Source: an uncultured Persicobacter sp.
GTDB taxonomy: Bacteria; Bacteroidota; Bacteroidia; Cytophagales; Cyclobacteriaceae
Assembly: GCA_947498325.1 (NCBI GenBank)
Contig: CANMKE010000005.1
Location: forward strand, 186,001-250,000
Direction: 5' to 3'
DNA length: 64,000 nt
Numbering within the stretch: the stretch's first letter is position 1; every line of letters starts with the position of its first letter. Under the pieces are notes generated by a model. It did not search any database, had not been told where the DNA came from, and worked only from the letters and a program-made list of their open reading frames with translations. Made by a program: the position numbers and the translations under genes. Of the stretch, positions 1-64,000 are shown piece after piece.

Positions 1-2759
1 GCCAAAGATGCCAAACCGACAAAGGCAGTAAATCCGAAGGGATAGCCTAAAATCGACAAGCCGATCATGGCACCAGGAACACAAAAAGGAATCGCCACCA
101 GTACCAAAAACACCTCTTTAAGGTCTCGGAACTGAAGCAAAATAATCATAAAGATCAACACCACACTCAGCGCCACAGCAACATACATCTCTGAGAACGT
201 TTCATTCTGGTCTTCAAATTCGCCACCATATTCAATCATATAACCTGGAGGAAGTGGGATGCTTTCAATATCCGCACGCACGGCGGCCAATTGCTCAGAA
301 GGAAAATCTGATTCCAAATGGCGACAGAGAACCGTCAGGGTTCGTCGGCCATTGCGGTGCTTGAGGTTGGAGATCTGCCAACTCGGGCTTACGTCAGCGA
401 CCAGGCTTGAGGGTACTTTCTGGCGACTTAATGGAGAAACAATATAGGTGTTTCCAACGGACTCATAGCGGTCATTTTGACTGGCTGGCTCTTCAATAAT
501 AATATCGAGTACCTTATTCCCTTCATAAAAATTGGACACCGTAAAACCACTCAGGGCTACTTGCAAATTCTTGGCAATCGAGGCGTTGGTAATTCCCAGA
601 CGGCTTGCCTCCCATTTTCGCTCCTCAAGATCAAGGGAAAAATAGGGGTTTTTAAAGTCTGATTCCACGCGGTATGCCGTCGGGAGTTTGTTCAAAATGG
701 CTTCAACTTTTACACCCAAATTTTGGAGCACTTTCAGGTCATCGCCAAAAATACGTATTTCCACAGGCGCATCATGGGTAACCCCCTGCTGCATTTGTTT
801 GGCTAAAATAATGCCCTCAGGCACCCATACATCAATGGTTTTTTCGAGTTCACTGACCATCTCCTGTGTTGCTGCCACAGAAATTGTATTCACCAATACT
901 TGTGCATAATTGGCTTTCGGAAATTCTGGAGAAAAATTATAGTAAAACCGCGGAGCCGCCTGCCCAACAAAGGTGGTATAATTCACCATTCGCTCATCCT
1001 TGGCAATACGCCTCTCGACCTCCTTTATTGCTTTATTGGTGGTTTCCAGATTCGTCCCTTCAGGCATAAACAACTCAATGACAAACTGATCTTTTTCCGC
1101 TGCAGGAAATAGTTTTTGATGAATGAATAAAAAGGCGATGCCCCCCACCACTAAGAAGAGCAGGGAAAAAAGGATGGTCAGTTTCGTATAGGCAAAACTT
1201 TTCTCAATCAGGTAATTGTAAAAATCCTGCAGACGGTCAAGCACGCCCTTTTTCTCAGGTTTCTTGTCCTCATTCAGGCCTTTTTTAATGAAGTGATGAC
1301 AAAGCAAAGGCGTGAGAAACATCGCAACCAAATAGGAGCTACTGATCGCAATAGCAACTGTTATCGGCAGGGAATAAATAAACTCACCAACATACCCTGT
1401 TAAAATAACCAAAGGCAGAAAAGACCCAATGATCGTCAAAGAGGCCGTAAGTACAGGGATTTTCAATTCATTGGCCGCAGACCAGGCAGCCTCAAAAGTG
1501 TTCTTTCCCTCATCCAGCTTTTCCACATAATTATCAGCAATTACAATCGCATCATCGACCAGCATTCCGAGCACCACAATAAGGGCGGCGAGGGACACCT
1601 GCTGCAATTCAATGCCAAAAGCCTGAAGTAATGTAAAAGTCAGGGCAACGGTGACAGGAATAGCCACCGCACTGATGACGGCCACCCGAAAGGGCAACAA
1701 TAAAATGATCACAATAACCACCGCTACAATGGCGATAAAAAACTCCTCAATAAACCGATCGACTGCATCTTCAACATTCTTAGGCTGATTAACGATGAAA
1801 TCAATTTTTATATCTTCGGGCAATAAAGGTTTCACCTGCTGAAGTGCTGCGGCGATAGCATCACCAAAATCAACGATATTATTACCATCCAGCATTTCAA
1901 TGGAAAGCAAAAGCGCCTCTTCGCCATTAACACGGATAAACTTATCCGCCTTTTTGAAGCGTCGTTCCACCGTCCCCACATCACGTACACGAACCGTTGC
2001 ACCTTCAGGTCCCTGCCCAATAATCTGATTTCTGATATCTTCCGTAGAGGAAAAAAGGCTTTGCTCATGCAAGGGAATTTCCTGAGCTCCCAAATTTAAC
2101 TTCCCTGCAGGAAACAGGTAATTTTCACCCCTGAGGGTTAAAAACAACGACGTCATCGATATCCCATACTGACTTAATTTTGTTAAATCGGACTCGATAT
2201 AAATGGCTTCCGTTTGCTCCCCTACCCGCTGAATTTTGGAAACTTCGGGAATGGTTCGCAACTGATTTTCAATCTTTTCAAGATAAGTGCTCAGCTCTAC
2301 CTGGTCACGCTGCTCTGAACGAACGCCAATTAACAGCGCAATAGTTTCCCCGAAGCCCGTTTCCACCACAGGGCCAAGCACTGAAGGCGGAAGACTCATT
2401 TTTTTCAATGTATTAAGCTCATGCTGAAGCTTGGACCAAAATTTTTCAGGATCAGTAACATTCTTTTCAAGCTCCACGACTATATAGCCGAGTCCTGCCC
2501 GAGAATTAGAAAATGTTTTGGCCTTGCGCACTTCCTTAAAAGTAAAAAGTAACTCTTCGACCTTCCGAACAACCTGTTGCTCGACCTCAAGACTTCCTGC
2601 ACCAGGATAAGCGACAACGACCAAACCCTGTCTGATATTAAACTGTGGGTCTTCCCTGCGCGACATATGCAGCAAGGCGTATAAACCACCACAGAGAATC
2701 ATGAAAGTCAGGGTCAGGGTTACCTGCCGATTGAGAATTGCACTTTTAATAAGTTCCAT
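1..2759 (-). CDS. RND efflux transporter permease (partial, 3' end missing)
   Basis: Inner-membrane proton-driven pump subunit of a tripartite efflux system. About 919 residues are visible; the family is usually about 1020-1050, so the last transmembrane segments lie beyond the left edge. A first membrane segment is followed by porter-domain sequence, then the conserved TM4 stretch LVDDAIVIADN near residue 400, a second periplasmic domain and the start of the last helix block. The ATG at 2757-2759 overlaps the end of the adaptor gene by 14 bases, so the two are translationally linked. The REDP motif near residue 36 is typical of HAE1-like pumps. The substrate cannot be read from sequence; no metal-binding signature of CusA/CzcA was seen. 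Confidence 0.93.
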   Translation of the reverse strand, partial: MELIKSAILNRQVTLTLTFMILCGGLYALLHMSRREDPQFNIRQGLVVVAYPGAGSLEVEQQVVRKVEELLFTFKEVRKAKTFSNSRAGLGYIVVELEKNVTDPEKFWSKLQHELNTLKKMSLPPSVLGPVVETGFGETIALLIGVRSEQRDQVELSTYLEKIENQLRTIPEVSKIQRVGEQTEAIYIESDLTKLSQYGISMTSLFLTLRGENYLFPAGKLNLGAQEIPLHEQSLFSSTEDIRNQIIGQGPEGATVRVRDVGTVERRFKKADKFIRVNGEEALLLSIEMLDGNNIVDFGDAIAAALQQVKPLLPEDIKIDFIVNQPKNVEDAVDRFIEEFFIAIVAVVIVIILLLPFRVAVISAVAIPVTVALTFTLLQAFGIELQQVSLAALIVVLGMLVDDAIVIADNYVEKLDEGKNTFEAAWSAANELKIPVLTASLTIIGSFLPLVILTGYVGEFIYSLPITVAIAISSSYLVAMFLTPLLCHHFIKKGLNEDKKPEKKGVLDRLQDFYNYLIEKSFAYTKLTILFSLLFLVVGGIAFLFIHQKLFPAAEKDQFVIELFMPEGTNLETTNKAIKEVERRIAKDERMVNYTTFVGQAAPRFYYNFSPEFPKANYAQVLVNTISVAATQEMVSELEKTIDVWVPEGIILAKQMQQGVTHDAPVEIRIFGDDLKVLQNLGVKVEAILNKLPTAYRVESDFKNPYFSLDLEERKWEASRLGITNASIAKNLQVALSGFTVSNFYEGNKVLDIIIEEPASQNDRYESVGNTYIVSPLSRQKVPSSLVADVSPSWQISNLKHRNGRRTLTVLCRHLESDFPSEQLAAVRADIESIPLPPGYMIEYGGEFEDQNETFSEMYVAVALSVVLIFMIILLQFRDLKEVFLVLVAIPFCVPGAMIGLSILGYPFGFTAFVGLASL

Positions 2760-3777
2760 GCCCTACTACCTTTACCTGACGACCATCCGTTAATTTCCAC
2801 TGCCCAGCAACAATCAGGCTGTCCCCCTGGGAAAGTCCCTGCTCTATCAGCATTCCTTTTCCCACAAGCTGATCACCGATCACCCGTTTTCGAACGGCTC
2901 GGTTACCCTGAACAATAAATACAAAAAGATTTCCATCGGGATCAGGGACAACATAATTGGTTGGAATTACCAATTGAGGCTGACTGCCATTGACCTGAAT
3001 ATTAACTTCGGCGACCATCCCCTGCATCAAGTTTTTGGGTGCCTTCTCGATATTCGCAAAAACCGCAAAGCTACGGGTAAGCACATCGGCAGAAGGGCGA
3101 ATATGGTCCACCGTGGCGTTGAAATAAGATTTACTGATACTTGGTACACGGAAACGTAGACTGTCGCCCACCTTCACTTTTGCAATCTGATTTTCGGGCA
3201 ATGAAAACTGAATAGAATATTGGCCACTGTGCAACATCGATATCACAGGAACACCCTCCTTTACCGTTTCTCCTGAACGCACAAAAAGACGGTCAACCCG
3301 TCCTTGTTCATTTGCTCGAATTTGTGTGTAAGAAAGTTTCCGCTGAAAAACCACCAAATTGGCTTTGGCCTCGGCGAGGGCGGTTTCAATTTTCAGAAAA
3401 TCGGACTTGGTTAATGATTGTCGATCATACATTTTCTTCAGTCGATCGTATTCACTCTGCGCCTGTGCCATTTTCTTTTCTGCCACAAGAAGCCCTTGCT
3501 GATATTCATTTTGCTCGAGCTGCATCAGCAGTTGCCCCTTTTTCACCTGATCGCCCTCTTCGACATATACCTTTCCAATTCGGCCAGGGACAGGAAAAGA
3601 CAAAGCCCGCTGATTTTCAGCACGAACCTCGCCACTATATTCTAATAAACTATTGATTTTCTGAGTCTTAATCACCTGATATTTAACAGGTATTGCCGCA
3701 GCAGGTGCTTGCTGGTTGCTCTGATCCTGACACCCGAAGGCCAACAACAAGCAAAAAAAAGAAATTGCTAAACGCAT
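2746..3777 (-). CDS. RND efflux periplasmic adaptor (HlyD/MFP family) lipoprotein
   Basis: Membrane-fusion protein linking the RND permease to an outer-membrane channel. The 343-residue protein starts with a lipoprotein signal (lipobox LAFGC, Cys16). A biotinyl-lipoyl-like half (GRIGKVYVEEGDQVKKGQLL), a coiled-coil hairpin at about 85-130, the second lipoyl half, a beta-barrel and a membrane-proximal domain follow. It is the first gene of a two-gene operon and its stop lies inside the start of the permease gene. No TolC-like gene is visible; it may lie beyond the left edge or elsewhere. Confidence 0.93.
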   Translation of the reverse strand: MRLAISFFCLLLAFGCQDQSNQQAPAAAIPVKYQVIKTQKINSLLEYSGEVRAENQRALSFPVPGRIGKVYVEEGDQVKKGQLLMQLEQNEYQQGLLVAEKKMAQAQSEYDRLKKMYDRQSLTKSDFLKIETALAEAKANLVVFQRKLSYTQIRANEQGRVDRLFVRSGETVKEGVPVISMLHSGQYSIQFSLPENQIAKVKVGDSLRFRVPSISKSYFNATVDHIRPSADVLTRSFAVFANIEKAPKNLMQGMVAEVNIQVNGSQPQLVIPTNYVVPDPDGNLFVFIVQGNRAVRKRVIGDQLVGKGMLIEQGLSQGDSLIVAGQWKLTDGRQVKVVGHGTY

Positions 3778-3849
3778 AAATTACAAAATAGGTTAAGATG
3801 ATGTTGCTTTAATGTACTTTTAAAGGACAAAACAGTTACATAAAACACA

Positions 3850-3877
3850 AAAAAAACGGGATAAACCCGTTTTTTTA
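3850..3877 (-). terminator. Rho-independent terminator
   Basis: Stem ACGGG/CCCGT flanked by an A-run and a T-run, so it can work in both directions. It lies just downstream of the malectin-domain lipoprotein and upstream of the adaptor gene, separating the two transcripts. Confidence 0.75.
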
Positions 3878-3912
3878 TTCACTAAACTATTCCTATATTT
3901 TTGAAATTATTC

Positions 3913-4791
3913 CTATTCATTAAACTTCCGAATCGATATTCCTGAGACTTTTGGAAAATCTCTGCCCAAGGTCGAAAGGTAAAAACGGATATTCAACTGA
4001 CCATCCACTACAGTAGTTTGGTACTCTTTATTAATTGCAAAGAATTTACCTGTTCCTGTAGAATTTAAAGCATTGGCCTCTTTCCAAATATCCAAAGCTT
4101 CCTCTACCGTTTGCCCCTCAATATCAATATGGAATCGTCGGAAAGCGCCACCATCCCAACGGTTTTCAGAAAAATGCAACTCGACAATGTATTTTCCATT
4201 TTCAACATCAAAATCATAACTGAACTCTTCTCCATATCGCTCAGTAACAAAAATCTCCCGCTGCGGGGTGTTCATGATTTCCTGATCTTCAAACCAAGTA
4301 TGAACGATACCATCTGTAAAATACTTATCCGCTTCAAACGTTTCACCGAAATCATTGGTGAAAGATTCTTTGCCGCCCGCATTAACACTTAGTATCGGTT
4401 CCCCTTCAGCCAAATTCAACAAATGCCAATTGACAATGCTCGAATTGGCATTGGTGGTATCATCATCGGCCACCACTTTAATATTTGAAAAGACAGAATA
4501 CAAGCGACTCGGCAATTCAGCAAAGTTACCTGTAATTTCCCCCGTTTTTGAATTGATGCTCAATCCCGCAGGCAAAGTATCCGCTGACCAGGTCACCCGA
4601 TCGGTTTCGTTTTGTAAACCAAGATCCATTTTAAATTCATCACCAGGTTCAACTTTTAAAACTTGATCTGCCGCATTCGTGATCTGCAACTGAGGCACAG
4701 GCTGCACGTTTTCATCGTCGCTTGAACAGGCGCCTAGGAATAATGCCCCGAGGGCCACTGTGGTCAAAACTTTCCCAATTTTCATTTTCAT
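3913..4791 (-). CDS. Lipoprotein with Ig-like and malectin domains
   Basis: Surface or periplasmic lipoprotein of 292 residues; lipobox FLGAC gives Cys22. Residues about 35-110 resemble a putative Ig domain (He_PIG type: WSADTLPAGLSINSKTGEITG), and about 130-290 a malectin-like beta-sandwich (SVNAGG, then YIVELHFSE with an aromatic/Arg-rich strand and a final RFYLSTLG). Malectin domains bind glycans or decorate polysaccharide-acting proteins, so carbohydrate binding is likely, but no catalytic domain is present. It is flanked by a terminator and appears to be a single-gene unit. Translation could begin at Met1 or Met3. Confidence 0.85.
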   Translation of the reverse strand: MKMKIGKVLTTVALGALFLGACSSDDENVQPVPQLQITNAADQVLKVEPGDEFKMDLGLQNETDRVTWSADTLPAGLSINSKTGEITGNFAELPSRLYSVFSNIKVVADDDTTNANSSIVNWHLLNLAEGEPILSVNAGGKESFTNDFGETFEADKYFTDGIVHTWFEDQEIMNTPQREIFVTERYGEEFSYDFDVENGKYIVELHFSENRWDGGAFRRFHIDIEGQTVEEALDIWKEANALNSTGTGKFFAINKEYQTTVVDGQLNIRFYLSTLGRDFPKVSGISIRKFNE

Positions 4792-4931
4792 ATATTAGAT
4801 GTGAGTCAATACTAAATAGAGAATGAAAATAGGATCGAAAGGTTATCCTTTACATCATAAGGTGGGCTGAATAAGTACTTTTTAGGATCAATTTATAGGA
4901 TTTAAATACATTAAAGGCTGTCGAAAAATAG

Positions 4932-6614
4932 CTATTGCTGATGTGCTGCGTTATCAAATCGGCCATTGAATTGTTGCCCAATCAGCAAATTTTGATTAAT
5001 CTCAACGCTACCCTCAGCATTTGGCAACTTCAAAGAATGCCATTTTTTGGAAGCATCCAAAATCATGGATTCCCCCCCAATGGATAAAGCAATCGGCATA
5101 TTGAAATCTGCGACACAGTTCGTCCAGCGGTAATTTAAATACCCATCCTGAATTTCATACTCCATCACAGGAATTTGCGTGGTACGCAGATACTGATCAA
5201 AAAAGGGCTTTAATTCCAATCCCGTTTTGGTGGCCATATATCCTTCTATTTGCGCTGAGCTCACCGTTTGGTGATAAAATGTTTCGTTCAACCCGCGAAG
5301 CATCGATCGCCAAAGCGCATCATCATTCACAATTTGCCTAAGCGTATGCAGCATACATGCGCCTTTCACATACATATCGCCAGATCCTTCCTCATTGACA
5401 CCATAATGCCCAATCACAGGACGATCGTTTAAAATTCTGCTTCTTATCCCGCGCATGTACTCATCGCAGGCTTCCTTGCCTTCATAATATTCTACATACA
5501 GCGCTTCGGAATAGGTAGTAAACCCTTCATGAATCCACATATCAGCAACATCTTTATTGGTGATATTATTGGCGAACCACTCATGCCCTGCCTCGTGCAC
5601 AATGATAAAATCAAAAGTTTGCCCCCAACCCGTTCCAGACAAATCAGTGCCTTTGTAACCATTCTTAAAGCCATTACCATAAGTAACTGAACTTTGGTGT
5701 TCCATCCCGAGATAAGGTGTTTGAACGAGCTTGAATCCGTCCTCATAAAAAGGATAAGGCCCAAACCAGTGCTCCAAAGCCTTGAGCATTTTAGGCACTT
5801 GCTGAAACTGTCTTTTGGCTTTTTGGAGGTCTGACTTCAGCACGTAATACGAACAATGCAAAGGTCCTTTTTCCCCATCATAGATTTCATCAAAAGAAGC
5901 GTAATCTGCCACATTGATATTCACCCCATAATTGTTGATCGGGTTCTTAACCTGCCAGTGATAAGTTATGGTCTTTGTCTTTCGATTTTTATTCACCTCA
6001 ATCAATTGTCCATTCGAAACATCCATTAAACCGCTTGGTACAGTAATAGAAATATCCATACTGTCTACTTCATCGGCAGGGAAATCCTTACAGGGCCACC
6101 ATAAACTTGCCCCTTCCCCCTGGCAGGCAGAGGCAATAAAATGTTTTGGTTTTTTTTGACTGACAGAATCCTTGCTCCACACGAAACCACCATCCCAGGG
6201 CGGGTTTTTCGCTACGGGTGGTTGCCCCTCAAAGAAAAGGGAAAGCTGCCCTTGCTCGCCTGCTTTCATCACTTTAGGCAACTGTACCATATAAGCATTA
6301 CCTATCGCGGTAACCTTCAGATTATCGCCATGCTGCACCACACGGGTCAGTTGCATGGGGGCTTGTAAATCGATTTGAAGCGTTTGTCCTTCTTTCAGGG
6401 CCACGAACTTCATAATATTCTCCCCAGAAATTGATTGCTGATCAGGAAACACCCGAACATTGAGGTGATAATAAACTAAATCCCACCATGCACGATTGGG
6501 ACCATTGGCACCTCTGAGGGTATCTTGGCGGGTATATTGTTGAGCCTGAACAGGTTGGTGTACGCTAAAAAGTAAGGCCAAAAGTATCAGCCTGCAAAAC
6601 GGTTTAATCTTCAT
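4932..6614 (-). CDS. M1 family aminopeptidase, exported
   Basis: Zinc aminopeptidase of the gluzincin clan. The start at 6614 is chosen because it gives a clean signal peptide (MKIKPFCRL to VQAQ); an upstream in-frame ATG at 6647 would run into a terminator hairpin. The 560-residue protein has an N-terminal beta-sandwich, the substrate-binding GMEHQS motif (GAMEN equivalent) and HEAGH near residues 339-343, with the third zinc ligand in WIHEGF at exactly the M1 spacing (18 residues between HEXXH and Glu). It stops soon after the catalytic and small beta domains, so it lacks the C-terminal helical-repeat domain of larger M1 enzymes. Probably periplasmic. Confidence 0.93.
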   Translation of the reverse strand: MKIKPFCRLILLALLFSVHQPVQAQQYTRQDTLRGANGPNRAWWDLVYYHLNVRVFPDQQSISGENIMKFVALKEGQTLQIDLQAPMQLTRVVQHGDNLKVTAIGNAYMVQLPKVMKAGEQGQLSLFFEGQPPVAKNPPWDGGFVWSKDSVSQKKPKHFIASACQGEGASLWWPCKDFPADEVDSMDISITVPSGLMDVSNGQLIEVNKNRKTKTITYHWQVKNPINNYGVNINVADYASFDEIYDGEKGPLHCSYYVLKSDLQKAKRQFQQVPKMLKALEHWFGPYPFYEDGFKLVQTPYLGMEHQSSVTYGNGFKNGYKGTDLSGTGWGQTFDFIIVHEAGHEWFANNITNKDVADMWIHEGFTTYSEALYVEYYEGKEACDEYMRGIRSRILNDRPVIGHYGVNEEGSGDMYVKGACMLHTLRQIVNDDALWRSMLRGLNETFYHQTVSSAQIEGYMATKTGLELKPFFDQYLRTTQIPVMEYEIQDGYLNYRWTNCVADFNMPIALSIGGESMILDASKKWHSLKLPNAEGSVEINQNLLIGQQFNGRFDNAAHQQ

Positions 6615-6645
6615 ATGTGAAGATAAATCTATGCGGAATAAAAAC

Positions 6646-6677
6646 AAAAAAGGAGATGATCATCATCTCCTTTTTTT
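6646..6677 (-). terminator. Rho-independent terminator after nitroreductase
   Basis: Stem GGAGATGAT/ATCATCTCC with an A-run on one side and a T-run on the other. It sits 4 bases beyond the nitroreductase stop and before the M1 peptidase start. Confidence 0.85.
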
Positions 6678-6681
6678 ATCA

Positions 6682-7422
6682 TTATACAGTGCGAACCACC
6701 TCTTCAAAAGGCACCCGATGGCGTTCGCCCCAAATTCCTGAAGGTGTCCCTTTTCCACAGGCGATCACCATTGTAATTTCAGTACTTGAAGGTAGATTTA
6801 ACAACTTCTTGAGTCGCACACTATCAAATCCTCCCAATGGACAAGTATCATAACCTTGAGCAGTCATGGCGTACATAAAGGTCATGCTCGCCAATGAATT
6901 TGAGCCGTGGATGGTCGCCATAATATCTTGCTTGCCCAATTCACGAACCATTGGACGGAACAATCCTACCACAGTCGCCATTAATCTTTTGATGCCTCCA
7001 AGAACCCCCAGTGCATCATTTCGATAAACCTTAGGCATTAAATCTTTATAGTAAGATTTTACCTTAGCAAATTTATCAGAAGACTCCCCGTACTCATTTT
7101 TTAATTTTTCATAATTGAACTCAGAACGGGTTTTCCAATAATCAGGACGAGCAACAACCACCACAAATTCCGAAGCGGTAGAAGCAGCCGACTGCCCCAA
7201 ACATATAGGCACCATTGCTTTACGCTTATCGTCGCTTTTCACCCTGACAAACTCCCACATTTGCATATTCGAACTGTTAGGCGATTTCAATGCCGATGCC
7301 AATGCCGTAGCAACAATGTGCTCAGGCATCTGATGCTCGGTATCAAAAACCCGATTCGATCGGCGTGCTTCAATCAATTCCTCAAAAAGCGTCTGTGTTG
7401 TCATTTCTGCTTGATTATTCAT
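6682..7422 (-). CDS. Nitroreductase family protein
   Basis: FMN-dependent NAD(P)H oxidoreductase of about 246 residues from the chosen ATG at 7422 (an in-frame ATG at 7467 would add 15 unlikely residues). The FMN phosphate motif ARRSNRVF lies at about residues 17-24, the second conserved block SPNSSNMQMWEF at about 45-56, and the C-terminal block ACGKGTPSGIWGERHRVPFEEVV is typical of the family. A perfect inverted repeat lies in the gap before it (7488-7503). Such enzymes reduce quinones and nitroaromatics; the natural substrate is unknown. Confidence 0.9.
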   Translation of the reverse strand: MNNQAEMTTQTLFEELIEARRSNRVFDTEHQMPEHIVATALASALKSPNSSNMQMWEFVRVKSDDKRKAMVPICLGQSAASTASEFVVVVARPDYWKTRSEFNYEKLKNEYGESSDKFAKVKSYYKDLMPKVYRNDALGVLGGIKRLMATVVGLFRPMVRELGKQDIMATIHGSNSLASMTFMYAMTAQGYDTCPLGGFDSVRLKKLLNLPSSTEITMVIACGKGTPSGIWGERHRVPFEEVVRTV

Positions 7423-7487
7423 ATTTGTGTTAGGTACAAGTTTTATGCTATTGTAATCTGCTGACAAATATAAATGAAAATTTATTT

Positions 7488-7503
7488 ATATCGCGCACGA
7501 TAT
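7488..7503. promoter_or_regulatory. Inverted repeat, candidate operator of nitroreductase gene
   Basis: ATATCG-CGCA-CGATAT is a perfect 6+6 palindrome with a 4-base spacer, overlapping the last base of the YpdA-like stop and lying 66 bases upstream of the nitroreductase start. The form suits a dimeric regulator. No regulator gene is adjacent, so this is inference from symmetry and position only. Confidence 0.4.
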
Positions 7504-8474
7504 TAAAATACTTCTGACCTTTTGTTTAAAATGTCGCCTACGATACGTTCGGCATGAATGATCGAGTTTTCAATAAACCATTCATTGGTAATTTTCCCAC
7601 CGCAAATCACCCCTGCAAGGTAGAGGCCTTCCACATTGGTTTCATTCGTTTGCGGATCATAAAATGGAATCTGGTCCGTTAACTGAACACCAGCTGCCTC
7701 TAAAAAGGCATAATTAGGGTGGTAGCCTGTCATGGCTAACACAAAATCATTGTCAATTTCAACAACTTCCCCTACTTGATTTTTGAATTTTACCGATTTT
7801 GGAGTGATCTCCAACAGTTCACTTTCATAATGCACCGCAATAGCACCTTCTTTTATTCGATTTTCAATATCAGGCTTCACCCAATATTTCACACGATCAG
7901 AGATGGCTCCCTCTCTCATGATTAGGGTAACATTCGCACCTTTTCGATAGGTTTGTAAAGCTGCATCTATGGCAGAATTAGCCGCCCCTACCACCACCAC
8001 ATTTGAAAAGGCATAAAAATGAGGATCATCATAATAATGAATTACTTTCGGCAGCTGCTCCCCTTCAATCTGTAATAGATTGGCGAAATCAAAAAAGCCT
8101 GTGGCGATAACGACCGATGCCGCGGTATAGGCATCCTTAGTAGTAACCACCTCAAATTGATGGTCCACTTTTTCAAGTGAGGTAACCTCCTCAAATAAAT
8201 GAATTTGAAGTTGGTGGCTCGTCTGCACACGACGGTAATATTCCAGTGCTTCGGGTCTTGTTGGGCGCACATTATTCGACAGGAAGGGTACCGCTCCAAT
8301 TTCAAGATTTTCTGAACTGGAAAAGAAGGTCATATTCGTAGGATATTTATACAAAGAGTTAACCAGGCACCCTTTTTCCAATACCAGATAATTCAACCCT
8401 TTTTGCTGTGCTTCAATTGCTGTGGCCATCCCAATGGGCCCTGCACCAATAATGATTAAATCAAAACGCTTCAT
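7503..8474 (-). CDS. YpdA-like FAD/NAD(P)-dependent oxidoreductase (putative bacillithiol disulfide reductase)
   Basis: Thioredoxin-reductase-like flavoprotein of 323 residues starting MKRFDLIIIGAGPIG. It has the FAD Rossmann motif GAGPIG at residues 9-14, a second nucleotide-binding motif VVVGAANSAIDAAL near 155, and an FAD-closing MTGYHPNYAFLE near 250. Absence of the CxxC redox pair between the two nucleotide domains matches YpdA, proposed to reduce bacillithiol disulfide, rather than thioredoxin reductase. The start at 8474 is preferred to 8501 because the Rossmann strand begins at once. The crotonase-fold gene lies 33 bases upstream in the same direction. Confidence 0.85.
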   Translation of the reverse strand: MKRFDLIIIGAGPIGMATAIEAQQKGLNYLVLEKGCLVNSLYKYPTNMTFFSSSENLEIGAVPFLSNNVRPTRPEALEYYRRVQTSHQLQIHLFEEVTSLEKVDHQFEVVTTKDAYTAASVVIATGFFDFANLLQIEGEQLPKVIHYYDDPHFYAFSNVVVVGAANSAIDAALQTYRKGANVTLIMREGAISDRVKYWVKPDIENRIKEGAIAVHYESELLEITPKSVKFKNQVGEVVEIDNDFVLAMTGYHPNYAFLEAAGVQLTDQIPFYDPQTNETNVEGLYLAGVICGGKITNEWFIENSIIHAERIVGDILNKRSEVF

Positions 8475-8507
8475 AGTTCTTATAATTGTATCACACGGCA
8501 AAGCATG

Positions 8508-9272
8508 CTAATGATGGTTCTTAAATTTATTTTGCATGGAAGCGACCCTGTTTTTCAGATCTTCACTCAACAATACTTCCCTCCGCAGATCATGGGCATC
8601 CTCGTGAATCATCTTGCTATTGGCCAGGGCATTGAGCTCCAACTTGGAATTTCGGATCCCCATCGGACTACAAGATTTTACTCCTTCTATCAGTTGATAC
8701 GCATACTCCTCTAATGCTTGTTGATCAGCAAAAACTGCGGTGAAAAGTCCCAGTTGTTCCAAAACCGATTCCCCATAAATTGGCTGCCCCGTCAGAAGGA
8801 GCTGCTTCGTTTTCATAAGGCCAATGGTATGAATAAACTGACCATAAATCCGTTCATTCAAAGGAAGTCCCATTTTATTCAGTGGCATTCCCACCTTAAT
8901 GTGCGAGCGCGCCAAATTAAAATCAGCACAAATGGCGAGGCAAAGGCCACCCGCATACACATCACCTGTAATCAGATTCATGATCGGGATTGGGCACGAC
9001 ATCAGCGCATCAAAAAGTGCTAACATCGGGTTGTTGTCCAAAAAAGATTCAAGCTGATCAAATACTGACAGGTCATGACCCGCACACCATACTTTGGCAT
9101 TTTCATGGGCACGAATAACCAAAATGCGATCCTGCTGATAATCGATCTGCTGACATAATTCAATCAATGATTCACTCATCTCCTGACTAAAAGCATTCCG
9201 TTTATGATCACGGTTTAAAGTCACATCAATGACCCCATTGGAGCGTTGTATTTTGAGCTGTTCCTCTTCCAT
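8508..9272 (-). CDS. Enoyl-CoA hydratase/isomerase family, methylmalonyl-CoA decarboxylase-like
   Basis: Crotonase-fold enzyme of 254 residues from the ATG at 9272. The stretch KVWCAGHD ending at His66-Asp67 resembles E. coli ScpB, a biotin-independent methylmalonyl-CoA decarboxylase whose His66 lies in the same context; the oxyanion-hole glycines are at about 108-109. ScpB's active-site Tyr140 appears replaced by Leu (GLPLNE versus GVPYN, recalled from the family), so the reaction is uncertain. The start follows a terminator by only 12 bases. The canonical hydratase Glu pair is not evident. An ordinary enoyl-CoA hydratase/isomerase is the alternative. Confidence 0.75.
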   Translation of the reverse strand: MEEEQLKIQRSNGVIDVTLNRDHKRNAFSQEMSESLIELCQQIDYQQDRILVIRAHENAKVWCAGHDLSVFDQLESFLDNNPMLALFDALMSCPIPIMNLITGDVYAGGLCLAICADFNLARSHIKVGMPLNKMGLPLNERIYGQFIHTIGLMKTKQLLLTGQPIYGESVLEQLGLFTAVFADQQALEEYAYQLIEGVKSCSPMGIRNSKLELNALANSKMIHEDAHDLRREVLLSEDLKNRVASMQNKFKNHH

Positions 9273-9284
9273 CTCCGATATTAA

Positions 9285-9317
9285 CAAAAAAAACCTGAAA
9301 GTTGATCCTTCAGGTTT
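9285..9317 (-). terminator. Terminator or attenuator between M43 protease and crotonase genes
   Basis: Stem AACCTGAA/TTCAGGTT with a run of T on the minus strand. It follows the M43 protease stop by 28 bases and ends only about 12 bases before the next ATG, so any transcript reaching the crotonase gene either reads through it or starts within it. Confidence 0.75.
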
Positions 9318-9345
9318 ATGAATGTCGGTCCCTTGGCGGGAAATC

Positions 9346-10428
9346 TTAGGGCTGTGTCGCGCAGCGGATAGGTAAGTGCTGATCATCCGCTCGGCTTCTT
9401 GCAGGCATCAATCTGGCATTCGGCGACTCAAAGCCTCCAACCCAAGTGGTAATTGGTGGAATGACAATCGTTGAAATAGGCAATCCTCGGGTCAGGACGG
9501 CTTGCACCCGCATCAATTGATCTTTGGTAATTCGTGTGGTGTAATCGCGATAATCCATCACATTTGTGTTCGTTCTGAATTCAGGAACTTCAGGACCCTC
9601 GGTACACTTTTCTGCCACACCTCCAGAACCATTGTTAATGTAACCATAGGTATCATCGCAAAAGTCAATATCATAAACGCCACTTAGCCCCGTTTGCGGA
9701 TCCGTCGCGGTACGCTCACAATTTCTTCCAAAAACATGAAATAAGCCCAGGATATGTCCCATTTCATGGGCCAACCACTCGCCGCCAAGTTTGGTCGTAT
9801 AGGTGTCCTCATTCGCGAAAATATACGGGAAGCCTATCCCATAGTGGTCTTTCACTTGCTGATCATAATTGCGCAGCGACTCCACAAGATAGACACTTGA
9901 GGTAAATCCAAGCATGGAATTTTGCTGATTCTGAAAATATGGAAATTCACCCCAGGCGGTTGTTTGGTAAAAATCATCATCAATAGGAATCATGCCCACC
10001 CTGACGCTCGAAAGATGATCAGAATTATCAACATAGGAGAAGTCAAGATTATTGTTACGAAAGCTCTCCTGAAACTCGCCAAAATCTCCCTCACCCAATC
10101 GGTGCACCACAATGGTATCAATCACTAAACTAACGCCCAATCGAGTAAATGCGGGATTTTCCAGATAGGCAGATTCATTATCAAATAAACGATTGACCTC
10201 CTTCACAATTTCTACCAAACGCCCTTCCATCACCTCAAAGTCCTCATCACTTTCTTCAATAAAATAATGAAAAGAAACAGGCACGTTATAAGTATCCATT
10301 CGGGGCGGAATTAAATTCCAGTAATAGCCACCCGTTCGATTTCGTTCCGAGGGACCAGGATCCGACTTCTGATTACAGCTAATACATAGAATAATTGCCA
10401 GTAAATATAGGGTTGGGTATTTCATCAA
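9346..10428 (-). CDS. M43 (pappalysin-like) zinc metalloprotease, lipoprotein
   Basis: Exported metzincin of 360 residues. An N-terminal lipoprotein-like signal ends at CISC (Cys18; the -3 position is Cys, slightly atypical). Catalytic zinc motif HEMGHILGLFH lies at about residues 216-226, followed by Cys-containing loops and a Met-turn in NVMDYRD near 290, both typical of M43/cytophagalysin proteases. Adhesion repeats and a type IX sorting domain are absent, so it is probably lipid-anchored rather than secreted. Met1 or Met2 may be the start. Confidence 0.9.
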   Translation of the reverse strand: MMKYPTLYLLAIILCISCNQKSDPGPSERNRTGGYYWNLIPPRMDTYNVPVSFHYFIEESDEDFEVMEGRLVEIVKEVNRLFDNESAYLENPAFTRLGVSLVIDTIVVHRLGEGDFGEFQESFRNNNLDFSYVDNSDHLSSVRVGMIPIDDDFYQTTAWGEFPYFQNQQNSMLGFTSSVYLVESLRNYDQQVKDHYGIGFPYIFANEDTYTTKLGGEWLAHEMGHILGLFHVFGRNCERTATDPQTGLSGVYDIDFCDDTYGYINNGSGGVAEKCTEGPEVPEFRTNTNVMDYRDYTTRITKDQLMRVQAVLTRGLPISTIVIPPITTWVGGFESPNARLMPARSRADDQHLPIRCATQP

Positions 10429-10760
10429 TAATCTTGGGTTAATGCTATCATTTTGTACGTTGAAAGCCCGTGAAAAAGTACACGCCGAGGCGAAAAAAAG
10501 TAGCTAAACCTATAAATTTGTTACAAATTCAAGTTCAAAAACTCGCCCAACCTTTTTTACATACTCTCCAATTTACTAAAACCACAATTATCAATAAACA
10601 AAAGTGGCTGATTTTTTCATCTACTGAATTTCTGACCTACATTTTTACGAAAAATCAATCAAAGATAATTATCAAAACAATTTATTGATTTACATCAGTT
10701 CAAGACCCACAATTTTCATGTAGTTTTGTCATTATTCACATAATCAATCTAAAATAATCA
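10429..10760. other. Intergenic region between divergent genes
   Basis: An AT-rich 332-base gap between the M43 protease and the transporter, which are transcribed away from each other. It holds a -7 promoter element for the transporter; no convincing gene or repeat was seen. Confidence 0.6.
10721..10728 (+). promoter_or_regulatory. Bacteroidota -7 promoter element
   Basis: TAGTTTTG matches the TAnnTTTG consensus used by the Bacteroidota primary sigma factor, 32 bases before the transporter ATG. No good -33 TTG lies at the expected distance, so the match is partial. Confidence 0.45.
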
Positions 10761-12371
10761 ATGGACTTTTCACATCTTTTTGAAATAGACTACTTTATAC
10801 TATTTCTCGTGATTGCGATAGGAATGCTGTTGGGACGGATCAAAATTAAAGGTGTTTCCTTTGATGCCTCGATGGTTATTTTTGTGGCACTTTTTTTCGG
10901 ACATTTGGGCTATTCTATCCCACCCATTTTTAAAACAATCGGGCTGATTCTTTTTATCCTGACGATAGGAATTCAGGCGGGTCCCGCCTTTTTTGATTCC
11001 TTTAGAACACAGGGATCAAAGTTAATTATTGTTGCAGTAACCATTGTCCTTTCAGGAGGCTTAACCGCTTTGGGTTGCGCCTATTTATTCGATATCGACC
11101 TGGCCATGGCCGTAGGTTTGTTCACAGGAGCACTGACATCCACACCAGGTTTAGCGGCAGCTATTGAAGCCACCAAAGGAGCTGGAGAAGCTTCGATCGG
11201 TTATGGTATTGCCTATCCGTTTGGTGTTATTGGCGTGATCTTGTTCTGTCGACTTTCCCCAAAATTCTTCCGCATCAATATTAAAGAAGAAGAAGAAAAA
11301 TATTATGAAGATGCCAAATCCAATTACCCTTCAATGCTCAACAAAAACTACATTGTAGATAACGAGCAAGTTTTTGGGAAACGTATCGGCGACTTGCTTT
11401 TCAACCGAATGACTGGCGCAAATATTTCACGCGTGATGAGTGAAGGCCACAGTATGGTTGCGGATAAAAATTACAGACTGAAAAAGGGTGACATTATCAA
11501 GGCTGTAGGAACAGACGACTCACTGGACAAAGTAGAAATGCTGATTGGCCCAACAACAGTTGTTGAGATTCCTAAATCTGAGGATTTTGATGCCCATTGG
11601 TTTACGGTGACTAACCGAAAAATCATTAACAAAGAATTGCAATCTTTGGCTTTACTTGAAAACTATAATGCACGGATTACACGTATTCGTCGTTCTGGTG
11701 TAGACATGACCCCTAACTACCGTTCGCGCCTTAAATTTGGTGACCGTGTGATGGTGGTTTCTGGAACAAGCAACACCGCTGCTGTTTCTCGATTAATTGG
11801 CAATGACAACAAAAGCCTCACGGTGGGAGATTTCTTCCCTGTTGCCGCCATTGCTGTTATTGGTATCCTTTTGGGAAATATTCATTTTGGAAACTTCAGT
11901 TTAGGACTGACAGGTGGCGTGTTGATTACCGCGCTTCTATTGTCATGGGTAGGAAAAACTGGCCCAATTCTTTGGAACATCGCAGGTCCAGCGAATGCTT
12001 TTTTACGTGAAATAGGCTTGCTGTTTTTCCTTGCTGCAGTAGGGACAAGCGCAGGAAGCAGCTTGGTGGCCACCATTGAAGCCAATGGATTCTCCCTCTT
12101 TATTTCAGGTGTAATGATTACAATGATCCCGATGATTTTAGCCATTACCATTGGTCGAATTCTGAAGATTAATTACCTCTCTCTTTTGGGTACGCTAACA
12201 GGGGGAATGACCTCTACACCAGGATTGAGTGCCGTAGATGGTATGACCGAAACCAATGCTCCGTCCGTAGCCTATGCGACAGTTTACCCATTTGCAATGG
12301 TAATTTTGGTGATTGTCGCTCAAATTATGGGCCACCTTTATGAGCTTGCAACCACGGGCGCAGCTTTCTAA
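10761..12371 (+). CDS. AspT/YidE-type putative antiporter with TrkA-C domains
   Basis: Integral membrane transporter of 536 residues. Two homologous membrane halves, each carrying TSTPGL (about 131-136 and 475-480), flank a cytoplasmic insert at about 175-355 resembling two TrkA-C (RCK-C) ligand-binding domains. This is the architecture of the aspartate:alanine exchanger family (AAEx), including E. coli YidE and YbjL. Known members exchange aspartate for alanine or export dicarboxylates such as succinate; the substrate here cannot be decided. It is a single-gene unit ending in a bidirectional terminator. Confidence 0.88.
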   Translation: MDFSHLFEIDYFILFLVIAIGMLLGRIKIKGVSFDASMVIFVALFFGHLGYSIPPIFKTIGLILFILTIGIQAGPAFFDSFRTQGSKLIIVAVTIVLSGGLTALGCAYLFDIDLAMAVGLFTGALTSTPGLAAAIEATKGAGEASIGYGIAYPFGVIGVILFCRLSPKFFRINIKEEEEKYYEDAKSNYPSMLNKNYIVDNEQVFGKRIGDLLFNRMTGANISRVMSEGHSMVADKNYRLKKGDIIKAVGTDDSLDKVEMLIGPTTVVEIPKSEDFDAHWFTVTNRKIINKELQSLALLENYNARITRIRRSGVDMTPNYRSRLKFGDRVMVVSGTSNTAAVSRLIGNDNKSLTVGDFFPVAAIAVIGILLGNIHFGNFSLGLTGGVLITALLLSWVGKTGPILWNIAGPANAFLREIGLLFFLAAVGTSAGSSLVATIEANGFSLFISGVMITMIPMILAITIGRILKINYLSLLGTLTGGMTSTPGLSAVDGMTETNAPSVAYATVYPFAMVILVIVAQIMGHLYELATTGAAF

Positions 12372-12448
12372 AATTTGCGGATTTAAAACAAACCGTTATA
12401 CAAAACCAGGGGATTCAAAATTGCTACTGGTCAATTCAAATAAACGTC

Positions 12449-12482
12449 AAAAAAAGGAGTGCTATGAAGCACTCCTTTTTTT
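12449..12482. terminator. Bidirectional terminator
   Basis: Stem GGAGTGC/GCACTCC with a TATGAA loop, A-run before and T-run after. It lies between the converging transporter and peroxidase genes and overlaps the first base or two of the peroxidase stop codon. Confidence 0.9.
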
Positions 12483-13839
12483 ATATCCCCTCACATCCCA
12501 AATCCATTTTTGATTGTTGGTCGTTGTTCGGGAAACAATTATTTGAAGGTAAAACATCAGGAACAAAACGGCGCAAATTGGGATCATACAGGCCGTTCTC
12601 TATAAAATCAGTGAGCTGATTAATCTCTTCCGCTGATAAATTCAATCCCACAAATGCAGGTGACAACTGACCTTGCTGAACTTCAGGCTGATCCGCTTTA
12701 GCCAAATTCTTGTATTCAATCACTTCCCTAACTGACTTATAACTTCCGCCATGCCCCAAAAATGGCGAATCTTTCAGGTTATATAATTGAGGTGTTCTGA
12801 ATTTAAAATTATCCTTTGGGTTCTTGGTAAAGCCCCCTCTTCCTAATCGGCTATCGAGCGGTACAGTACCAATTCTGCCATTTTCAGGCATATCACTCAT
12901 GCCTAAAGCATGGAACCCGTCAGAGTTCAAAGCTGGACCCGTATGGCAACTCACACAATTTGCCTTCCCAAAAAACAAAATAGCCCCCTGTTTTTGTTCA
13001 TGCGATAATGCCTGCTGATTGCCCCGTAAATATTGTTGAAATGGTGCTTGCTCCGCTGTAATGGTGCGCTCATATGCCGCAATGGCCATGCCTGCGGTTT
13101 CGGCATTACAACGGTCTTTTTTCGGCAAATTCGCATAGGCGTCGTCGAACAATTTTCCGTAAGTGGCATCATCTTGCAACCATTCTTTGATTTCCAGTCG
13201 ATGCACTGCAAGGCCTGCAATTGCCTGTGTTTCCACACCTTTAAAACCCAAATGATTCACCGCTTTCGGACTGCCTTCAGTCCATTGCGCTTCAGTCCCA
13301 GAATTCTGCCCTTCGGCACCAAACTGACCATTCCACAAAACCAATTCAGTAAATGCAACATTTAAAACGGTCGGTGAACGTACCGACTGAACATCGGCAG
13401 AATCAGCCTGTGTATGTTCACTTAAAATTCTTCCTTCTCCCCGCACACCAAATCCATCACCGCCTTCGCCAATACCCTGCATCATACCCGCCTGAAATCC
13501 CGCATCTGCATGATGACAGCTCGCACAGGAATAAGTTTCTGCATTTTCAACATATTTAGGTTTGGTACCAATGGCAGTTTCATGAAAAAGAAACTTCCCG
13601 AGTGCTATTTTCTCCTTGGTAATCGGATTTTTAGGGTCCTGAGGAATATTACTGAAGTCGGATGAGGATGGTAACTGAAAAAATGATACCCCTTGTTGTT
13701 GCCCATGCACCTCCAGTAAACTGTTTAATTGCTGATCCAAATTTACGTCAGGCAATTTCTGATCCTTTGAATTATTGGAACAAGAAAGCTGAACAAAGCT
13801 TATCAGCAGTAAGAAATATATGAGGGAAAATTGTTTCAT
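12481..13839 (-). CDS. Di-haem cytochrome c peroxidase family lipoprotein
   Basis: Periplasmic or outer-surface CCP/MauG-family protein of 452 residues. The ATG at 13839 gives a lipoprotein signal with Cys at VQLSC; the in-frame ATG at 13866 adds residues ahead of it. Two c-type haem sites are visible: CASCH near residue 106 (low-potential haem) and CVSCH near 296 (electron-accepting haem). The intervening sequence and GMSDMPENGRIG region fit the bacterial peroxidase fold. It would reduce peroxide with electrons from a small cytochrome; a MauG-like oxidase role is an alternative. No obvious partner gene lies beside it. Confidence 0.92.
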   Translation of the reverse strand: MKQFSLIYFLLLISFVQLSCSNNSKDQKLPDVNLDQQLNSLLEVHGQQQGVSFFQLPSSSDFSNIPQDPKNPITKEKIALGKFLFHETAIGTKPKYVENAETYSCASCHHADAGFQAGMMQGIGEGGDGFGVRGEGRILSEHTQADSADVQSVRSPTVLNVAFTELVLWNGQFGAEGQNSGTEAQWTEGSPKAVNHLGFKGVETQAIAGLAVHRLEIKEWLQDDATYGKLFDDAYANLPKKDRCNAETAGMAIAAYERTITAEQAPFQQYLRGNQQALSHEQKQGAILFFGKANCVSCHTGPALNSDGFHALGMSDMPENGRIGTVPLDSRLGRGGFTKNPKDNFKFRTPQLYNLKDSPFLGHGGSYKSVREVIEYKNLAKADQPEVQQGQLSPAFVGLNLSAEEINQLTDFIENGLYDPNLRRFVPDVLPSNNCFPNNDQQSKMDLGCEGI

Positions 13840-14153
13840 AGCATCTTTTTCTTGAATAAACACCAATTTCTACCCAAGCGTTGAGGCAATAGCAGCAGTT
13901 ATAGAAGAAATAATTGAATGTAGGATAAAAAAAAGAATAAGATTACCAATACATTCAAAATGACCACTTTAAAGGACCTTCCGACAGGAAAAATCCTGCT
14001 GAAGCAGTGTCAAAAGTTCGACCTCTAATAAAATTTTAAACAATCGTTAGGGATATAACCTACAAAAAGCACTTAATTAGTATAGGGTTTTTTCAAAAAA
14101 ATCTTATCAACAACTAAAACCAACAACATTACTCATTTATAATTCAATCAATT
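13840..14153. other. Intergenic region
   Basis: A 314-base gap between divergent genes. It contains a weak palindromic word (CTGCT-GA-AGCAG at 13996-14007) that recurs at 46329-46340. No gene was recognised. Confidence 0.5.
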
Positions 14154-14750
14154 ATGAATAAGCTAACAACAATCTGGATGATCATTTTTGTAATGATTGC
14201 CAATGTCGCTTTTGCACAAGGGACAATTACCACGGAACAGACTGATCAACCTCTTACAAAAAAAGAGCAACGCAGACTTGCCAAGCAGCAGAAAAAAATA
14301 GCGGAAGCGGAACAAGAAGCCATACAAGCTGAAATCACCAAACAGATGATAGAAAGCGGCGCGTTCGTGCTTGAGTCACATACCCTTTACAACAAGTATG
14401 GCAGAACAGCGATGGTGAATTCAAACACGAATTTTATCTCCATTGCACAGGAAGAAGGGGTTATGCAGCTCGCTTTTCAGAATATTCCTGTGGGCATAAA
14501 CGGAATAGGCGGCGTCACCTGGGAGGGTAAAGTTAATAAGTATGAATTCAAAGAGAATAAGCATGGAGGCTATATGGTGAGCTTCAGCTTGTTTGGGTCT
14601 GCAGGAAATTTTGACGTTACCATGACTGTTATGGCCTCTGGACAAGCAACAGCGCGTATCCGAGGCAATTGGTCTTCGGAATTAAAATATCAGGGCGACT
14701 TGGTTCCTGTGAACAAAAGCAGAGTATATAAAGGCTTTTCGAGATTCTAA
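14154..14750 (+). CDS. DUF4251 domain protein, exported
   Basis: A 198-residue protein with a signal peptide ending near AFAQ (residue 22), a Lys/Glu/Gln-rich helical stretch at about 35-65, and a DUF4251-like beta domain at about 75-195 (NSNTNFISI, FQNIPVGINGIGG, KNKHGGYMVSF). The family is common in Bacteroidota and has no known function. It is followed by a terminator and stands alone. Confidence 0.8.
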   Translation: MNKLTTIWMIIFVMIANVAFAQGTITTEQTDQPLTKKEQRRLAKQQKKIAEAEQEAIQAEITKQMIESGAFVLESHTLYNKYGRTAMVNSNTNFISIAQEEGVMQLAFQNIPVGINGIGGVTWEGKVNKYEFKENKHGGYMVSFSLFGSAGNFDVTMTVMASGQATARIRGNWSSELKYQGDLVPVNKSRVYKGFSRF

Positions 14751-14802
14751 AAGTACCATTATTCAAATCAGGGGTGATCTACTCCTTAAAAGATTGCCCT
14801 GA

Positions 14803-14827
14803 AGCCACCTCAACAGGTGGCTTTTTT
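14803..14827. terminator. Terminator overlapping the 3' end of the convergent MFS gene
   Basis: Stem AGCCACCT/AGGTGGCT followed by a T-run ends the DUF4251 transcript. The stop and last codons of the opposing transporter gene (ending at 14810) lie inside the hairpin. Confidence 0.85.
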
Positions 14828-16048
14828 GGCCTTCATCTGGTTTGTTGCGCTATTTTTTGCCAAGCTGAAACGCGTCAGCAAAGACAAAACAATGGCGAGC
14901 ATAATCAAGCCTGCCATCGCCACAAAAAGGTAGGCGGTAGTAAATACCGACACAAAAATGATCGGCGCCATAGAACAAGCAAACACCATTAAGGTCGAGT
15001 TGAGGCTCTTGGCGGTCCCCATTCGCTCGGCGCCATAAATTTCAGCCCACAGGGCGGTCCCACAAATGCTCCCGAAGCTCAAACTTCCTCCAAGAACAAA
15101 AAGCAACAAATACAACACCCAAACCTGTTTCACGAAAATTAGGCAGGCCATCATCATGATTATCGGCCATAAAAAGTAAGGTAATAATCGACTCGCCGAC
15201 CATCGATCAATCAATGGTCCTGTACTGATTGAACTCAGAATACGCGCCACCCCGAACCCCACAAAACCTGTCGCATACATGGGCAAACTCCAGGATTTTA
15301 TCTCCAGCAAACTACTATGGTGAATCATGATCCCTGCTGCTAAAAATGGGCAGAAAACAAGGGTAACCGCATAAAGCCAATAGGACGGGCTGCGCAGCAA
15401 TTCGCGAATAAATTTTTTGTTGGAGCCTTTGGACTGTGCCGTGGTGGCAATGGTGGCAAAAAGATCGACCTTGCCCACCAACAGATAAGCGATGAAGGGA
15501 AAAACCACCGCCTGAATAACCGCCAAGGCGCTCCAAAGCGTCGTCCATTCAAAAGTGTTGATCAATACCACCAATCCGATGGGTGCCAAAACTTCTCCTA
15601 CTGACATTCCGAGAGCAGCAATTGATAACGCTTTTCCCCGATCAGCTTTAAAATATTTCCCCATGGCTGCCGCACCAATCAGCGGCATCATGCCTTGCCC
15701 GGTCAGGCGCAGCCCAAAAATGGCAATGCCCAACATCCAAACAGATTGCACCTGCCCCATCAGCAAACAAAAACATGCCGCCAGCAGGGCAAACAACCCA
15801 CTGCATTTTCGAAGGTCGATCCGATCTACCACTGGGCCGATAACAGACAATAAGACCCCTGCCGCAAAAGACGATACAGCGTAGATATAAGCAAAAGTGG
15901 CCGCATCAATGGCAAGCCGAGTACAAAACTGAGGAATGAATAGACTTAAAAAAAAGCTCTGTCCAACAGATGAAAAGAAATAATGGATGACACCATAACT
16001 GACTACCTGTGGTGATTTTTTGAGAAGGTTGAAATAGGAATTTTTCAT
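14810..16048 (-). CDS. MFS transporter
   Basis: Major facilitator of about 412 residues with 12 predicted membrane segments. The ATG at 16048 is chosen because an in-frame ATG at 16087 adds a non-matching extension. Typical features are the loop after TM2 with DRIDLRKC, an RLTGQGMMPLIG stretch in TM4 and a second-half IDRWSASRLLP loop. The overall pattern recalls monocarboxylate/oxalate:formate-type carriers; the substrate is unknown. It lies 77 bases downstream of the DUF5686 gene in the same direction and may share its transcript. Confidence 0.87.
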   Translation of the reverse strand: MKNSYFNLLKKSPQVVSYGVIHYFFSSVGQSFFLSLFIPQFCTRLAIDAATFAYIYAVSSFAAGVLLSVIGPVVDRIDLRKCSGLFALLAACFCLLMGQVQSVWMLGIAIFGLRLTGQGMMPLIGAAAMGKYFKADRGKALSIAALGMSVGEVLAPIGLVVLINTFEWTTLWSALAVIQAVVFPFIAYLLVGKVDLFATIATTAQSKGSNKKFIRELLRSPSYWLYAVTLVFCPFLAAGIMIHHSSLLEIKSWSLPMYATGFVGFGVARILSSISTGPLIDRWSASRLLPYFLWPIIMMMACLIFVKQVWVLYLLLFVLGGSLSFGSICGTALWAEIYGAERMGTAKSLNSTLMVFACSMAPIIFVSVFTTAYLFVAMAGLIMLAIVLSLLTRFSLAKNSATNQMKAKKATC

Positions 16049-16125
16049 ACACTGACTTTGATGCCACAAAGCTATGAAAAATTTCAATCCTATTGTCTTC
16101 CCTAACGGTTTTACTGATGGCTGCT

Positions 16126-18636
16126 TTAAAACTTCACGGCAAAGCCAACCTTGAAACTGCCCCTACTTACTGGATAAGGCTGGTTCAGGTAAGTGAATCT
16201 ATGCCAATACTGAATAAAAAACAGTCTGAAAATATTCTCCAGCCCATAGCCAAAACTAACATAAGGCGTGCCTGGCTCAAAGGTTGCAAAGCTCGCCTGT
16301 GCTTCTTCGGCATTTCGAGCAGCTTTAACCAAATAATTTTCATTCAACAATTTATTTTCATCACTCAATCCGCCCCAGGCAAAATCCCCTTCAATAAGAA
16401 TCCGTGCTTTGGTAACCTTATTCAGCCACCGCAAACCAGGAATCCGTCCCATAATGGTCCCATTGAAATAATGCTTAACATTTGCGGTAACAAATTGATC
16501 ACTCACAAATTCAAAGGAATTCATCATTTGGCTGGTCCCGACCAGGTAAGCCAAACTCCCATTCCCCTGATGAACATTCAATAAAGGATAAGGCAAAGGA
16601 TTAAACACCTTTCCCACGGTAATATTATAGGAGGTTTCACCGAAAAGCAATAATGGGGAATTATTGTTCCTGAGATTGAAAATCAAACGATGATACGGTA
16701 AGGTTTCAGATTGATAATCTGCAACGCCATAGGCATATTTAAGCTCCAGAACAGGGAAGCGCTGTGCCCCATTTCGTATCAGTCGGAAATTTTTATTGGC
16801 CACTGTTTTGTCTTCAAAACTCCAGCGCAAGCCTACATTCCCCTCAAAAGTTTTAATTTTCCCTATCCGCTCAATCTCAGAAATCGCCTCCTGATTGGCC
16901 TGTTCCAAATGGTACATCCGCCCATTGGCCGTAAAGATCCAATCTCTATTGAAGCGCAACGAATAATCAATATCCACTTTCTCAATATAAAAAGGATTTC
17001 GAATCGCTAAATTCCCCCATTGTGTAAAGCGAAGGTTTAACTCATAGGGATCTGCCCCAAACTGGCTCATCGACAGTGGCATCAGATCATTAATGTATTG
17101 AATTCCAAGCACATGATAATCCTCCCTGCTGAAAATATATTTGGTACTGAGCAAACTTTTAAAATGGTGATCTTTCAGCCCATATCCTCCATAGCCACGA
17201 AAATACCAATGCTTGGTACCGAAGGTCGATCGTGCGCCCAAACCAAGCCGTAAACCTTCCACATTGTTATACAGCAAAAAACCGAGGTAATTCCCCACAT
17301 CATAACGGTCACCATCAAAGAATCCACTCGTCATGGCATTCACCACCTTGGAAACCAAACCAATACTGCTTCGGTTTTCCATGGCACTGATCGCTTTAAT
17401 GTGTTGCGAGAAATCTGTAACCGTCACATTGAACATGGTATCCATGGCGCCTATCGTACTTTCAGCAGGAATATCAGTCCGAAACGATTCCACTTCCACA
17501 TACCCTTGCGCTGCTTCGAGATCATTCACGGAAAAATTCATCATGATTTTCGGTACGCCAGGAATACCTGAAATACGCTGCTGATAATTGACCTGTGAGC
17601 TCTGATAATAGCCCAGCTGGTTTTTATAGAATGACTGTGTATAAAAAAAGCCTTCCAAAAAGTTAATCCCCGAAGTGTTGGGTAATTTCATCTCTACCCG
17701 CAGCAAGGCATAATCCGCTTTATTGATCCATAAATAGCCTTCAAAAAATATTCCTGACCGAATTTTGGGTTCAAAAAGAATTTTATAGGTCACATCCGCT
17801 CCAATAACTTCTGTACTGTCCATCAGCCACATATTGTAATTGGCCCGCCAAAAGTTGGAAAGCGGCGACGCAATCGCCTTGTCAAGGACAATGACATTAT
17901 TCTGAAAAAGATTATCAATCCGATAGCGCTGATCACCCAACACAGCACCAAAAATACTCTGCGCATCAAAGCCCATTCCCTTGCGGGTATTTGAAATATT
18001 TTCCTCCAATACCTGACCGCCACCTCGTCCTTGCCGCAGGGTGGTTCCTTCAGCGGCAAATATCGGTATCGGCAAATTCCCCGACCGCACATCTTCAGGA
18101 ATATCATAATATTCACTGATGATCTTCTCGGCCTCCTTGCCCATCCGCTTGTACAGCTCCCGATCGCCGAGGTCCTTCATATATAACAAAGACTCATTCT
18201 TGCGGGTACCGTGCCAACCTTCCTGAAAACGCTGAACCTGCCCTTCCGAGCGGCGAATACATTCCCTGATAATTTCAAAAGCTGGATTTTCTTTCGCCTT
18301 AAAAACCACTTCTGTCAGTTCCTGACGCTCAAACTCCAAATGTACTTTCAAAAAATCCTCGACCATATCTGCTGAAATCGCAATGGACTGAGAACGGTAA
18401 CCAATAAATTTAACAATCAGTGAATCAGGTAAATTCTCCGCAGGAATCAGCATCTTAAAGTCCCCTTGAGGGCCTGTTTCTGCTCCCACCATGGGGTTGG
18501 ATTTCAGGTACACATTTGCAAAAGGAATGGATTCTTCTGTTCCTAACTCGCTAACACGCCCCTTGAGGGTGAAATTTTGGGCACAGACGGCGGAAGAAAA
18601 TAAAATGGCGAATAAAACAAGCAGAAGTTTAGGCAA
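16126..18636 (-). CDS. DUF5686 outer-membrane protein with CarboxypepD_reg-like domain
   Basis: An 836-residue exported protein: signal peptide ending VCAQ, a carboxypeptidase-regulatory-like beta-sandwich at about 22-105 (GRVSELGTEESIPFANVYLK), a helical and beta region with the family's RRSEGQVQRFQ block near 125, then a long aromatic-rich C-terminal part ending KVGFAVKF as in outer-membrane beta-barrels. The family (DUF5686) is widespread in Bacteroidota and uncharacterised. The N-terminal domain is shared with SusC-like receptors, but there is no plug domain. Confidence 0.9.
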   Translation of the reverse strand: MPKLLLVLFAILFSSAVCAQNFTLKGRVSELGTEESIPFANVYLKSNPMVGAETGPQGDFKMLIPAENLPDSLIVKFIGYRSQSIAISADMVEDFLKVHLEFERQELTEVVFKAKENPAFEIIRECIRRSEGQVQRFQEGWHGTRKNESLLYMKDLGDRELYKRMGKEAEKIISEYYDIPEDVRSGNLPIPIFAAEGTTLRQGRGGGQVLEENISNTRKGMGFDAQSIFGAVLGDQRYRIDNLFQNNVIVLDKAIASPLSNFWRANYNMWLMDSTEVIGADVTYKILFEPKIRSGIFFEGYLWINKADYALLRVEMKLPNTSGINFLEGFFYTQSFYKNQLGYYQSSQVNYQQRISGIPGVPKIMMNFSVNDLEAAQGYVEVESFRTDIPAESTIGAMDTMFNVTVTDFSQHIKAISAMENRSSIGLVSKVVNAMTSGFFDGDRYDVGNYLGFLLYNNVEGLRLGLGARSTFGTKHWYFRGYGGYGLKDHHFKSLLSTKYIFSREDYHVLGIQYINDLMPLSMSQFGADPYELNLRFTQWGNLAIRNPFYIEKVDIDYSLRFNRDWIFTANGRMYHLEQANQEAISEIERIGKIKTFEGNVGLRWSFEDKTVANKNFRLIRNGAQRFPVLELKYAYGVADYQSETLPYHRLIFNLRNNNSPLLLFGETSYNITVGKVFNPLPYPLLNVHQGNGSLAYLVGTSQMMNSFEFVSDQFVTANVKHYFNGTIMGRIPGLRWLNKVTKARILIEGDFAWGGLSDENKLLNENYLVKAARNAEEAQASFATFEPGTPYVSFGYGLENIFRLFFIQYWHRFTYLNQPYPVSRGSFKVGFAVKF

Positions 18637-18708
18637 GAGATGCGGATTAAAGGGTCATAATAGGTTGTCAAGCTTGCCTTAAATTACGGCTTTTATAAAA
18701 AATGACAT

Positions 18709-18740
18709 AAAAAAAGCCTATCTCTTTTACGAAATAGGCC
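18709..18740 (-). terminator. Terminator after BI-1 gene
   Basis: Stem GCCTAT/ATAGGC with a T-run on the minus strand, about 20 bases beyond the BI-1 stop. Confidence 0.75.
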
Positions 18741-18760
18741 AATCAATTGATGAATTAATA

Positions 18761-19498
18761 TTATCTGCGATTTCCTAACACTCTTAAAAGCATAATGAAC
18801 AAGTTAATGAAATCAAGATAAAGGCTTAAAGCCCCCAAAATTGCCATTTTACTTGCATTACCTGCTCCTACTGAAGAAACACTGTAAGAGATATTTTTCA
18901 GTTTTTGGGTATCATACGCGACCAAACCTGTGAAAATCAAAACGCCCACGTAGGAAATAATCATGGATAAACCACTGCTTCCGATAAATACATTCACCAG
19001 CGAAGCAATAATAATCCCTACAAGTCCCATCATTAAAAGGCTTCCGAGGTTGGTTAAATCCTTTTTGGTTACCATACCATAAACACTCATCAGTCCAAAA
19101 GTACCCGCTGTAATTAAGAAGGTTGAATAAACGGACGATTGGGTGTAGGCCATCAAAATCACACTCAACGTCAATCCGTTAAGTGCACTGTAAAGTGCAA
19201 ATAATCCTTTGGCCGCCAATGGCGACAACTTATTGATCATCCCTGAGATGACAAAGACCAACCCTAACTCAGCGATGATCAAGGCCCAAATTCCCATCCC
19301 TGATACAATACTGAATAGGAATTCAGAGTTGAAAGTAAGGTAGGCAAACAAGGCGGTAATGAGCAACCCTAATGTCATCCAGCCATAAACATGCTGCATG
19401 AAAACCCGAGAGGCAGCCTCTACATGGGAAGTCCCATGAGAAAAGGTTGAACCACTTCGAGAAGCTTGGCGTTGGTTATTCCAATTTGAATTTTCCAT
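18761..19498 (-). CDS. Bax inhibitor-1/YccA family membrane protein
   Basis: A 245-residue protein with about seven membrane helices after a 35-residue polar N-terminus. The SVYGMVTKKDLTNLG loop and the C-terminal ALSLYLDFINLFIMLLR segment are hallmarks of the BI-1/YccA/YbhL family. Characterised homologues are pH-sensitive calcium leak channels or modulators of the FtsH protease. It stands alone with a terminator behind it. Confidence 0.93.
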   Translation of the reverse strand: MENSNWNNQRQASRSGSTFSHGTSHVEAASRVFMQHVYGWMTLGLLITALFAYLTFNSEFLFSIVSGMGIWALIIAELGLVFVISGMINKLSPLAAKGLFALYSALNGLTLSVILMAYTQSSVYSTFLITAGTFGLMSVYGMVTKKDLTNLGSLLMMGLVGIIIASLVNVFIGSSGLSMIISYVGVLIFTGLVAYDTQKLKNISYSVSSVGAGNASKMAILGALSLYLDFINLFIMLLRVLGNRR

Positions 19499-19692
19499 TC
19501 TGTATAAAGGCTATAAATTATTGTTAAATGCGAACTAAAATACAAATTATCAAAATTTCTGAAGAGAAAGAAAATATCTCGAAAGAACCGTCAATTTGTT
19601 CCTCTATAAACGTTTTAAGGGGCGCTTAGTTGAAAGTCGCCTATAGATTCTCATTAATCATTGATTAAATTATCGATAGAATAATTTCCGAT

Positions 19693-19723
19693 TGTCCAAA
19701 ATTACCCCCTATTTTATACTTGG
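19693..19723 (+). promoter_or_regulatory. Promoter of DUF2911 gene
   Basis: TTG at 19693-19695, a 20-base spacer and TATACTTG at 19716-19723 (7 of 8 positions fit or are free in TAnnTTTG). This predicts a start of transcription near 19730 and supports the ATG at 19795 over an in-frame alternative at 19720. Confidence 0.5.
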
Positions 19724-19794
19724 CCAAGACATCTGGAGGCGATGACCTGCCGATGCTTGGCCTGACATCATTCTACAATAAACAACAACCTAAA

Positions 19795-20640
19795 ATGAAA
19801 AAGATTTTTTTCAGTATTTTTCTGAGCGTAATGGCCGTTGCTGCCAACGCACAAATCACAACACCACAACCTTCTCCTGCTGCTGAGCTGCACCAAACTA
19901 TTGGACTTTCTAAAGCGGTTGTGGAATATTCACGCCCGAGCATGAAAGGCCGTCAGGTTTTTGGTGGGTTGGTTCCTTTTGGTGAACTATGGCGCTTGGG
20001 AGCAAACGCTTCAACAAAAATCACCTTCGATCAGGATGTTCAGTTGGCGGGTAAAGCAGTAGCCAAAGGGAAATACGCACTATATGCAATTCCTCAAAAA
20101 GACAAATGGACGATCGTTGTTCACAAAAATCTTACGCACTGGGGTACAGGTTATGGAAAAAACCGCTATGATCAAGCTGAAGATTTAGTGCGTTTTGATG
20201 TTCCTACACAGGAAACAAAAACAACCTGGGAATCTTTCACTATTGAGTTCAACAACTTTAAGCCAACAGGTGCTACTTTGGATATCCTTTGGGAAAACAC
20301 GATGGTAAGCATTCCTGTAACTGTTGAAACAGATAAAGCTGTTGAGGCTTCTATCGCTAAAGCATTCGACCCAAAATCCAAAGCGAATGATTACTTCTCG
20401 GCAGCAAGATATTACTTCGAAACGGAGAAGGATTTGTCAAAAGCTGAAAACTGGATCAACGAAGCCGTAAAATTACGTACTGATGCTTATTGGTATTTCA
20501 ATCTTCAGGCTAAAATTTTGGCGAAGAATGGCAAAAACAAAGAAGCTAAAAAAGCGGCAAAAACATCGCTTCAGCTGGCACAAAATGCTGGAAATTCAGA
20601 CTATGTAAAAATGAACGAAGCCTTGATCAAAACGCTATAA
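19795..20640 (+). CDS. DUF2911 domain protein, exported
   Basis: A 281-residue protein. The start at 19795 gives a clear signal peptide (MKKIFFSIFL to ANAQ). The DUF2911 domain covers about residues 25-180 (VVEYSRPSMKGRQVFGGLVPFGELWRLG cut into its typical VEYSRPSMKGR and WRLGANASTKITF parts, then KGKYALYAIP). The C-terminal 90 residues are helical and TPR-like. Function is unknown; the family is abundant in Bacteroidota. Confidence 0.88.
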   Translation: MKKIFFSIFLSVMAVAANAQITTPQPSPAAELHQTIGLSKAVVEYSRPSMKGRQVFGGLVPFGELWRLGANASTKITFDQDVQLAGKAVAKGKYALYAIPQKDKWTIVVHKNLTHWGTGYGKNRYDQAEDLVRFDVPTQETKTTWESFTIEFNNFKPTGATLDILWENTMVSIPVTVETDKAVEASIAKAFDPKSKANDYFSAARYYFETEKDLSKAENWINEAVKLRTDAYWYFNLQAKILAKNGKNKEAKKAAKTSLQLAQNAGNSDYVKMNEALIKTL

Positions 20641-20684
20641 TCAGCGATTGACCAACCCGGTATTTAAAAAATACACTTCCATAA

Positions 20685-20715
20685 AAAAAGGGAATCCGTA
20701 CTTGGGTTCCCTTTT
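20685..20715. terminator. Bidirectional terminator
   Basis: Stem AAAAAGGGAA(T)CC/GG(T)TCCCTTTT lies between the converging DUF2911 and AraC genes and can serve both. Confidence 0.85.
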
Positions 20716-20753
20716 GTTGTTTCAATGCAATATTTCTTGTCTTTCGCATATTT

Positions 20754-21647
20754 CTAAGCCTCCATCAATGCTTCTACGCCTTGTCGAAATTCCACAGGCC
20801 AAGCACCAGTTTTCTTCTTGAAAAACTTACTAAAATGCGCTGGATCGGCAAAGCCCAATTCAAAAGCGATATCCTTGATTGAACTGTTAGAACTTACCAG
20901 CAATCGCTTGGCTTGCAATAACAATCGGTGATGAATAATTTGCAAGGCCGATTTATTCGCCACCCGCTTGCAGGCACGGTTCAATTGTTTTTCGTGCATT
21001 TGCAGATGTTCGGTATAATCGCCCACCAAATGCCACTGTTTGTATTGCGCGTCAAGCAATTCAAGGAAAGAACGGTATCGACATACATAAGCATCTTCCG
21101 CTTTTAGTCGCCAGCTGTTTTTGTTGGTCTCCTTTCGGTAGGCAAAAATCATCAGCTGTTCTACCATCCTGACGATCATATTGTCGTGATACGGTTCACG
21201 GCAAAATAATTCGACTTCAGTAGACAAATTGGCCAGCATATTATTCAGATAGTTGAATTCATTACTATCGAGAGAATAATTACTTTCAACGCTCCAGTCA
21301 TTGAAAAAAGAACGGTATTCTTCGGGCAGGTTACACAAAGAAAACAGAACTTCATCAAAATTAAGAATGAAGCCATTGACTTTGGCATTTTCTGCAATTT
21401 CGAAATTGTAATGATTATCAGGGCCTAATAGAAAGAGTAAAGGTCCTTGGGTGCTGACTTCTTGCAGATCAACGGTAATTGAACCCGATACATCTTGCAA
21501 TAATACAACAAAGTAGCCTCCATGATCTGACAAATGCTGATCGTTGAAAGCCTTATTTGTTAATGCATGTATCGGGATGAAGTTCAGGAAATCACATGGG
21601 TTGAAGGCCACGGATTCGAAATCATGAACGGTTTCCATCTTCGACAT
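20754..21647 (-). CDS. AraC family transcriptional regulator
   Basis: A 297-residue regulator. The N-terminal about 180 residues form a cupin-like sensing domain; the C-terminal 100 carry the double helix-turn-helix, with IKDIAFELGFADPAHFSKFFKKKTG as the second, best-conserved motif (given here as its IKDIAFELGF and SKFFKKKTG ends). The ligand is unknown. An inverted repeat about 60 bases upstream could be its own operator. Met1 or Met4 may be the start. Confidence 0.93.
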   Translation of the reverse strand: MSKMETVHDFESVAFNPCDFLNFIPIHALTNKAFNDQHLSDHGGYFVVLLQDVSGSITVDLQEVSTQGPLLFLLGPDNHYNFEIAENAKVNGFILNFDEVLFSLCNLPEEYRSFFNDWSVESNYSLDSNEFNYLNNMLANLSTEVELFCREPYHDNMIVRMVEQLMIFAYRKETNKNSWRLKAEDAYVCRYRSFLELLDAQYKQWHLVGDYTEHLQMHEKQLNRACKRVANKSALQIIHHRLLLQAKRLLVSSNSSIKDIAFELGFADPAHFSKFFKKKTGAWPVEFRQGVEALMEA

Positions 21648-21709
21648 AATTAAGAGGTGTGATTGTTGAGTAGTAGGTTAAATTTACATTAAGATACAAA
21701 AACGTCTGA

Positions 21710-21733
21710 TTTTTACCATCATATAGGTAAAAA
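21710..21733. promoter_or_regulatory. Inverted repeat upstream of araC-type gene
   Basis: TTTTTACC-(8)-GGTAAAAA is a perfect 8+8 inverted repeat, 62 bases upstream of the regulator's start. It lacks the T-run expected of a terminator for the upstream MBL gene, so an operator is more likely. Confidence 0.35.
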
Positions 21734-21913
21734 GAAGAAATTTATAAAATAATTACAATACCCTATCTTCCTCAAAAACAACCAATTAAACCACCCTGAA
21801 TAACCTCAAATTCAGAATAAAAAATTCCTCAAGTCTAATTTAGCCATATTTTATTTGATTAAATCATAACAAAAGGCACGATTTCCGTCATATTTCTTGT
21901 ACATAATTGACAA

Positions 21914-22654
21914 TCAACTCAACCAGATTGTCAAGCCATCTTCTGTACATTGCAAGCCGCTATTCAGCATATATGCCCTCGTTTCCTGATCAAGGTGGTG
22001 GAAGTAAGTTTCCGATTTCCCAAGACGGTCAAGGTGCTCTTTCACTGCTTCAAAAGAAACATGCCCACCCTTTCCATTATTTAAAAAATTACATTCAATG
22101 ATTTTTAAATCACAACCATCAGACCAATCAAGAACGGCATCCGTCCACTGTAAATCACCAGAATAAAACACTTTAAATTGTGGGTGATCAATTCGGTAAG
22201 CGTAAGCATTAATCGCTTCTGAATGCTTTACCTCAAAACTGTCCACTGCAAAATCAGCCGTAGAAATCCTCTCCCCGCCCAAAGTTTTAAATTGAAGATT
22301 CAGCCTTTCCAAATGTCTTTCTGAAGCAGGGTACAATACCTCCATCAGCGCGAATAATTGCGTTTTTAACTGCGCAGGGCCAATCAAACACAAGGGTTGA
22401 TCTGCCTCATCACTGAAAGCCCGATCGAGCAAAAGAAAAGGTAATCCCCCAAAATGGTCGCCATGAAGATGCGAAATAATGATCGTCCGAAGGTTGGACA
22501 ATTTGACTTTCCGCTGCTTCATCTGTAACAGTGTGGTGGCACCACATTCAAGCAGTGTCAGCCCCGACTCCGTCTCCATTAAAAAGGCAGAATGAGCCAT
22601 ACCTCCCGCATGGAAGGCATTGCCACTACCCAGCACCAATAAACGCCCAGCCAT
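21914..22654 (-). CDS. MBL-fold metallo-hydrolase (RNase Z-like)
   Basis: Zinc-dependent hydrolase of 246 residues with the SHLHGDHFGG motif (HxHxDH) at about 61-70, a YSGDL metal-ligand motif near 167 and a C-terminal HHLD. The fold resembles ribonuclease Z/phosphonate-type MBL proteins but is short for RNase Z, lacking an evident exosite arm. Its ATG shares one base with the stop of the rhodanese gene (TAATG), so the two are translationally coupled. The partner hints at sulfur or thiol-ester chemistry, but this is inference. Confidence 0.88.
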   Translation of the reverse strand: MAGRLLVLGSGNAFHAGGMAHSAFLMETESGLTLLECGATTLLQMKQRKVKLSNLRTIIISHLHGDHFGGLPFLLLDRAFSDEADQPLCLIGPAQLKTQLFALMEVLYPASERHLERLNLQFKTLGGERISTADFAVDSFEVKHSEAINAYAYRIDHPQFKVFYSGDLQWTDAVLDWSDGCDLKIIECNFLNNGKGGHVSFEAVKEHLDRLGKSETYFHHLDQETRAYMLNSGLQCTEDGLTIWLS

Positions 22655-22971
22655 TAGTTGGACAATTTAATCGACAATCGTTGCCAGTTACCACCATTAA
22701 CAACCGTCTCGACCCCCGCACTCTCCAACATCGACTGTGCCGTCTTGGCGCGCTTTCCACTTTGGCAATAAACCACTATAGCTTTGTTCTTGCTTTTCAG
22801 TTTCTTAAGCTGAGAATCCAAAATATCCAACGGAATATTCATCGCCCCTTTCACATGCCCTTTTCTATACTCCTCTGCGGTGCGTACATCCAAAAATATC
22901 GCGCCTTCTTCTTTCAGTTCCTTAACATCTGGCCCTTTAGAACCAAACAATCCTTTTAAAAATCCAAACAT
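22654..22971 (-). CDS. Rhodanese-like domain protein
   Basis: Single-domain sulfurtransferase of 105 residues. The predicted catalytic loop is YCQSGKRAKTA with the active-site Cys near residue 69, and the N-terminal part has FLDVRTAEEYRKGHVKGAMNIP, the typical CH2A-like pattern. It probably moves sulfane sulfur in the cytoplasm. It is the first gene of a two-gene unit with the MBL hydrolase. Confidence 0.93.
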   Translation of the reverse strand: MFGFLKGLFGSKGPDVKELKEEGAIFLDVRTAEEYRKGHVKGAMNIPLDILDSQLKKLKSKNKAIVVYCQSGKRAKTAQSMLESAGVETVVNGGNWQRLSIKLSN

Positions 22972-23103
22972 GATCGTAATATTTATTTTTATCTAAAGGT
23001 AGTAGAAATCTCGCAGTCAAACATCAAAAACAAGCCAAAAAGGATCATTTTAGCAGGAAATTACCTAAATTACCCATAGTCCTTAACCTTTAAATTATTA
23101 TCC

Positions 23104-23808
23104 TTGTCGCCCCACACTTTTGACTCCTCGTTACAAAAATACCATCGTCAGCTGTTCATCGGAGATATCCATGGCTGCTTGAGAAGTATGCGCGCACTAT
23201 GGGACAAGCTGCAGGTTGGGCCGACGGACCTGGTGATTTTTCTTGGTGATTATATTGATAAAGGCCCCAACAGCGCCAAAGTCATTTACCAAATTCAAAA
23301 ATGGCAAAATGAAGGGCTGCATATTATTTGCATTCGCGGAAATCATGAAGAAATTTTGCTACAGTCTGAGGAACAAGGGCAAGAAGCTTTGGCCGCTTAT
23401 ACCAAAAGAATGAAGTCCACAGATTTGGTGAACAAAAAAGGGGAAATCATCACTTCCATAAAAAAATGGCTACAGGAGCTGCCCTATTTCGTCGCCTCTG
23501 AAAAATGGCTGGCGGCCCATGCAGGCTTCGATCTCCGATCGGTTTCAACGATGTTTCAGAATGAAATTGCCATGCTCACCATCCGAAATTTTGAGTATCA
23601 GCCCACCGTCGCGGGGAACCGCACCATCCTTCATGGCCACAACCCCATGCCGTTAACTGAAATCCAGCGGCGCATCGCGCAAAAAGAAAAGATTCTTGGC
23701 CTTGACAATGGCTGTGTATATAAAGACAGTGCGCACGATATGCAGCATCTGCTCTGTTACAGCTTCACGGAAGGGAAGTTAATTTTGCAGAAAAATATCG
23801 AGCATTAG
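23104..23808 (+). CDS. Calcineurin-like phosphoesterase, TTG start
   Basis: Bacterial PPP-family protein phosphatase or diadenosine-polyphosphatase-like enzyme of 234 residues. All metal-binding blocks are present: GDIHG (about 19-23), GDYIDKGPNS (about 46-55), RGNHE (about 78-82), a later AAHAGFD and HGHNPMP. The GDIHG block precedes the first in-frame ATG, and an in-frame stop lies at 23077-23079, so TTG at 23104 is the only plausible initiator. Substrate specificity cannot be told from the motifs. Confidence 0.88.
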   Translation: MSPHTFDSSLQKYHRQLFIGDIHGCLRSMRALWDKLQVGPTDLVIFLGDYIDKGPNSAKVIYQIQKWQNEGLHIICIRGNHEEILLQSEEQGQEALAAYTKRMKSTDLVNKKGEIITSIKKWLQELPYFVASEKWLAAHAGFDLRSVSTMFQNEIAMLTIRNFEYQPTVAGNRTILHGHNPMPLTEIQRRIAQKEKILGLDNGCVYKDSAHDMQHLLCYSFTEGKLILQKNIEH

Positions 23809-23906
23809 CTGAAAAATACCTCATATCGGTAAAATATCGCACTATTACGCCTAAATTTTGTTCGGATTAAAAAAATATTCTTGATATTTGCAGATTGAAC
23901 GCAAGG

Positions 23907-24644
23907 ATGGCAATGGAAGAAAAATTAACAAGAATAAATAAGTTTTTAAGTGAGGTAGGTTACTGTTCAAGAAGAGCAGCAGACAAACTTTTGGAACAAG
24001 GAAGAATCACGATTAATGGGAAAGTTCCTGAGCTGGGCACCAAAATCAGTGAAGCGGATGAAGTGCGTGTGGATGGCAAGGTGATCCATACCCCCAACGA
24101 AAAACCTGTTTATATTGCTTTTCACAAGCCTATTGGTATCGTTTGTACCACTGATACCCGCGTGGAAAAAGACAATATCATTGATTACATCAATTACCCG
24201 AAGCGAATTTTTCCTATTGGTCGATTGGACAAACCTTCAGAAGGACTGATCTTTTTAACTAATGACGGCGATATTGTCAATAAAATCCTTCGTGCAAGAA
24301 ATAATCACGAGAAGGAGTATATCGTAACGGTGGACAAACCCATTACCGATGATTTTATCCGCAGCATGAGTAATGGAATTCCTATTCTCGATACTGTAAC
24401 CAGAAAGTGTAAGGTTACAAAAATCACGAAATTCAAATTCAAAATTATTCTGACACAGGGCTTGAACCGACAAATCCGAAGAATGTGTGAATACCTTGAT
24501 TTCAATGTGATTAAACTGAAGCGGATCAGAATTATGAATATTGAGCTGGATATTCCTGTGGGCAAATGGCGTGATATTACCCCTGCTGAACTTCAGGAAA
24601 TTAACCGCTTGGTTTCTGACTCCTCCAAAACCCACGACAGCTAA
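23907..24644 (+). CDS. rluF: 23S rRNA pseudouridine synthase, RluF-like
   Basis: RNA-modifying enzyme of about 245 residues. An S4 RNA-binding domain at about 5-60 ([21 protein letters not shown] in its [10 protein letters not shown] and SRRAADKLL parts) precedes the catalytic domain, whose [10 protein letters not shown] motif near 107-116 holds the catalytic Asp. The lack of a longer linker and the [10 protein letters not shown] element fit RluF/RluB/RsuA-type synthases; RluF (U2604) is the best match. Starts at 23907 or 23913 are both possible; the latter has AAGGA just upstream. Confidence 0.88.
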
Positions 24645-25150
24645 AGGCGGCAGCACATTATCCTTTAGTTTTGTCTGAAATTTCACAGCCCACAGATTAA
24701 TGAGATCGGAAAGATTATACGGACTGAATATCCCATTGATCTGTCGGCCAAATAATTTAGATTATCTGATGCCCACCATCTACTTACCTTTTTAGCCATA
24801 AAAGCTTGAATGGTCTGAAAATTGATCGACATAGCACGACTCAAGGTAGCATTGATCAGCAGCTCTCCTCAGCCGTAGCCATTGATTGATGATAAATGAT
24901 TGCTGGAGTGATACAGGGTTCATCATTTTTAGGGTCCCTTATGAAGCCTGAAAATATGTATCCCCTTAAAAATTAGTCGGTTAATTTTTAAGCAACACAT
25001 CAAAAAGCTTGATTTTCTGTTGATTTTAAAAACAAGTATTTCGATTGACATTAAATTGATATTAAATATAACCTATTACACTTATTGTTAATTGGATTAA
25101 TTAAAAATAAGTACCTACTTTGTGGTGTAAATCATATACTAAGTCACGCC
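24645..25150. other. Intergenic region upstream of siderophore receptor
   Basis: A 506-base gap with no convincing gene. Its last 70 bases are very AT-rich and hold a possible promoter. I could not identify an iron-box with confidence. Confidence 0.5.
25092..25122 (+). promoter_or_regulatory. Possible promoter of siderophore receptor operon
   Basis: TTG at 25092-25094, a 21-base spacer and TACTTTG at 25116-25122, one base short of TAnnTTTG. It lies 29 bases before the ATG. Confidence 0.35.
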
Positions 25151-27466
25151 ATGAAAAAAATCTTTACTGTATTTTTACTTTTATTAAGCATACACGCGTT
25201 TGCGCAAAGCAGCATCAGCGGAAAGGTGACCAATGAGGCCAATCAGCCTTTACCATTTGTAAACGTAGCGATAAAAAACAGTTCGGTGGGTACCATAACC
25301 GACGAGACAGGTTTTTTTAAATTACCGCCGACAAACTCCACATCAGGAATTTTACTTATCAGTTGCATGGGCTATGAATCTCAGGCCATTTCCCTACAGC
25401 AACTGCCGCAGAAAGAACAATTGCATATTACACTCATTGAGCGTGCCACGAAATTACAGCAGGTCGAAATTATTGGTAGAAAATCCGAAAGCTATAAAGG
25501 CGACTATACTTTTACCGCCACCAAAACTGGTATGCCTCTGAAAGATGTACCGCAATCGGTAGCTACCGTAACCAAAGAATTAATGCTTGACCAACAGGCC
25601 ACAAAACTTGGCGAAGTGGTGCAGAATGTGAGTGGTGTATCCCAGTTTACGGCGTATAATGATTTAACCATTCGTGGTTTTCGTTCTAAACAATCCCACC
25701 TTGTAAATGGCCTTCGGACGGCTTTCAGCTTTTGGGCGCAACCGAATGTAAATATTTATGAGAAAGTTGAGGTCATTAAAGGTCCTGCCTCTGCCATGTT
25801 TGCCAACACCCGACCAGGTGGAACGGTAAACTTCACCACAAAAAAACCGCTGCAAGTCGAGCGTAAACAGGCAAGCTTTGGCGTTGGAAGTTTTAACACC
25901 GTCAATACCAATATCGATTTCACGGGACCAATAGATAAAAACGACAAGTTTTTCTACCGCCTCAATGCTGGTTATCAAAGTTCCGACGGATTCCGAGACA
26001 TGCAGGAGTCGAAATCGTTTTACATCGCTCCTTCGTTTTCTTTCATTCCTACCGAAAACTCCCGTTTCAACGTCGATATCGTTTATCAAAATGATGATCA
26101 AAGATTAGATCGTGGTCAAGCGGTTCCTGATCAGTCCACAGACCTGTCTGTTACCTCAAGGACAAATTCCACAGCGAAAACCAATGATTTTATGAACCTG
26201 GCCAATTTTTATATGACCATGTCCTATAATCAAAAAATCAGTTCTTGGCTCTCCTTCAATACTTCCTACATCAAATTTAACATGAATGGCGGACTTGGCG
26301 AGCACCGAACCAACCGAAAATTCATCAGCGATCAGGAATTGGAAATGCGATACGTTCACCGCGATGAACTTGAAAACGCCGACAATATTTCTTCCTATTT
26401 TGTGGCAGAAGCAAACACAGGGGCGATCAAACATACTATTTTGGCAGGTCTGGATTACAGCCTAAAAACTTATGATAAAAGTGAATGGGTGGCTATTGGT
26501 GAAAAAGACGGCGTAGATAATTACAAATTCTTTGCCCCCGACAACGGCTTTGCTGATATTGATGCCTACAACAGAAGCGTGGAAATTGCCCGAAATGGAA
26601 GTGCCTACACTCAAAATCACACCATTGGCTATTATATTCAGGATCAGATTCAGTATAACAAATTGCAGCTGCTTTTAGGCCTGCGCAAGGAGTTTTATAC
26701 AGATACCCGACTTGAAAACGGTCAGGAACAGGATAAAAATCAAACCGCTTTACTTCCCCGAATCGGGCTTGTATTCGCCCTTACCCCTCAAATAAACTTT
26801 TATGGAACCTACACCGAAGGCTTCGAACCTCAGGATTACAAATTAAACACCGAGCAAAACGGTGGGCCATTTGATCCTTTGAAGTCCGCCATGTTTGAGG
26901 TGGGCACCAAAGGCGAATTCTATGACGGAAAACTCTCCGCCACAATTGCGGCTTATCAGATTAATGTGGATAATGTATTGGTGAAAGATCCTTACGATCC
27001 TGATAAATTGGAACAGCGTGGTGGCGAAACATCCAAAGGTGTTGAATTCGACCTGTCTGGCCAACTGACGAAAAATTTTAACCTGACGGCAAACTATGCT
27101 TACAATCATGCAAGCATTACCGCCTCTGACGATCCTTCGGAAATCGGTCGACAAAAAGAAAATGCCCCTTACAATCAGGGTGGTTTCTGGCTGAAATATC
27201 AGGTGGTTTCAGGAAAAGCCAAAGGACTCGGTTTTGGCTTTGGTGGCCACTACGTTGGCGACCGACTTACCAATGTGGAAGGACTGACCTTCGAAAACTA
27301 TACCCTGTTTGATGCTGGCATATATTATCAGCTTGATAAGATGCGCGTTTCTGCTAACCTGAAAAATATCTTCGATCAAGAATATTACATCGGTGGCTAT
27401 GGTTATGACAGATTGTTCCCTGGGAGACCACGAAACTTCATGGTCAATCTATCATTCAAAATCTAA
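25151..27466 (+). CDS. TonB-dependent siderophore receptor
   Basis: Outer-membrane receptor of 771 residues. The ATG at 25151 gives a signal peptide ending HAFAQ. Domains in order: CarboxypepD_reg-like sandwich (about 21-95), plug (about 130-235) with the siderophore-receptor signature PLKDVPQSVATV and IRGFRSKQ, and a 22-strand barrel ending FMVNLSFKI. The plug pattern is that of FhuA/FoxA-like receptors rather than SusC. The PepSY protein begins 8 bases downstream, indicating a two-gene ferric-siderophore uptake unit. The actual siderophore is unknown. Confidence 0.93.
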   Translation: MKKIFTVFLLLLSIHAFAQSSISGKVTNEANQPLPFVNVAIKNSSVGTITDETGFFKLPPTNSTSGILLISCMGYESQAISLQQLPQKEQLHITLIERATKLQQVEIIGRKSESYKGDYTFTATKTGMPLKDVPQSVATVTKELMLDQQATKLGEVVQNVSGVSQFTAYNDLTIRGFRSKQSHLVNGLRTAFSFWAQPNVNIYEKVEVIKGPASAMFANTRPGGTVNFTTKKPLQVERKQASFGVGSFNTVNTNIDFTGPIDKNDKFFYRLNAGYQSSDGFRDMQESKSFYIAPSFSFIPTENSRFNVDIVYQNDDQRLDRGQAVPDQSTDLSVTSRTNSTAKTNDFMNLANFYMTMSYNQKISSWLSFNTSYIKFNMNGGLGEHRTNRKFISDQELEMRYVHRDELENADNISSYFVAEANTGAIKHTILAGLDYSLKTYDKSEWVAIGEKDGVDNYKFFAPDNGFADIDAYNRSVEIARNGSAYTQNHTIGYYIQDQIQYNKLQLLLGLRKEFYTDTRLENGQEQDKNQTALLPRIGLVFALTPQINFYGTYTEGFEPQDYKLNTEQNGGPFDPLKSAMFEVGTKGEFYDGKLSATIAAYQINVDNVLVKDPYDPDKLEQRGGETSKGVEFDLSGQLTKNFNLTANYAYNHASITASDDPSEIGRQKENAPYNQGGFWLKYQVVSGKAKGLGFGFGGHYVGDRLTNVEGLTFENYTLFDAGIYYQLDKMRVSANLKNIFDQEYYIGGYGYDRLFPGRPRNFMVNLSFKI

Positions 27467-27474
27467 ACTGGAGC

Positions 27475-28740
27475 ATGAAGAAAATTTGGGCATGGCACAG
27501 TTGGCTGGGACTGTATAGTGGGTTGGTGATCATTATCCTAAGTATTACGGGAAGTTTGGCCATTTTCAAAAATGAAATTGATCAAACGTTGAATCCTGCA
27601 CTCTATCAGGTAAAACCCACAGCAGTAGATCAATTGCCGCAAGCTCAAATTCAAGCAATAGTTCAGCGTTTTGAAAACGTTACGAATTACGCTGTAAACA
27701 TTAGCCGTGACCCGAAAAGGTCATGGCTTTTGAGTTTATATCAGAAAAATAAACACACTGGACAAAAAGACTGCACGGAAATATTTATCGATCCGTATTC
27801 AGGTAAGGTTTTAGGGCAAAGAGACCGATACAAGACGTTTTCTTATACTTTACGAACATTACACATTCGACTGTTTAATCAGTGGTATGGCAGACAGCTG
27901 GTCGGTCTTGCAGGAATATGCCTTTTAATTTCGACCATTTTAGGGGTCATTATCTATAGCCCCTTCATGAAAAAACAGAAATTTGGGCAGTTTAAACGCA
28001 AGAAAAAAAGGTACAATGACTGGCATAAGTACCTGGGAATTATCGCCTTATTCTTCAACTTCATGATGGCTGTTACAGGTGCCTATCTTGGCTTTCAGCC
28101 GTGGATAAAACAGCACATTTATCGTCCGCCTTCACCACAAAAAAGCATCATAGCAACCGCTAAAGTCAGCCTGCAGGACGAACGGAAAATACCGATTAAT
28201 TATGCAGATGTTAGCGCAAAAGCTTTTGGGATTTTTACTTCTGCTGATGAGCTACGGATTCAATACGCAAAGGCAGGAAATGGAAACCTTGAGGTCGCGG
28301 TAAATATGGAGGGGGCCTGTTATGATCCTTTCTGTAATTGGCTTCTGTTGGACAAAGCCGATTTAAAGGTTCTCGATAAATTTGATATTAAAACAGCAAC
28401 TGCGGCAGCAAAATGGTATTACCTTCCCGAAGGTTTACATTTTGGTCAGTTTGGGGGAGTATTACTGAAAGTAATTTACAGCATTTTTGGCTTAATTACG
28501 GGCTTCCTGTCAATTTCAGGCTATATTATCTATCTTAAAAGAGCCAAAAAGAAACGGCTGAAGAAAGGTAAAAAAATCGTTTGGGGAACATTTATTGGCT
28601 TACTAATGATCCTGACACTGCTGTTTTTCATCAGTCAAAAAATAGCCGTAAGCCGCCTGTTACTATGGAGCAGCCCAATGGGTTGGGCCGCTTTAATAAT
28701 CATGATTTTGTTGGTGTATCGCCAGAACAGCCGAAAATAA
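27475..28740 (+). CDS. PepSY-associated TM helix protein (siderophore-iron reductase-like)
   Basis: Inner-membrane protein of 421 residues beginning WAWHSWLGLYSGLVIIILSITGSLA in split form: a WHSWLGLYSG helix start and the SITGSLAIF PepSY_TM signature. Further helices lie near 140-160, 190-210, 320-345 and two at the C-terminus, with periplasmic PepSY domains between. Conserved His residues (HSW; WHKYLG; LHFGQFGG) are positioned like haem ligands. Homologues next to TonB receptors reduce ferric siderophores (e.g. FoxB-like). Operonic with the receptor. Confidence 0.88.
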   Translation: MKKIWAWHSWLGLYSGLVIIILSITGSLAIFKNEIDQTLNPALYQVKPTAVDQLPQAQIQAIVQRFENVTNYAVNISRDPKRSWLLSLYQKNKHTGQKDCTEIFIDPYSGKVLGQRDRYKTFSYTLRTLHIRLFNQWYGRQLVGLAGICLLISTILGVIIYSPFMKKQKFGQFKRKKKRYNDWHKYLGIIALFFNFMMAVTGAYLGFQPWIKQHIYRPPSPQKSIIATAKVSLQDERKIPINYADVSAKAFGIFTSADELRIQYAKAGNGNLEVAVNMEGACYDPFCNWLLLDKADLKVLDKFDIKTATAAAKWYYLPEGLHFGQFGGVLLKVIYSIFGLITGFLSISGYIIYLKRAKKKRLKKGKKIVWGTFIGLLMILTLLFFISQKIAVSRLLLWSSPMGWAALIIMILLVYRQNSRK

Positions 28741-28775
28741 AAACCTGTTTTTCAGCCCATGATAACACCTGTAAA

Positions 28776-29156
28776 TTAGTTGGTTTCTTCTTTTGAAGTG
28801 GCCTTCAAGCCATCAAAAATCCGTTTGGCTGCCATACTCCAAATGCGCTTGTTGTATGATTTAGAATTCTCGAAATAGGTGGCGTATTCTTTATGGCTCA
28901 TCTGCCCCATGACCATCCCCAATACTGAAAATTTGATCGAAAATTCTTTTAGCAATAGCGTGTCAATTTGTTGTTTGAGTTTGGAATCCTCAACACGTTC
29001 CAAATCGAAATGAACCGATCCGAAATACTCACGGACCAATATCAGCAAATGATCATTTAGCGCTTTAAGGATAGGCCGAAGGGTTTCATTCTGAAATGAT
29101 AGTTTAACTTTATCTGATGGTAAAATTCCTTTAATCTCAGGACGTATATGTAACAT
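28776..29156 (-). CDS. Hypothetical protein
   Basis: A 126-residue soluble, mostly helical protein not recognised from any family. Charged residues are spread evenly and there is no signal peptide or membrane segment. It lies downstream of the carbonic anhydrase but a terminator separates them, and it converges on the PepSY gene with a gap of 35 bases. Coding is supported by length, normal composition and a sensible ATG. Confidence 0.65.
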   Translation of the reverse strand: MLHIRPEIKGILPSDKVKLSFQNETLRPILKALNDHLLILVREYFGSVHFDLERVEDSKLKQQIDTLLLKEFSIKFSVLGMVMGQMSHKEYATYFENSKSYNKRIWSMAAKRIFDGLKATSKEETN

Positions 29157-29205
29157 TGAATTAAGCTTTAATTTATAACTTAACTACATGTACGAAAAAA
29201 AGTAA

Positions 29206-29237
29206 AAATGCTTCAAAATTTGACCTTTGAAGCATTG
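29206..29237 (-). terminator. Terminator after carbonic anhydrase
   Basis: Stem AATGCTTCAAA/TTTGAAGCATT, followed on the minus strand by T-rich sequence, about 23 bases beyond the carbonic anhydrase stop. Confidence 0.75.
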
Positions 29238-29259
29238 ATTTTTTATAAAAAGTCCGATT

Positions 29260-29886
29260 TTAATCTAAATGATAGATTTCCATGATGTCTTTCATCTTCT
29301 CATTCATGTTCATATCAAGGTCAATTAGTTTCCCTGATTGAATATCGAATACCCAACCATGAATATCCAGCTGACCGCTATTGAAGGCCCGCTGAACACA
29401 GGCGGTCTTCAGTACATTAATACATTGCTCTTGCACATTAAGCTCTACCAACCGCTTATATCTTGCCGTTTCGTCTGTAATAGCATTGAGTTCTTCTTTA
29501 TGAAGTCGGTAAACATCCCGAATATTTCGAAGGTATGGATTTAGAATGCCCAAATCAGCAGATTGCATCGCCGCCATTACACCGCCACAGAAATAGTGCC
29601 CCACAACAATAATTTGTTTGACTTTCAAATGCACTACAGCATATTCCAACACCGACTGTGAACCCAAATCAATATTAGAGACCATATTCGCTATGTTTCT
29701 ATAGACAAATATATCCCCTGGATGTGCTCCCGTAATTTCTTCTGCAGTAACACGGCTGTCGGAACAACCGATATACAAAATCTCGGGGCTTTGTCCTTTT
29801 GATAAATTCTCAAAGTAGTTGTCATCCACTTTTAATTTATCAGCTACCCACTTTTTGTTATTTTCAAAGATTAATTCCAGATTCAT
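29260..29886 (-). CDS. Beta-class carbonic anhydrase
   Basis: Zinc enzyme of 208 residues interconverting CO2 and bicarbonate. The zinc ligands and catalytic dyad are visible: CSDSR near residues 41-45 and GHYFCGGV near 97-104 (HxxC). Remaining conserved blocks (FVYRNIAN, QSVLEYAVVHL, WVFDIQSGKL) match plant-like beta enzymes. It is a single-gene unit with its own terminator. Bicarbonate supply could feed carboxylation elsewhere, but nothing here links it to a pathway. Confidence 0.95.
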   Translation of the reverse strand: MNLELIFENNKKWVADKLKVDDNYFENLSKGQSPEILYIGCSDSRVTAEEITGAHPGDIFVYRNIANMVSNIDLGSQSVLEYAVVHLKVKQIIVVGHYFCGGVMAAMQSADLGILNPYLRNIRDVYRLHKEELNAITDETARYKRLVELNVQEQCINVLKTACVQRAFNSGQLDIHGWVFDIQSGKLIDLDMNMNEKMKDIMEIYHLD

Positions 29887-30103
29887 ATCGGATCGTTAAG
29901 ATTATCATTTGGATAAATAATCCAAAACATATTTTGCATGTAAAAATAGCATATTTTGAAAATACTCGCCAAATTTTGAGAAGCATTCATCCCTATACTA
30001 CCTACATATAGATTATGCTTTAAATATCAGATGAAAAAATCGCAAACACACTGATATAACTCATTGAGTATTACATTTCAGCTATCCGAGTACCTTTACA
30101 GAT

Positions 30104-30607
30104 ATGAAAGAACAAAAAAACATCGCGTTGAAAACCATTGCACCCATATTACTGATTGGAGCAAAAGAGCCAACCACCCTGAGAAACTTGCAAGACCCTG
30201 CTAAAATTTGGCGGTTCTTTAAACCATTGATGAAGCATATCGAGGCGTATGAAAAAAATCGGTTCTACGCTACTTTTAGAGCCAGTGCCCCATTGGCTGG
30301 TCCTGGTTTCATGGACATCCCCATTGAACGCTGGGCAGCAGTTAAGGGGCAGCACGAAGAACAATCATTGCCCGATGGTTTAGCCTATTCACAAATTGAG
30401 GGAGGTTTATATGCCACCTACACCTACCAGGGGCGGGCAGCCGACTTCAATAATAGCCTGGAAAACTTTCGTGAGCAATATTTAGCTTCGTCAGGCTATG
30501 AATGGGATTGGAGCCGAGCACAATTTGAAACTTTCGATTCAAACTATGATCCATTGAATGAACAATCCACCGAGGAGATTTGGATTCCCATTATTAAAAA
30601 AAAGTGA
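30104..30607 (+). CDS. GyrI-like small-molecule-binding domain protein
   Basis: A 167-residue stand-alone domain of the GyrI/AraC-effector-binding superfamily. Characteristic features are the paired beta-alpha-beta repeat, the middle WAAVKG..LPDGLAYSQIEGGLYATYTYQG strand order, and the C-terminal EEIWIPIIKK strand. No DNA-binding domain is attached. Such proteins bind cationic drugs or other amphipaths, or inhibit gyrase. A terminator follows. Confidence 0.7.
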   Translation: MKEQKNIALKTIAPILLIGAKEPTTLRNLQDPAKIWRFFKPLMKHIEAYEKNRFYATFRASAPLAGPGFMDIPIERWAAVKGQHEEQSLPDGLAYSQIEGGLYATYTYQGRAADFNNSLENFREQYLASSGYEWDWSRAQFETFDSNYDPLNEQSTEEIWIPIIKKK

Positions 30608-30626
30608 CAAATTGCATTAAAACAAT

Positions 30627-30652
30627 AAGACCCGGATAAATCCGGGTCTTTC
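30627..30652 (+). terminator. Terminator
   Basis: Stem AGACCCGGA/TCCGGGTCT with a T-run, about 20 bases after the GyrI-like stop. Confidence 0.85.
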
Positions 30653-31201
30653 AAACTGTCAATTTTTTTTGACGTAACACTACAAGTTTAGAGTATTTCT
30701 GAAGTCAACGCTTAAATGTCTCCAGACGTCCTCAAATTATTGGCATCCCATCGATCATTTCAAGAATACCTCTTACATTTCCTTACAAATATCGTATAAA
30801 TATTTGACTTTTCAACACCCCAAAAGATTAAGCCCCTATCCAAAACTAAGGCGAATTATGCACTCATCAAACAGCAATAAGCTATAAATCAGACTCTTAA
30901 CTTCATTTATATAAACTTTTTAAGATGAAAAATATTAAAAAAAAGTTTGAAAATAAATAATTTCCAAAGTCATCTAAAGCATATTCTTAACCCGCCTACA
31001 CCGCATTTCTTAAGTAGCTAATATGGATTGCAACAAATAGGTATTGCTTGATTATGATTTCAAAATAACAAAATCAACTATCATTTTTAATTATAATTAT
31101 TGCACTTTTTATAAATACCCATCATGATATTCATAAATAGTATCAATTATTAATAAAGCATATTTTAATTATGCCATTTATCGACTACTTACTGACAATT
31201 A
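30653..31201. other. AT-rich non-coding stretch
   Basis: A 549-base gap of very low G+C (for example only 7 G/C in the 60 bases from 30901). No gene or structure was recognised. The 16-base word AGTATTTCTGAAGTCA at 30692-30707 recurs at the end of the neighbouring orphan gene (31211-31226). Confidence 0.5.
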
Positions 31202-31828
31202 TCACCTTAAAGTATTTCTGAAGTCAGCCAAAATAAAAGAGAACAATTTGATCTGTTCTGCATCGATATAAATTGCGTAGGGGCGCTGATAACATTGATG
31301 GTTGACAAGTGCTATTTTTTCCAACAAAATTGAAAAATGCGTGGGAAATGGGAGCTTCAATAATGAAAATATAATCTGGCAACGCTCGACAATATTCAAT
31401 TTTTCATAATTTTCGTACAGCGACTCCCGAAACTCTTCTTGGGTCATTAATTGAACATTTCTAATAACAAGTCGACTATCAAACTGCACTTGCCCACTTT
31501 GTATTTCCGCAAAAGGAATCTGATCTACCAAGCTTTGGAAAATGTGACTTACCAATTCAAGCAGGTGATTGAAACAGCGACTATATTCCTTGATCATTTT
31601 TTTGCAAGCGCGCTCAAAGAGCAAAATCTTTTTTTGCTCAAAAGCGGGATTTTTAAAACTGAAGCCTACTTCTATTCGGTTGCTCAATCCGATCCCCATC
31701 AGGTTTTTTTGCTGGTTCAACAGTTTTGAAATCCCCAACATTTTTGAAACAGACTCCTCAATTTCCGCCATCAGCCAGCAAATTTTTCGGCTATTAGTGA
31801 ATGATAACTTTGGGTCAAAAACGCTCAT
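31202..31828 (-). CDS. Orphan hypothetical protein in AT-rich region
   Basis: A 208-residue, basic, apparently all-helical soluble protein with several Cys residues; no family recognised. Segments such as SKLLNQQKNLMGIGLSN look like amphipathic helices. It has no signal peptide and stands alone, with AT-rich non-coding DNA of about 450-550 bases on each side. That setting suggests horizontally acquired DNA, but no mobility gene is near. It could be expressed from its own AT-rich promoter. Confidence 0.6.
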   Translation of the reverse strand: MSVFDPKLSFTNSRKICWLMAEIEESVSKMLGISKLLNQQKNLMGIGLSNRIEVGFSFKNPAFEQKKILLFERACKKMIKEYSRCFNHLLELVSHIFQSLVDQIPFAEIQSGQVQFDSRLVIRNVQLMTQEEFRESLYENYEKLNIVERCQIIFSLLKLPFPTHFSILLEKIALVNHQCYQRPYAIYIDAEQIKLFSFILADFRNTLR

Positions 31829-32277
31829 ATTAAAAAATGTATTATATCAATGCACAACTGAAACAATTAAATATAAGATAATATTTGAGGATTCAGTATT
31901 CTTAAGCGAAATAACAAAAAACAATTTGCAGTATTCTTGTTGAATATTGTCTTAAATAAATAATACTAATATAGGAATACTGCAATACCCATCGGTTGGT
32001 AATGAAAATTTAAACTATTTTTATACTATTCTAAACCTTCAATTAATTCACTATATATCAATTACTTACCTACACCACTTCAAAACAACGACCTCGAATA
32101 CTCCAAAACAACACAATTCCCTTTTTCCATTTATAATTAAATATTACCACTCGCCGATAAAAACAAGCAGTCTAAAAATAGTTTATTGAATATGCCTTTG
32201 TAAACACTTACAATTGTATCAAGCTTGAATATCCAATCAAGTGGAAATCTATTTACTTTAATCTTATCCAATAATTG
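31829..32277. other. AT-rich non-coding stretch
   Basis: A 449-base gap between divergent genes, very AT-rich, with no gene, terminator or clear promoter consensus recognised. Confidence 0.5.
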
Positions 32278-33594
32278 ATGAAAAGGGTACTAAGTTTAGT
32301 GTTTTGTTGTCTATGCTATTTCCAGATCATGGCACAGGACACTCAAATCAAATTTGAAGAATATGACTTGCCGAATGGTCTTCATGTTATTCTGCACCAG
32401 GATCAATCCACACCAAATGTGCAGGTATCGGTAGGATACCATGTTGGTAGTAAAAATGAAGTAGAACACCGTACAGGTTTCGCCCATTTCTTTGAGCACC
32501 TGCTTTTCGAAGGCTCAAAAAATATTAAACGAGGAGAATTTGACAAATACTGCTCGAATGCGGGGGGGTATAACAACGCCTACACTACGCAGGATATGAC
32601 TTTCTATTATGACAAATTCCCTGCTCACCAATGGAAATTAGGATTGTGGCTGGAGTCAGAGCGCATGTTGCATGCAAATATTCTACAAATTGGTGTTGAT
32701 ACACAACGTAAAGTGGTGAAGGAAGAAAAACGCATGCGTTACGCTCGTCCTTATGGTACATTCCTTGACCAATTGATGAAGCATACTTATAAGGTACACC
32801 CTTATGCCCACACACCAATTGGTTCTATGGAAGATTTGAACCAGGCAAAATTGGAAGAGTTCATGAACTTTTACAATCACTATTATGTGCCAAACAACGC
32901 GGTATTGGTGATTGCGGGTGATTTCAATATCAAATCAGTAAAAGCGGAGATCAATACTTATTTCAAAGATATCCCTAAAGGAGAGAAAGAAATTGTTCGT
33001 CCTACGGTTCAGGAGCCAGCGCAAACCACAGAAATCAGAGATGTTGTTTATGATAACATCACCCTTCCAGGGGTATTCATGGGCTACCGCACGCCAGGCG
33101 TAGCGAGCAAAGATTATCAGGCCGTTCAGTTGTTCATTTCAGTATTGGCCAACGGAGCATCCTCACGTATGTACAAGCAAATTGTCGATAAAGAGCAAAT
33201 TGCCATGGCGAGTGAATTATTCAACCTCGATCTTGAATACGAATCAAATTCGATTGTTTACTCTATCGCAAGTCAGGGTGTAAATCCTAACGATCTTGAA
33301 AAGAGCATCGACAAAGTGGTTGATAATGCAGTAGAGAATGGCATTACGCAAAAAGAACTGGACAAAGCAAAAAATATTGCGGAAGCAGAATATTTGAAAT
33401 CTTTGAGCAAAATGGACGATATCAGCCAGATGTTAGCGAAAAACTACATTTTTAAAGGGAACACTGGAGCAATCAATACGACCCTGAATGACATCCGTTC
33501 AGTAAGCCTTGATGATATTTCACGCGTAGCGAAAAAATATTTCGTCAAGGATAACCGTGTTGTATTGCAATACTTGCCTAAGACGCAAAAATAA
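32278..33594 (+). CDS. M16 family zinc peptidase, catalytic subunit
   Basis: Exported pitrilysin-type protease of 438 residues with signal peptide ending IMAQ. It carries the inverted zinc motif HFFEH near residues 70-74 and the downstream Glu in VVKEEKRMRY, about 75 residues on. One half-enzyme (two M16 domains) only. The following gene encodes a second M16 protein lacking the zinc motif, so the two probably form a heterodimer like the mitochondrial processing peptidase. The ATG at 32278 directly follows an in-frame TTG, which is not needed. Confidence 0.93.
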   Translation: MKRVLSLVFCCLCYFQIMAQDTQIKFEEYDLPNGLHVILHQDQSTPNVQVSVGYHVGSKNEVEHRTGFAHFFEHLLFEGSKNIKRGEFDKYCSNAGGYNNAYTTQDMTFYYDKFPAHQWKLGLWLESERMLHANILQIGVDTQRKVVKEEKRMRYARPYGTFLDQLMKHTYKVHPYAHTPIGSMEDLNQAKLEEFMNFYNHYYVPNNAVLVIAGDFNIKSVKAEINTYFKDIPKGEKEIVRPTVQEPAQTTEIRDVVYDNITLPGVFMGYRTPGVASKDYQAVQLFISVLANGASSRMYKQIVDKEQIAMASELFNLDLEYESNSIVYSIASQGVNPNDLEKSIDKVVDNAVENGITQKELDKAKNIAEAEYLKSLSKMDDISQMLAKNYIFKGNTGAINTTLNDIRSVSLDDISRVAKKYFVKDNRVVLQYLPKTQK

Positions 33595-33627
33595 TCCTCT
33601 ATTCTTAGCGAAAATAAACTTATAGAA

Positions 33628-35037
33628 ATGAAAAAACTGAATTTCATATATATCCTGTTGGCCTTCTTCTTTGTAAGCCAACAAGCTTTTGCTCAGGTGG
33701 ACAGAACCCACGCACCAAAAGCTGAAAAGCCTGCAAAAATCAAACTGAAAACGCCTAAAACTTTCACTTTGCCAAATGGCCTGAAAGTATTGGTAGTGAG
33801 TAATCACGAAATTCCAAGTGTTACTTTTTCTTTGCGCCTTTACAACAACCCTGTTTTGGAAGGTTCAAAAGCGGGGATGTCATCCATTACAAGTTCATTG
33901 ATGGGCAGTGGAACAGCCACGCGTACCAAAGATGAAATCAATGAAGAAATGGACTTCATGGGAACGGCCTTTTCTTCAGGTACCAGCGGAATGTATGTAG
34001 AAACCCTGAGCCGATACAAAAAGAAATCTTTTGAGATCATGGCTGATGTGGCCTTGCATTCAAAATTTAGCAAAGAGGAGTTTGAAAAAGCGATGAACCA
34101 GGAAAGCAATGGCTTGGCTATGGTTCCTAACAGCATGGATGCGATTTCAAAGAACTTGGTGAATGTTGCCAATTTCGGACACGAACACCCTTATGGAGAA
34201 ATTGAAACTCTGGAAACATTGAAAAACGTTACTTTGGCGGACTGCCAGTCGTTTTACGAAAATGCCTACACGCCAAACAATGCTTACCTTTCAATGATCG
34301 GTGACATTTCCTATAAAGAAGCGAAGGCGCTGGCGACAAAGTATTTCTCTACATGGAAGAAATCTGCCAACAAAACTGTGGCACCTACCGCACCAGAAGC
34401 ACCTTCAAAAACGACCATCTATTTCTCTGATTTGGAATCTGCTCAACAGTCGAGCATTACCATTACAAACCCTATCAAGTACAACCCAAAAAACAGTGAT
34501 TATATTGCTGCTAAATTGATGGCCAATATTTTAGGGGGTGGATCAAGTGCACGTCTGTACAAAAACCTGAGAGAAACACACGGCTATACTTATGGCGCCT
34601 ACTCTTATGTATCACCTAACAGATTCACAGGAGAATTTGTAGCTTCAGGAAAAGTGCGTAACGCAGTCACTGATTCGGCAATTGTTGAATTTATGCACGA
34701 GTTGAAAGCGATTCGTAAAGCACCAGTTACACAATTGGAACTTGACCAGGCGAAAGCAACCATGATCGGTTCTTATGCCCGTAGCCTTGAAGACCCAAAG
34801 AACATTGCAAGCTTTGCGATCAGTCAGGAATTGTACAAGTTGCCTAAAACTTTTTACGCTACTTACATTCAAAAAATTCAGGCCGTAACTTTGGAGGATA
34901 TCCAAAAAGCTGCTGAGAAATATATTCAGCCAGAAAACAGCAATATTATTGTTGTTGGAAAAGGCAGCGAGGTGAAAGAATCCTTGAAACAATTTGGCGA
35001 AGTTGTTGACTTCGGACCATTTGGAAAAAAGTTGTAA
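33628..35037 (+). CDS. M16 family peptidase-like, non-catalytic partner
   Basis: A 469-residue exported protein (signal peptide ending AFAQ) starting 33 bases after the catalytic subunit gene. Where the partner has HxxEH this one has SSITSSLMGSG, so it cannot bind zinc. It keeps the C-terminal domain block RETHGYTYGAYSYVS (RE and the YGAYSY element), used in substrate binding by the inactive subunit. This matches the alpha/beta arrangement of bacterial M16B heterodimers. Confidence 0.92.
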   Translation: MKKLNFIYILLAFFFVSQQAFAQVDRTHAPKAEKPAKIKLKTPKTFTLPNGLKVLVVSNHEIPSVTFSLRLYNNPVLEGSKAGMSSITSSLMGSGTATRTKDEINEEMDFMGTAFSSGTSGMYVETLSRYKKKSFEIMADVALHSKFSKEEFEKAMNQESNGLAMVPNSMDAISKNLVNVANFGHEHPYGEIETLETLKNVTLADCQSFYENAYTPNNAYLSMIGDISYKEAKALATKYFSTWKKSANKTVAPTAPEAPSKTTIYFSDLESAQQSSITITNPIKYNPKNSDYIAAKLMANILGGGSSARLYKNLRETHGYTYGAYSYVSPNRFTGEFVASGKVRNAVTDSAIVEFMHELKAIRKAPVTQLELDQAKATMIGSYARSLEDPKNIASFAISQELYKLPKTFYATYIQKIQAVTLEDIQKAAEKYIQPENSNIIVVGKGSEVKESLKQFGEVVDFGPFGKKL

Positions 35038-35061
35038 ATATATAACTTTTGATTAGTCAGT

Positions 35062-35092
35062 AAGCCGATCACGGAAGTGGTCGGCTTTTTTT
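35062..35092 (+). terminator. Terminator after M16 operon
   Basis: Stem AAGCCGA-C/G-TCGGCTT followed by seven T, about 25 bases after the second M16 stop. Confidence 0.85.
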
Positions 35093-35153
35093 GTGACCTC
35101 TATTTTTTTGGCGTTAATGGAAGAAATGCACGCACTCGTTCCTCAAAAGAAGC

Positions 35154-35534
35154 TTAGTTCAGTGGTAATAATCGATTCAGATCCTCGGAGTCGGCCACCA
35201 GGTGCACCTGCCCTTCAACAAGCACCAAAGGAGATTTCAGTAACGAAGGATAATAGGTAAACATTTCGGCGTACCAGGCATCTGTGGGAGCATCGAGCTG
35301 CTCAAACCGATGTAAGAAATTTGGATAGAAAGTCGAAGCCTTACTCACCACATTTTGAGCATCCTGCCCTATGGCAGTCACCAAATCAGTAAATACCTCT
35401 TTACAACATTTACATCTGCTGAGATCGATATGCCGAAAAACAACTTTGGCCGATTCCAGCTGTTGAATCATCTTTAAGTCCGCAGGATTTTCTCCATTGA
35501 AATACACGGCAGGGGTTTGGTGGCTCTTATTCAT
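35154..35534 (-). CDS. Thioredoxin-fold protein, ArsC/Spx-like
   Basis: A 126-residue protein. The AVYFNGENPADLKMIQQLE start, a second strand KVVFRHIDLSR and a late LLKSPLVLVEGQ block with its cis-Pro-like position follow the ArsC/Spx version of the thioredoxin fold. The usual N-terminal active-site Cys is absent (NGENPAD), while an unusual CKCC cluster sits at about residues 41-44. It may therefore be a redox- or metal-responsive relative, not an arsenate reductase. It stands alone upstream of a terminator. Confidence 0.55.
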   Translation of the reverse strand: MNKSHQTPAVYFNGENPADLKMIQQLESAKVVFRHIDLSRCKCCKEVFTDLVTAIGQDAQNVVSKASTFYPNFLHRFEQLDAPTDAWYAEMFTYYPSLLKSPLVLVEGQVHLVADSEDLNRLLPLN

Positions 35535-35555
35535 GGTTTTTTCAGTTTTAAGGCA

Positions 35556-35589
35556 TAAAAAAATTGCCCATCATTGATGATAGGCAATT
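35556..35589 (-). terminator. Terminator after MscS gene
   Basis: Stem ATTGCC(T/C)ATCA/TGAT(A/G)GGCAAT with a T-run on the minus strand, about 34 bases beyond the MscS stop and just upstream of the ArsC-like gene. Confidence 0.85.
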
Positions 35590-35622
35590 ACACAATAACA
35601 AGCTAATTATCAAATAGTTAAT

Positions 35623-37257
35623 CTATTTTTTTGTTTCAAAATAGCTTGCCATTCTCATTTCCATTTCCTGTCGGTCCATTGCCCCAGGGGTCATTGAAGG
35701 CTGACCAGGGAACTCCTCCATATGTAATGTTTGGGTAGGGAATGCGAAACGCACCCCGAGGTGTTCCGCTAATTTCATGATCTCAAGGTTCACCTCATGA
35801 CGGGCCCGAAGCTCATCGCCCCACTCGGGTACTGAAAAGAAAATATAAAATAGGATATCCAACGAGTGTGCGCCATAGCTGTTGAAATAGACATGAAAAT
35901 AATCCTTACGGGTTTCAGGGTGTTGCCTAACAATCTCCCTGAGGCCTTCCACAAATAATTCTACCGCCGAGGCTGGGGTGTCATAGGTAACCTGAATCAT
36001 CGTTTTATATCTTCGGTACGAACGTAAACCCATGTTATCGACGGTCATATCAGCAATTTTACCATTCGGAATACTCGTTACAGAATTGTGAAAAGTGCGA
36101 ATTCGAGTGGAACGAAATCCTACTTCCTCTACCGTTCCATCGAAGCCACTGCCCGTAACCCAATCCCCGATTTGAAATGGACGATCGACGAAAATCATCA
36201 GCGAGCCAAAAAGGTTTTTAATGGTATCCTGAGCGGCCAGTGCAAACGCAAGACCACCAATCGAAATACCTGCCAACAGCGTCGTAATGTCATAATCGAG
36301 ATTCTGTAAAACAAGCAACATCCCAATAATGACCACCACCACTTTAAGGAAGCGGCGCAAAAGTGGTACAAGCTGATCGTCCAGTGTACTTTCAGTAGTA
36401 CGCGCAACCTTGGCAAAATAATCGCAAATGATATCTACCAATCGGTAAATCAGCACCAATAAAAAGAACGGCTGCAGCAGTCGTAAAATCAGTAAAAATG
36501 CCGCCTGAAATTTTGCCGTAAACTGCAAAATGGGCAACATCAATATGGCCAGAGAAATGACCACAAAAAGTGAAAATGGCTTGGATAATGGCTTAATAAT
36601 TAGACCATGTGTTTTATTGAGCTTGAGGCGCAAAAGCACCCGTTCCAGTAAATTACTGGCAATGTGCGTCAGGACCTGATACACAATCACACAAATACCC
36701 AGAATGATTAACAAGCCCAGCACCTGCCAGTAGTAAATGCCCAAAAACTGATTATCGCCCAAACCTTGCAGCATGTTCAAAAGCTTGTCCATTCCGTAAG
36801 GATAAACTCGCTGGTGAATCACAGGGATGGCCAAAACCGACTCTTTTGAATAGTACCACTTCCCTTCAATTTTTTCGAGGTACAGCTTGGGAAAATTCTT
36901 GGAGATGCGATAAATATGTTCATTGGAAAGGCTGTCGATATAATCCGCTTGCCCTGGAATATCTTTCACAGAGTTATAAAAACCCACCCCATCATAAATC
37001 TGCTTCAGCTGCAAAGCTCGCCGTTCAAGCTTCTTCTCCGACATCCCCTGAACAGGAAACAGCGACCGCACAGATTTTGACTTATCAAAATGCTGTTCCT
37101 GCAAAAAATAATAGTGATTATTGATACAGCTCCGAGGTGAAATCAGGCTGGTGTCGGGAAGGGTTTCAATCGTTTGTTGTGCTTGTGCCGCCCCCCAGCA
37201 AAAAAATAATAATACAAAGACAATATGCCTCATCATCATAAAGGTAGTTTGTTTCAT
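35623..37257 (-). CDS. Mechanosensitive ion channel, MscS family
   Basis: Inner-membrane osmotic-release channel of about 544 residues. The ATG at 37257 is preferred; one further upstream (37299) lies in a terminator. It has a signal peptide (WGAAQAQ), a periplasmic domain of about 130 residues, four to five membrane helices, the pore-lining TM3 with GGLAFALAAQDTIKNLFG (its AFALAAQDT core is the family hallmark), the beta domain with DRPFQIGDWV, and an alpha-beta C-terminal domain. The extra periplasmic part makes it larger than E. coli MscS. Confidence 0.93.
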   Translation of the reverse strand: MKQTTFMMMRHIVFVLLFFCWGAAQAQQTIETLPDTSLISPRSCINNHYYFLQEQHFDKSKSVRSLFPVQGMSEKKLERRALQLKQIYDGVGFYNSVKDIPGQADYIDSLSNEHIYRISKNFPKLYLEKIEGKWYYSKESVLAIPVIHQRVYPYGMDKLLNMLQGLGDNQFLGIYYWQVLGLLIILGICVIVYQVLTHIASNLLERVLLRLKLNKTHGLIIKPLSKPFSLFVVISLAILMLPILQFTAKFQAAFLLILRLLQPFFLLVLIYRLVDIICDYFAKVARTTESTLDDQLVPLLRRFLKVVVVIIGMLLVLQNLDYDITTLLAGISIGGLAFALAAQDTIKNLFGSLMIFVDRPFQIGDWVTGSGFDGTVEEVGFRSTRIRTFHNSVTSIPNGKIADMTVDNMGLRSYRRYKTMIQVTYDTPASAVELFVEGLREIVRQHPETRKDYFHVYFNSYGAHSLDILFYIFFSVPEWGDELRARHEVNLEIMKLAEHLGVRFAFPTQTLHMEEFPGQPSMTPGAMDRQEMEMRMASYFETKK

Positions 37258-37286
37258 GCAGCAAAGATGTGAAAATCCGCTCATAC

Positions 37287-37321
37287 AAAAAAAGTTCACC
37301 CTTAAAGGATGAACTTTTTTT
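37287..37321. terminator. Bidirectional-looking terminator after marR
   Basis: Stem AAGTTCA-CCTT/AAGG-TGAACTT with A-run and T-run; it follows the MarR stop and precedes the MscS start. Confidence 0.85.
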
Positions 37322-37344
37322 CCCTGATGTTTACCAAGGGGAAA

Positions 37345-37818
37345 TTATGAATTATTCGATTTGATATTCCTGACTACCTGTAATAATACCTCCATACAAG
37401 TTTCAAGATTCTCTTCCGAAATGCTTCTAAAACAATACTGAGAAGTGGCTTCGAAAACATCTGCCAACGGCTCCTTCAATTCTCTTCCCTGCTGTGTCAG
37501 GTAGATGAGCTTCGAACGCTTATCTTTCTGGTTGGGCACACGCACCACCAAATTTTGCTTTTCAAGGTTATCAATCAAGCTGGTGATACTCGCCCGATTT
37601 TTCATCAAACGATCTGCCAGTTTCTGCTGAGATTGCCCGTCCTCGGCCCATAACAATCGCAAAAGACTCCATTGTTCTCTGGTGATGTTGAAGCCCGCTC
37701 TGCTAAACTGACTATCCAAAAGATAATTGGACAACCTCGCCACCTGCCCTAAATGAGACCCTAACTCATTTCTCAAATCAACCACAGCGTGGTCCATAAT
37801 TTCTGTATCTGTCATCAT
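37345..37818 (-). CDS. MarR family transcriptional regulator
   Basis: A 157-residue winged-helix repressor. The recognition region is QQKLADRLMKNRASITSLIDNLEKQNLV (core: RASITSLIDNLE) and the wing VRVPNQKDKRSKLIYLT, which has the DKR hallmark. It has no adjacent transporter; a palindrome about 85 bases upstream could be its own site. The regulated gene and ligand are unknown. Confidence 0.92.
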   Translation of the reverse strand: MMTDTEIMDHAVVDLRNELGSHLGQVARLSNYLLDSQFSRAGFNITREQWSLLRLLWAEDGQSQQKLADRLMKNRASITSLIDNLEKQNLVVRVPNQKDKRSKLIYLTQQGRELKEPLADVFEATSQYCFRSISEENLETCMEVLLQVVRNIKSNNS

Positions 37819-38859
37819 ACCTTTTATTTCGTTAAAAAAATCCTGCGAAGAGGCTTTTGCACAACCAAAAGTTTTTTAGTAAAAATGAATGCGGCTGCAA
37901 CTAAAAGTTAGTACTTCCAATTTTTGACACACTCGACTGAAAATATTTTTGCTGTATTTCTAACGGCAATATAATAGTTTATTTTTGTATACGTTTAATC
38001 AATTCCTCATAAACACTATTAAAAATATAGTCTTTAATATAAAAAAACATAAATCGATTAATACCGACCTGTGCTTTAGCGAAATTGACGAAAAAAAGCT
38101 GCAAATAAATTATTGTACCCTTTCAGCCCACTGTTCAAAAATAAGCAATTTTTGTTATATACAAGTATTAATATACAGCTTTAAACCATATTTTTTAAAT
38201 TAAATCATGATTCTTCTCGCATGATAATCGTCAAAATCCACACGGAAAAGCACTGTTATTAATCTAATTTTAATATAAAGATAAGTAAGAAAGAATATTA
38301 AGTGAAAAATGTCGTAAGAAGCATCTGAAGTAAAAAGCGACAAAATAGTCCTTTTTTAGCCTAAAAAGAGTGTTTACAACGGGTGAGATCTCTACTATGC
38401 CGGGTGGTAAATGAAGGAGGTGTAAGCGCGACTCATCCGATCGTTTTAGGATATCAATTCCGGAATTTGATAGAAGCTTTAACAAATTATTGACATAAAT
38501 CAGCACAAGCTGGTGCACTAAAGGACGTATCGGTTGGATATTCAACAAAAAAATAATAGTACACTGATCAACAACTATTTATCACCTTCATCATTATATA
38601 TCATATTTGATTATCCTCAACAGACTCGGCTGTACCGCACAAACCATTCCTGATCTTGCTATGCATATTCTCCTCACGCAAGCTCTTGCTTTACTAAAAG
38701 TAACCGCTACCCATTCATAAACACCCTGACATAACATAAGTGTAATGCATTGTTCATGTAATCATTTTGATAAAAATGGCATTTTCAAAGCTGTGTGAAT
38801 CAAATGAACAAGATTATTTTGTATATTTATGGGAAAACAACAATAGACAAACTTTAGAT
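37819..38859. other. Long non-coding gap with possible gene relic
   Basis: Over 1 kb between marR and the DUF4920 gene. The marR-proximal part holds a candidate operator; most of the rest is AT-rich. From about 38330 to 38570 composition is higher and both strands carry open frames (minus, 38270-38548; plus, about 38381-38490), neither recognisable. Confidence 0.5.
37900..37912. promoter_or_regulatory. Palindrome, candidate MarR operator
   Basis: ACTAA-AAG-TTAGT is a perfect 5+5 palindrome about 85 bases upstream of marR, with a looser AAAGTTTTTTAGT copy 20-30 bases closer to the gene. Location and symmetry suggest autoregulation. Confidence 0.35.
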
Positions 38860-39345
38860 ATGTTAAGATTTTTAATCGCTTTCTCATTACTTATTCATTT
38901 ATCCTCTTGTAACCTTTCAGAGAAAAAAGAAGCTCAACAAGGGGCAGAAGAAAAGGAAGCTACTTTTTACGGTACTGCATTTGATCTCAATGACATTACC
39001 GCCCTGAGTAACATTGAAAAACAACTTGAAAGCAAAGATTCCCTTCTGATTACCACTGAAGGAACGATTGCGGAAGTGTGCCAGAAAAAAGGATGCTGGA
39101 TGACTTTGCCCTTGAATGAAAATGACAATCTACTGGTTCGGTTCAAGGATTATGCATTTTTTGTTCCTAAGGATGCAGCAGGCAAAAAAGCGATCATGCA
39201 TGGTGTGGCAAGGAAACAGGTGATCTCTGTAGCGACCCTGAAACATTATGCGGAAGATGCTGGAAAATCAGCAGAAGAAATCGCTCAGATTACTGAGGAT
39301 GAAATCAAATACACTTTTCAGGCTGACGGCGTGACTTTAAAATAA
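38860..39345 (+). CDS. DUF4920 lipoprotein
   Basis: A 161-residue lipoprotein. ATG at 38860 gives the lipobox LSSC (Cys17); an in-frame start at 38767 would bury it. The DUF4920 domain covers about 30-160 with TIAEVCQKKGCWMTL as its core (two conserved Cys), an FVPKDAAGK strand and HGVARKQVIS. The structure resembles an OB-like fold; metal or haem binding by the Cys pair has been suggested for such proteins by inference only. It overlaps the next gene by one base (TAATG). Confidence 0.87.
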   Translation: MLRFLIAFSLLIHLSSCNLSEKKEAQQGAEEKEATFYGTAFDLNDITALSNIEKQLESKDSLLITTEGTIAEVCQKKGCWMTLPLNENDNLLVRFKDYAFFVPKDAAGKKAIMHGVARKQVISVATLKHYAEDAGKSAEEIAQITEDEIKYTFQADGVTLK

Positions 39346-39776
39346 TGAGATTTCTTTCCTTAACCTTCATTGTACTGTATGGCCTGATCGTCTGCTATTC
39401 CTGTACGGAAAAAGGCCACACCAAAGAAGAACGCTACCCCAACGGTGGGTCTGAACTTGCCTGGTTGATGCGAGACCTCACCGAGCAGATGGAACAACGC
39501 AGACAGTTGCTGCTGGATAACAAAAATCCACAGACCGTCATTCTGAATGTCGGACATTTACTCACTGCCCAACCAACCGAGCAGGGTAAAAATCAAAGTC
39601 CGCAATATATCAGTATGGCCAAAGATTTTCAGGAATATATTCTGAAAGAGCCCAAAGAGGCGGCATTGCAAATCGAGCATTTCAATGGAACGGTGATCCG
39701 TTGTATGAATTGCCATCAGCAAATGTGCCCCGGCCCCACGGAGCGTATTAAAAAGCTGACAATTGATCGACCATAA
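39345..39776 (+). CDS. Small lipoprotein with one c-type haem motif
   Basis: A 143-residue lipoprotein (lipobox VCYSC, Cys20). A single CMNCH haem-binding motif lies near residue 122 at the C-terminus, followed by QQMCPGP. The middle is helical and Glu/Gln-rich. No family name recognised; a mono-haem cytochrome is inferred. It is translationally coupled to the DUF4920 gene, so the two probably work together in the periplasm or at the outer membrane. Confidence 0.75.
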   Translation: MRFLSLTFIVLYGLIVCYSCTEKGHTKEERYPNGGSELAWLMRDLTEQMEQRRQLLLDNKNPQTVILNVGHLLTAQPTEQGKNQSPQYISMAKDFQEYILKEPKEAALQIEHFNGTVIRCMNCHQQMCPGPTERIKKLTIDRP

Positions 39777-39812
39777 AAAAAAGGCTGAACTCGGTAAAAG
39801 TTCAGCCTTTTT
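39773..39812. terminator. Bidirectional terminator
   Basis: Stem AAGGCTGAAC/GTTCAGCCTT with A-run and T-run lies between the haem lipoprotein and the opposing exported coiled-coil gene. Confidence 0.9.
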
Positions 39813-39829
39813 CATGAATATTCAGGAGA

Positions 39830-40555
39830 CTACAATCTCTTTAATTTCTTCTGATGATCTTCCTTCTCCTCAATTTTATCTTCCAACTTTTTCATCTCTC
39901 TTTTCAGCTGTTTGTTTTCATCCTCAATTTGTGAGATGTGACTTTTGGCAGCCTCACCACTGGCGTCATGGTTGTAATCTGTTTTTTCCAATTGGCCATC
40001 CGTTAACTCCTTACGGTGCTTTTCTTGTTTTTCGATGGCCTTAATCGTGGATTGATTCGCCTTATATTTATCCTTCAGGTTATCATAGGCATCTTCCAAA
40101 TCATCAATCTCATTATCATGATGTAAATATTGCGCCTGCTTACCATAATTGACCATAATCGCACTCAACTCCTGGTGTGAAGCCGCATCCACCTCTTGAT
40201 CAGTGTGTACACCATCTTTACTCTTAAGCATGACTTTCATTTCAGAACCGCCCTCTTTTGTCGGTGTAAAATGGGCCTCCATATGTGCAGGGTGCTCAGA
40301 AATCGTGGGCAGTTCAAGGTTCTTGCCCACCAATTTGTTGTCTTTCATTTTCGTCTTGACCTTATGCTCCTTTTTCAGGTATTTGCAAAAGGACTTTTGC
40401 GCCTCTTTGCTACTGATGGGTAATTCCATCGCCAAGCAGGACACCATTTCGTCATCGACCTGCATTTGGTCATTTTTCGGTGTCGGAGATTTGGTTACCT
40501 GTGCCATCAGGATGGCAGGTAACAGGCAAAAAACAGTAATAAGTATCTTTTTCAT
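39830..40555 (-). CDS. Exported coiled-coil protein, unknown
   Basis: A 241-residue protein starting at the ATG at 40555, with a signal peptide ending ILMAQ. Residues about 25-125 form a beta-rich domain (MELPISSKEAQKSFCKYL start). From about 130 to the end it is a highly charged Lys/Glu coiled coil. No family recognised. The protein is likely periplasmic or cell-surface; its function is unknown. Confidence 0.75.
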   Translation of the reverse strand: MKKILITVFCLLPAILMAQVTKSPTPKNDQMQVDDEMVSCLAMELPISSKEAQKSFCKYLKKEHKVKTKMKDNKLVGKNLELPTISEHPAHMEAHFTPTKEGGSEMKVMLKSKDGVHTDQEVDAASHQELSAIMVNYGKQAQYLHHDNEIDDLEDAYDNLKDKYKANQSTIKAIEKQEKHRKELTDGQLEKTDYNHDASGEAAKSHISQIEDENKQLKREMKKLEDKIEEKEDHQKKLKRL

Positions 40556-40722
40556 AGCAGTTAGTTTATCCTTTAACAAGCCGTTTCGGAATTCGTTTGC
40601 TGAAAATTTACCAACAGCTGTAAATTTGTATCAATGGTAAACCTGCACGACCTAAAAAAGCATTATCGGGCATTCCTTTCTTTGAATTTTATATAAATAA
40701 TATAGATCAGATGCATTTATAT

Positions 40723-40799
40723 GCCCCTGAAGGCAATTTCATTTATATTTTATTAATTTTGTTCTTCTTTTAAACAAGGCCTTCATGGGGCTTGTTTTC
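40723..40799 (+). ncRNA. Possible structured leader upstream of phnA-like gene
   Basis: GCCCCTGAAGGC (40723-40734) can pair with GCCTTCATGGGGC (40779-40791), one bulge, while the second arm also lies inside a local hairpin AAACAAG/CTTGTTT (40772-40797). The two folds exclude each other. It ends about 27 bases before the ATG, so an attenuator or regulated leader is possible; no known riboswitch was recognised. Confidence 0.35.
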
Positions 40800-40825
40800 T
40801 CTTTGAAAACGATAAACTATATATA

Positions 40826-41404
40826 ATGAGTGTTGAACAACAACTGATCGCAAGAAGTGAATCCAAATGTGAGTTATGTGGCTCCAAAACCAACCTGGAT
40901 GCCTACGGTGTGGGCCCAGATGCGGATGGTTCTGAAGCCAAAAGTATTTACGCTTGCGAAACCTGCCGGACGCAATTGGCCGACGATGCTGCCGTGGATG
41001 CCAACCATTGGAGATGCCTGAATGACAGCATGTGGAGCACTGTTCCTGCAGTTCAGGTGGTGGCGTATCGCATGTTGAACCAACTGAAAGCTGAAGGTTG
41101 GCCGCAGGATCTTCTTGATATGATGTACCTGGAAGATGATGTGAAAGCCTGGGCTGAAGAAGGAATTGAGCAGGTGGACGAAAATGCCATTAAGCATTTG
41201 GATGCCAACGGTGTTGTATTGGCGAATGGTGATTCCGTTGTACTGATCAAGGACTTGAATGTAAAAGGGTCGAGCATGGTGGCCAAGCGAGGGACTGCAG
41301 TAAGAAATATTTCTTTGGTGTGGGATAATGCCGAACACATCGAAGGGCGTGTGAACAGTCAGCAGATTGTGATCTTGACCAAATATGTGAAGAAAACTTC
41401 CTAA
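40826..41404 (+). CDS. PhnA/YjdM family zinc-ribbon protein
   Basis: A 192-residue protein. The N-terminal zinc ribbon has two Cys pairs (CELCG near 15-19 and CETCR near 49-53). The C-terminal SH3-like block VVLIKDLNVKGSS..AKRGTAVRNI is the PhnA family signature. It was once linked to phosphonoacetate hydrolysis, but that activity belongs to an unrelated protein, so the role is unclear. The middle helical part is longer than in E. coli YjdM. Possible leader-RNA control lies upstream. Confidence 0.9.
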   Translation: MSVEQQLIARSESKCELCGSKTNLDAYGVGPDADGSEAKSIYACETCRTQLADDAAVDANHWRCLNDSMWSTVPAVQVVAYRMLNQLKAEGWPQDLLDMMYLEDDVKAWAEEGIEQVDENAIKHLDANGVVLANGDSVVLIKDLNVKGSSMVAKRGTAVRNISLVWDNAEHIEGRVNSQQIVILTKYVKKTS

Positions 41405-41423
41405 GATTTCCCCTCAACGAAAG

Positions 41424-41454
41424 AAGGCAAACCTCTATGGCTTGCCTTTTTTTT
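41424..41454 (+). terminator. Terminator
   Basis: Stem AAGGCAA/TTGCCTT with eight T following, 20 bases after the PhnA-like stop. Confidence 0.8.
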
Positions 41455-41562
41455 GTTTCATCGTATTGATGCCCTGACCAATTGGCTGTTAACCACCAAC
41501 CTCCGCGATAGTATAGGGTTATCAGTCTTGCTTTTCGAGATCATGTCTACAGTGAAATCCTA

Positions 41563-41889
41563 CTACTTCCAGTCTTTAGGATTCCCCTGATGGTCATACC
41601 CCAAATTACAACTCATGCAGGCATCTGAAAAAGCCTCATAATCTCCATAAGCAGGCCCCACTTTTCCATTAATGGTTACAATATGGTCGAGTCGGATACT
41701 CACCTCCCCGATCACTAAATATTCTGCCCCTTCTTTGTTTTCAATATCGCCAATCAGCCCCTGGGCATCCATCAAGGCCTCATCATCCACAAAATAATTG
41801 ACTTTTACAGGTTGCCGCAAACTTGCGGTGTCGGTCAACAAGTCATAAAAATCGCATGGGACGGGTAAGTATTTTCCTTTATTCATCAT
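41563..41889 (-). CDS. Rof/YaeO-like (Rho-binding antiterminator fold) protein
   Basis: A 108-residue protein. YLPVPCDFYDLL at the start and EYLVIGEVSIRLDHIVTING later match the conserved positions of Rof (PI-CD-YD and EYLV..IRLDKI). Rof binds Rho and blocks its RNA site. This protein adds about 25 C-terminal residues with a CMSCNLG Cys pair that E. coli Rof lacks, so it may be a diverged family member with another role. Met1 or Met2 may initiate. Confidence 0.6.
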   Translation of the reverse strand: MMNKGKYLPVPCDFYDLLTDTASLRQPVKVNYFVDDEALMDAQGLIGDIENKEGAEYLVIGEVSIRLDHIVTINGKVGPAYGDYEAFSDACMSCNLGYDHQGNPKDWK

Positions 41890-42439
41890 TCATTGCTTTT
41901 CTTTATTTAACGGCTGAAATGTTCCCTTGTTGATTTTCGGAAGGTCTTTGGACTGACAATGGCTTTCATTATTCTGATGGCACGGCCCGAAAATATCATT
42001 CATTATTTGACGTATCCTAAACCGAGCATCGTTCATGGCAGTTGCGCATCAACTTTTAAAATGGGGATGAAATTACTGCTTTTAGCACAAAGTGCGCTGA
42101 GAACTGAAAAAGGTGCCTGATGATCAGTGATTGGAGCACAAAATCTTTCCTGCCACCTTTAACCCGATATTTTTAACCGAGTACTCCATTGGTTAGAACT
42201 CGCCTTTAACAAATAAGAAAAAACCACAAGAAACGCAATTTGCAGTAAAATATCAGTCTTCCCATTGAAGGTGGTCGTACGGTCAGATAGCTCGTTCAGG
42301 CATGAACCGAAAAAAGGGATTTCCTGCCTGCCTGTTACAGTAGCACCGGAGAATTTCTGATAAAAATTCAAAGGCTATTTTCAGTATTGCCCGCAGAAAG
42401 GCTTATATTTAAGGTTAAACAACTAAGGAGAATAATAGG
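41890..42439. other. Intergenic region
   Basis: A 550-base gap between divergent genes. A 53-codon plus-strand frame (41959-42120) is open but matches nothing known. No repeat or RNA was recognised. Confidence 0.5.
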
Positions 42440-42784
42440 ATGGAAGAAGGTAAGGTCATCAGTATTTTCGAAAAAGCAATTCAGGAAAATGTGGAATTAA
42501 TGCGCCCTGAAGAAGAAATGCGCAATCAACTGGATATTGGATATACCTTTAAAGATAATGTATTGATCATCCAAGAAATCAGACCTGATTACAGGAAGCC
42601 TGACGTATATAACAGGTACCCTGTCGCTAAAGCCCGATTGGTGAAAACCACAGGTGCCTGGCGATTATATTGGATGGGGGCCGAACAAGTTTGGCAACCT
42701 TATGAACCGAAGAAGCAGGTAACGAACTTAATAGAGTTTTTTAAAGTGCTCGATGAAGATGAACACGCCTGTTTTTGGGGATAA
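42440..42784 (+). CDS. DUF3024 protein
   Basis: A 114-residue cytoplasmic protein. RPEEEMRNQLDIGY, EIRPDYRKP, VAKARLVKTTGAWRLYWM and the closing VLDEDEHACFWG match the DUF3024 family throughout, covering the full usual length. Function is unknown. It is followed by a shared bidirectional terminator. The start follows an AAGGAG-like sequence (aggag at 42426-42430), an unusually good Shine-Dalgarno match for this phylum. Confidence 0.85.
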   Translation: MEEGKVISIFEKAIQENVELMRPEEEMRNQLDIGYTFKDNVLIIQEIRPDYRKPDVYNRYPVAKARLVKTTGAWRLYWMGAEQVWQPYEPKKQVTNLIEFFKVLDEDEHACFWG

Positions 42785-42785
42785 G

Positions 42786-42823
42786 AAAAAAGAGCGGCTA
42801 CGGATGGGTAGCCGCTCTTTTTT
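42786..42823. terminator. Bidirectional terminator
   Basis: Stem AAAGAGCGGCTA/TAGCCGCTCTTT, 12 bp and perfect, lies between the converging DUF3024 and NmrA-like genes and overlaps the latter's stop codon. Confidence 0.93.
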
Positions 42824-43697
42824 ATGGGCGGAGCAGCTGTTGCTCCCGCTTTGCGAATTCGCGAATAGTGGTCGGTAGTTTTTTACTGAGCAAAGTATAG
42901 GCGTCCGAGCATTTCGGTGCCGACTGAAAGCGCGGTAAAAAATGAAGCATAATCATCACCATAATAAATGGTACGGCGGTGCCCTGTCGTTTTTTCAACA
43001 AAAAAAACTTGAACGGATTAACCGACCGATACTTAAGCTGTGTTTCAATCTCCTGATTGATCATCGATACCACTTCCGAAAAAGATAAATTTTCCCCGCC
43101 CGTAATTTCAAAAGGCCGATTTTTATATTGCTCGAAATTCGACAATAGAATCGCCGACGCCTCCCCAATGTTTTCAATATCTACCCAATTGAATACCGCA
43201 TTGCCTGCAGGCAGTGTAATCGTGCCGTGCGTTTTCAATTCCTCATAAAGCGTGGTGGTCAGGTTTTGCATAAAATAACTTGGGCGCACGAAAATATATT
43301 CCATGCCACTTTCAACGATCAGCTTTTCAATTTTATGGTGTGGAATCACCTTGCTTTTTTCCACGCCCTGCACCGACAAGAAAGCAACCTGATTGATCTG
43401 ATTTTGCTGAAATGCATCGATCAATGGCTTAAAATAACGATCTACATCCGCCAAATGTGGTGGACGCAACAAAAACACACGATCAACCTCTTTCAAAGCA
43501 TTAAAAGTTGTCTGATCCTCAAAATCAAATACTCGGAAAGTCAGGCGTTCGTGGGCAGGAAATTGTCCCTTCGCCCGCTCGACATTCCGCACCCCTGCGA
43601 TAATTTGATCCGTACCCTCCTGTTCTAAAAGGTATTTGATTAAGCTTTTACCAATGTTACCCGTTGCTCCTGTAATGAAAATTTTCTTTGCCTCCAT
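42822..43697 (-). CDS. NmrA-like NAD(P)-binding protein
   Basis: A 291-residue short-chain-dehydrogenase relative of the atypical NmrA/HSCARG type. The N-terminal GATGNIGKSL (about 10-19) is the dinucleotide motif, and RPSYFMQNL near 138 is typical of the family, which replaces the active-site Tyr-Lys. Members sense NADPH ratio or act as quinone or isoflavone reductases; the reaction here is unknown. The basic end KRQGTAVPF..QQLLRP is not diagnostic. Confidence 0.85.
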   Translation of the reverse strand: MEAKKIFITGATGNIGKSLIKYLLEQEGTDQIIAGVRNVERAKGQFPAHERLTFRVFDFEDQTTFNALKEVDRVFLLRPPHLADVDRYFKPLIDAFQQNQINQVAFLSVQGVEKSKVIPHHKIEKLIVESGMEYIFVRPSYFMQNLTTTLYEELKTHGTITLPAGNAVFNWVDIENIGEASAILLSNFEQYKNRPFEITGGENLSFSEVVSMINQEIETQLKYRSVNPFKFFLLKKRQGTAVPFIMVMIMLHFLPRFQSAPKCSDAYTLLSKKLPTTIREFAKREQQLLRP

Positions 43698-43801
43698 GCG
43701 CTAAAAAATATTGGTGTTCTTCTGCTCAAAAATAAAGAAGCCAACGGACTTTTTCAGTATAAAAAGCGATGAAAGGGGAAAATTGGAGGTTAAAGTCATT
43801 T

Positions 43802-43825
43802 GTAGAGATGTTAATCTTAACATCA
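43802..43825 (+). repeat. Palindromic repeat, copy 1 (plus orientation)
   Basis: GATGTTAA-TC-TTAACATC preceded by GTAGA. It matches the reverse complement of the repeat at 46541-46564 at all but four of about 24 positions. Confidence 0.6.
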
Positions 43826-43950
43826 AACGGTACGGGCTTGTGTGTTTTTACACCACAGCCTACCCACCCTGTAAAGGCATAATTTATTATGTCTCACGTA
43901 TCGAAGTCGCACAATTCTTCGAAGCTAATACAAAAGGTTATTATAACAAC

Positions 43951-44020
43951 TGTACGGATACACCTATGTGTGTATCCAAACTGTACAAAAATTTACGATG
44001 ATTCGGGCAGACACATAGGT
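43951..44020. ncRNA. Candidate structured element with competing hairpins
   Basis: GGATACAC/GTGTATCC (43956-43977) forms a perfect 8-bp stem extended outside by TGTAC/GTACA around a bulge. ACCTATGTGT (43962-43971), in its loop and arm, is also perfectly complementary to ACACATAGGT at 44011-44020, so two folds compete. Identity is unknown. Confidence 0.35.
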
Positions 44021-44271
44021 CAGCCCATACAGCGACCAAAAAAAAATTCGTGGAAAAATATCAGATTATGAATGTCCAGCAATCCACACCCACATCGCAT
44101 TCCAACAAAATCCCCCCCCGCTCCAACAAAAAAATCCAAAAAACGCCACCCATTCAATAAAAACCACTATTTTTGGATCAAATAATAATTTTTTAAGAAT
44201 ACATAGAGAGGAGACGAGGGGCAGGCATTCTTAATAATTTTAACCTATTGATTAATATACTAACCGCCACT

Positions 44272-46122
44272 ATGCGCCCAACATCTACCTATTTCACCAA
44301 AGCAACGATGCTTGTTGCTGTCCTTGTGATGCTTCTTTCTGCCTGTAAAAAAGGCGATGAAATCTCCCCAGCCCAACAGCAGTTCAATACCGAAATGGAA
44401 ACCCTGCAGGCTATTTTCAAAAGTTATGGCGTTTCGGCAGACAAGGTAGATGCCCGCATGACCACCAAAGAAACCAATATCCAGTCCGTGGATTTCTCAG
44501 CTTTGGAATTGACGACTATGGATGAGCGTTTATACACCATCCGCATCCAAAAAACTATTGACTTGCGCAACAACCAACTCGACATGGAAGTGATCAATAC
44601 CGTGAAGACCAAATTCCCAAAGGTTGAGGTATTGGTTTCAGGGAACCCGCCCTACGAGCAGGATATCGAATTGGAGACCTTGGAGAAATTGGGCGTCAGT
44701 GCAGATTCTGAAAGAGTAGTGAAAAATGCTGAGGGTTTTGTGAGTGAGCTTGATTTGTCGGGGATGGATAAGGTGGAGTTGGATAGTGCGATTTTCGAAT
44801 TCCCTTATTTGACCAAGCTGAATTTAGCCAACAATGACCTTCAGTTTCATCATTTCCAAACACTAAAAAATAGCATAGACGGTATTGAATTGAATTTTGA
44901 AGGCAATCCGATCTATGAAATTTCCATGACTGAAATCAGCCGTTTTCAAGAGTACTTGGACTTCAATGAGGTGAAAGCCAATGCGGAAGAGGTATTGACT
45001 TTTTATACCAATGATAATTCGGTAAGTGATGAGGAATTACCTGAAGGAAGCTCCTTAGGTTATATTGCTACGATTGACCTTTCTGCGCAGAACATTGCTG
45101 ACCTTGCTTTACCAACGGAGGATTTTGTGGTCTTGAAAACTGATGTTTTGGAGATTGATTTAAGTAATTCGTCTTTTGGCTTAGATGCTATGATGGATGA
45201 AAAAAGGGTTGGGGCGATTTATCCAACAAATGTAGAGGGAAATGAAATTTTAGGAGCAGCAATTGAGGCGTATATTAAGGTTCAGGCTCCTCTGATGGAG
45301 GACTATGATAATTTGAAAGATGCTGGAGCTGATTATTATAAAACTGAATTTAAGAAATTACCTTATCCATTTTCAACATTAACACAACCTGATGCTTTTT
45401 CTTTTTTCTATGTAAGGACGGCATACAATAATGGAATCTTTGATGTGCAATTGAATCTGTTACAGAATTCAGTTAAAAATGTTATTCCGTGTAAATTTAT
45501 TGATCGAGCAATTATTGGTTTAGTTGAGCTTTACGCAAATGGAGAGCTAAATACTGATGAATACATTAACTTATTTAATCAACGAGGCACCCCACTTGAT
45601 ATTTCTATTCAGTGTTTTAAGAATGCGAAATTTAATAATGAGTTTAATAAGTTAGACACTGAAATATCATTTGGAAACCCTAATACTTTGGGACTTACAT
45701 TCGGTATAATGGTTGATACAGCAATAGTTTCGAATCAAGCTTTCAATGGAATTTCGTGCCCGTATTTTGGGTTGGGCATACGTGATGCATTAATTTTTAA
45801 AGATGATGTAATAAACATTAGTGTTTATGGAGAGACATTTATTCTTTCAGCAAGAGAGGTGTATATTGAAAATGATATTGAAAGACCAGAAATTCATTTT
45901 ATCGATGGAAATGGACAGTATTCTGAAAGTAAGAAGGCGAAAAGTGTAATAATCAATAATTTACACGAAGCATCAATGCCCGTTGATGTTTACATAGATT
46001 TAATTAATTTTCCAGCATTAGAAAAATTAGTTTTACAAACTAAGGGAAATATCTATTTGGATGAGGAGTTATTGAATAATATAGAGGAGGTTGAAATCAT
46101 ATCGAAAAATATAAACAAATAG
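44272..46122 (+). CDS. Large lipoprotein of mixed base composition
   Basis: A 616-residue lipoprotein; the ATG at 44272 gives the lipobox LLSAC (Cys25). Residues about 60-290 hold irregular leucine-rich-repeat-like turns (LDLSGMDKVELDS, LTKLNLANNDL, IDLSAQNIADL). The rest (from about residue 300) has no recognised domain. Third-position and overall G+C fall sharply near 45170: 60-base lines at 44521 and 44581 contain 26 and 25 G/C, those at 45481, 45661 and 45841 contain 19, 20 and 17. This suggests the 3' part has a different origin. The gene lies between inverted palindromic repeats. Confidence 0.8.
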   Translation: MRPTSTYFTKATMLVAVLVMLLSACKKGDEISPAQQQFNTEMETLQAIFKSYGVSADKVDARMTTKETNIQSVDFSALELTTMDERLYTIRIQKTIDLRNNQLDMEVINTVKTKFPKVEVLVSGNPPYEQDIELETLEKLGVSADSERVVKNAEGFVSELDLSGMDKVELDSAIFEFPYLTKLNLANNDLQFHHFQTLKNSIDGIELNFEGNPIYEISMTEISRFQEYLDFNEVKANAEEVLTFYTNDNSVSDEELPEGSSLGYIATIDLSAQNIADLALPTEDFVVLKTDVLEIDLSNSSFGLDAMMDEKRVGAIYPTNVEGNEILGAAIEAYIKVQAPLMEDYDNLKDAGADYYKTEFKKLPYPFSTLTQPDAFSFFYVRTAYNNGIFDVQLNLLQNSVKNVIPCKFIDRAIIGLVELYANGELNTDEYINLFNQRGTPLDISIQCFKNAKFNNEFNKLDTEISFGNPNTLGLTFGIMVDTAIVSNQAFNGISCPYFGLGIRDALIFKDDVINISVYGETFILSAREVYIENDIERPEIHFIDGNGQYSESKKAKSVIINNLHEASMPVDVYIDLINFPALEKLVLQTKGNIYLDEELLNNIEEVEIISKNINK

Positions 46123-46178
46123 CGATGAGGAGTATTTTATGATAATCTCCAAATCCATTTGAATTGAATTTATTTTTG

Positions 46179-46218
46179 AAAACTGGTCTTAGAAAAAATC
46201 TTAAGACCAGTTTTTTTT
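46179..46218 (+). terminator. Terminator after chimeric lipoprotein gene
   Basis: Stem ACTGGTCTTA/TAAGACCAGT with eight T, about 60 bases after the stop. Confidence 0.9.
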
Positions 46219-46325
46219 GGCTATTTTATTCCTTCCTCTCTTGCAGGTGTTTGGTCTTGTTTTCATTCGGAAAATTGAATCAGCATTGTGTTAACCACAG
46301 CTAAAGCAATGGCCTAACACAGTAA

Positions 46326-46568
46326 AACCTGCTGAAGCAGGTTGGCATTTACTTTCAATGAAATAATTTTGGTTAATTGAAGGCTGTAATTCCATCGAAG
46401 CACCAGCCCAACCCATTTTAATGGGTTTTTCTTTGATAAGCCAAGGCTTTATCCTTGGTTAAATTATGGTGGGTAAATAATGGATGGTCTTAGTTCGGAG
46501 ACTAAGGCCAGTCTGAAAAACGAGGGCTCATATTCCTGTTAGACGTTAAGAATAACGTCTCTACGGGG
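46326..46568. repeat. Cluster of five short palindromes
   Basis: In order: AACCTGCT-GA-AGCAGGTT (46326-46343), AACCCATT-TT-AATGGGTT (46410-46427), CCAAGG-6-CCTTGG (46441-46458), GGTCTTAGT-6-ACTAAGGCC (46486-46509, one wobble) and AGACGTTA-4-TAACGTCT (46541-46560) followed by CTACGGGGC. They are spaced 25-65 bases apart like REP clusters. The intervening DNA has no gene. Confidence 0.65.
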
Positions 46569-46571
46569 CAC

Positions 46572-46598
46572 AAAAAAACCCGACCAAATGGTCGGGCT
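46572..46598 (-). terminator. Terminator of mutase operon
   Basis: Stem CCCGACCA/TGGTCGGG with a T-run on the minus strand, about 50 bases beyond the mutB stop. Confidence 0.88.
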
Positions 46599-46648
46599 TA
46601 ATCCACTAAACAGCTTGCTGAGTGTCCAGCTCAACACTTTTATTTTTA

Positions 46649-48796
46649 TTAATCTTCTTCTACGGTGAAACGTTCGAACATCAGTTCAAGTAAAGTAATC
46701 GCGGATTCGGAAATCACGGTTCCAGGGCCGAAGATAGCGCATACGCCACTGTCGTAAAGCATTTGGTAATCTTGATGAGGAATTACCCCACCTGCAAACA
46801 CCAAGATGTCCTCGCGGCCTAACTTTTTCAATTCCTCAATCAACTGAGGCACCAAGGTTTTGTGTCCTGCTGCCAATGAAGATGCGCCCACTGCGTGTAC
46901 ATCATTTTCCACACACTGGCGAGCTACTTCTTCTGGGGTTTGGAACAAGGCACCCATGTCCACATCAAATCCCAAATCGGCATAGGATGTCGCAACCACT
47001 TTGGCGCCACGGTCGTGTCCGTCCTGCCCCATTTTGGCCACCATAATTCTCGGACGGCGGCCGTCCATTTCAGCCCACTTATCCGCCAGTTCTCTTGCTT
47101 CCTGAAACTTATCGTTGTCTGCTGCTTCTTTAGAATACACGCCTGAAACTGTTTTGATGATCGCTTTATGACGACCGAAATGCGTTTCCAAAGCATCGGA
47201 AATCTCTCCCAAAGTAGCGCGAACACGTGCGGCGTCCACGGCCAACTCCAATAAATTTCCTTCGCCCGTTGCGGCGCAAACCGACAGGGCTTTCAGTGCT
47301 TTTTCTACCGCTTCGGTATCACGTGAAGCTTTAATTTCTTTCAATCGATTGACCTGAGAAATTCGTACCGCCGTGTTGTCCACATCCAATACCTCGATAT
47401 CGGTGTCATCTTCCACTTGGTATTTGTTCACTCCGGTAATGGTATCCTTTCCAGCATCGATACGCGCCTGCTTACGTGCTGCCGCTTCTTCAATTCTAAG
47501 TTTTGGAATACCGGTTTCAATCGCTTTGGCCATACCACCGAGTTTTTCCACCTCCTGAATCAGGTCCCATGCACGGTGTGCAATTTGGTGGGTCAGGTAT
47601 TCTACATAATAAGAACCTGCCCATGGGTCCACCACGCGACAAACATTGGTTTCGTCCTGAATGTAGAGCTGCGTGTTACGCGCAATACGTGCGGAGAAAT
47701 CCGTTGGCAAGGCAATTGCCTCATCCAGTGCATTGGTGTGCAATGACTGCGTATGCCCAAGGGCTGCACCCATCGCCTCGATGGCGGTACGTCCTACATT
47801 ATTAAACGGATCTTGCTCGGTCAATGACCAACCCGAAGTCTGCGAGTGCGTACGCAGCGCCATTGATTTTGGGTTCTTTGGATCAAACTGCTTCACTAAT
47901 TTTGCCCAAAGCATACGGCCTGCACGCATTTTGGCAATCTCCATGAAGTGGTTCATCCCAATCGCCCAGAAGAACGATAAACGAGGAGCAAATTGATCGA
48001 TGGTCAATCCGGACTTCAATCCTGTACGGATATATTCCAAACCATCGGCTAACGTATATGCCAACTCAATATCATCGGTCGCACCGGCTTCCTGCATGTG
48101 ATAACCCGAAATAGAAATCGAGTTGAATTTCGGCATATTCTTCGAAGTATAAGCGAAGATATCACCAATGATTTTCATCGACGGAGCAGGTGGGTAGATA
48201 TAAGTATTCCGCACCATGAACTCTTTCAAAATATCATTCTGAATCGTTCCCGCCAACTTGTCTTTAGAAACGCCTTGCTCTTCAGCGGCAACGATATAGA
48301 AAGCCAAGACCGGCAAAACGGCGCCGTTCATGGTCATCGATACCGACATTTTATCCAATGGAATTTGGTCGAAAAGGATTTTCATATCCTCTACCGAATC
48401 AATCGCCACACCGGCTTTACCTACATCACCTACTACGCGCTCGTGATCAGAATCATAACCACGGTGCGTCGCCAAGTCAAAGGCTACCGAAAGCCCTTTC
48501 TGCCCCGCAGCCAAGTTTCTGCGATAGAAAGCATTGGACTCTTCGGCAGTAGAAAAACCTGCGTACTGACGAATCGTCCATGGTCGCGAAGCGTACATGG
48601 TCGAGTATGGTCCGCGCAAGAATGGTGGCAATCCTGCGGCAAATTTATCATGCTCAATATTTTTGATGTCTTCTTTGGAGAAAGAAGGTTTTACTGAGAT
48701 TTGCTCGGCAGTGTCCCAGTTTTTATTGTTGATAGAAGCAGCTTGCGCATTGGCTTGTACTTCCTCGATCGAAATTTTTGAAAAATCAGGTTTCAT
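46649..48796 (-). CDS. mutB: Methylmalonyl-CoA mutase, large (catalytic) subunit
   Basis: Adenosylcobalamin enzyme interconverting succinyl-CoA and (R)-methylmalonyl-CoA. The 715-residue chain has the TIM-barrel substrate domain ([18 protein letters not shown] near 110-127, split here as [10 protein letters not shown] and VVGDVG) and a C-terminal cobalamin domain with DxHxxG (QDGHDRGAK near 592). Length matches bacterial large subunits. The gene starts 6 bases after mutA, so the two subunits are cotranslated. Its chaperone MeaB lies about 8 kb away. Confidence 0.97.
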
Positions 48797-48802
48797 CTGC
48801 TG

Positions 48803-50650
48803 CTATTTTACAATGCCCAAAATTCGTTGAAGATCTGTCAGTGTTTTCACAATGTCGGTGCGAACATGCACGGTACCGTTCAGACCGGCCGCTTTCAGCT
48901 TGTCCTCAATGTCCGTTGGATTACCCGCCAACAACAAAGTGGTGTGCAAATCATTGGCACGGAACTCCTTCACAAAAGCCTCGCCCGATTCGTTGTAATC
49001 ATCATCCGAAGAACAAATTACCACGATATCCGCATCTTTGTGTGCTGAAGCATTGGCCGCTGAAACAGCATCATCGAAGTATGCCTCTTCAGAATTGAAA
49101 CCTGCTGTACTCAAGAATTCCCCTGCGAAGTTGGCACGGGCACGGCGCATCGCCAGATTTCCATAAAGTGCATAGAAAACCGTTGGGCGCTCATTGCCCT
49201 CAGCAACAAACTGCTCCGTTGCCAAACGCAACTCTTCGAAGGTTTTACCGGCAAATTGGGCCTGTAAAAGCAGATCGTTGGCCTCAGTGGTTTGATATTT
49301 TTGAGGGTCCAAAGTCTCCATCATGTTTGGGTAGCGGTTGGCACCCACATACACCTGACGGCGCTGACGGATCAATTTCTCCTGAAAATCCCTTACTTCA
49401 GCAATTTTTGTTTGAATCTCTTTGGCTTCGAAAGCAGTAAGGAAACCACCTTCAGTCTCTACTTTTTGGAACAGCTCCAAAGCATTTTTTGCCAAAGAAG
49501 TACTTAAATTATCTATATAATAAGAACCTGCGGCAGGATCCACCACCCGATCAAAATACGACTCTTCTTTCAGCATATGCGAAAGATTGAGCGCCACGCG
49601 GTGGGTCATCGCTGTTGGTTTCTCGAAAGTTTCGTTATGTGGCATGATGCAGATCGCATCTACCCCACCCAAGATCGCCGACATGGCCTCGGTGGTATTT
49701 CTAAGCATGTTCACATTGCTATCCAAATAAGATTTAGACCACAAAGAAGAAACTGCAGTAATCTCAAAAACAGATTTGTCAACCGTTACGCCATATTGCT
49801 TCGCCAATTCGAAAGCCAACAAACGCAATGATCTGAATTTGGCCAACTCATGGAAGTAATCTGTCGCAACGCCCATCAGGAAGTTGGTCTGTCCGATTGC
49901 TTCTTTGATGTCAATGCCTGCTTCGGTCAAAACATCCAATACCGTTACCCATTTGTTCAGGGTAAAAGCGATGTCCTGAACATGTGAACCACCTGCATTC
50001 ACGAACTCCTGCCCGCTGATCGTAACCGCTTTCAGGTTTGGTGATTGCTCAGTCAATCGATAGACCTTCACCAATTCTTGTTCCCAGTTTTCAGGCAATT
50101 TACCAGCGGTGGTATATCGAGCGATGGGCTCATAAGCTACAAATCCGAACAGGTTCGCAGGATCAACACCCTGCGCTTTTACGGCGTCGAAGTAGCCTTC
50201 CAATTCGGTTGAACAGCATACATTGGTGAAAGAAATCGCCAAAGCATCCGTTCTGATATCTTTTAATAAAGTGTTGTAATCAATGCCTTTGCATTTGGAC
50301 GAACATGGCCCCAAATCAAAGATCAATCCCGTAACGCTGAACTCAAGGAGCTGCAAAGCCATTTTATTGGCTTCGGTCTCGTTTTCAACCACAATCCGCT
50401 GGTAGTTCACCCACTCGCGTGGTCCCTGCTCAGCATCGGGATTGGTTGGGATAATATTTTTTAGTTCACTCCAATCTATGGTCGTGTCCACATCTTCCAA
50501 TGCATAATATGGATCCTGTACCTGATTGTTGATTGTTTTCTTCCGAAGCACTTTATCAAAAGATGCCCCTTTGAGGTCAGCGGTCGCCTTAGCCACCCAC
50601 TCCTCTTTCGTTACCGAAGAAAATTCCTGGAATAGTTTTTCCTCTGCCAT
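48803..50650 (-). CDS. mutA: Methylmalonyl-CoA mutase, small (non-catalytic) subunit
   Basis: A 615-residue partner of MutB. It has the same barrel and B12-like domain order but lacks DxHxxG: the equivalent region reads ADIVVICSSDDDYNE. Its N-terminus, SSVTKEEWVAKATADLKGASFDKVL in pieces (EEWVAKATADLKG), is typical. Such subunits hold the heterodimer together without binding cofactor. It is followed at once by mutB. Confidence 0.96.
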   Translation of the reverse strand: MAEEKLFQEFSSVTKEEWVAKATADLKGASFDKVLRKKTINNQVQDPYYALEDVDTTIDWSELKNIIPTNPDAEQGPREWVNYQRIVVENETEANKMALQLLEFSVTGLIFDLGPCSSKCKGIDYNTLLKDIRTDALAISFTNVCCSTELEGYFDAVKAQGVDPANLFGFVAYEPIARYTTAGKLPENWEQELVKVYRLTEQSPNLKAVTISGQEFVNAGGSHVQDIAFTLNKWVTVLDVLTEAGIDIKEAIGQTNFLMGVATDYFHELAKFRSLRLLAFELAKQYGVTVDKSVFEITAVSSLWSKSYLDSNVNMLRNTTEAMSAILGGVDAICIMPHNETFEKPTAMTHRVALNLSHMLKEESYFDRVVDPAAGSYYIDNLSTSLAKNALELFQKVETEGGFLTAFEAKEIQTKIAEVRDFQEKLIRQRRQVYVGANRYPNMMETLDPQKYQTTEANDLLLQAQFAGKTFEELRLATEQFVAEGNERPTVFYALYGNLAMRRARANFAGEFLSTAGFNSEEAYFDDAVSAANASAHKDADIVVICSSDDDYNESGEAFVKEFRANDLHTTLLLAGNPTDIEDKLKAAGLNGTVHVRTDIVKTLTDLQRILGIVK

Positions 50651-50748
50651 TTTAGTGAATATTTAAAGCCGGCGCAGGTAGCGATAATACCTGCGTCAGC
50701 CAATGATCTGAATCTTTTAAACTTAAATGTAAAGAGGTATTTATTTGT

Positions 50749-50815
50749 CCACAGATTACGCAGATTTCCACAGATTTCTGTTTAACTATTTCCTAAAAAT
50801 CATGGTAATCATGGT
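50749..50815. repeat. Iterated CAGATT and AATCATGGT motifs
   Basis: ACAGATTACG, CAGATTTCCA and CAGATTTCTG stand head to tail with a period of 10 bases, followed 18 bases later by AATCATGGT twice in tandem. Similar CACAGATT strings are common between genes of Bacteroidota and other phyla; origin unknown. Confidence 0.55.
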
Positions 50816-50840
50816 CTATAACTAAGCTGTCGAATATTTT

Positions 50841-50880
50841 CGTACCTATCGGTACGGACGTTGCATGCAACGTCCCTACA
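50841..50880. repeat. GACGTT palindrome, copy A
   Basis: GGACGTTGCA/TGCAACGTCC is a perfect 20-base palindrome in GTAC...CTAC context, identical over 28 bases to the copy at 52451-52478. It is preceded by a smaller inverted repeat CGTACC/GGTACG. Confidence 0.75.
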
Positions 50881-50966
50881 CACTATAAATCTAATTTTTG
50901 TGTGGTATAATTTTATATTTTTGACAGGTCAGGTTATAACACCTCTTTAACATTATGATGACTTGC

Positions 50967-52292
50967 TTAAACCAAAGTAGTCTCTTCAGCTTTAATCGGC
51001 GTGTTGAATGAAATAAAGCTTGGACCAAAACGCTCATGCGCAGCTCTTTCCAATTCTTCACGTGCGTCTGGATGCGACACGTCGATCAATGCCTTGGCAC
51101 GCTGGGCAAGGTTTCTACCTTTCAATTCCGCCACACCATACTCAGTAGCAACATATTGTGCGTGGGCACGGGTCGTTACCACACCGGCACCTTCTTTAAG
51201 GGTAGGAACAATTTTTGAAACGCCACGACCTGTAATGGCAGGCAACGCACAAATGGCTTTACCGCCTTTAGAAAGCGCCGCACCACGCATGAAGTCCATT
51301 TGTCCACCCACACCAGAATACATGCGTGTACCGATAGAGTCCGCACAAATCTGTCCGGTCAAATCAACCTCCAAAGCGGAGTTGATTGCCATTACCGCGG
51401 GGTTTTGGCGAATCACAGCCGTATCATTTACAAACTGAATGTCCATCATCCATACTTCAGGATTATCGTCCATGAAGTTGTACAGCTTGCGGGAACCCAT
51501 GGCAAAACCGGAAACGATTTTCCCTGCCATGATTTTCTTCTGACTGTTGTTGATCACGCCTTTTTCCATCAGTGGCAATAAGCCTTCAGAGAACATTTCC
51601 GTGTGAACCCCCAAGTTTTTGTGGTTGCCCAAAGCATCCAATACTGCATTTGGAATACCACCGATTCCCATCTGAAGGGTCGCACCGTCTGGAATCATCT
51701 CGGCGATGAAATTACCAATGCGCTTTTCTGTTTCGTTGGCTGCCGGAATGTGCAACTCATACAATGGCTCGTCGATATCAAAACAAGCATCGAATCGATC
51801 AATATGAATGATACCGTCGCCCATACAACGTGGCATCTGTGGGTTGATCTGCGCAATCAGTACTTTGGCTTTTTCAACACCTGCAGCAACCACATCTACA
51901 GAAACACCCAATGAACAATAACCATGGCGGTCTGGAGGCGAAACATTTAACAAGACCACATCCAAAGGCAAGGTGTCGTTGCGGAACAATACCGGAATAT
52001 CCGAAAGGAAAACCGGATTGTACTGCGCATAACCGGCATCTACCGACTTACGGATGTTTCCGCCCAAAAAGAAAGCGGAGGTTTTGAAACTTTTTGAATA
52101 TTCGGGTAAGGCATAATCGGCATAACCTTCTGTGTGAATGTGCACCACTTCTACATTAGACAACTCCTCTGCACGTTCCGTCATTGCTTTGGCCAGGGCC
52201 TGAGGCGTTGCCGCTCCCCCCTGAATCAAAACACGGTTATTAGATTTTATCAATTTTACCGCTTCAGCGGCATTTTGAACATAATTAGCCAT
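50967..52292 (-). CDS. Acetyl-CoA hydrolase/transferase family CoA-transferase
   Basis: Class I CoA-transferase of 441 residues, the length of 4-hydroxybutyrate/acetate CoA-transferases. It has the GIGGIPNAVLDAL block near 218-230, the presumed catalytic Glu in INSALEVDLTGQI near 308, and the GVGGQMDF C-terminal block. Its position between sodium-pump decarboxylase and mutase genes points to exchange between propionyl-CoA (or acetyl-CoA) and succinate. The exact acceptor and donor are inference. It is bounded by two copies of one palindrome. Confidence 0.88.
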   Translation of the reverse strand: MANYVQNAAEAVKLIKSNNRVLIQGGAATPQALAKAMTERAEELSNVEVVHIHTEGYADYALPEYSKSFKTSAFFLGGNIRKSVDAGYAQYNPVFLSDIPVLFRNDTLPLDVVLLNVSPPDRHGYCSLGVSVDVVAAGVEKAKVLIAQINPQMPRCMGDGIIHIDRFDACFDIDEPLYELHIPAANETEKRIGNFIAEMIPDGATLQMGIGGIPNAVLDALGNHKNLGVHTEMFSEGLLPLMEKGVINNSQKKIMAGKIVSGFAMGSRKLYNFMDDNPEVWMMDIQFVNDTAVIRQNPAVMAINSALEVDLTGQICADSIGTRMYSGVGGQMDFMRGAALSKGGKAICALPAITGRGVSKIVPTLKEGAGVVTTRAHAQYVATEYGVAELKGRNLAQRAKALIDVSHPDAREELERAAHERFGPSFISFNTPIKAEETTLV

Positions 52293-52450
52293 AATAAAAA
52301 TCGTTTAAAGCTTACGCTTATAGTTAGAAGATGAGTCAGCTTGAATCACTGACTGAGGCTTAAAAAAATATATAGACTCTGATTCAAAGATCTTATTGAA
52401 TCAGAGATTGTGATAAAATTTTTGCTTAAGCGATCCGCCCAAACCAAAAA

Positions 52451-52478
52451 TGTACGGACGTTGCATGCAACGTCCCTA
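52451..52478. repeat. GACGTT palindrome, copy B
   Basis: Same 28 bases as at 50852-50879, in the same orientation, 1.6 kb apart; the two flank the CoA-transferase gene. Confidence 0.75.
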
Positions 52479-52492
52479 CGATAATGTGATTA

Positions 52493-53752
52493 TCAATTCA
52501 CCAAGAACGAAAGCATGATACCGGCTGCTACTGCGGAGCCAATTACTCCGGCAACGTTTGGTGCCATTGCGTGCATCAAAAGGTGATTTGAAGGGTCATA
52601 TTTCAATCCTTCGTGCTGAACAACACGGGCTGAATCCGGCACAGCCGAAACCCCAGCTGCACCAATCAATGGATTCAGTTTGTTGCCTTCTTTCAGGAAC
52701 AAATTCATGAAACGAGCGAACAACAATCCACCGGCAGTTGCCACGCAGAAAGAAAAGGCTCCCAAAGCAAAGATCTTAATAGAACTTGTCGTCAGGAACA
52801 CATCCGCTTGTGTAGATGCCCCAACAGTTACGCCCAAAAGAATCGTTACGATGTCGATCATTTTGGTTCTTGCTGTTTCTGCCAAACGCTCCGTTACTCC
52901 CGACTCTTTCAACAAATTTCCGAAGAACAACATGCCCAAAAGCGGTAATGATGATGGCGAAATGAAGGTGGTCAGTAGCAAGGCCACGATTGGGAAAAGG
53001 ATTTTCTCACGTGGAGCAACCACACGTGGCGGCTTCATGCGGATTTTTCTCTCTTTCATCGGCACCAACAAACGCATGATCGGCGGCTGAATTACCGGTA
53101 CCAAAGCCATATAAGAATAAGCTGCAATGGCAATGGCTCCGACCATATCCGGCGCCAATTTTGACGACAAGAAGATGGAAGTTGGACCATCAGCACCACC
53201 GATGATACCAATTGCACCGGCTTGTTGTAAGGTGAACCCTAAAGCAATCGCCCCAATAAACGTCCCGAACACCCCGATTTGAGCGGCGGCCCCCAAAAGC
53301 ATCAGCTTGGGGTTGGCAATCAGGGTCGAGAAGTCGGTCATCGCCCCAATACCGAGGAAAATCAGCGGCGGATACACCCCGTATTTTACCCCAAAATAAA
53401 GGAAATTCATCACCGAGCCATCGGCATACACCCCGGCACCACCAGGAATATTTCCAATCACTACCCCGATACCTATCGGCACCAGCAGCAATGGTTCGTA
53501 GTCATAGCGAATCGCCAGGAATATGAAGAACAATCCTACCAGGATCATGATCACATTGCCAATGGTAACATACGCAAAACCTGTTTTCGATAAGAAGGTC
53601 ATGACACCATGCAGGGCTTCTCCCCAGAAAGTGGTTTCTCCTCCCTGCATCAATACATTGGTCGATTGGGCAAAAGCATCTATATGCCCCCCGAGTACAC
53701 TTGCAATCATAATGATGAACAGCGCCCCGATAATGGTCTTAAATCTTTTCAT
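52493..53752 (-). CDS. mmdB: Na+-translocating decarboxylase beta subunit
   Basis: Membrane carboxyl-decarboxylating Na+ pump subunit of 419 residues (OadB/MmdB/GcdB). It has an N-terminal extension with a signal-like segment, then 9-11 membrane helices. The hallmark region GGADGPTSIFLSSKLAP (near 185-201) contains the conserved Asp used for Na+ binding, and a later GVSAVPDSARVV block is also typical. The neighbouring biotin carrier and carboxyltransferase make the set complete, so decarboxylation of methylmalonyl-CoA is the likeliest reaction. Confidence 0.93.
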   Translation of the reverse strand: MKRFKTIIGALFIIMIASVLGGHIDAFAQSTNVLMQGGETTFWGEALHGVMTFLSKTGFAYVTIGNVIMILVGLFFIFLAIRYDYEPLLLVPIGIGVVIGNIPGGAGVYADGSVMNFLYFGVKYGVYPPLIFLGIGAMTDFSTLIANPKLMLLGAAAQIGVFGTFIGAIALGFTLQQAGAIGIIGGADGPTSIFLSSKLAPDMVGAIAIAAYSYMALVPVIQPPIMRLLVPMKERKIRMKPPRVVAPREKILFPIVALLLTTFISPSSLPLLGMLFFGNLLKESGVTERLAETARTKMIDIVTILLGVTVGASTQADVFLTTSSIKIFALGAFSFCVATAGGLLFARFMNLFLKEGNKLNPLIGAAGVSAVPDSARVVQHEGLKYDPSNHLLMHAMAPNVAGVIGSAVAAGIMLSFLVN

Positions 53753-53765
53753 AGTTGTCTTAGAT

Positions 53766-54194
53766 TTAAGCGATCTCTACCAAAATATCTCCTTGTAATA
53801 CAGATTGCTGAGGATTAACTTTTACCGCCGTAATTGTTCCTGAAACCTCCGCAAGGATGGTGTTTTCCATCTTCATGGCTTCCATGGTCATCAGGGTATC
53901 CCCCACTTTCACGGTATCGCCTTCTTTGGCCACCACATTGATGATCACCCCTGGAAGAGGTGCTTCAACTTTTTTGACTGCCCCACCAGCATTTGGTGCT
54001 TTTACAGCCGCTTTTGGTTGCCCTACGGATGTCGGACGACGAGCCAAGGTCGGCGTTTTAGAAGTTTTGACCTCTTTCTCCATCTCGACGACGTAAGAGG
54101 TCCCGTTTACTTCCAGGGTAATTTCATTACCCTCTGCAGCCTTAATCTTGACTGCATAATTATTATCGTTAATTTTAAATTTATAATCTTTCAT
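53766..54194 (-). CDS. mmdC: Biotin carrier subunit of Na+-pumping decarboxylase
   Basis: A 142-residue biotin acceptor. The N-terminal 45 residues fold separately, a Lys/Pro/Ala-rich linker lies at about 45-70, and the biotinyl domain follows with the biotinylation motif EAMKMEN near residues 105-111 (Lys being modified). It carries carboxyl groups from MmdA to MmdB. Neighbours are 24 and 13 bases away in the same direction. Confidence 0.93.
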   Translation of the reverse strand: MKDYKFKINDNNYAVKIKAAEGNEITLEVNGTSYVVEMEKEVKTSKTPTLARRPTSVGQPKAAVKAPNAGGAVKKVEAPLPGVIINVVAKEGDTVKVGDTLMTMEAMKMENTILAEVSGTITAVKVNPQQSVLQGDILVEIA

Positions 54195-54218
54195 CGCTTC
54201 TGTGCCTTAAAAAATAAC

Positions 54219-54614
54219 CTATCTGGCCAATTGATTGGAATGTGTGGTGTAGATCTTGGAGCTCCATGGCGAATAATTTCTTTTCACCTTATCGATGGTA
54301 AGAATCGTGTTCTCCTCATCGTGAGCCTCTTCGAGGAACTGATAAATCCCAGCGGAAATAGCCGCAGCAACCTCTCCCGACATCGCTACTTCTTTATCTG
54401 TAACGCCGTCGGCTGCTTTGACTTTCATCTTAACTTTTGGCTTTCTGGCCAACAGGTTAAGAATGCCTGGAAGTACAAATCCAAATACCACAAACAATAA
54501 CAGCAGGGCCAAAAATATGATTAACATCCCTACTGAAAGGATAATCCACCCCTCTTCCAAAGGATGGGCAGCAGCAAAGTCGTTTGCTGCCTGCGTAACC
54601 TCTTGTAATAACAT
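54219..54614 (-). CDS. mmdD: OadG family (small membrane) subunit
   Basis: A 131-residue subunit with one N-terminal membrane helix at about residues 24-49 and a soluble C-terminal part. The OadG/MmdD family ties the carboxyltransferase to the membrane beta subunit. The C-terminus is YSPWSSKIYTTHSNQL, which is like the Bacteroidota branch of the family. The gene lies 9 bases after mmdA. Confidence 0.83.
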   Translation of the reverse strand: MLLQEVTQAANDFAAAHPLEEGWIILSVGMLIIFLALLLLFVVFGFVLPGILNLLARKPKVKMKVKAADGVTDKEVAMSGEVAAAISAGIYQFLEEAHDEENTILTIDKVKRNYSPWSSKIYTTHSNQLAR

Positions 54615-54623
54615 GGCAAAAAA

Positions 54624-56186
54624 TTAAAGTGGAATATTACTGTGTTTCTTCGGCGGATTCACCTCTTTCTTAGTCGCCAATCCTTCCAAAGCGCGAACGA
54701 TACGGAAACGGGTGTTTCGTGGCTCAATCACATCATCAATAAAGCCATACTTGGCCGCCAAATATGGGTTGGCAAACTTGGTAGAATATTCATCCTCCTT
54801 ATCCTGAATGAATTTCGCGCGTTCTTCATCATTCTCAATCCCGCGGATATTTCGACCTTCGAGTACCTCAACGGCACCTTTGGCGCCCATTACGGCAATC
54901 TCAGCCGTTGGCCAAGCGTAATTCAAATCTCCACGCAATTGCTTACATGACATCACATCGTGCGCCCCACCGTAGGATTTACGCAGGGTGATGGTAATTT
55001 TCGGTACCGTTGCCTCTCCATATGCAAACAACAATTTTGCACCGTGTGTAATAATACCACCATACTCCTGACCAGAACCTGGCAAGAAGCCTGGCACATC
55101 GACCAAAGTAACCAATGGAATGTTGAAGGCATCACAGAAGCGAACAAAACGCGCCGCTTTAATGGACGACTGAATATCGAGCACCCCAGCGAGGAATTTA
55201 GGCTGATTCGCCACAATACCCACAGGGCGGCCATTGAAGCGGGCAAAGCCTATACAGATGTTTTTGGCAAAATTGCGCTGAACTTCCAAAAACTCCCCGT
55301 AATCGGCAATATTATGAATGACATCCAGCATATCATAAGGCTGATTTGGATTGTCAGGAATAATCTCATTCAAAGCATCTTCCAAACGATCTACAGGATC
55401 ATCACACTCCAAATGTGGTGGCTCCTCTAAATTGTTTGAAGGCATATAGCTGAGCATCTTGCGAATAAGCATGATCCCCTCTTCGTCGTTTTCTGCCACA
55501 AAATGTGCTACCCCAGACTTGGACGAATGCATGCGTGCGCCTCCAAGGTCTTCGGTCGTAATGACCTCCCCCGTTACCGACTGCACCACTTTAGGGCCCG
55601 TCACAAACATATATGAAGTATCTTCGGTCATCAGGATGAAATCCGTAAGCGCTGGCGAATAAACCGCACCACCCGCACAAGGACCAAAAATCCCTGAAAT
55701 TTGCGGGATAACTCCTGAGGCCATAATGTTACGCTGGAAAATCTCCGCATAACCCGCCAACGAGCGTACCCCTTCCTGAATACGTGCCCCACCAGAATCA
55801 TTTAAGCCAATCACTGGTGCGCCGACCTTCATGGCCTGATCCATAATTTTACAGATTTTGTTGGCGAAAGTCTCTGAAAGAGAGCCCCCAAAAACGGTAA
55901 AGTCCTGTGCAAAAACAAAAACCACACGGCCGTCAATCGTACCGCGACCTGTAACCACCCCATCAGAATAAAACTTCTGCTTATCCAAGCCAAAAGACTT
56001 GGTTCGGTGGGTTACAAACATATCATACTCCTCAAAGCTCCCTTCATCACACAACATCTCGATACGCTCCCTTGCAGTGAATTTCCCCTGCTGATGTTGC
56101 TTCTCGATCCGTTTCTCTCCACCACCTAAGCGCGCTTTCGCCCGTTTTTCAACTAATTCTCGGATTTTTTCGCTGTTAATGGACAT
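54624..56186 (-). CDS. mmdA: Acyl-CoA carboxyltransferase, methylmalonyl-CoA decarboxylase alpha subunit
   Basis: A 520-residue crotonase-superfamily carboxyltransferase with two CT halves; conserved blocks are [19 protein letters not shown] (its core GGARIQEG near 130), an [14 protein letters not shown] oxyanion loop, and DVPGFLPG near 385. It is homologous to propionyl-CoA carboxylase beta, but no biotin carboxylase gene is present here while a Na+-pump beta subunit is, so it is named MmdA. It is the first gene of mmdADCB. Confidence 0.93.
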
Positions 56187-56240
56187 AGTATTCTGTTAAT
56201 TTTCCTTTGTTAAAAATGGATGATATCAAAAAATATCTAA

Positions 56241-56270
56241 AAAAATGACCGCTAATGAAGCATTAGCGGT
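56241..56270 (-). terminator. Terminator after epimerase
   Basis: Stem ACCGCTAATG/CATTAGCGGT with a T-run on the minus strand; it starts 7 bases beyond the epimerase stop and separates that gene from mmdA. Confidence 0.9.
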
Positions 56271-56276
56271 AAGTGT

Positions 56277-56690
56277 CTATTTTGCATTTTTGTCTTCACA
56301 AAGTTCGGTAAGAACTCCGTGGGTTGATTTTGGGTGAAGAAAAGCGATATCCAGCCCTTCAGCACCCTTGCGTGGTGTTTCATCCACCAATCTAACGCCT
56401 TTTTCTTTTGCTTCAGCGAGCTGCCCTTCGAGGTCATTTACCGCAAAAGCGAGGTGATGAACACCCTCTCCTTTTTTCTCAACAAACTTGCCTATTGGCC
56501 CTGCAGGGTCGGTGGATTCCAGCAATTCAATTTTGGTTTCTCCGACCATAAAAAAAGCGGTTTTTACCTTTTGCTCCGCCACCTCTTCAACAGCGTAGCA
56601 TTTCAAACCCAAAACTTCTTCATAATATTTTTTAGAAGTTTCCAAGTCTTTTACGGCAATCCCAATGTGCTCAATCTTTTTAATATCCAT
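56277..56690 (-). CDS. mce: Methylmalonyl-CoA epimerase
   Basis: VOC-fold enzyme of 137 residues racemising (R)- and (S)-methylmalonyl-CoA, the step between the mutase and the decarboxylase. Metal ligands fit His8 in KIEHIGIAV, and GEGVHHLAF near 74-82 for the second His, with Glu toward the C-terminus (GVLTELCE). Length and motifs match bacterial Mce throughout. It is transcribed divergently from meaB. Confidence 0.95.
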   Translation of the reverse strand: MDIKKIEHIGIAVKDLETSKKYYEEVLGLKCYAVEEVAEQKVKTAFFMVGETKIELLESTDPAGPIGKFVEKKGEGVHHLAFAVNDLEGQLAEAKEKGVRLVDETPRKGAEGLDIAFLHPKSTHGVLTELCEDKNAK

Positions 56691-56862
56691 ACTCTATTGG
56701 AGATTTTGATTAGTAGAAAAAATAGTATACCGAAATTTGTCTTTTGAATAATTATAAATTAAACCTAACTTTTCGGTCTTGTTTTATGAACGTGTTAAAA
56801 GTACATGCCAAATCATTTCATTCAACTGATGAAAGTCAGTATTTAACAAAATCCTTATCAGA

Positions 56863-57897
56863 ATGGCTGCAAAAATGAGAATCAGAAAGCGAAAAATAGA
56901 CGTTAATCAACTCGCAGACAGGATATTAGCAAAAGATCGAGTAGCCTTGAGCCAGGCCATCACTTTAGTGGAGTCAACTTTGAAAAGTGATAATTTGATT
57001 GCCCGCCAGTTATTGGAAAAAATCATGCCGAATACGGGTAAATCCCTACGGATAGGCATTACGGGGGTACCTGGTGTCGGCAAGAGTACCTTCATTGAAT
57101 CTTTCGGGGAAACTTTGATCAATAAAGGGAAACGCATTGCTATTCTTGCCATTGATCCCAGTTCGCAGCGAACGCGTGGGTCCATCCTTGGCGATAAAAC
57201 AAGAATGGAGACGCTCGCCAATAACGACCAGGCCTATGTACGACCATCGGCAGCAGGCAGTGCCCTCGGCGGCTTGCACGCGCGTACCCGCGAAACGATG
57301 CTTCTATGTGAAGCTGCGGGCTTTGATGTGGTGATGATTGAGACCGTTGGCGTGGGGCAATCGGAAGTGGCCGTGAGTCAGCTTGTGGACTTTTTCTTAT
57401 TATTAATGCTCGCTGGGGCAGGCGATGAGCTGCAAGGAATTAAGCGGGGAATTATGGAAATGTGTGACGGCATGGTCATTACAAAGGCAGATTCAGGCAA
57501 TGAGGACCGTGCCAAGATGGCCAAAAACCAATATCAAAATGCGCTGCATATGTTTCCTGCTTCTGAAAAGGGATGGCTGCCCAAAGTGATCACCGCTTCC
57601 TCCTACAACAAAACAGGCATGACCGAAACCTGGGAGATGATCTGTGAGTTCGTTGAGGAGATGCGCACCAGTGGGTGGTTTAACCACAACAGGCAATCGC
57701 AAAATAAACACTGGATGCACGAATGGATTATTCAGGAGTTGAAATCACAGTTCTATACCCACCCGATTGTGGCTCAGCAAATGGAAACGCTCGAAGAAGA
57801 AGTGATGACGGACAAGCGCCTGCCGATTATGGCGGCGATGGAACTTCTTGAGCAATATCATCAGGAAATACAACTTGCAGACGATCCAAAAACGTAA
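56863..57897 (+). CDS. meaB: Methylmalonyl-CoA mutase-associated GTPase MeaB
   Basis: A 344-residue SIMIBI-class G3E-type GTPase that loads and protects the mutase's cobalamin. The P-loop GVPGVGKST lies near residues 69-77, an ILAIDPSSQRTRGSILGDKTRM block (the Mg2+ Asp and switch) follows near 95-115, and the base motif TKAD is near 209. A C-terminal helical arm is present. Older annotations call it ArgK kinase, which is not supported here given the mutase cluster nearby. Confidence 0.95.
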   Translation: MAAKMRIRKRKIDVNQLADRILAKDRVALSQAITLVESTLKSDNLIARQLLEKIMPNTGKSLRIGITGVPGVGKSTFIESFGETLINKGKRIAILAIDPSSQRTRGSILGDKTRMETLANNDQAYVRPSAAGSALGGLHARTRETMLLCEAAGFDVVMIETVGVGQSEVAVSQLVDFFLLLMLAGAGDELQGIKRGIMEMCDGMVITKADSGNEDRAKMAKNQYQNALHMFPASEKGWLPKVITASSYNKTGMTETWEMICEFVEEMRTSGWFNHNRQSQNKHWMHEWIIQELKSQFYTHPIVAQQMETLEEEVMTDKRLPIMAAMELLEQYHQEIQLADDPKT

Positions 57898-58252
57898 GCT
57901 AAAACAGGTCGGTTTTTTCTGTGCCTAATAACGGAATAGTGATATAAATTAATTTTTGCTTTAGTTTAAAATGAAAATATTTTCCTCAGGATGACTGGCA
58001 TCATCTATTGTAAAATAATGCAATTATGCCAAATTCATCCGATTGAACTATTTCAATATATAGCATTATACTAAGCTAAAATTTATTGTGAAAAATAGAC
58101 AGGAGTATTTTTTCAAATCTTTTGTTTTTATCTTTAAAGCATCATTATTCAAATTATTTATCAGCTCAACCGATACAATAGTATTGAAAATATAATTTTT
58201 TGAATAATACTGACTTAGATCAATTACATAACACGAACCTAATTACATCTAT
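57898..58252. other. Intergenic region
   Basis: An AT-rich 355-base gap with no gene, terminator hairpin or repeat that I could identify. Confidence 0.5.
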
Positions 58253-58711
58253 ATGAATACCGCATTTTCAGATAGTTTAGCACAGCTCTTCAGTAAAAAT
58301 CTTCAGCAATTGAGTGAAGAAATCAGCCAATATGAAGGTAAACCACTTGAGTTTTGGGCTGTTCGCGGCATGATTTCTAATTCTGCAGGGCACCTGACCC
58401 AACATATTTTGGGTAACCTGAACCATTTTATTGGTCACGTTTTGGCAAAAACAGATTATGTAAGAGATCGTAAAGCGGAATTTTCTACCCACGACATCAG
58501 CATTGCCACTTTTAAAGAACAGATTGAAGCTGTTGACGCACTGATTCAGGATACTTTTTCAAAAATGACCGAAGAAGAATGGGCGCAAACCTACCCGCTT
58601 GAGGTGTTTAAAAAACCCATGACTACGGCTTATTTCATGCAGCACCTTTTGGCGCATTTAAGCTACCACATGGGGCAAATCAATTATCATCGCAGACTTA
58701 TCCAATTATAA
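58253..58711 (+). CDS. DinB family protein
   Basis: A 152-residue four-helix-bundle protein. The His triad typical of DinB/YfiT metal sites is visible as HLTQHILGNLNHFIGH (first His near 44-57) and HLLAHLSYHMGQI near the C-terminus (about 131-143). Homologues act as thiol- or bacillithiol-dependent transferases, or are induced by DNA damage. It is followed after 2 bases by a VOC-family gene, probably one transcript. The substrate is unknown. Confidence 0.85.
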   Translation: MNTAFSDSLAQLFSKNLQQLSEEISQYEGKPLEFWAVRGMISNSAGHLTQHILGNLNHFIGHVLAKTDYVRDRKAEFSTHDISIATFKEQIEAVDALIQDTFSKMTEEEWAQTYPLEVFKKPMTTAYFMQHLLAHLSYHMGQINYHRRLIQL

Positions 58712-58713
58712 TC

Positions 58714-59127
58714 ATGAAATCCATCGGAGTATATTTAACCTTTGAAGGGCAGTGCAGTGCGGCCATCGATTTTTATCAGCAGGTTTTCAAGGCTGAACTG
58801 ATCAGCAAAAAAACCTTTGGGGAAAGCCCTATGGAGGCCCCTGAACATTTGAAGGATCAAATCATGCATGCTGAGATTAAAGCGGGGGATTTCTGCCTGA
58901 TGGCCAGTGATAACCTGATGGGCATGCCCACCGATGGGCCAGGAAAGGTAACGCTTAATATTGACCTGGAAGACCAGCAGGAGCAAGACCGTATTTTTGC
59001 AGCACTGAGCGAAAATGGCTCCGTAACCATGGAACTTCAGGAGACTTTCTGGGGGGCACGGTTCGGAAGTCTGGTGGATCAGTTTGGCATTAAATGGATG
59101 CTACACATGACATTGCCCAACAGCTAA
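58714..59127 (+). CDS. VOC family protein, PhnB-like
   Basis: A 137-residue glyoxalase-superfamily protein of the PhnB/3-demethylubiquinone-9 methyltransferase-like type. The start YLTFEGQCSAAIDFYQQVFKAEL (core: GQCSAAIDFY) and FWGARFGSLVDQFGIKWMLH (core: FWGARFGSLVDQFG) are typical. Metal-ligand residues are partly altered relative to true glyoxalase I, so the activity is unknown. It sits 2 bases after the DinB gene and shares a terminator. Confidence 0.87.
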   Translation: MKSIGVYLTFEGQCSAAIDFYQQVFKAELISKKTFGESPMEAPEHLKDQIMHAEIKAGDFCLMASDNLMGMPTDGPGKVTLNIDLEDQQEQDRIFAALSENGSVTMELQETFWGARFGSLVDQFGIKWMLHMTLPNS

Positions 59128-59155
59128 GGCAGGCAAATGAAAGGGCAGTCAAAAA

Positions 59156-59196
59156 ATGAAAAAGGCCACAATGCATCTCCATTGTGGCCTTTTATA
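59156..59196. terminator. Bidirectional terminator
   Basis: Stem AAAGGCCACAATG/CATTGTGGCCTTT, 13 bp, between converging VOC and thiamine-binding genes; it ends just before the latter's stop. Confidence 0.93.
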
Positions 59197-59511
59197 TTAT
59201 TTGTTAACGTTTCCAATCTTCGATTCAATCGATTCAATCTTGGCTTTCATCATCCCTGCCCCTTTGTTTTTCTTCACGTCCATATTCATCACACAATACA
59301 CACGATCAGCCACAGGCTCCAAAATCTCATAGCTTTGTTCTACCACCTGCAGGGCTTCCTTTACCGTTGGTGCTTCCAGAATAGTGCCCATTGGAGTGAG
59401 TTGATATTCAAAGCCACTGTTCTTGATATGCTCAATTACTTTACTAACATACTCGCTGATATGCGCGCCTTTGTCCATGGGGAAAATCGCAAAATTTAAT
59501 ACTGCTGCCAT
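59197..59511 (-). CDS. MTH1187/YqgV family thiamine-binding protein
   Basis: A 104-residue ferredoxin-like-fold protein of the MTH1187 family. MAAVLNFAIFPMDKGAHISEYV, the mid-protein PMGTILEAP and the C-terminal NKGAGMMKAKIESIE blocks match the family, whose members bind thiamine or hydroxymethylpyrimidine. It starts 22 bases after the helicase gene in the same direction; no transporter accompanies it, so a link to thiamine here is from family alone. Confidence 0.88.
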   Translation of the reverse strand: MAAVLNFAIFPMDKGAHISEYVSKVIEHIKNSGFEYQLTPMGTILEAPTVKEALQVVEQSYEILEPVADRVYCVMNMDVKKNKGAGMMKAKIESIESKIGNVNK

Positions 59512-59533
59512 CTTGGTTGTTTTAGATTGTTGA

Positions 59534-61315
59534 TTATTTAAATTGGTCGGTGCAGGTTCTTACATCTGCCCCTTCCCGTAATTTTCGTAAATTTTTCTGC
59601 ATCATCAGATCGTCCCAGGTGGCGGGAACACCTTTCAGCAGATTGGGCGAGCAAAGGAAAATTACCTTCGTTTTTGCCCTTGAAATCGCTACATTCAATC
59701 GGTTGGCAGAAAAGATGAACTGCCCGATATCAGCAACATATTCAGGATCGGCTGCGGTATAACCCACAATCACCATCTCCACGCTTTGCCCCTGAATTTT
59801 TTCCACGGTATCAATCAATGGCTGATGCTTCACTTTGAGGTATTTACTCAGCTGATTTTGCACCTCAAGAATTTGCTTGCGAAAAGGGATAACCACCGCA
59901 ATGTCTTTGATTGACATCCCCCCTTCCAGCGCCTTGATGATCAGCTGCACCAAAAATGCCGCCTCATCCTGATTAATCTGCCTCGCAAACTGGTCACAGC
60001 TATCTACCCACACCAGAGGCGCTTTACTGAAAATGGAGGCCCACGGCTCGGCAAAAGTGGCAGCCAGCTGAAACTCCCGATCATGGTTAAAGGCCGAAGC
60101 TTTCAGGAAGGTCGGCACTTCTTTATTTGTTTTTCCACTCGGATAAAAAAGCTCTCCAACCCATCGGGCGAGAGTGGAATTCATACGATAGGTGGTATCG
60201 AAAGCCAATAAGGTATTGGGGTGATATTTTTCAAGGTGAGTAAGAATACTGCACGAAAATGGGTCATCAGCCATCCCTTCATCGAATATGGGTTCCATTT
60301 GTCGCTGATCGCAGAAAAACAATAAACTTTCAGCACCCCAGCTCGCCATTGTTGCCGCCAGTGTCAGGGGAAGCTGCCCTGCCTCATCGACAATCAGGAC
60401 ATCAGCCTTCACCTTTTGATGGTGATACAAAGCGCCATAATACGTCAGCCCAAAAAGACTTTGCGCTCCCCGATGTGCATATCTTGCCGACTGAATTTTC
60501 ACACCTGCCGAAAGTCCTTCATTTTTATCTGCCGAGCCGAGTTTCACCACATTCAGCGCAGGAAATTTATCGAAGACTTCCGAAAGGGCATTGTTGACCG
60601 ACTGATGGGTAAAGCCAATAATATTCACCGACTTGCCCGCCTGCAACAACAAATAAATTAACTGACCAAGGACATCCGTCTTCCCAGTGCCTGGAGGGCC
60701 CTGAATACCCATGATTTTGGGTAAACTGAGGCATTTTAAAAGTACCTGCCGCTGGGAACTGTTCAAGGAACGACCGAGTTGATCTTCGAGGTCGGCCACT
60801 TGTTTGCGCTGCAATGCTGTAATTTCCAGTTCAGGTAACTGAATCCCGTTTGGGGTCATGAGTTGTTTCAGCCAATGTTCTGCGGCCGTGTTCCCTTCCA
60901 TATTGATGAAAGCTTCGCGAACTTTATCCACGGCATCAAAAGGAATCAAGGTCAGGCGCATGCTTGTACCGTCGTCCAAATCATTTAGGGCATACTGCCC
61001 ACCAGGATTATAACCGAGCTGAAACCACAGCTTGTCCTCGCCCATGCCCAGCACTTCAGCCTTTACTTCCCATCGGCTATTGTCCTTTGCCTTCAGCATA
61101 AAATTCTCGCCCCTTTTCAGCTTTGTTTCATTATAGGGAAGGTGCAGGCAGCCATAGCCGTCAGATTTCAGGAATTTTGTAATCACGAAAGTGGCATTAT
61201 CAATCATCAGTCCCCGTTCCTCAACCCCTTCAACAGAGAGGCTGCTCAATTCACGAACTTTCTGAATGTTCAATGCCTGTTCTTTCTTCAAGTATGCTAA
61301 AAATTGATCAATCAT
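59534..61315 (-). CDS. SF1 DNA2/NAM7-like helicase
   Basis: A 593-residue ATPase with a short N-terminal OB-like region, Walker A GPPGTGKT near 207-214, Walker B VLIVDEAGQ near 303-311, and motifs V/VI (KIQGQSVEMVIVGY and NRLNVAISRAKTKVIFL, cores QGQSVEM and NVAISRAKT) near the C-terminus. The AAA_11/AAA_12 domain order is that of Dna2/SMUBP-type enzymes. Its start overlaps the end of a Cas4-like nuclease gene by 8 bases; together they look like a split nuclease-helicase. Confidence 0.92.
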   Translation of the reverse strand: MIDQFLAYLKKEQALNIQKVRELSSLSVEGVEERGLMIDNATFVITKFLKSDGYGCLHLPYNETKLKRGENFMLKAKDNSRWEVKAEVLGMGEDKLWFQLGYNPGGQYALNDLDDGTSMRLTLIPFDAVDKVREAFINMEGNTAAEHWLKQLMTPNGIQLPELEITALQRKQVADLEDQLGRSLNSSQRQVLLKCLSLPKIMGIQGPPGTGKTDVLGQLIYLLLQAGKSVNIIGFTHQSVNNALSEVFDKFPALNVVKLGSADKNEGLSAGVKIQSARYAHRGAQSLFGLTYYGALYHHQKVKADVLIVDEAGQLPLTLAATMASWGAESLLFFCDQRQMEPIFDEGMADDPFSCSILTHLEKYHPNTLLAFDTTYRMNSTLARWVGELFYPSGKTNKEVPTFLKASAFNHDREFQLAATFAEPWASIFSKAPLVWVDSCDQFARQINQDEAAFLVQLIIKALEGGMSIKDIAVVIPFRKQILEVQNQLSKYLKVKHQPLIDTVEKIQGQSVEMVIVGYTAADPEYVADIGQFIFSANRLNVAISRAKTKVIFLCSPNLLKGVPATWDDLMMQKNLRKLREGADVRTCTDQFK

Positions 61316-62606
61316 GTAAGGCCTCTTCTATGGTCTGAATTAAAAAGTTTAATTTTTCCAGTCGGTCCAAATCCTTATCGGGATCAAGCACCAGCTGCTC
61401 AATCGATATTTGTTGCTGAAAAAAATAATAGAGTTCGTTGAGCGCATAGCCGGGAAATAAACCAAAAAGTTGTTTTTCAATAACTTCCGCAAGGTTCACC
61501 ACTTCAATCTGATCATCAGACCAGCCTTTAGTCCATTGTTGCAACCGCAAGGCATCAAGACCGTAGCCGATCCACCTGCCCACAAATTCTGGATAAGCGG
61601 TCATTTCAAGGGGGATGGTTTTTTCTGCAGTACGCAGCGCTATTGGCCGCTCAGGTTCCTGATCGTCATAATCCAAAACAAAAGGCGTCAGGCTACCAAA
61701 ATACAACGACTGAATTTTTTCTTTGAAGCCAAAGCCCAGTCGATGGTATGTCTGTACCTGAAAAATAAGCCGTCGATATTCCAGAAATGAAAAGCCAATA
61801 TTGGCAAATAATTGTGCAGGTGCCTGCAATAACGCTATGGGCCCGTTAACATTTTCCGCTTTTAGCGCCATAATATGATGGGCATTCAGCAAAGGAATTA
61901 CACTGAGGTGGTTTTCCTGCTGCATAAGTTCGGGAATACAGGCGTATCGCCACTGGCACTTATTGCACGACTTTTTATAAACAATCGGGTGTTGCTCGCC
62001 AAGCTCCTCCCACGACAAATCGCGCAAGGGTAACAGCCCTTCGAGGCACTCTTCATAAATCCCTCGAACTTCCGTTAGCTGAACTTTAATTTGCTCTTTG
62101 TTCTTGATAATAACAAAGGAATGGTCGTAGGTTTTCTGCTGATCAACAGCAAGCATCGATGCATACCAGAGCAACTGGGTAAGGTGACTCACGGCCACCT
62201 GCGCAGAATGCTTCACCTCCCCAAGGCTGTAAGCATGGCCCAAGGGCAGCTGTTCATCAGTATCCTCAAGAATTAAAATATCAGCCACCCCGACGGTAGT
62301 CGTCCCATCACCGAGCTGTGCCTGAAGGATCACGGGCTCGCCACGGCGCATGGCATCCAGGGTCAGGGCTTTACGAATTGCAAAATTGTCCCCCTTCACC
62401 TCATAAGCCTCAGGGTAGTACATCTCAAATATATCATCCTCAAAGCGCAGACCTTCATCCATCAGGTGTTGCTGATGTGGTGGGGTATCGGCTTTGAGTG
62501 CCTCATGACCAAAATAATTAAGCCACGCTTTGCGTTTGCATTGCAGAAAAGTGCCCAATTGATGACCATTGGTGGGTTTAGGCCTTGATTTGATATATTC
62601 CTTCAT
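61308..62606 (-). CDS. Cas4/TM0106-like RecB-family nuclease
   Basis: A 432-residue PD-(D/E)XK nuclease. The active site is visible as GVADILI (the Asp, near 107-113) and GEVKHSAQ (E-x-K near 142-149). An Fe-S cluster is implied by QCKRKAW (Cys23) and CNKCQWRYAC near 221-230, the Cas4/AddB-like 1+3 Cys arrangement. The C-terminal 190 residues have no recognised domain. In TM0106-family proteins a similar nuclease is fused to an SF1 helicase; here the helicase is the next gene, overlapping by 8 bases. Confidence 0.85.
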   Translation of the reverse strand: MKEYIKSRPKPTNGHQLGTFLQCKRKAWLNYFGHEALKADTPPHQQHLMDEGLRFEDDIFEMYYPEAYEVKGDNFAIRKALTLDAMRRGEPVILQAQLGDGTTTVGVADILILEDTDEQLPLGHAYSLGEVKHSAQVAVSHLTQLLWYASMLAVDQQKTYDHSFVIIKNKEQIKVQLTEVRGIYEECLEGLLPLRDLSWEELGEQHPIVYKKSCNKCQWRYACIPELMQQENHLSVIPLLNAHHIMALKAENVNGPIALLQAPAQLFANIGFSFLEYRRLIFQVQTYHRLGFGFKEKIQSLYFGSLTPFVLDYDDQEPERPIALRTAEKTIPLEMTAYPEFVGRWIGYGLDALRLQQWTKGWSDDQIEVVNLAEVIEKQLFGLFPGYALNELYYFFQQQISIEQLVLDPDKDLDRLEKLNFLIQTIEEALHD

Positions 62607-62668
62607 AAGCTTTGCTAAAACAACAAAGTTAAAAAAGCTGAAGAATAAAACAGACCTACACCATACTT

Positions 62669-63067
62669 TTAAAGTCCAATATCCTGCTTAAATTCTGCAT
62701 AATGGTTGGAGTAAATCCATTGTTCTTCCTGCTGATAAATTTGAACATAAATATAATCCCGCTTAAAGACCAAAGGCTGCTTCACCTTTTTGCGGAACGT
62801 TTCCCCACTTCTCACAAAACCCTGCACCTTGCGCAATCGGCGAACCCGCTTAAAATAGGGATCAACCAACTGAAGAAAATAAGTAAAATACAGGTTATTG
62901 GGAGAGGTATTATGCACCACTACCTCCATCGATTTATGGTCACAGATGGCATAAACATGGTGATCGATATCATTGGAAATCAGCCGATAATTGATGGTGT
63001 GGAATAGGTTTTGTTCAGCTTGTGGCGGTGTGAATGAAAGCACAAAGAACATCAGGAAAGAAAGCAT
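62669..63067 (-). CDS. Small exported hypothetical protein
   Basis: A 132-residue protein with a signal peptide (MLSFLMFFVLSF...), a beta-rich body and a basic patch KRVRRLRKVQGF. No family recognised. It is divergent from the protease at the right edge and lies upstream of the nuclease gene in the same direction (62-base gap). Possibly periplasmic. Confidence 0.65.
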   Translation of the reverse strand: MLSFLMFFVLSFTPPQAEQNLFHTINYRLISNDIDHHVYAICDHKSMEVVVHNTSPNNLYFTYFLQLVDPYFKRVRRLRKVQGFVRSGETFRKKVKQPLVFKRDYIYVQIYQQEEQWIYSNHYAEFKQDIGL

Positions 63068-63462
63068 AATATAGGTTATTTGTTAGGAGTATCAAGGTGC
63101 ATATTGTTTGACTACAAAGCAAAAGTGTCCGCTGTCCGGTCACCTGTCCGCAGCGTTAGAAATATTTTATATCTCCAAAAAAATTGTTTCAAAATTAACT
63201 AAGCAGATAAATCCTTCCTGAATTCCTAACAAACAAAGTGGCCTCAACTCCCATAATGTCCTCCATAGTGCATTCTTCCACAAAACTTCTGCCTAATTCC
63301 TATAAAACACCATGTGTTTATTTAGTAAAATATTGATAAAAAATTGTTATTTAAAACTGTCTTATTTTTTAGCCATACAAGGCTTTCCGAGAATCAGCAA
63401 TAATCAGAGGAATATGAAACACCCACCTTTGAGTATAGTTGCCTATAAAAAAACAGAACGCT
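63068..63462. other. Intergenic region between divergent genes
   Basis: A 395-base gap with three TGTCCG-type words at 63126-63151 near the hypothetical gene and AT-rich DNA before the protease. No gene recognised. Confidence 0.5.
63126..63151. promoter_or_regulatory. Iterated TGTCCGS sites, candidate operator
   Basis: TGTCCGC at 63126, TGTCCGG at 63133 and TGTCCGC at 63145 stand in one orientation, the first two directly adjacent. They lie in a divergent intergenic region; a binding site is inferred only from repetition. Confidence 0.3.
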
Positions 63463-64000
63463 ATGCCTATAAGAATGCGGAAAGACCCAGACCAGCCTAA
63501 TCGGGGAAATGGCGGGGGAAATTATCGTGGTGGAAGAGGCGGCGGTTGGGGGGGAATTATTTCCATGCTGCTGCCCTTACTGCTTCGGAACCCAAAATTA
63601 CTGATTGTCGCAGCGATCATCTTTGGAGCCATATATTTTTTCGGTGGCCGTGAAACTGCCATTAATGTGGCCTCAGCGGTGTTTAGCAAAGGAGCAACCC
63701 TTGATCCTAAACAATTTGACCGCGCGAAAATTTACGAGCCCATCATCAATGATCCACAAAACCCCTTGCCGGTAAGGGTATCGCTTGAGCAATTCAGCCC
63801 TACGAGGCTGAATCAAGGACAACAGGGCAGTTGTGTTGCCTGGGCAAGCGCCTACGGAGCACGCACGATTCTGGAAAGTTCAGCCACTGGCCAAGCGCCC
63901 GATGATGTTCGTTTCAGCCCGTCTTTCCTGTACAACCAAATTAAGCTTGAGGGCTGCCAGGGCTCTTATATTATCCGTGCCATGGAAAAAATGACGCAGC
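63463..64000 (+). CDS. Membrane-anchored papain-family (C1) cysteine peptidase, partial
   Basis: At least 179 residues, cut by the right edge. A Gly/Arg/Asn-rich N-terminus (about 10-32) precedes one membrane helix at about 46-61 and a linker. The active-site region NQGQQGSCVAWASAYGA near 124-140 (its QGSCVAWA core) holds the oxyanion Gln and catalytic Cys of clan CA, C1 family. The His/Asn part lies beyond the window. ATG at 63475 is an alternative start. The absence of a classical propeptide in the visible part suggests a C1-like bacterial enzyme. Confidence 0.85.
   Translation, partial: MPIRMRKDPDQPNRGNGGGNYRGGRGGGWGGIISMLLPLLLRNPKLLIVAAIIFGAIYFFGGRETAINVASAVFSKGATLDPKQFDRAKIYEPIINDPQNPLPVRVSLEQFSPTRLNQGQQGSCVAWASAYGARTILESSATGQAPDDVRFSPSFLYNQIKLEGCQGSYIIRAMEKMTQ

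Follow-up and report, generated by a model that had tools for sequence, protein, structure and literature searches.

The gene at positions 44272-46122 of the window (the whole stretch of DNA analysed here, 64,000 nucleotides long) raises the question of whether a bacterial lipoprotein keeps one end constant while trading the other, and of what would carry out such an exchange. The initial annotation had proposed a fixed lipoprotein N-terminus joined to a foreign C-terminal part, with exchange between inverted copies of a palindrome. The comparison covered a pair of conspecific genomes and a single, more distant strain (Persicobacter sp. JZB09); the P. psychrovividus type strain (evidently the source of genome G426) and the window genome belong to the same species under the genome classification used.

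The gene encodes a protein of 616 amino acids and its frame remains open up to 46122. The lipoprotein signal is real, since the N-terminus contains MLLSAC25KKGDE, in which the lipobox LSAC25 is followed by KKGDE. In Bacteroidota the lipoprotein export signal (LES) has the form K-(D/E)2 (PMC6222051). Residues resembling it occur in the window gene (CKKGDE) and in the JZB09 copies (CQKDE), KKGDE being only a near-match to the published motif (PMC6222051). Judged from the lipobox and these LES-like residues, members of the family are probably outer-membrane, surface-exposed lipoproteins. No curated family covers the window protein in a profile search, and the leucine-rich repeat profile LRR_1 scored 14.5 bits, below its curated cut-off of 20.6, with weak matches to LRR structures in the PDB at residues ~155-200. 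AlphaFold models (mean pLDDT 40 for the full protein and 45 for the tail) did not have the confidence needed for a fold search. Neither the Rfam nor the tRNA scan gave a match in the 64-kb window.

Alignment of the family divides the locus into parts, all on the plus strand unless stated. A leader of ~150 bp 5′ of the ATG (44123-44271) is common to the copies, and identity to the other two copies in the genome begins at 44122/44123. It is followed by an N module (codons 1-175, 44272-44796), which carries the signal peptide, the lipobox Cys25 and KKGDE and is constant within each lineage; by an M module of type alpha (codons 176-323, 44797-45240) with weak LRR-like similarity at its start; and by a V module, the variable tail (codons 324-616 and the stop, 45241-46122), with 31% G+C. 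A semi-conserved 3′ end plus terminator (46009-46222) is 77% identical to the chromosomal copy and is a possible downstream homology anchor; within it lies an intrinsic terminator (46181-46218; -18.2 kcal/mol, z = -5.6) common to the stand-alone copies. The leader also contains a dyad, TTAAGAAT-N26-ATTCTTAA (44193-44234, not assigned to a strand), whose arms all four P. psychrovividus-type copies retain; in the plasmid copy the spacer differs and the arms are unchanged. Folded as RNA, the dyad was no better than shuffled sequences (z = +1.4) and formed no stable hairpin. It is possibly an operator.

The G+C content of the gene falls from ~45% (44350-44800) to ~31% (45400 onwards) while the frame stays open; a fall near 45170 had been noticed at the outset. 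The fall takes place in two steps, with 45.8% in codons 1-177, 38.4% in codons 178-315 and 31.1% from codon 316 to the end. In all six full-length copies, including the distant ones of JZB09, the N, M and V modules have 45-50%, 37-41% and 31-35% G+C, respectively. Because every family member has the step, it is no mark of a recent foreign join, and the composition step is an old, inherited property of the modules. A foreign origin of the tail, as read from G+C, was therefore rejected. The other half of the original proposal, an exchangeable tail behind a fixed lipoprotein N-terminus, was borne out by paralogs and by two syntenic loci.

Three full copies of the family are present in the genome: the window copy, a chromosomal copy between nif3 and lpxK (C1; G000:C1:236479-238317) and a plasmid copy (C34; G000:C34:39778-41631), whose contig also carries Rep3, ParA and ParB-like genes. 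At the DNA level the window copy is 94% and 91% identical to the other two over ~1.1 kb, a stretch that runs from 150 bp before the ATG through codon ~320. Beyond codon ~320, identity among the three copies drops abruptly to ~44-50%, and the other two tails share 25-36% of their amino acids with the window tail. All tails nevertheless form one diverged homologous family, with 10 residues invariant among six copies. No identical tail turned up that could mark a donor, the known V tails all being far apart. In this genome and in the two plasmid records, no V tail was found away from the end of a full gene, which argues against an archive of silent cassettes; antigenic variation from promoterless cassettes, of the vmp, vlsE or pilS type, was accordingly rejected. 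The dN/dS of V between the window and chromosomal copies (~0.4, with dS saturated) gave no support for positive selection. On the plasmid contig we also observed a gene for a ~1880-amino-acid secreted protein near the start and a second, cut copy at the contig end (C34 6944-12583 and 51547-53883; L040, L009, L042), which is either a genuine repeat or arises from the assembly of a circular plasmid.

The constant 5′ and variable 3′ parts anticipated in related strains were found in the conspecific type strain as well as in the paralogs. At the window locus both strains have the gene order DUF3024, NmrA, lipoprotein, scpA, mutA, with 96.8-98.2% DNA identity (dS 0.07-0.14) for the four genes on either side of the lipoprotein gene. 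Identity is 93.9% across the N module (dS 0.27) and falls to 48% from codon ~175, and dS across M and V is saturated. At the lpxK-nif3 locus of the same two strains, the neighbouring genes match at 99.7% and 97.7%; identity is 93-94% over N and M, 49% over the beginning of V and 71% over its last part, the tail being replaced from codon ~325. At both loci the lipoprotein gene varies between strains as a divergent island amid conserved syntenic neighbours. The variable tail of the type-strain chromosomal copy (L063 about 6130-7002, G426 C1) is broken by a transposase gene, which by its sequence reads as IS3-like.

Two further comparisons concern the joints between modules. Near-identical parts are joined to strongly divergent parts at sharp breakpoints, as in a mosaic gene, with gains in log likelihood of 192-283 for the main pairs versus at most about 10 in shuffles. 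Breakpoints fall at codon ~303-323 between alpha copies and at ~175 between alpha and beta copies in one lineage; a JZB09 breakpoint at codon ~169 is independent of the latter. The module phylogenies also conflict in the manner of a mosaic. N modules cluster by lineage and M modules by type, with alpha comprising the window, C1 and C34 copies and the JZB09 copies J1 and J2, and beta the type-strain pPP3 copy, which is syntenic with the window gene, and J3. Each module's topology was rejected for the other (AU p = 0.0003-0.003 for M, 0.0001 or less for N). Shared sites conflict too: when the window, C1, C34 and pPP3 copies are compared over the leader and codons 1-200, 12 sites join the window and type-strain copies and 11 join other pairs.

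One explanation for these patterns is vertical descent with a very fast-evolving tail, under relaxed or diversifying selection and with no exchange. Homology of the tails over their full length, with conserved ends, is consistent with it, and the low G+C and lack of a detectable domain fit loose constraint. However, synonymous change is saturated beside flanks of dS ~0.1 within one species, the breakpoints are sharp, and the AU tests place a beta M module across lineages while N groups by lineage. Breakpoint likelihoods and AU tests together indicate recombination and not only fast drift, and we regard descent without exchange as unlikely. The family is a modular mosaic, and its tail has been replaced at two syntenic loci within the species. 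The explanation that we favour as a whole, and hold with reasonable though not full confidence, is that a constant front is retained while the tail is exchanged by recombination among gene copies and strains, homologous recombination being the probable agent.

The palindromes that bracket the gene were the first suspected agents of this exchange. Aligned with the reverse complement of 46541-46564, the sequence at 43802-43825 agrees at exactly 20 of 24 positions, where the initial description gave about 20. Each palindrome is nearly self-complementary, so the claim of an inverted orientation, although the paired match stands, rests only on a short TAGAG/CTCTA asymmetry. The left palindrome (plus strand), a diverged copy, lies 447 bp before the ATG, and the right one (minus strand), a consensus-like copy, lies 419 bp past the stop. 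Within the window such matches exceed chance (4 sites versus 0.01 in shuffles). Mapped across the genome with up to 3 mismatches, they number 93 sites versus 46 for a reversed-pattern control, which gives an estimated ~50-90 dispersed copies, some of them paired ~74 bp apart, and makes the palindrome a dispersed rather than a locus-specific repeat. Dispersed, often paired palindromes in a genome that elsewhere encodes a Y1 (RAYT-like) transposase are the signature of REP/BIME elements, and we read both palindromes as ordinary scattered REP-like repeats, bystanders to the gene. A second palindrome type, GGGACGTTGCATGCAACGTCC, occurs in the window at 50856-50879 and 52456-52479, near an acetyl-CoA hydrolase gene.

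Inversion or cassette exchange driven by inverted palindromes, in the manner of a shufflon or a transposon, would account for the bracketing of the window gene and for a 187-bp intergenic block of the type strain that includes one palindrome and is duplicated on both sides of the lipoprotein gene (L018 5477-5663 and 8188-8374). The window strain has just the downstream copy of this block; in the type strain an extra 210-amino-acid ORF of no known family lies nearby (4759-5391, L018). In JZB09, repeats with a different palindrome, ACTGGTCGTAGTC...GACTACGACC (L024 13958-14504, 18770-19240 and 20980-21100), occur at the locus, one of them at the truncation of copy 2 and another at that of the SprB-like partner gene of copy 1. 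Against such a role, both outer palindromes occupy unchanged places in the type strain, whose tail differs, and the exchange boundaries lie inside the gene, at codons ~175 and ~325, with the palindromes 420-450 bp outside it. Moreover, the C1 and C34 copies are unbracketed, the nearest palindrome being 5.6 kb away for C1 and C34 having only another, GTTGCATGCAAC-type one ~10 kb away, and the Y1 transposase fits REP elements. Palindromes as the agents of tail exchange are thus extremely unlikely, and this part of the initial annotation was abandoned. In view of the 187-bp repeat and the JZB09 repeat at two truncations, palindromes may still take part in nearby rearrangements.

Beyond this genome, the family was found only in Persicobacter, on plasmid pPP3 of P. 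psychrovividus NBRC 101262 and on plasmid 1 of JZB09. Searches of up to 390 genomes each recovered it only in this species, save two marginal partial matches, and scans of genome-contig and viral-contig collections gave no relative. Another genome of the same genus has no family member and a 733-bp nif3-lpxK gap without a gene. JZB09 carries three tandem copies, one of them truncated, that share the leader and N module at 85-100% and diverge past codon ~169 or ~252. A JZB09 reverse transcriptase ~4 kb upstream, together with the variable 3′ end, could suggest a diversity-generating retroelement or other targeted hypermutation of the tail. However, a group II intron maturase domain is part of this reverse transcriptase, the variable stretch has many indels and at ~900 bp is no short A-biased repeat, and no template-like repeat was found around the window gene. 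We give hypermutation of this kind almost no weight.

The arrangement also recalls polymorphic toxin systems, in which a constant N-terminus is combined with a recombining C-terminus (PMC3482391). Here a constant trafficking end would deliver interchangeable C-terminal toxins or effectors encoded with immunity genes, and the constant N-terminus, swapped C-terminus and lipoprotein anchor are all compatible with such a system. In contrast to it, the tails are mutually homologous variants of one family with invariant residues and not unrelated domains. No toxin domain, toxin gene or PADLOC match was found, and no small immunity gene adjoins the window or C1 copies. A toxin function is very unlikely.

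The neighbourhood of some copies points elsewhere. Both on C34 and at JZB09 copy 3, what directly follows the lipoprotein gene is a gene for a ~3200-amino-acid SprB-repeat protein with a type IX secretion (T9SS) tail domain; JZB09 copy 1 is followed by only a 184-amino-acid fragment of an SprB-like gene. A PorP/SprF-family gene is located on the same replicon as the SprB-repeat gene in both C34 and JZB09, the C34 assignment being based on resemblance between its N-terminal sequence and the JZB09 protein. SprF-type proteins carry and anchor SprB adhesins (PMC12635249), and in both features the loci resemble SprB/SprF gliding-adhesin operons (PMC12635249). They differ in that two of the three copies in this genome stand alone, with no adjoining adhesin gene. 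We found no literature that describes a variable lipoprotein as part of SprB/SprF operons. The adjoining adhesin gene and the carrier gene on the replicon suggest that the lipoprotein probably acts with the adhesin. We infer that it likely works with, or like, an SprB-type adhesin, the tail serving as a variable contact face, which would probably be an exposed recognition or adhesion surface. A more tentative idea, which we consider rather doubtful, is that the tails form a recognition code. Each lipoprotein would be matched to a cognate partner, be it the SprB-type adhesin, kin cells or the surface of an alga, and tails would be traded among chromosomal, megaplasmid and plasmid copies to shift adhesion or self/non-self specificity.

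If the tail is exchanged by recombination, the shared leader and N module, and often the M module too, would provide homology on the left, and in stand-alone copies the semi-conserved last ~110 bp and the terminator would do so on the right. Homologous recombination, by gene conversion or import, would then act among the copies on the chromosome, megaplasmid and plasmid and those of other strains, so that the locus stays in place, the end that serves export and anchoring is kept constant, and the tail is swapped. In the vmp system of relapsing-fever Borrelia, homology sequences on the upstream and downstream sides anchor gene conversion (reviewed in PMC4534519). In both systems a lipoprotein gene combines constant homology on its 5′ side with an exchanged coding part, and downstream comes a homology block that contains an inverted repeat, in the present case the terminator. 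In contrast to vmp, neither a silent archive nor a single expression site was found here, and all full copies look expressible; the relatives are whole genes at other loci or in other strains, and no host immune system is known. Anchored gene conversion as in Borrelia may serve as the nearest working analogy. Intragenic recombination has also shaped the Opa proteins and pilin of Neisseria, which are mosaic adhesins and surface antigens. Like these, the family combines conserved with variable segments in a single gene and has mosaic alleles and conserved flanking genes, whereas it belongs to a free-living marine Bacteroidota, is an unrelated protein family and has a tail that makes up about half to 70% of the protein.

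Mosaic surface proteins are best known in host-associated pathogens. Here a free-living marine bacterium, under no known immune pressure, has a family with a constant front and a variable tail on its chromosome, megaplasmid and plasmid, and some of the copies are linked to giant type IX-secreted adhesins. If recognition by phage, of algal surfaces or among kin is the driver, this family would offer a simple system in which to test it.

Follow-up and report, generated by a model that had tools for sequence, protein, structure and literature searches.

A split nuclease-helicase gene pair of predicted Dna2-like type in Persicobacter, with a probable degenerate exonuclease-like domain

The window analysed here, a stretch of 64,000 nucleotides from an uncultured marine Persicobacter sp., carries on its minus strand two overlapping genes encoding a Cas4-like nuclease (61308-62606, 432 aa) and a Dna2-like helicase (59534-61315, 593 aa), followed by a co-directional gene of the thiamine-binding type (59197-59511, 104 aa). 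The 8-bp overlap between the end of the nuclease gene and the start of the helicase gene (61308-61315; 4 bp in the counterpart from genome G107) and the 22-bp gap before the thiamine gene (59512-59533), both reported in an earlier note on this DNA, are exact, and the overlap suggests translational coupling of the nuclease and helicase genes. Upstream of the nuclease lies a hypothetical gene of 132 aa on the same strand (62669-63067), and directly after the thiamine gene a bidirectional terminator-like hairpin of 14 pairs that matches the consensus (59160-59193) possibly marks the end of the transcription unit; terminator-like sites (7 versus 5.3 expected) and promoter-like sites (11 versus 8.3) in the region are not clearly above the expectation from shuffled sequence. 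Plasmid pPP3 of Persicobacter psychrovividus encodes the nuclease and the helicase at 99.8% and 99.5% identity, respectively, and the same three genes are annotated on it as CDS. Further relatives at 34-40% identity in two other families establish the nuclease and helicase frames as real genes.

The product of the thiamine gene (P0003) has a Pfam Thiamine_BP match with E 3.6e-20, in agreement with the earlier assignment, and the gene is probably a bystander outside the unit. When nuclease and helicase queries from the window DNA were compared with a plasmid of Persicobacter sp. JZB09, both were absent between the thiamine gene and a 31%-identical counterpart of the 132-aa gene, which marks the other edge of this presence/absence site; since JZB09 retains the thiamine gene without the pair, the gene was rejected as part of the system. 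In the 844-bp gap at the JZB09 site, the best match to the pair has E 0.079 at the protein level and E 0.094 at the DNA level; with no clear remnant there, gain and loss would both fit.

The N-terminal part of the nuclease (residues ~14-230) contains the cysteines C23, C214, C217 and C223, the last three in a C-x2-C-x5-C arrangement, together with D109, E130-x-K132 and Q144-x3-Y148. The four cysteines, D109, K132, Q144 and Y148 are identical in all three nucleases of the split type that we found, while position 130 is E in the window protein and D in the other two; these proteins thereby combine four cysteines spanning the domain with RecB-family motifs, the hallmark of an iron-staple nuclease. 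Pfam Cas_Cas4/DUF83 matches the window nuclease with 28.6 bits (cut-off 22.7), and VIA-align places residues ~7-237 of an AlphaFold2 model of the G107 orthologue on Cas4 with Z 14.8 and on the DNA2 nuclease with Z 9.7. Sequence searches of solved structures, whether with the nuclease alone or with a 14-row alignment, returned nothing significant. With its catalytic and cysteine motifs intact, the protein is an Fe-S PD-(D/E)XK nuclease, as the earlier note had it, for which the cluster and the activity are predicted. It is not a CRISPR Cas4 protein by either of two marks: the NCBIfam cas4 equivalog scores 23.4 bits, under its cut-off of 65, and no cas gene is named in the neighbourhood of the pair on pPP3. 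The relation to TM0106-type proteins drawn in the earlier note holds as kinship. Formal membership does not, because the three split nucleases score 73.1, 87.1 and 94.0 bits against TIGR03491, the TM0106 family (72.8 bits for the window protein in another scan), all under the curated cut-off of 97.45.

The helicase carries GPPGTGKT, DEAGQ, TYRMN and RLNVAISRAK, which we take to be SF1 motifs, with Walker A at K212, and matches Pfam AAA_12 and AAA_11 above cut-off, as expected of an SF1B motor of the Dna2/UPF1 type. Its best solved relatives are DNA2 entries (5eax/5eaw/5ean, E 1.6e-18), which upholds its original description as a Dna2-like SF1 helicase; the motifs are intact and, like those of the nuclease, conserved across three families, and 5′-3′ translocation is predicted. 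The motor is preceded by an N-terminal region of ~180 aa, which over its first ~100 columns shows a weak alignment (E 5.8e-4) with the part that lies before the helicase in fused, single-chain relatives. The fused set was drawn from 10 of the 15 other matched genomes and three more from another search; two large ORFs that passed the P-loop filter (L035_3222, L039_3204) were other proteins and were removed before alignment. Twelve proteins, without L038, which had no match to the P-loop pattern, were used for hhalign and the tree, and 11 for the motif alignment, from which L032 and L039, being short at the chosen start, and the divergent L065 were left out. Against the 12 fused proteins, the nuclease aligned with E 4e-29 (columns 2-470 to 1-505) and the helicase with E 5.5e-46 (6-597 to 556-1112), such that the fused protein is covered by the two ORFs together and the break falls after its RNase H domain. 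A search of solved structures with a fused relative returned helicases only.

The C-terminal ~190 residues of the nuclease, which had been singled out as needing explanation, are best read as a helical segment (~235-290) followed by a probable degenerate DEDD/RNase H-like pseudo-exonuclease domain of the PF13482 type (~295-432), matching the middle domain of the COG2251/TM0106 proteins, in which nuclease, exonuclease and helicase form a single chain. All 11 fused relatives aligned have the aspartate of motif III, and the three split nucleases have R in its place; in motif I, the D reads K, S and D and the E gives way to gaps or S, and the aspartate of the FVDLY motif is kept in two split nucleases and is N in the window protein. 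Pfam RNase_H_2 matches 4/4 fused proteins scanned and 0/3 split nucleases; by this and by the replaced motif III aspartate, the split nucleases do not have the PF13482 domain with DEDD acids characteristic of COG2251/TM0106, and a degenerate form of the fold is predicted for them. Taken by sequence alone, the assignment is weak: against the fused alignment as a whole, hhalign assigns the final ~150 residues E 0.05 (probability 0.7%), and against its RNase H region E 0.004 (probability 8%), the latter over no more than ~32 columns. The score of this second comparison, 25.9, was reached by none of 100 column shuffles (maximum 24.5). The G107 model, built from a 14-row alignment (pLDDT 82), superposes at ~298-455 on Aquifex Pol I, TREX2, DinG and RNase T, which are DEDD exonucleases, with VIA-align Z 7.2-8.0, about the level reachable by chance in such searches, and is not independent of the fused RNase_H_2 proteins, which its input alignment contained; plain Foldseek matched exonucleases at E 0.013 or worse. 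An AlphaFold2 model of the window protein built with the three split sequences (pLDDT 57 overall, poor at the C-terminus) was excluded from fold claims.

Based on these features, the pair would probably constitute two subunits of a Dna2/Bad-like helicase-nuclease that processes 5′ strands, with a degenerate C-terminal domain and an accessory role, a reading in which we have some confidence. The helicase may track 5′ to 3′ on single-stranded DNA and pass the 5′ strand on to the nuclease; by analogy with what is reported for Geobacillus Bad (PMC7430649), the nuclease would then cut 5′ flaps or overhangs. The nuclease C-terminus, a putative RNase H-like domain of the DEDD 3′-5′ exonuclease kind in which catalytic acids have been lost, may have become a scaffold for the helicase or an element that binds single-stranded DNA. 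The role in the cell would most likely be accessory DNA repair, recombination or the processing of replication intermediates. The pair would act alongside an AddAB-like system, since two frames elsewhere in the genome that match PDDEXK_1, of 989 and 1146 aa, are read as AddB- and AddA-like, respectively.

The spread of the pair bears on whether it might instead serve as a two-gene, restriction-like anti-phage system, in which the helicase unwinds invading DNA and the nuclease degrades it. The split-type nuclease was found in 3/390 genomes of the order, its own included, and a same-genus genome (G001) gave no match; genome-contig scans with the window nuclease and with a two-row alignment detected no relatives, viral contigs matched neither the nuclease nor the helicase alignment, and the nuclease, the one query used there, was not found in a phage collection, so that the rarity figures come from the genome search alone. 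Such rare and patchy occurrence, with the pair present or absent at a single syntenic site depending on the Persicobacter species, would suit a defence system. So would the surroundings of related helicases, the nearest of which (G299) lies between two SLFN-g3-type proteins and beside a ResIII helicase, while others adjoin PD-(D/E)XK-like or AAA_15 genes, and the Type III-like methyltransferase described next to Geobacillus Bad (PMC7430649). Around the pair itself, however, the genes look like ordinary metabolic ones and the contexts non-defence. None of the 38 annotated features, the pair included, in a 41-kb stretch of pPP3 is named as a defence gene, nor is a methyltransferase named beside the pair in the same, incomplete gene table. 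Of 10 neighbours chosen from G050 and G107, nine had no PADLOC match, and the tenth, which matched four models (DEDDh, two PDC-S48 and RTasSbcB), reads like an ordinary DnaQ-type exonuclease. PADLOC-DB 2023 matched the pair only in part, through generic helicase or Cas4 components (Cas4, MkoA/MkoC, DpdJ and similar) and no full-length one, and its base composition is ordinary for the window. A WYL-domain regulator is encoded ~15 kb from the pair on pPP3. An anti-phage role is accordingly unlikely, which partly settles the choice between defence and repair posed in the earlier note; of the pattern that the note had set against its proposal, universal presence in core, non-defence contexts, the contexts agree, but the distribution is far from universal.

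That a single-chain COG2251/TM0106-type nuclease-helicase was simply broken in two and is otherwise unchanged would account for the collinearity of the two ORFs with the fused protein, but we consider it as improbable as an anti-phage role. In an unrooted tree of 26 rows, from which the helicases of G040 (broken into short frames) and G885 were omitted, the three split helicases group with the stand-alone G299 (97/97), the window helicase lying among mostly stand-alone helicases, and are separated from the 12 fused COG2251-type helicases (100/100); a split from within the fused clade is therefore not supported. A single-chain protein of 1388 aa with a PDDEXK part (G261), which joins the split helicases (96/94), though with a long branch marked as uncertain, would favour fission, whereas the loss of the exonuclease motifs in the split nucleases opposes it. 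Least probable, that the two proteins are functionally unrelated and merely share an operon with their neighbours, as the co-directional run and the separate loci in G050 would allow, is countered by their co-occurrence in all three genomes, of three families, with overlap in two, and by their joint absence from the JZB09 site, where the neighbours stay. Operon coupling is nonetheless not obligatory, since the genes are ~131 kb apart in G050.

Returning to the two-subunit Dna2/Bad-like reading, it is conceivable, if on balance doubtful, that the pair is a separate lineage that arose by module exchange, joining a COG2251-type nuclease, its 3′-5′ exonuclease domain turned into a pseudo-enzyme docking platform, to an SF1B motor of a subfamily that has other partners elsewhere in Cytophagales (SLFN-g3, other PD-(D/E)XK-like proteins, AAA_15 ATPase). 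If the two-subunit reading is correct, this naturally split version would allow nuclease, motor and docking domain to be purified and tested apart, and the reason for the masking of the motor by the nuclease in the fused enzyme could be examined as well. That related helicases change partners hints at effectors drawn from a modular pool, and module exchange, if true, would make the swappable motor the mark of a family of interchangeable helicase-nuclease effectors.

A Dna2-like machine is already known as a kind, and the two-gene form with a degenerate exonuclease-like domain is a variant of it; among the matches listed, a literature search gave no report of a split Dna2-like nuclease/helicase pair, and one on TM0106 with nuclease and helicase returned no paper. 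Cas4 and solo-Cas4 proteins have a Cas4-type nuclease in common with the pair. AddAB differs from it in helicase and architecture. It is a two-subunit helicase-nuclease, as is predicted for the pair, and its AddB subunit carries an iron-staple nuclease (PMC7430649). An unfused Cas4-like gene in an operon with UvrD has been described, mostly in Clostridiales and in a non-defence context (PMC5704561), but its helicase is UvrD-type and that of the pair SF1B Dna2-like. Eukaryotic DNA2 likewise combines an Fe-S PD-(D/E)XK nuclease with an SF1B helicase; it is a single chain, in human cells too, and is described as lacking the middle domain of Bad (PMC7430649), and the sequence match of the pair to it is limited to the helicase. 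The COG2251/TM0106 (TIGR03491) architecture of DUF83 nuclease, PF13482 RNase H-like and AAA domains (PMC3985635) has the domain order of the pair, and its nuclease half aligns end to end; the pair departs from it in its two genes, lost exonuclease acids, score under the TIGR03491 cut-off and helicase of another branch. Geobacillus Bad (Wilkinson et al. 2020, PMC7430649) shares with the pair an Fe-S iron-staple RecB-family nuclease, an SF1B helicase and a rare, sporadic occurrence. In the account given there, its middle domain resembles nothing known and it has no known cellular role; the C-terminal domain of the pair may be a counterpart of that middle domain. Bad is one polypeptide, with its Walker A motif at K815, whereas here nuclease and helicase are encoded by two ORFs.

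The two overlapping genes described in the earlier note are placed exactly: a nuclease (P0001, 61308-62606, minus strand, 432 aa) overlaps a helicase (P0002, 59534-61315, minus strand, 593 aa) by 8 bp, and after 22 bp there follows a third gene (59197-59511, minus strand) whose product, as its thiamine-binding label anticipated, is a Thiamine_BP protein by Pfam. The observation is real, correctly placed, uncommon and mostly explained. Residues 128-224 of P0001 match Pfam Cas_Cas4/DUF83 above cut-off, and Cys 23, 214, 217 and 223, together with D109, E130-x-K132 and Q144-x3-Y148, make up what is by its motifs an iron-staple RecB-type active domain, bearing out the Cas4-like Fe-S assignment. These residues are kept in two relatives from other families (~34% identity), with E130 changed to D in both. 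The proposed relation to TM0106-type proteins stands in part, in that residues 14-255 match TIGR03491 (the TM0106 family), but with a score under the cut-off; in each of the three genomes in which nuclease and helicase are separate genes (own, G050 and G107), the split nuclease is the single TIGR03491 match. P0002 is an SF1 protein of the AAA_11/AAA_12 type whose best solved relative is DNA2, in agreement with its Dna2-like designation. Elsewhere in the genome, contig C24 (L073, 1267-2895) carries frames of 203 and 338 aa that, judged by eye, look like CRISPR cas4 and cas1 and follow a Cas7-like frame; this pair is separate from the window nuclease, and its 203-aa frame alone has a profile match (PF12705).

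Fused, single-chain relatives are of the type of COG2251, described as combining DUF83, PF13482 and AAA domains and as presumably having 3'-5' exonuclease activity (PMC3985635). Pfam RNase_H_2 was found at ~315-495 in all four fused Bacteroidota relatives scanned and in none of the three split nucleases. The split nuclease alignment matches a 12-protein fused profile over its full length (E 4e-29, columns 1-505). Its C-terminal part is weak alone, giving E 3.6e-5 with a helical segment and 0.05 without it against the whole fused alignment, and 0.015 and 0.004, respectively, against the RNase H region only, where the best alignment spans just ~32 columns (probability 8%); none of 100 column shuffles scored as high against that region in either version. 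AlphaFold2 gave an unreliable C-terminus for the window nuclease from three sequences, and a pLDDT of 82 for the G107 orthologue from 14 rows, of which 11 were fused proteins. The C-terminus of the G107 model consists of three long strands, strand-helix-strand-helix, and then a long C-terminal helix. VIA-align matched residues 7-237 of this model to Cas4 (Z 14.8) and residues ~298-455 to DEDD exonucleases (among them Aquifex Pol I, TREX2, DinG and RNase T) at Z 7.2-8.0, which is borderline with chance; the first DEDD-exonuclease match by Foldseek was a TREX1 homologue (E 0.013). With the catalytic acids taken to be those of DEDD enzymes, all 11 fused proteins aligned have both acids of motif I (D and E) and the Asp of motif III. 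In the three split nucleases the motif III D is always R, the motif I D is K, S and D in turn (S in the window protein), the motif I E, of uncertain counterpart, falls on gaps or S, and the further Asp (FVDLY) is kept in two and N in the window protein. From these alignments and the model we infer that the C-terminal part of the split nuclease is a degenerate RNase H-like pseudo-exonuclease, a plausible candidate identity for a domain that had lacked explanation.

With the own genome counted throughout, and in near-genome, order, class and phylum samples that overlap, the nuclease was matched in 5 of 59 near genomes (own; G050, with a 480-aa frame resembling P0001; and G016, G021 and G033, with frames of 1131-1171 aa), in 3 of 390 from the order (own, G050 and G107, with 1e-10 as the E threshold), in 3 of 395 of the class at 1e-8 (two besides own, as frames of 913 and 1140 aa) and in 16 of 395 of the phylum at 1e-5 (15 besides own, as frames of 990-1190 aa), the last two samples not including G050 or G107. 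Within their own families, G107 (1/11) and G050 (1/15) were the only genomes to match the nuclease, and the same-genus genome G001 matched neither protein. The G107 helicase (39% identity) lies directly downstream of its nuclease with a 4-bp overlap, and that of G050 (40%) lies on the same contig as its nuclease, ~131 kb apart. A helicase alignment matched 10 of 390 genomes at 1e-40, with the three nuclease genomes at E 0, G299 next at 5e-129 and others at 3e-79 or weaker; the top rank of the three is partly by construction because the alignment was built from them; a single-sequence search of the 59 genomes, free of that bias, placed G050 next after the own genome.

The window probably lies on a plasmid, since counterparts 99.8% (nuclease) and 99.5% (helicase) identical are carried by pPP3 (379,741 bp) of Persicobacter psychrovividus. 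Large plasmids of two Persicobacter species (pPP3, NZ_AP025295.1; CP012860.1) share synteny over a block centred on meaB, and rRNA operons in Persicobacter's family are reportedly kept on plasmids only (PMC10645730). Plasmid2 of Persicobacter sp. JZB09 keeps the gene order (carboxylase, epimerase, meaB, DinB, glyoxalase-like, thiamine-binding and the 132-aa protein encoded upstream of the pair at 62669-63067, minus strand, 31% identical to its counterpart there) without the nuclease and helicase between the last two genes, and no clear remnant of the pair was seen within the 844-bp gap. This single site is consistent with gain or loss of the nuclease and helicase as one unit, and with the thiamine-binding gene being a bystander. 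The GC content of the pair (0.46-0.47) is inside its neighbours' range (0.40-0.48). The glyoxalase-like and thiamine-binding genes converge on a long bidirectional terminator-like hairpin (59160-59193).

Over columns 556-1112, the helicase segment of the fused proteins, the helicase alignment matches at E 5.5e-46, which puts the split point after the RNase H-like domain and before the helicase. In an unrooted 26-row tree with flagged long branches, the three split helicases join that of G299 (97/97, order within the group unsettled), G261, a single 1388-aa chain with a PDDEXK part, stands next to them on a long branch (96/94), and the 12 fused COG2251-type helicases lie apart (100/100). The G299 locus (L061, 6870-12638) may be a defence cassette: its SF1B helicase, which shares 31% identity with P0002 along almost the entire length, is flanked by two SLFN-g3 proteins, the genes overlapping by 14 bp and 1 bp, and a ResIII helicase comes after them. 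The helicases of G066, G402 and G019 adjoin 613-657-aa proteins with a common PD-(D/E)XK-like C-terminal part (above the Pfam cut-off in G066 alone). In G402 (L064, 6369-10068) and G019 (L068, 1879-5560) such a protein, of 613-619 aa, stands 1 bp ahead of a 612-aa SF1B helicase as another two-gene pair; between these genomes, which are of different families, the last 291 aa of the 613-619-aa protein are 80% identical, which suggests transfer. A frame upstream of the G019 pair reads by eye as a reverse transcriptase. In G357 (L067, 4806-8173) the SF1B helicase gene overlaps that of an AAA_15 ATPase, for which NsnB is the top PADLOC model (E 2.9e-45); what looks on inspection like a type I restriction gene is close by. 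No partner was seen at the G183 and G040 helicase loci.

Of the defence or repair role suggested earlier, defence is the less likely. The patchy occurrence of the pair and the defence-like surroundings of the related G299 and G357 helicases speak for it, but the neighbourhoods surveyed (pPP3 by annotation; G050 and G107 by eye and by PADLOC on 10 selected proteins) showed no defence gene, and a search of the phage collection did not find the nuclease. On pPP3, a 41-kb stretch including the pair has no defence-named gene among 38 annotated features of an incomplete gene table; these are mainly metabolic, transport, regulatory or hypothetical, and a single WYL-domain protein lies ~15 kb from the pair. 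As to the origin of the pair, simple gene fission is less favoured than partner exchange, because the related helicases have varied partners.

The functional steps for the pair are all ones that we infer: it would be a two-subunit enzyme of the type of Bad, the Dna2-like helicase-nuclease of Geobacillus, and would act on 5'-ended ssDNA during repair or replication. Further frames in the own genome read as AddB-like and AddA-like, so that the pair would be accessory. Bad is described as an Fe-S nuclease joined to a 5'-3' SF1B motor, preferring 5'-overhangs, with unwinding masked by its own nuclease and a middle domain that, according to its authors, has no known match, its cellular role likewise being unknown (PMC7430649). 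While Bad, the closest studied enzyme, is a single chain, the window pair is encoded by two genes and provides a model in which the parts of a Dna2-like enzyme can be separated.
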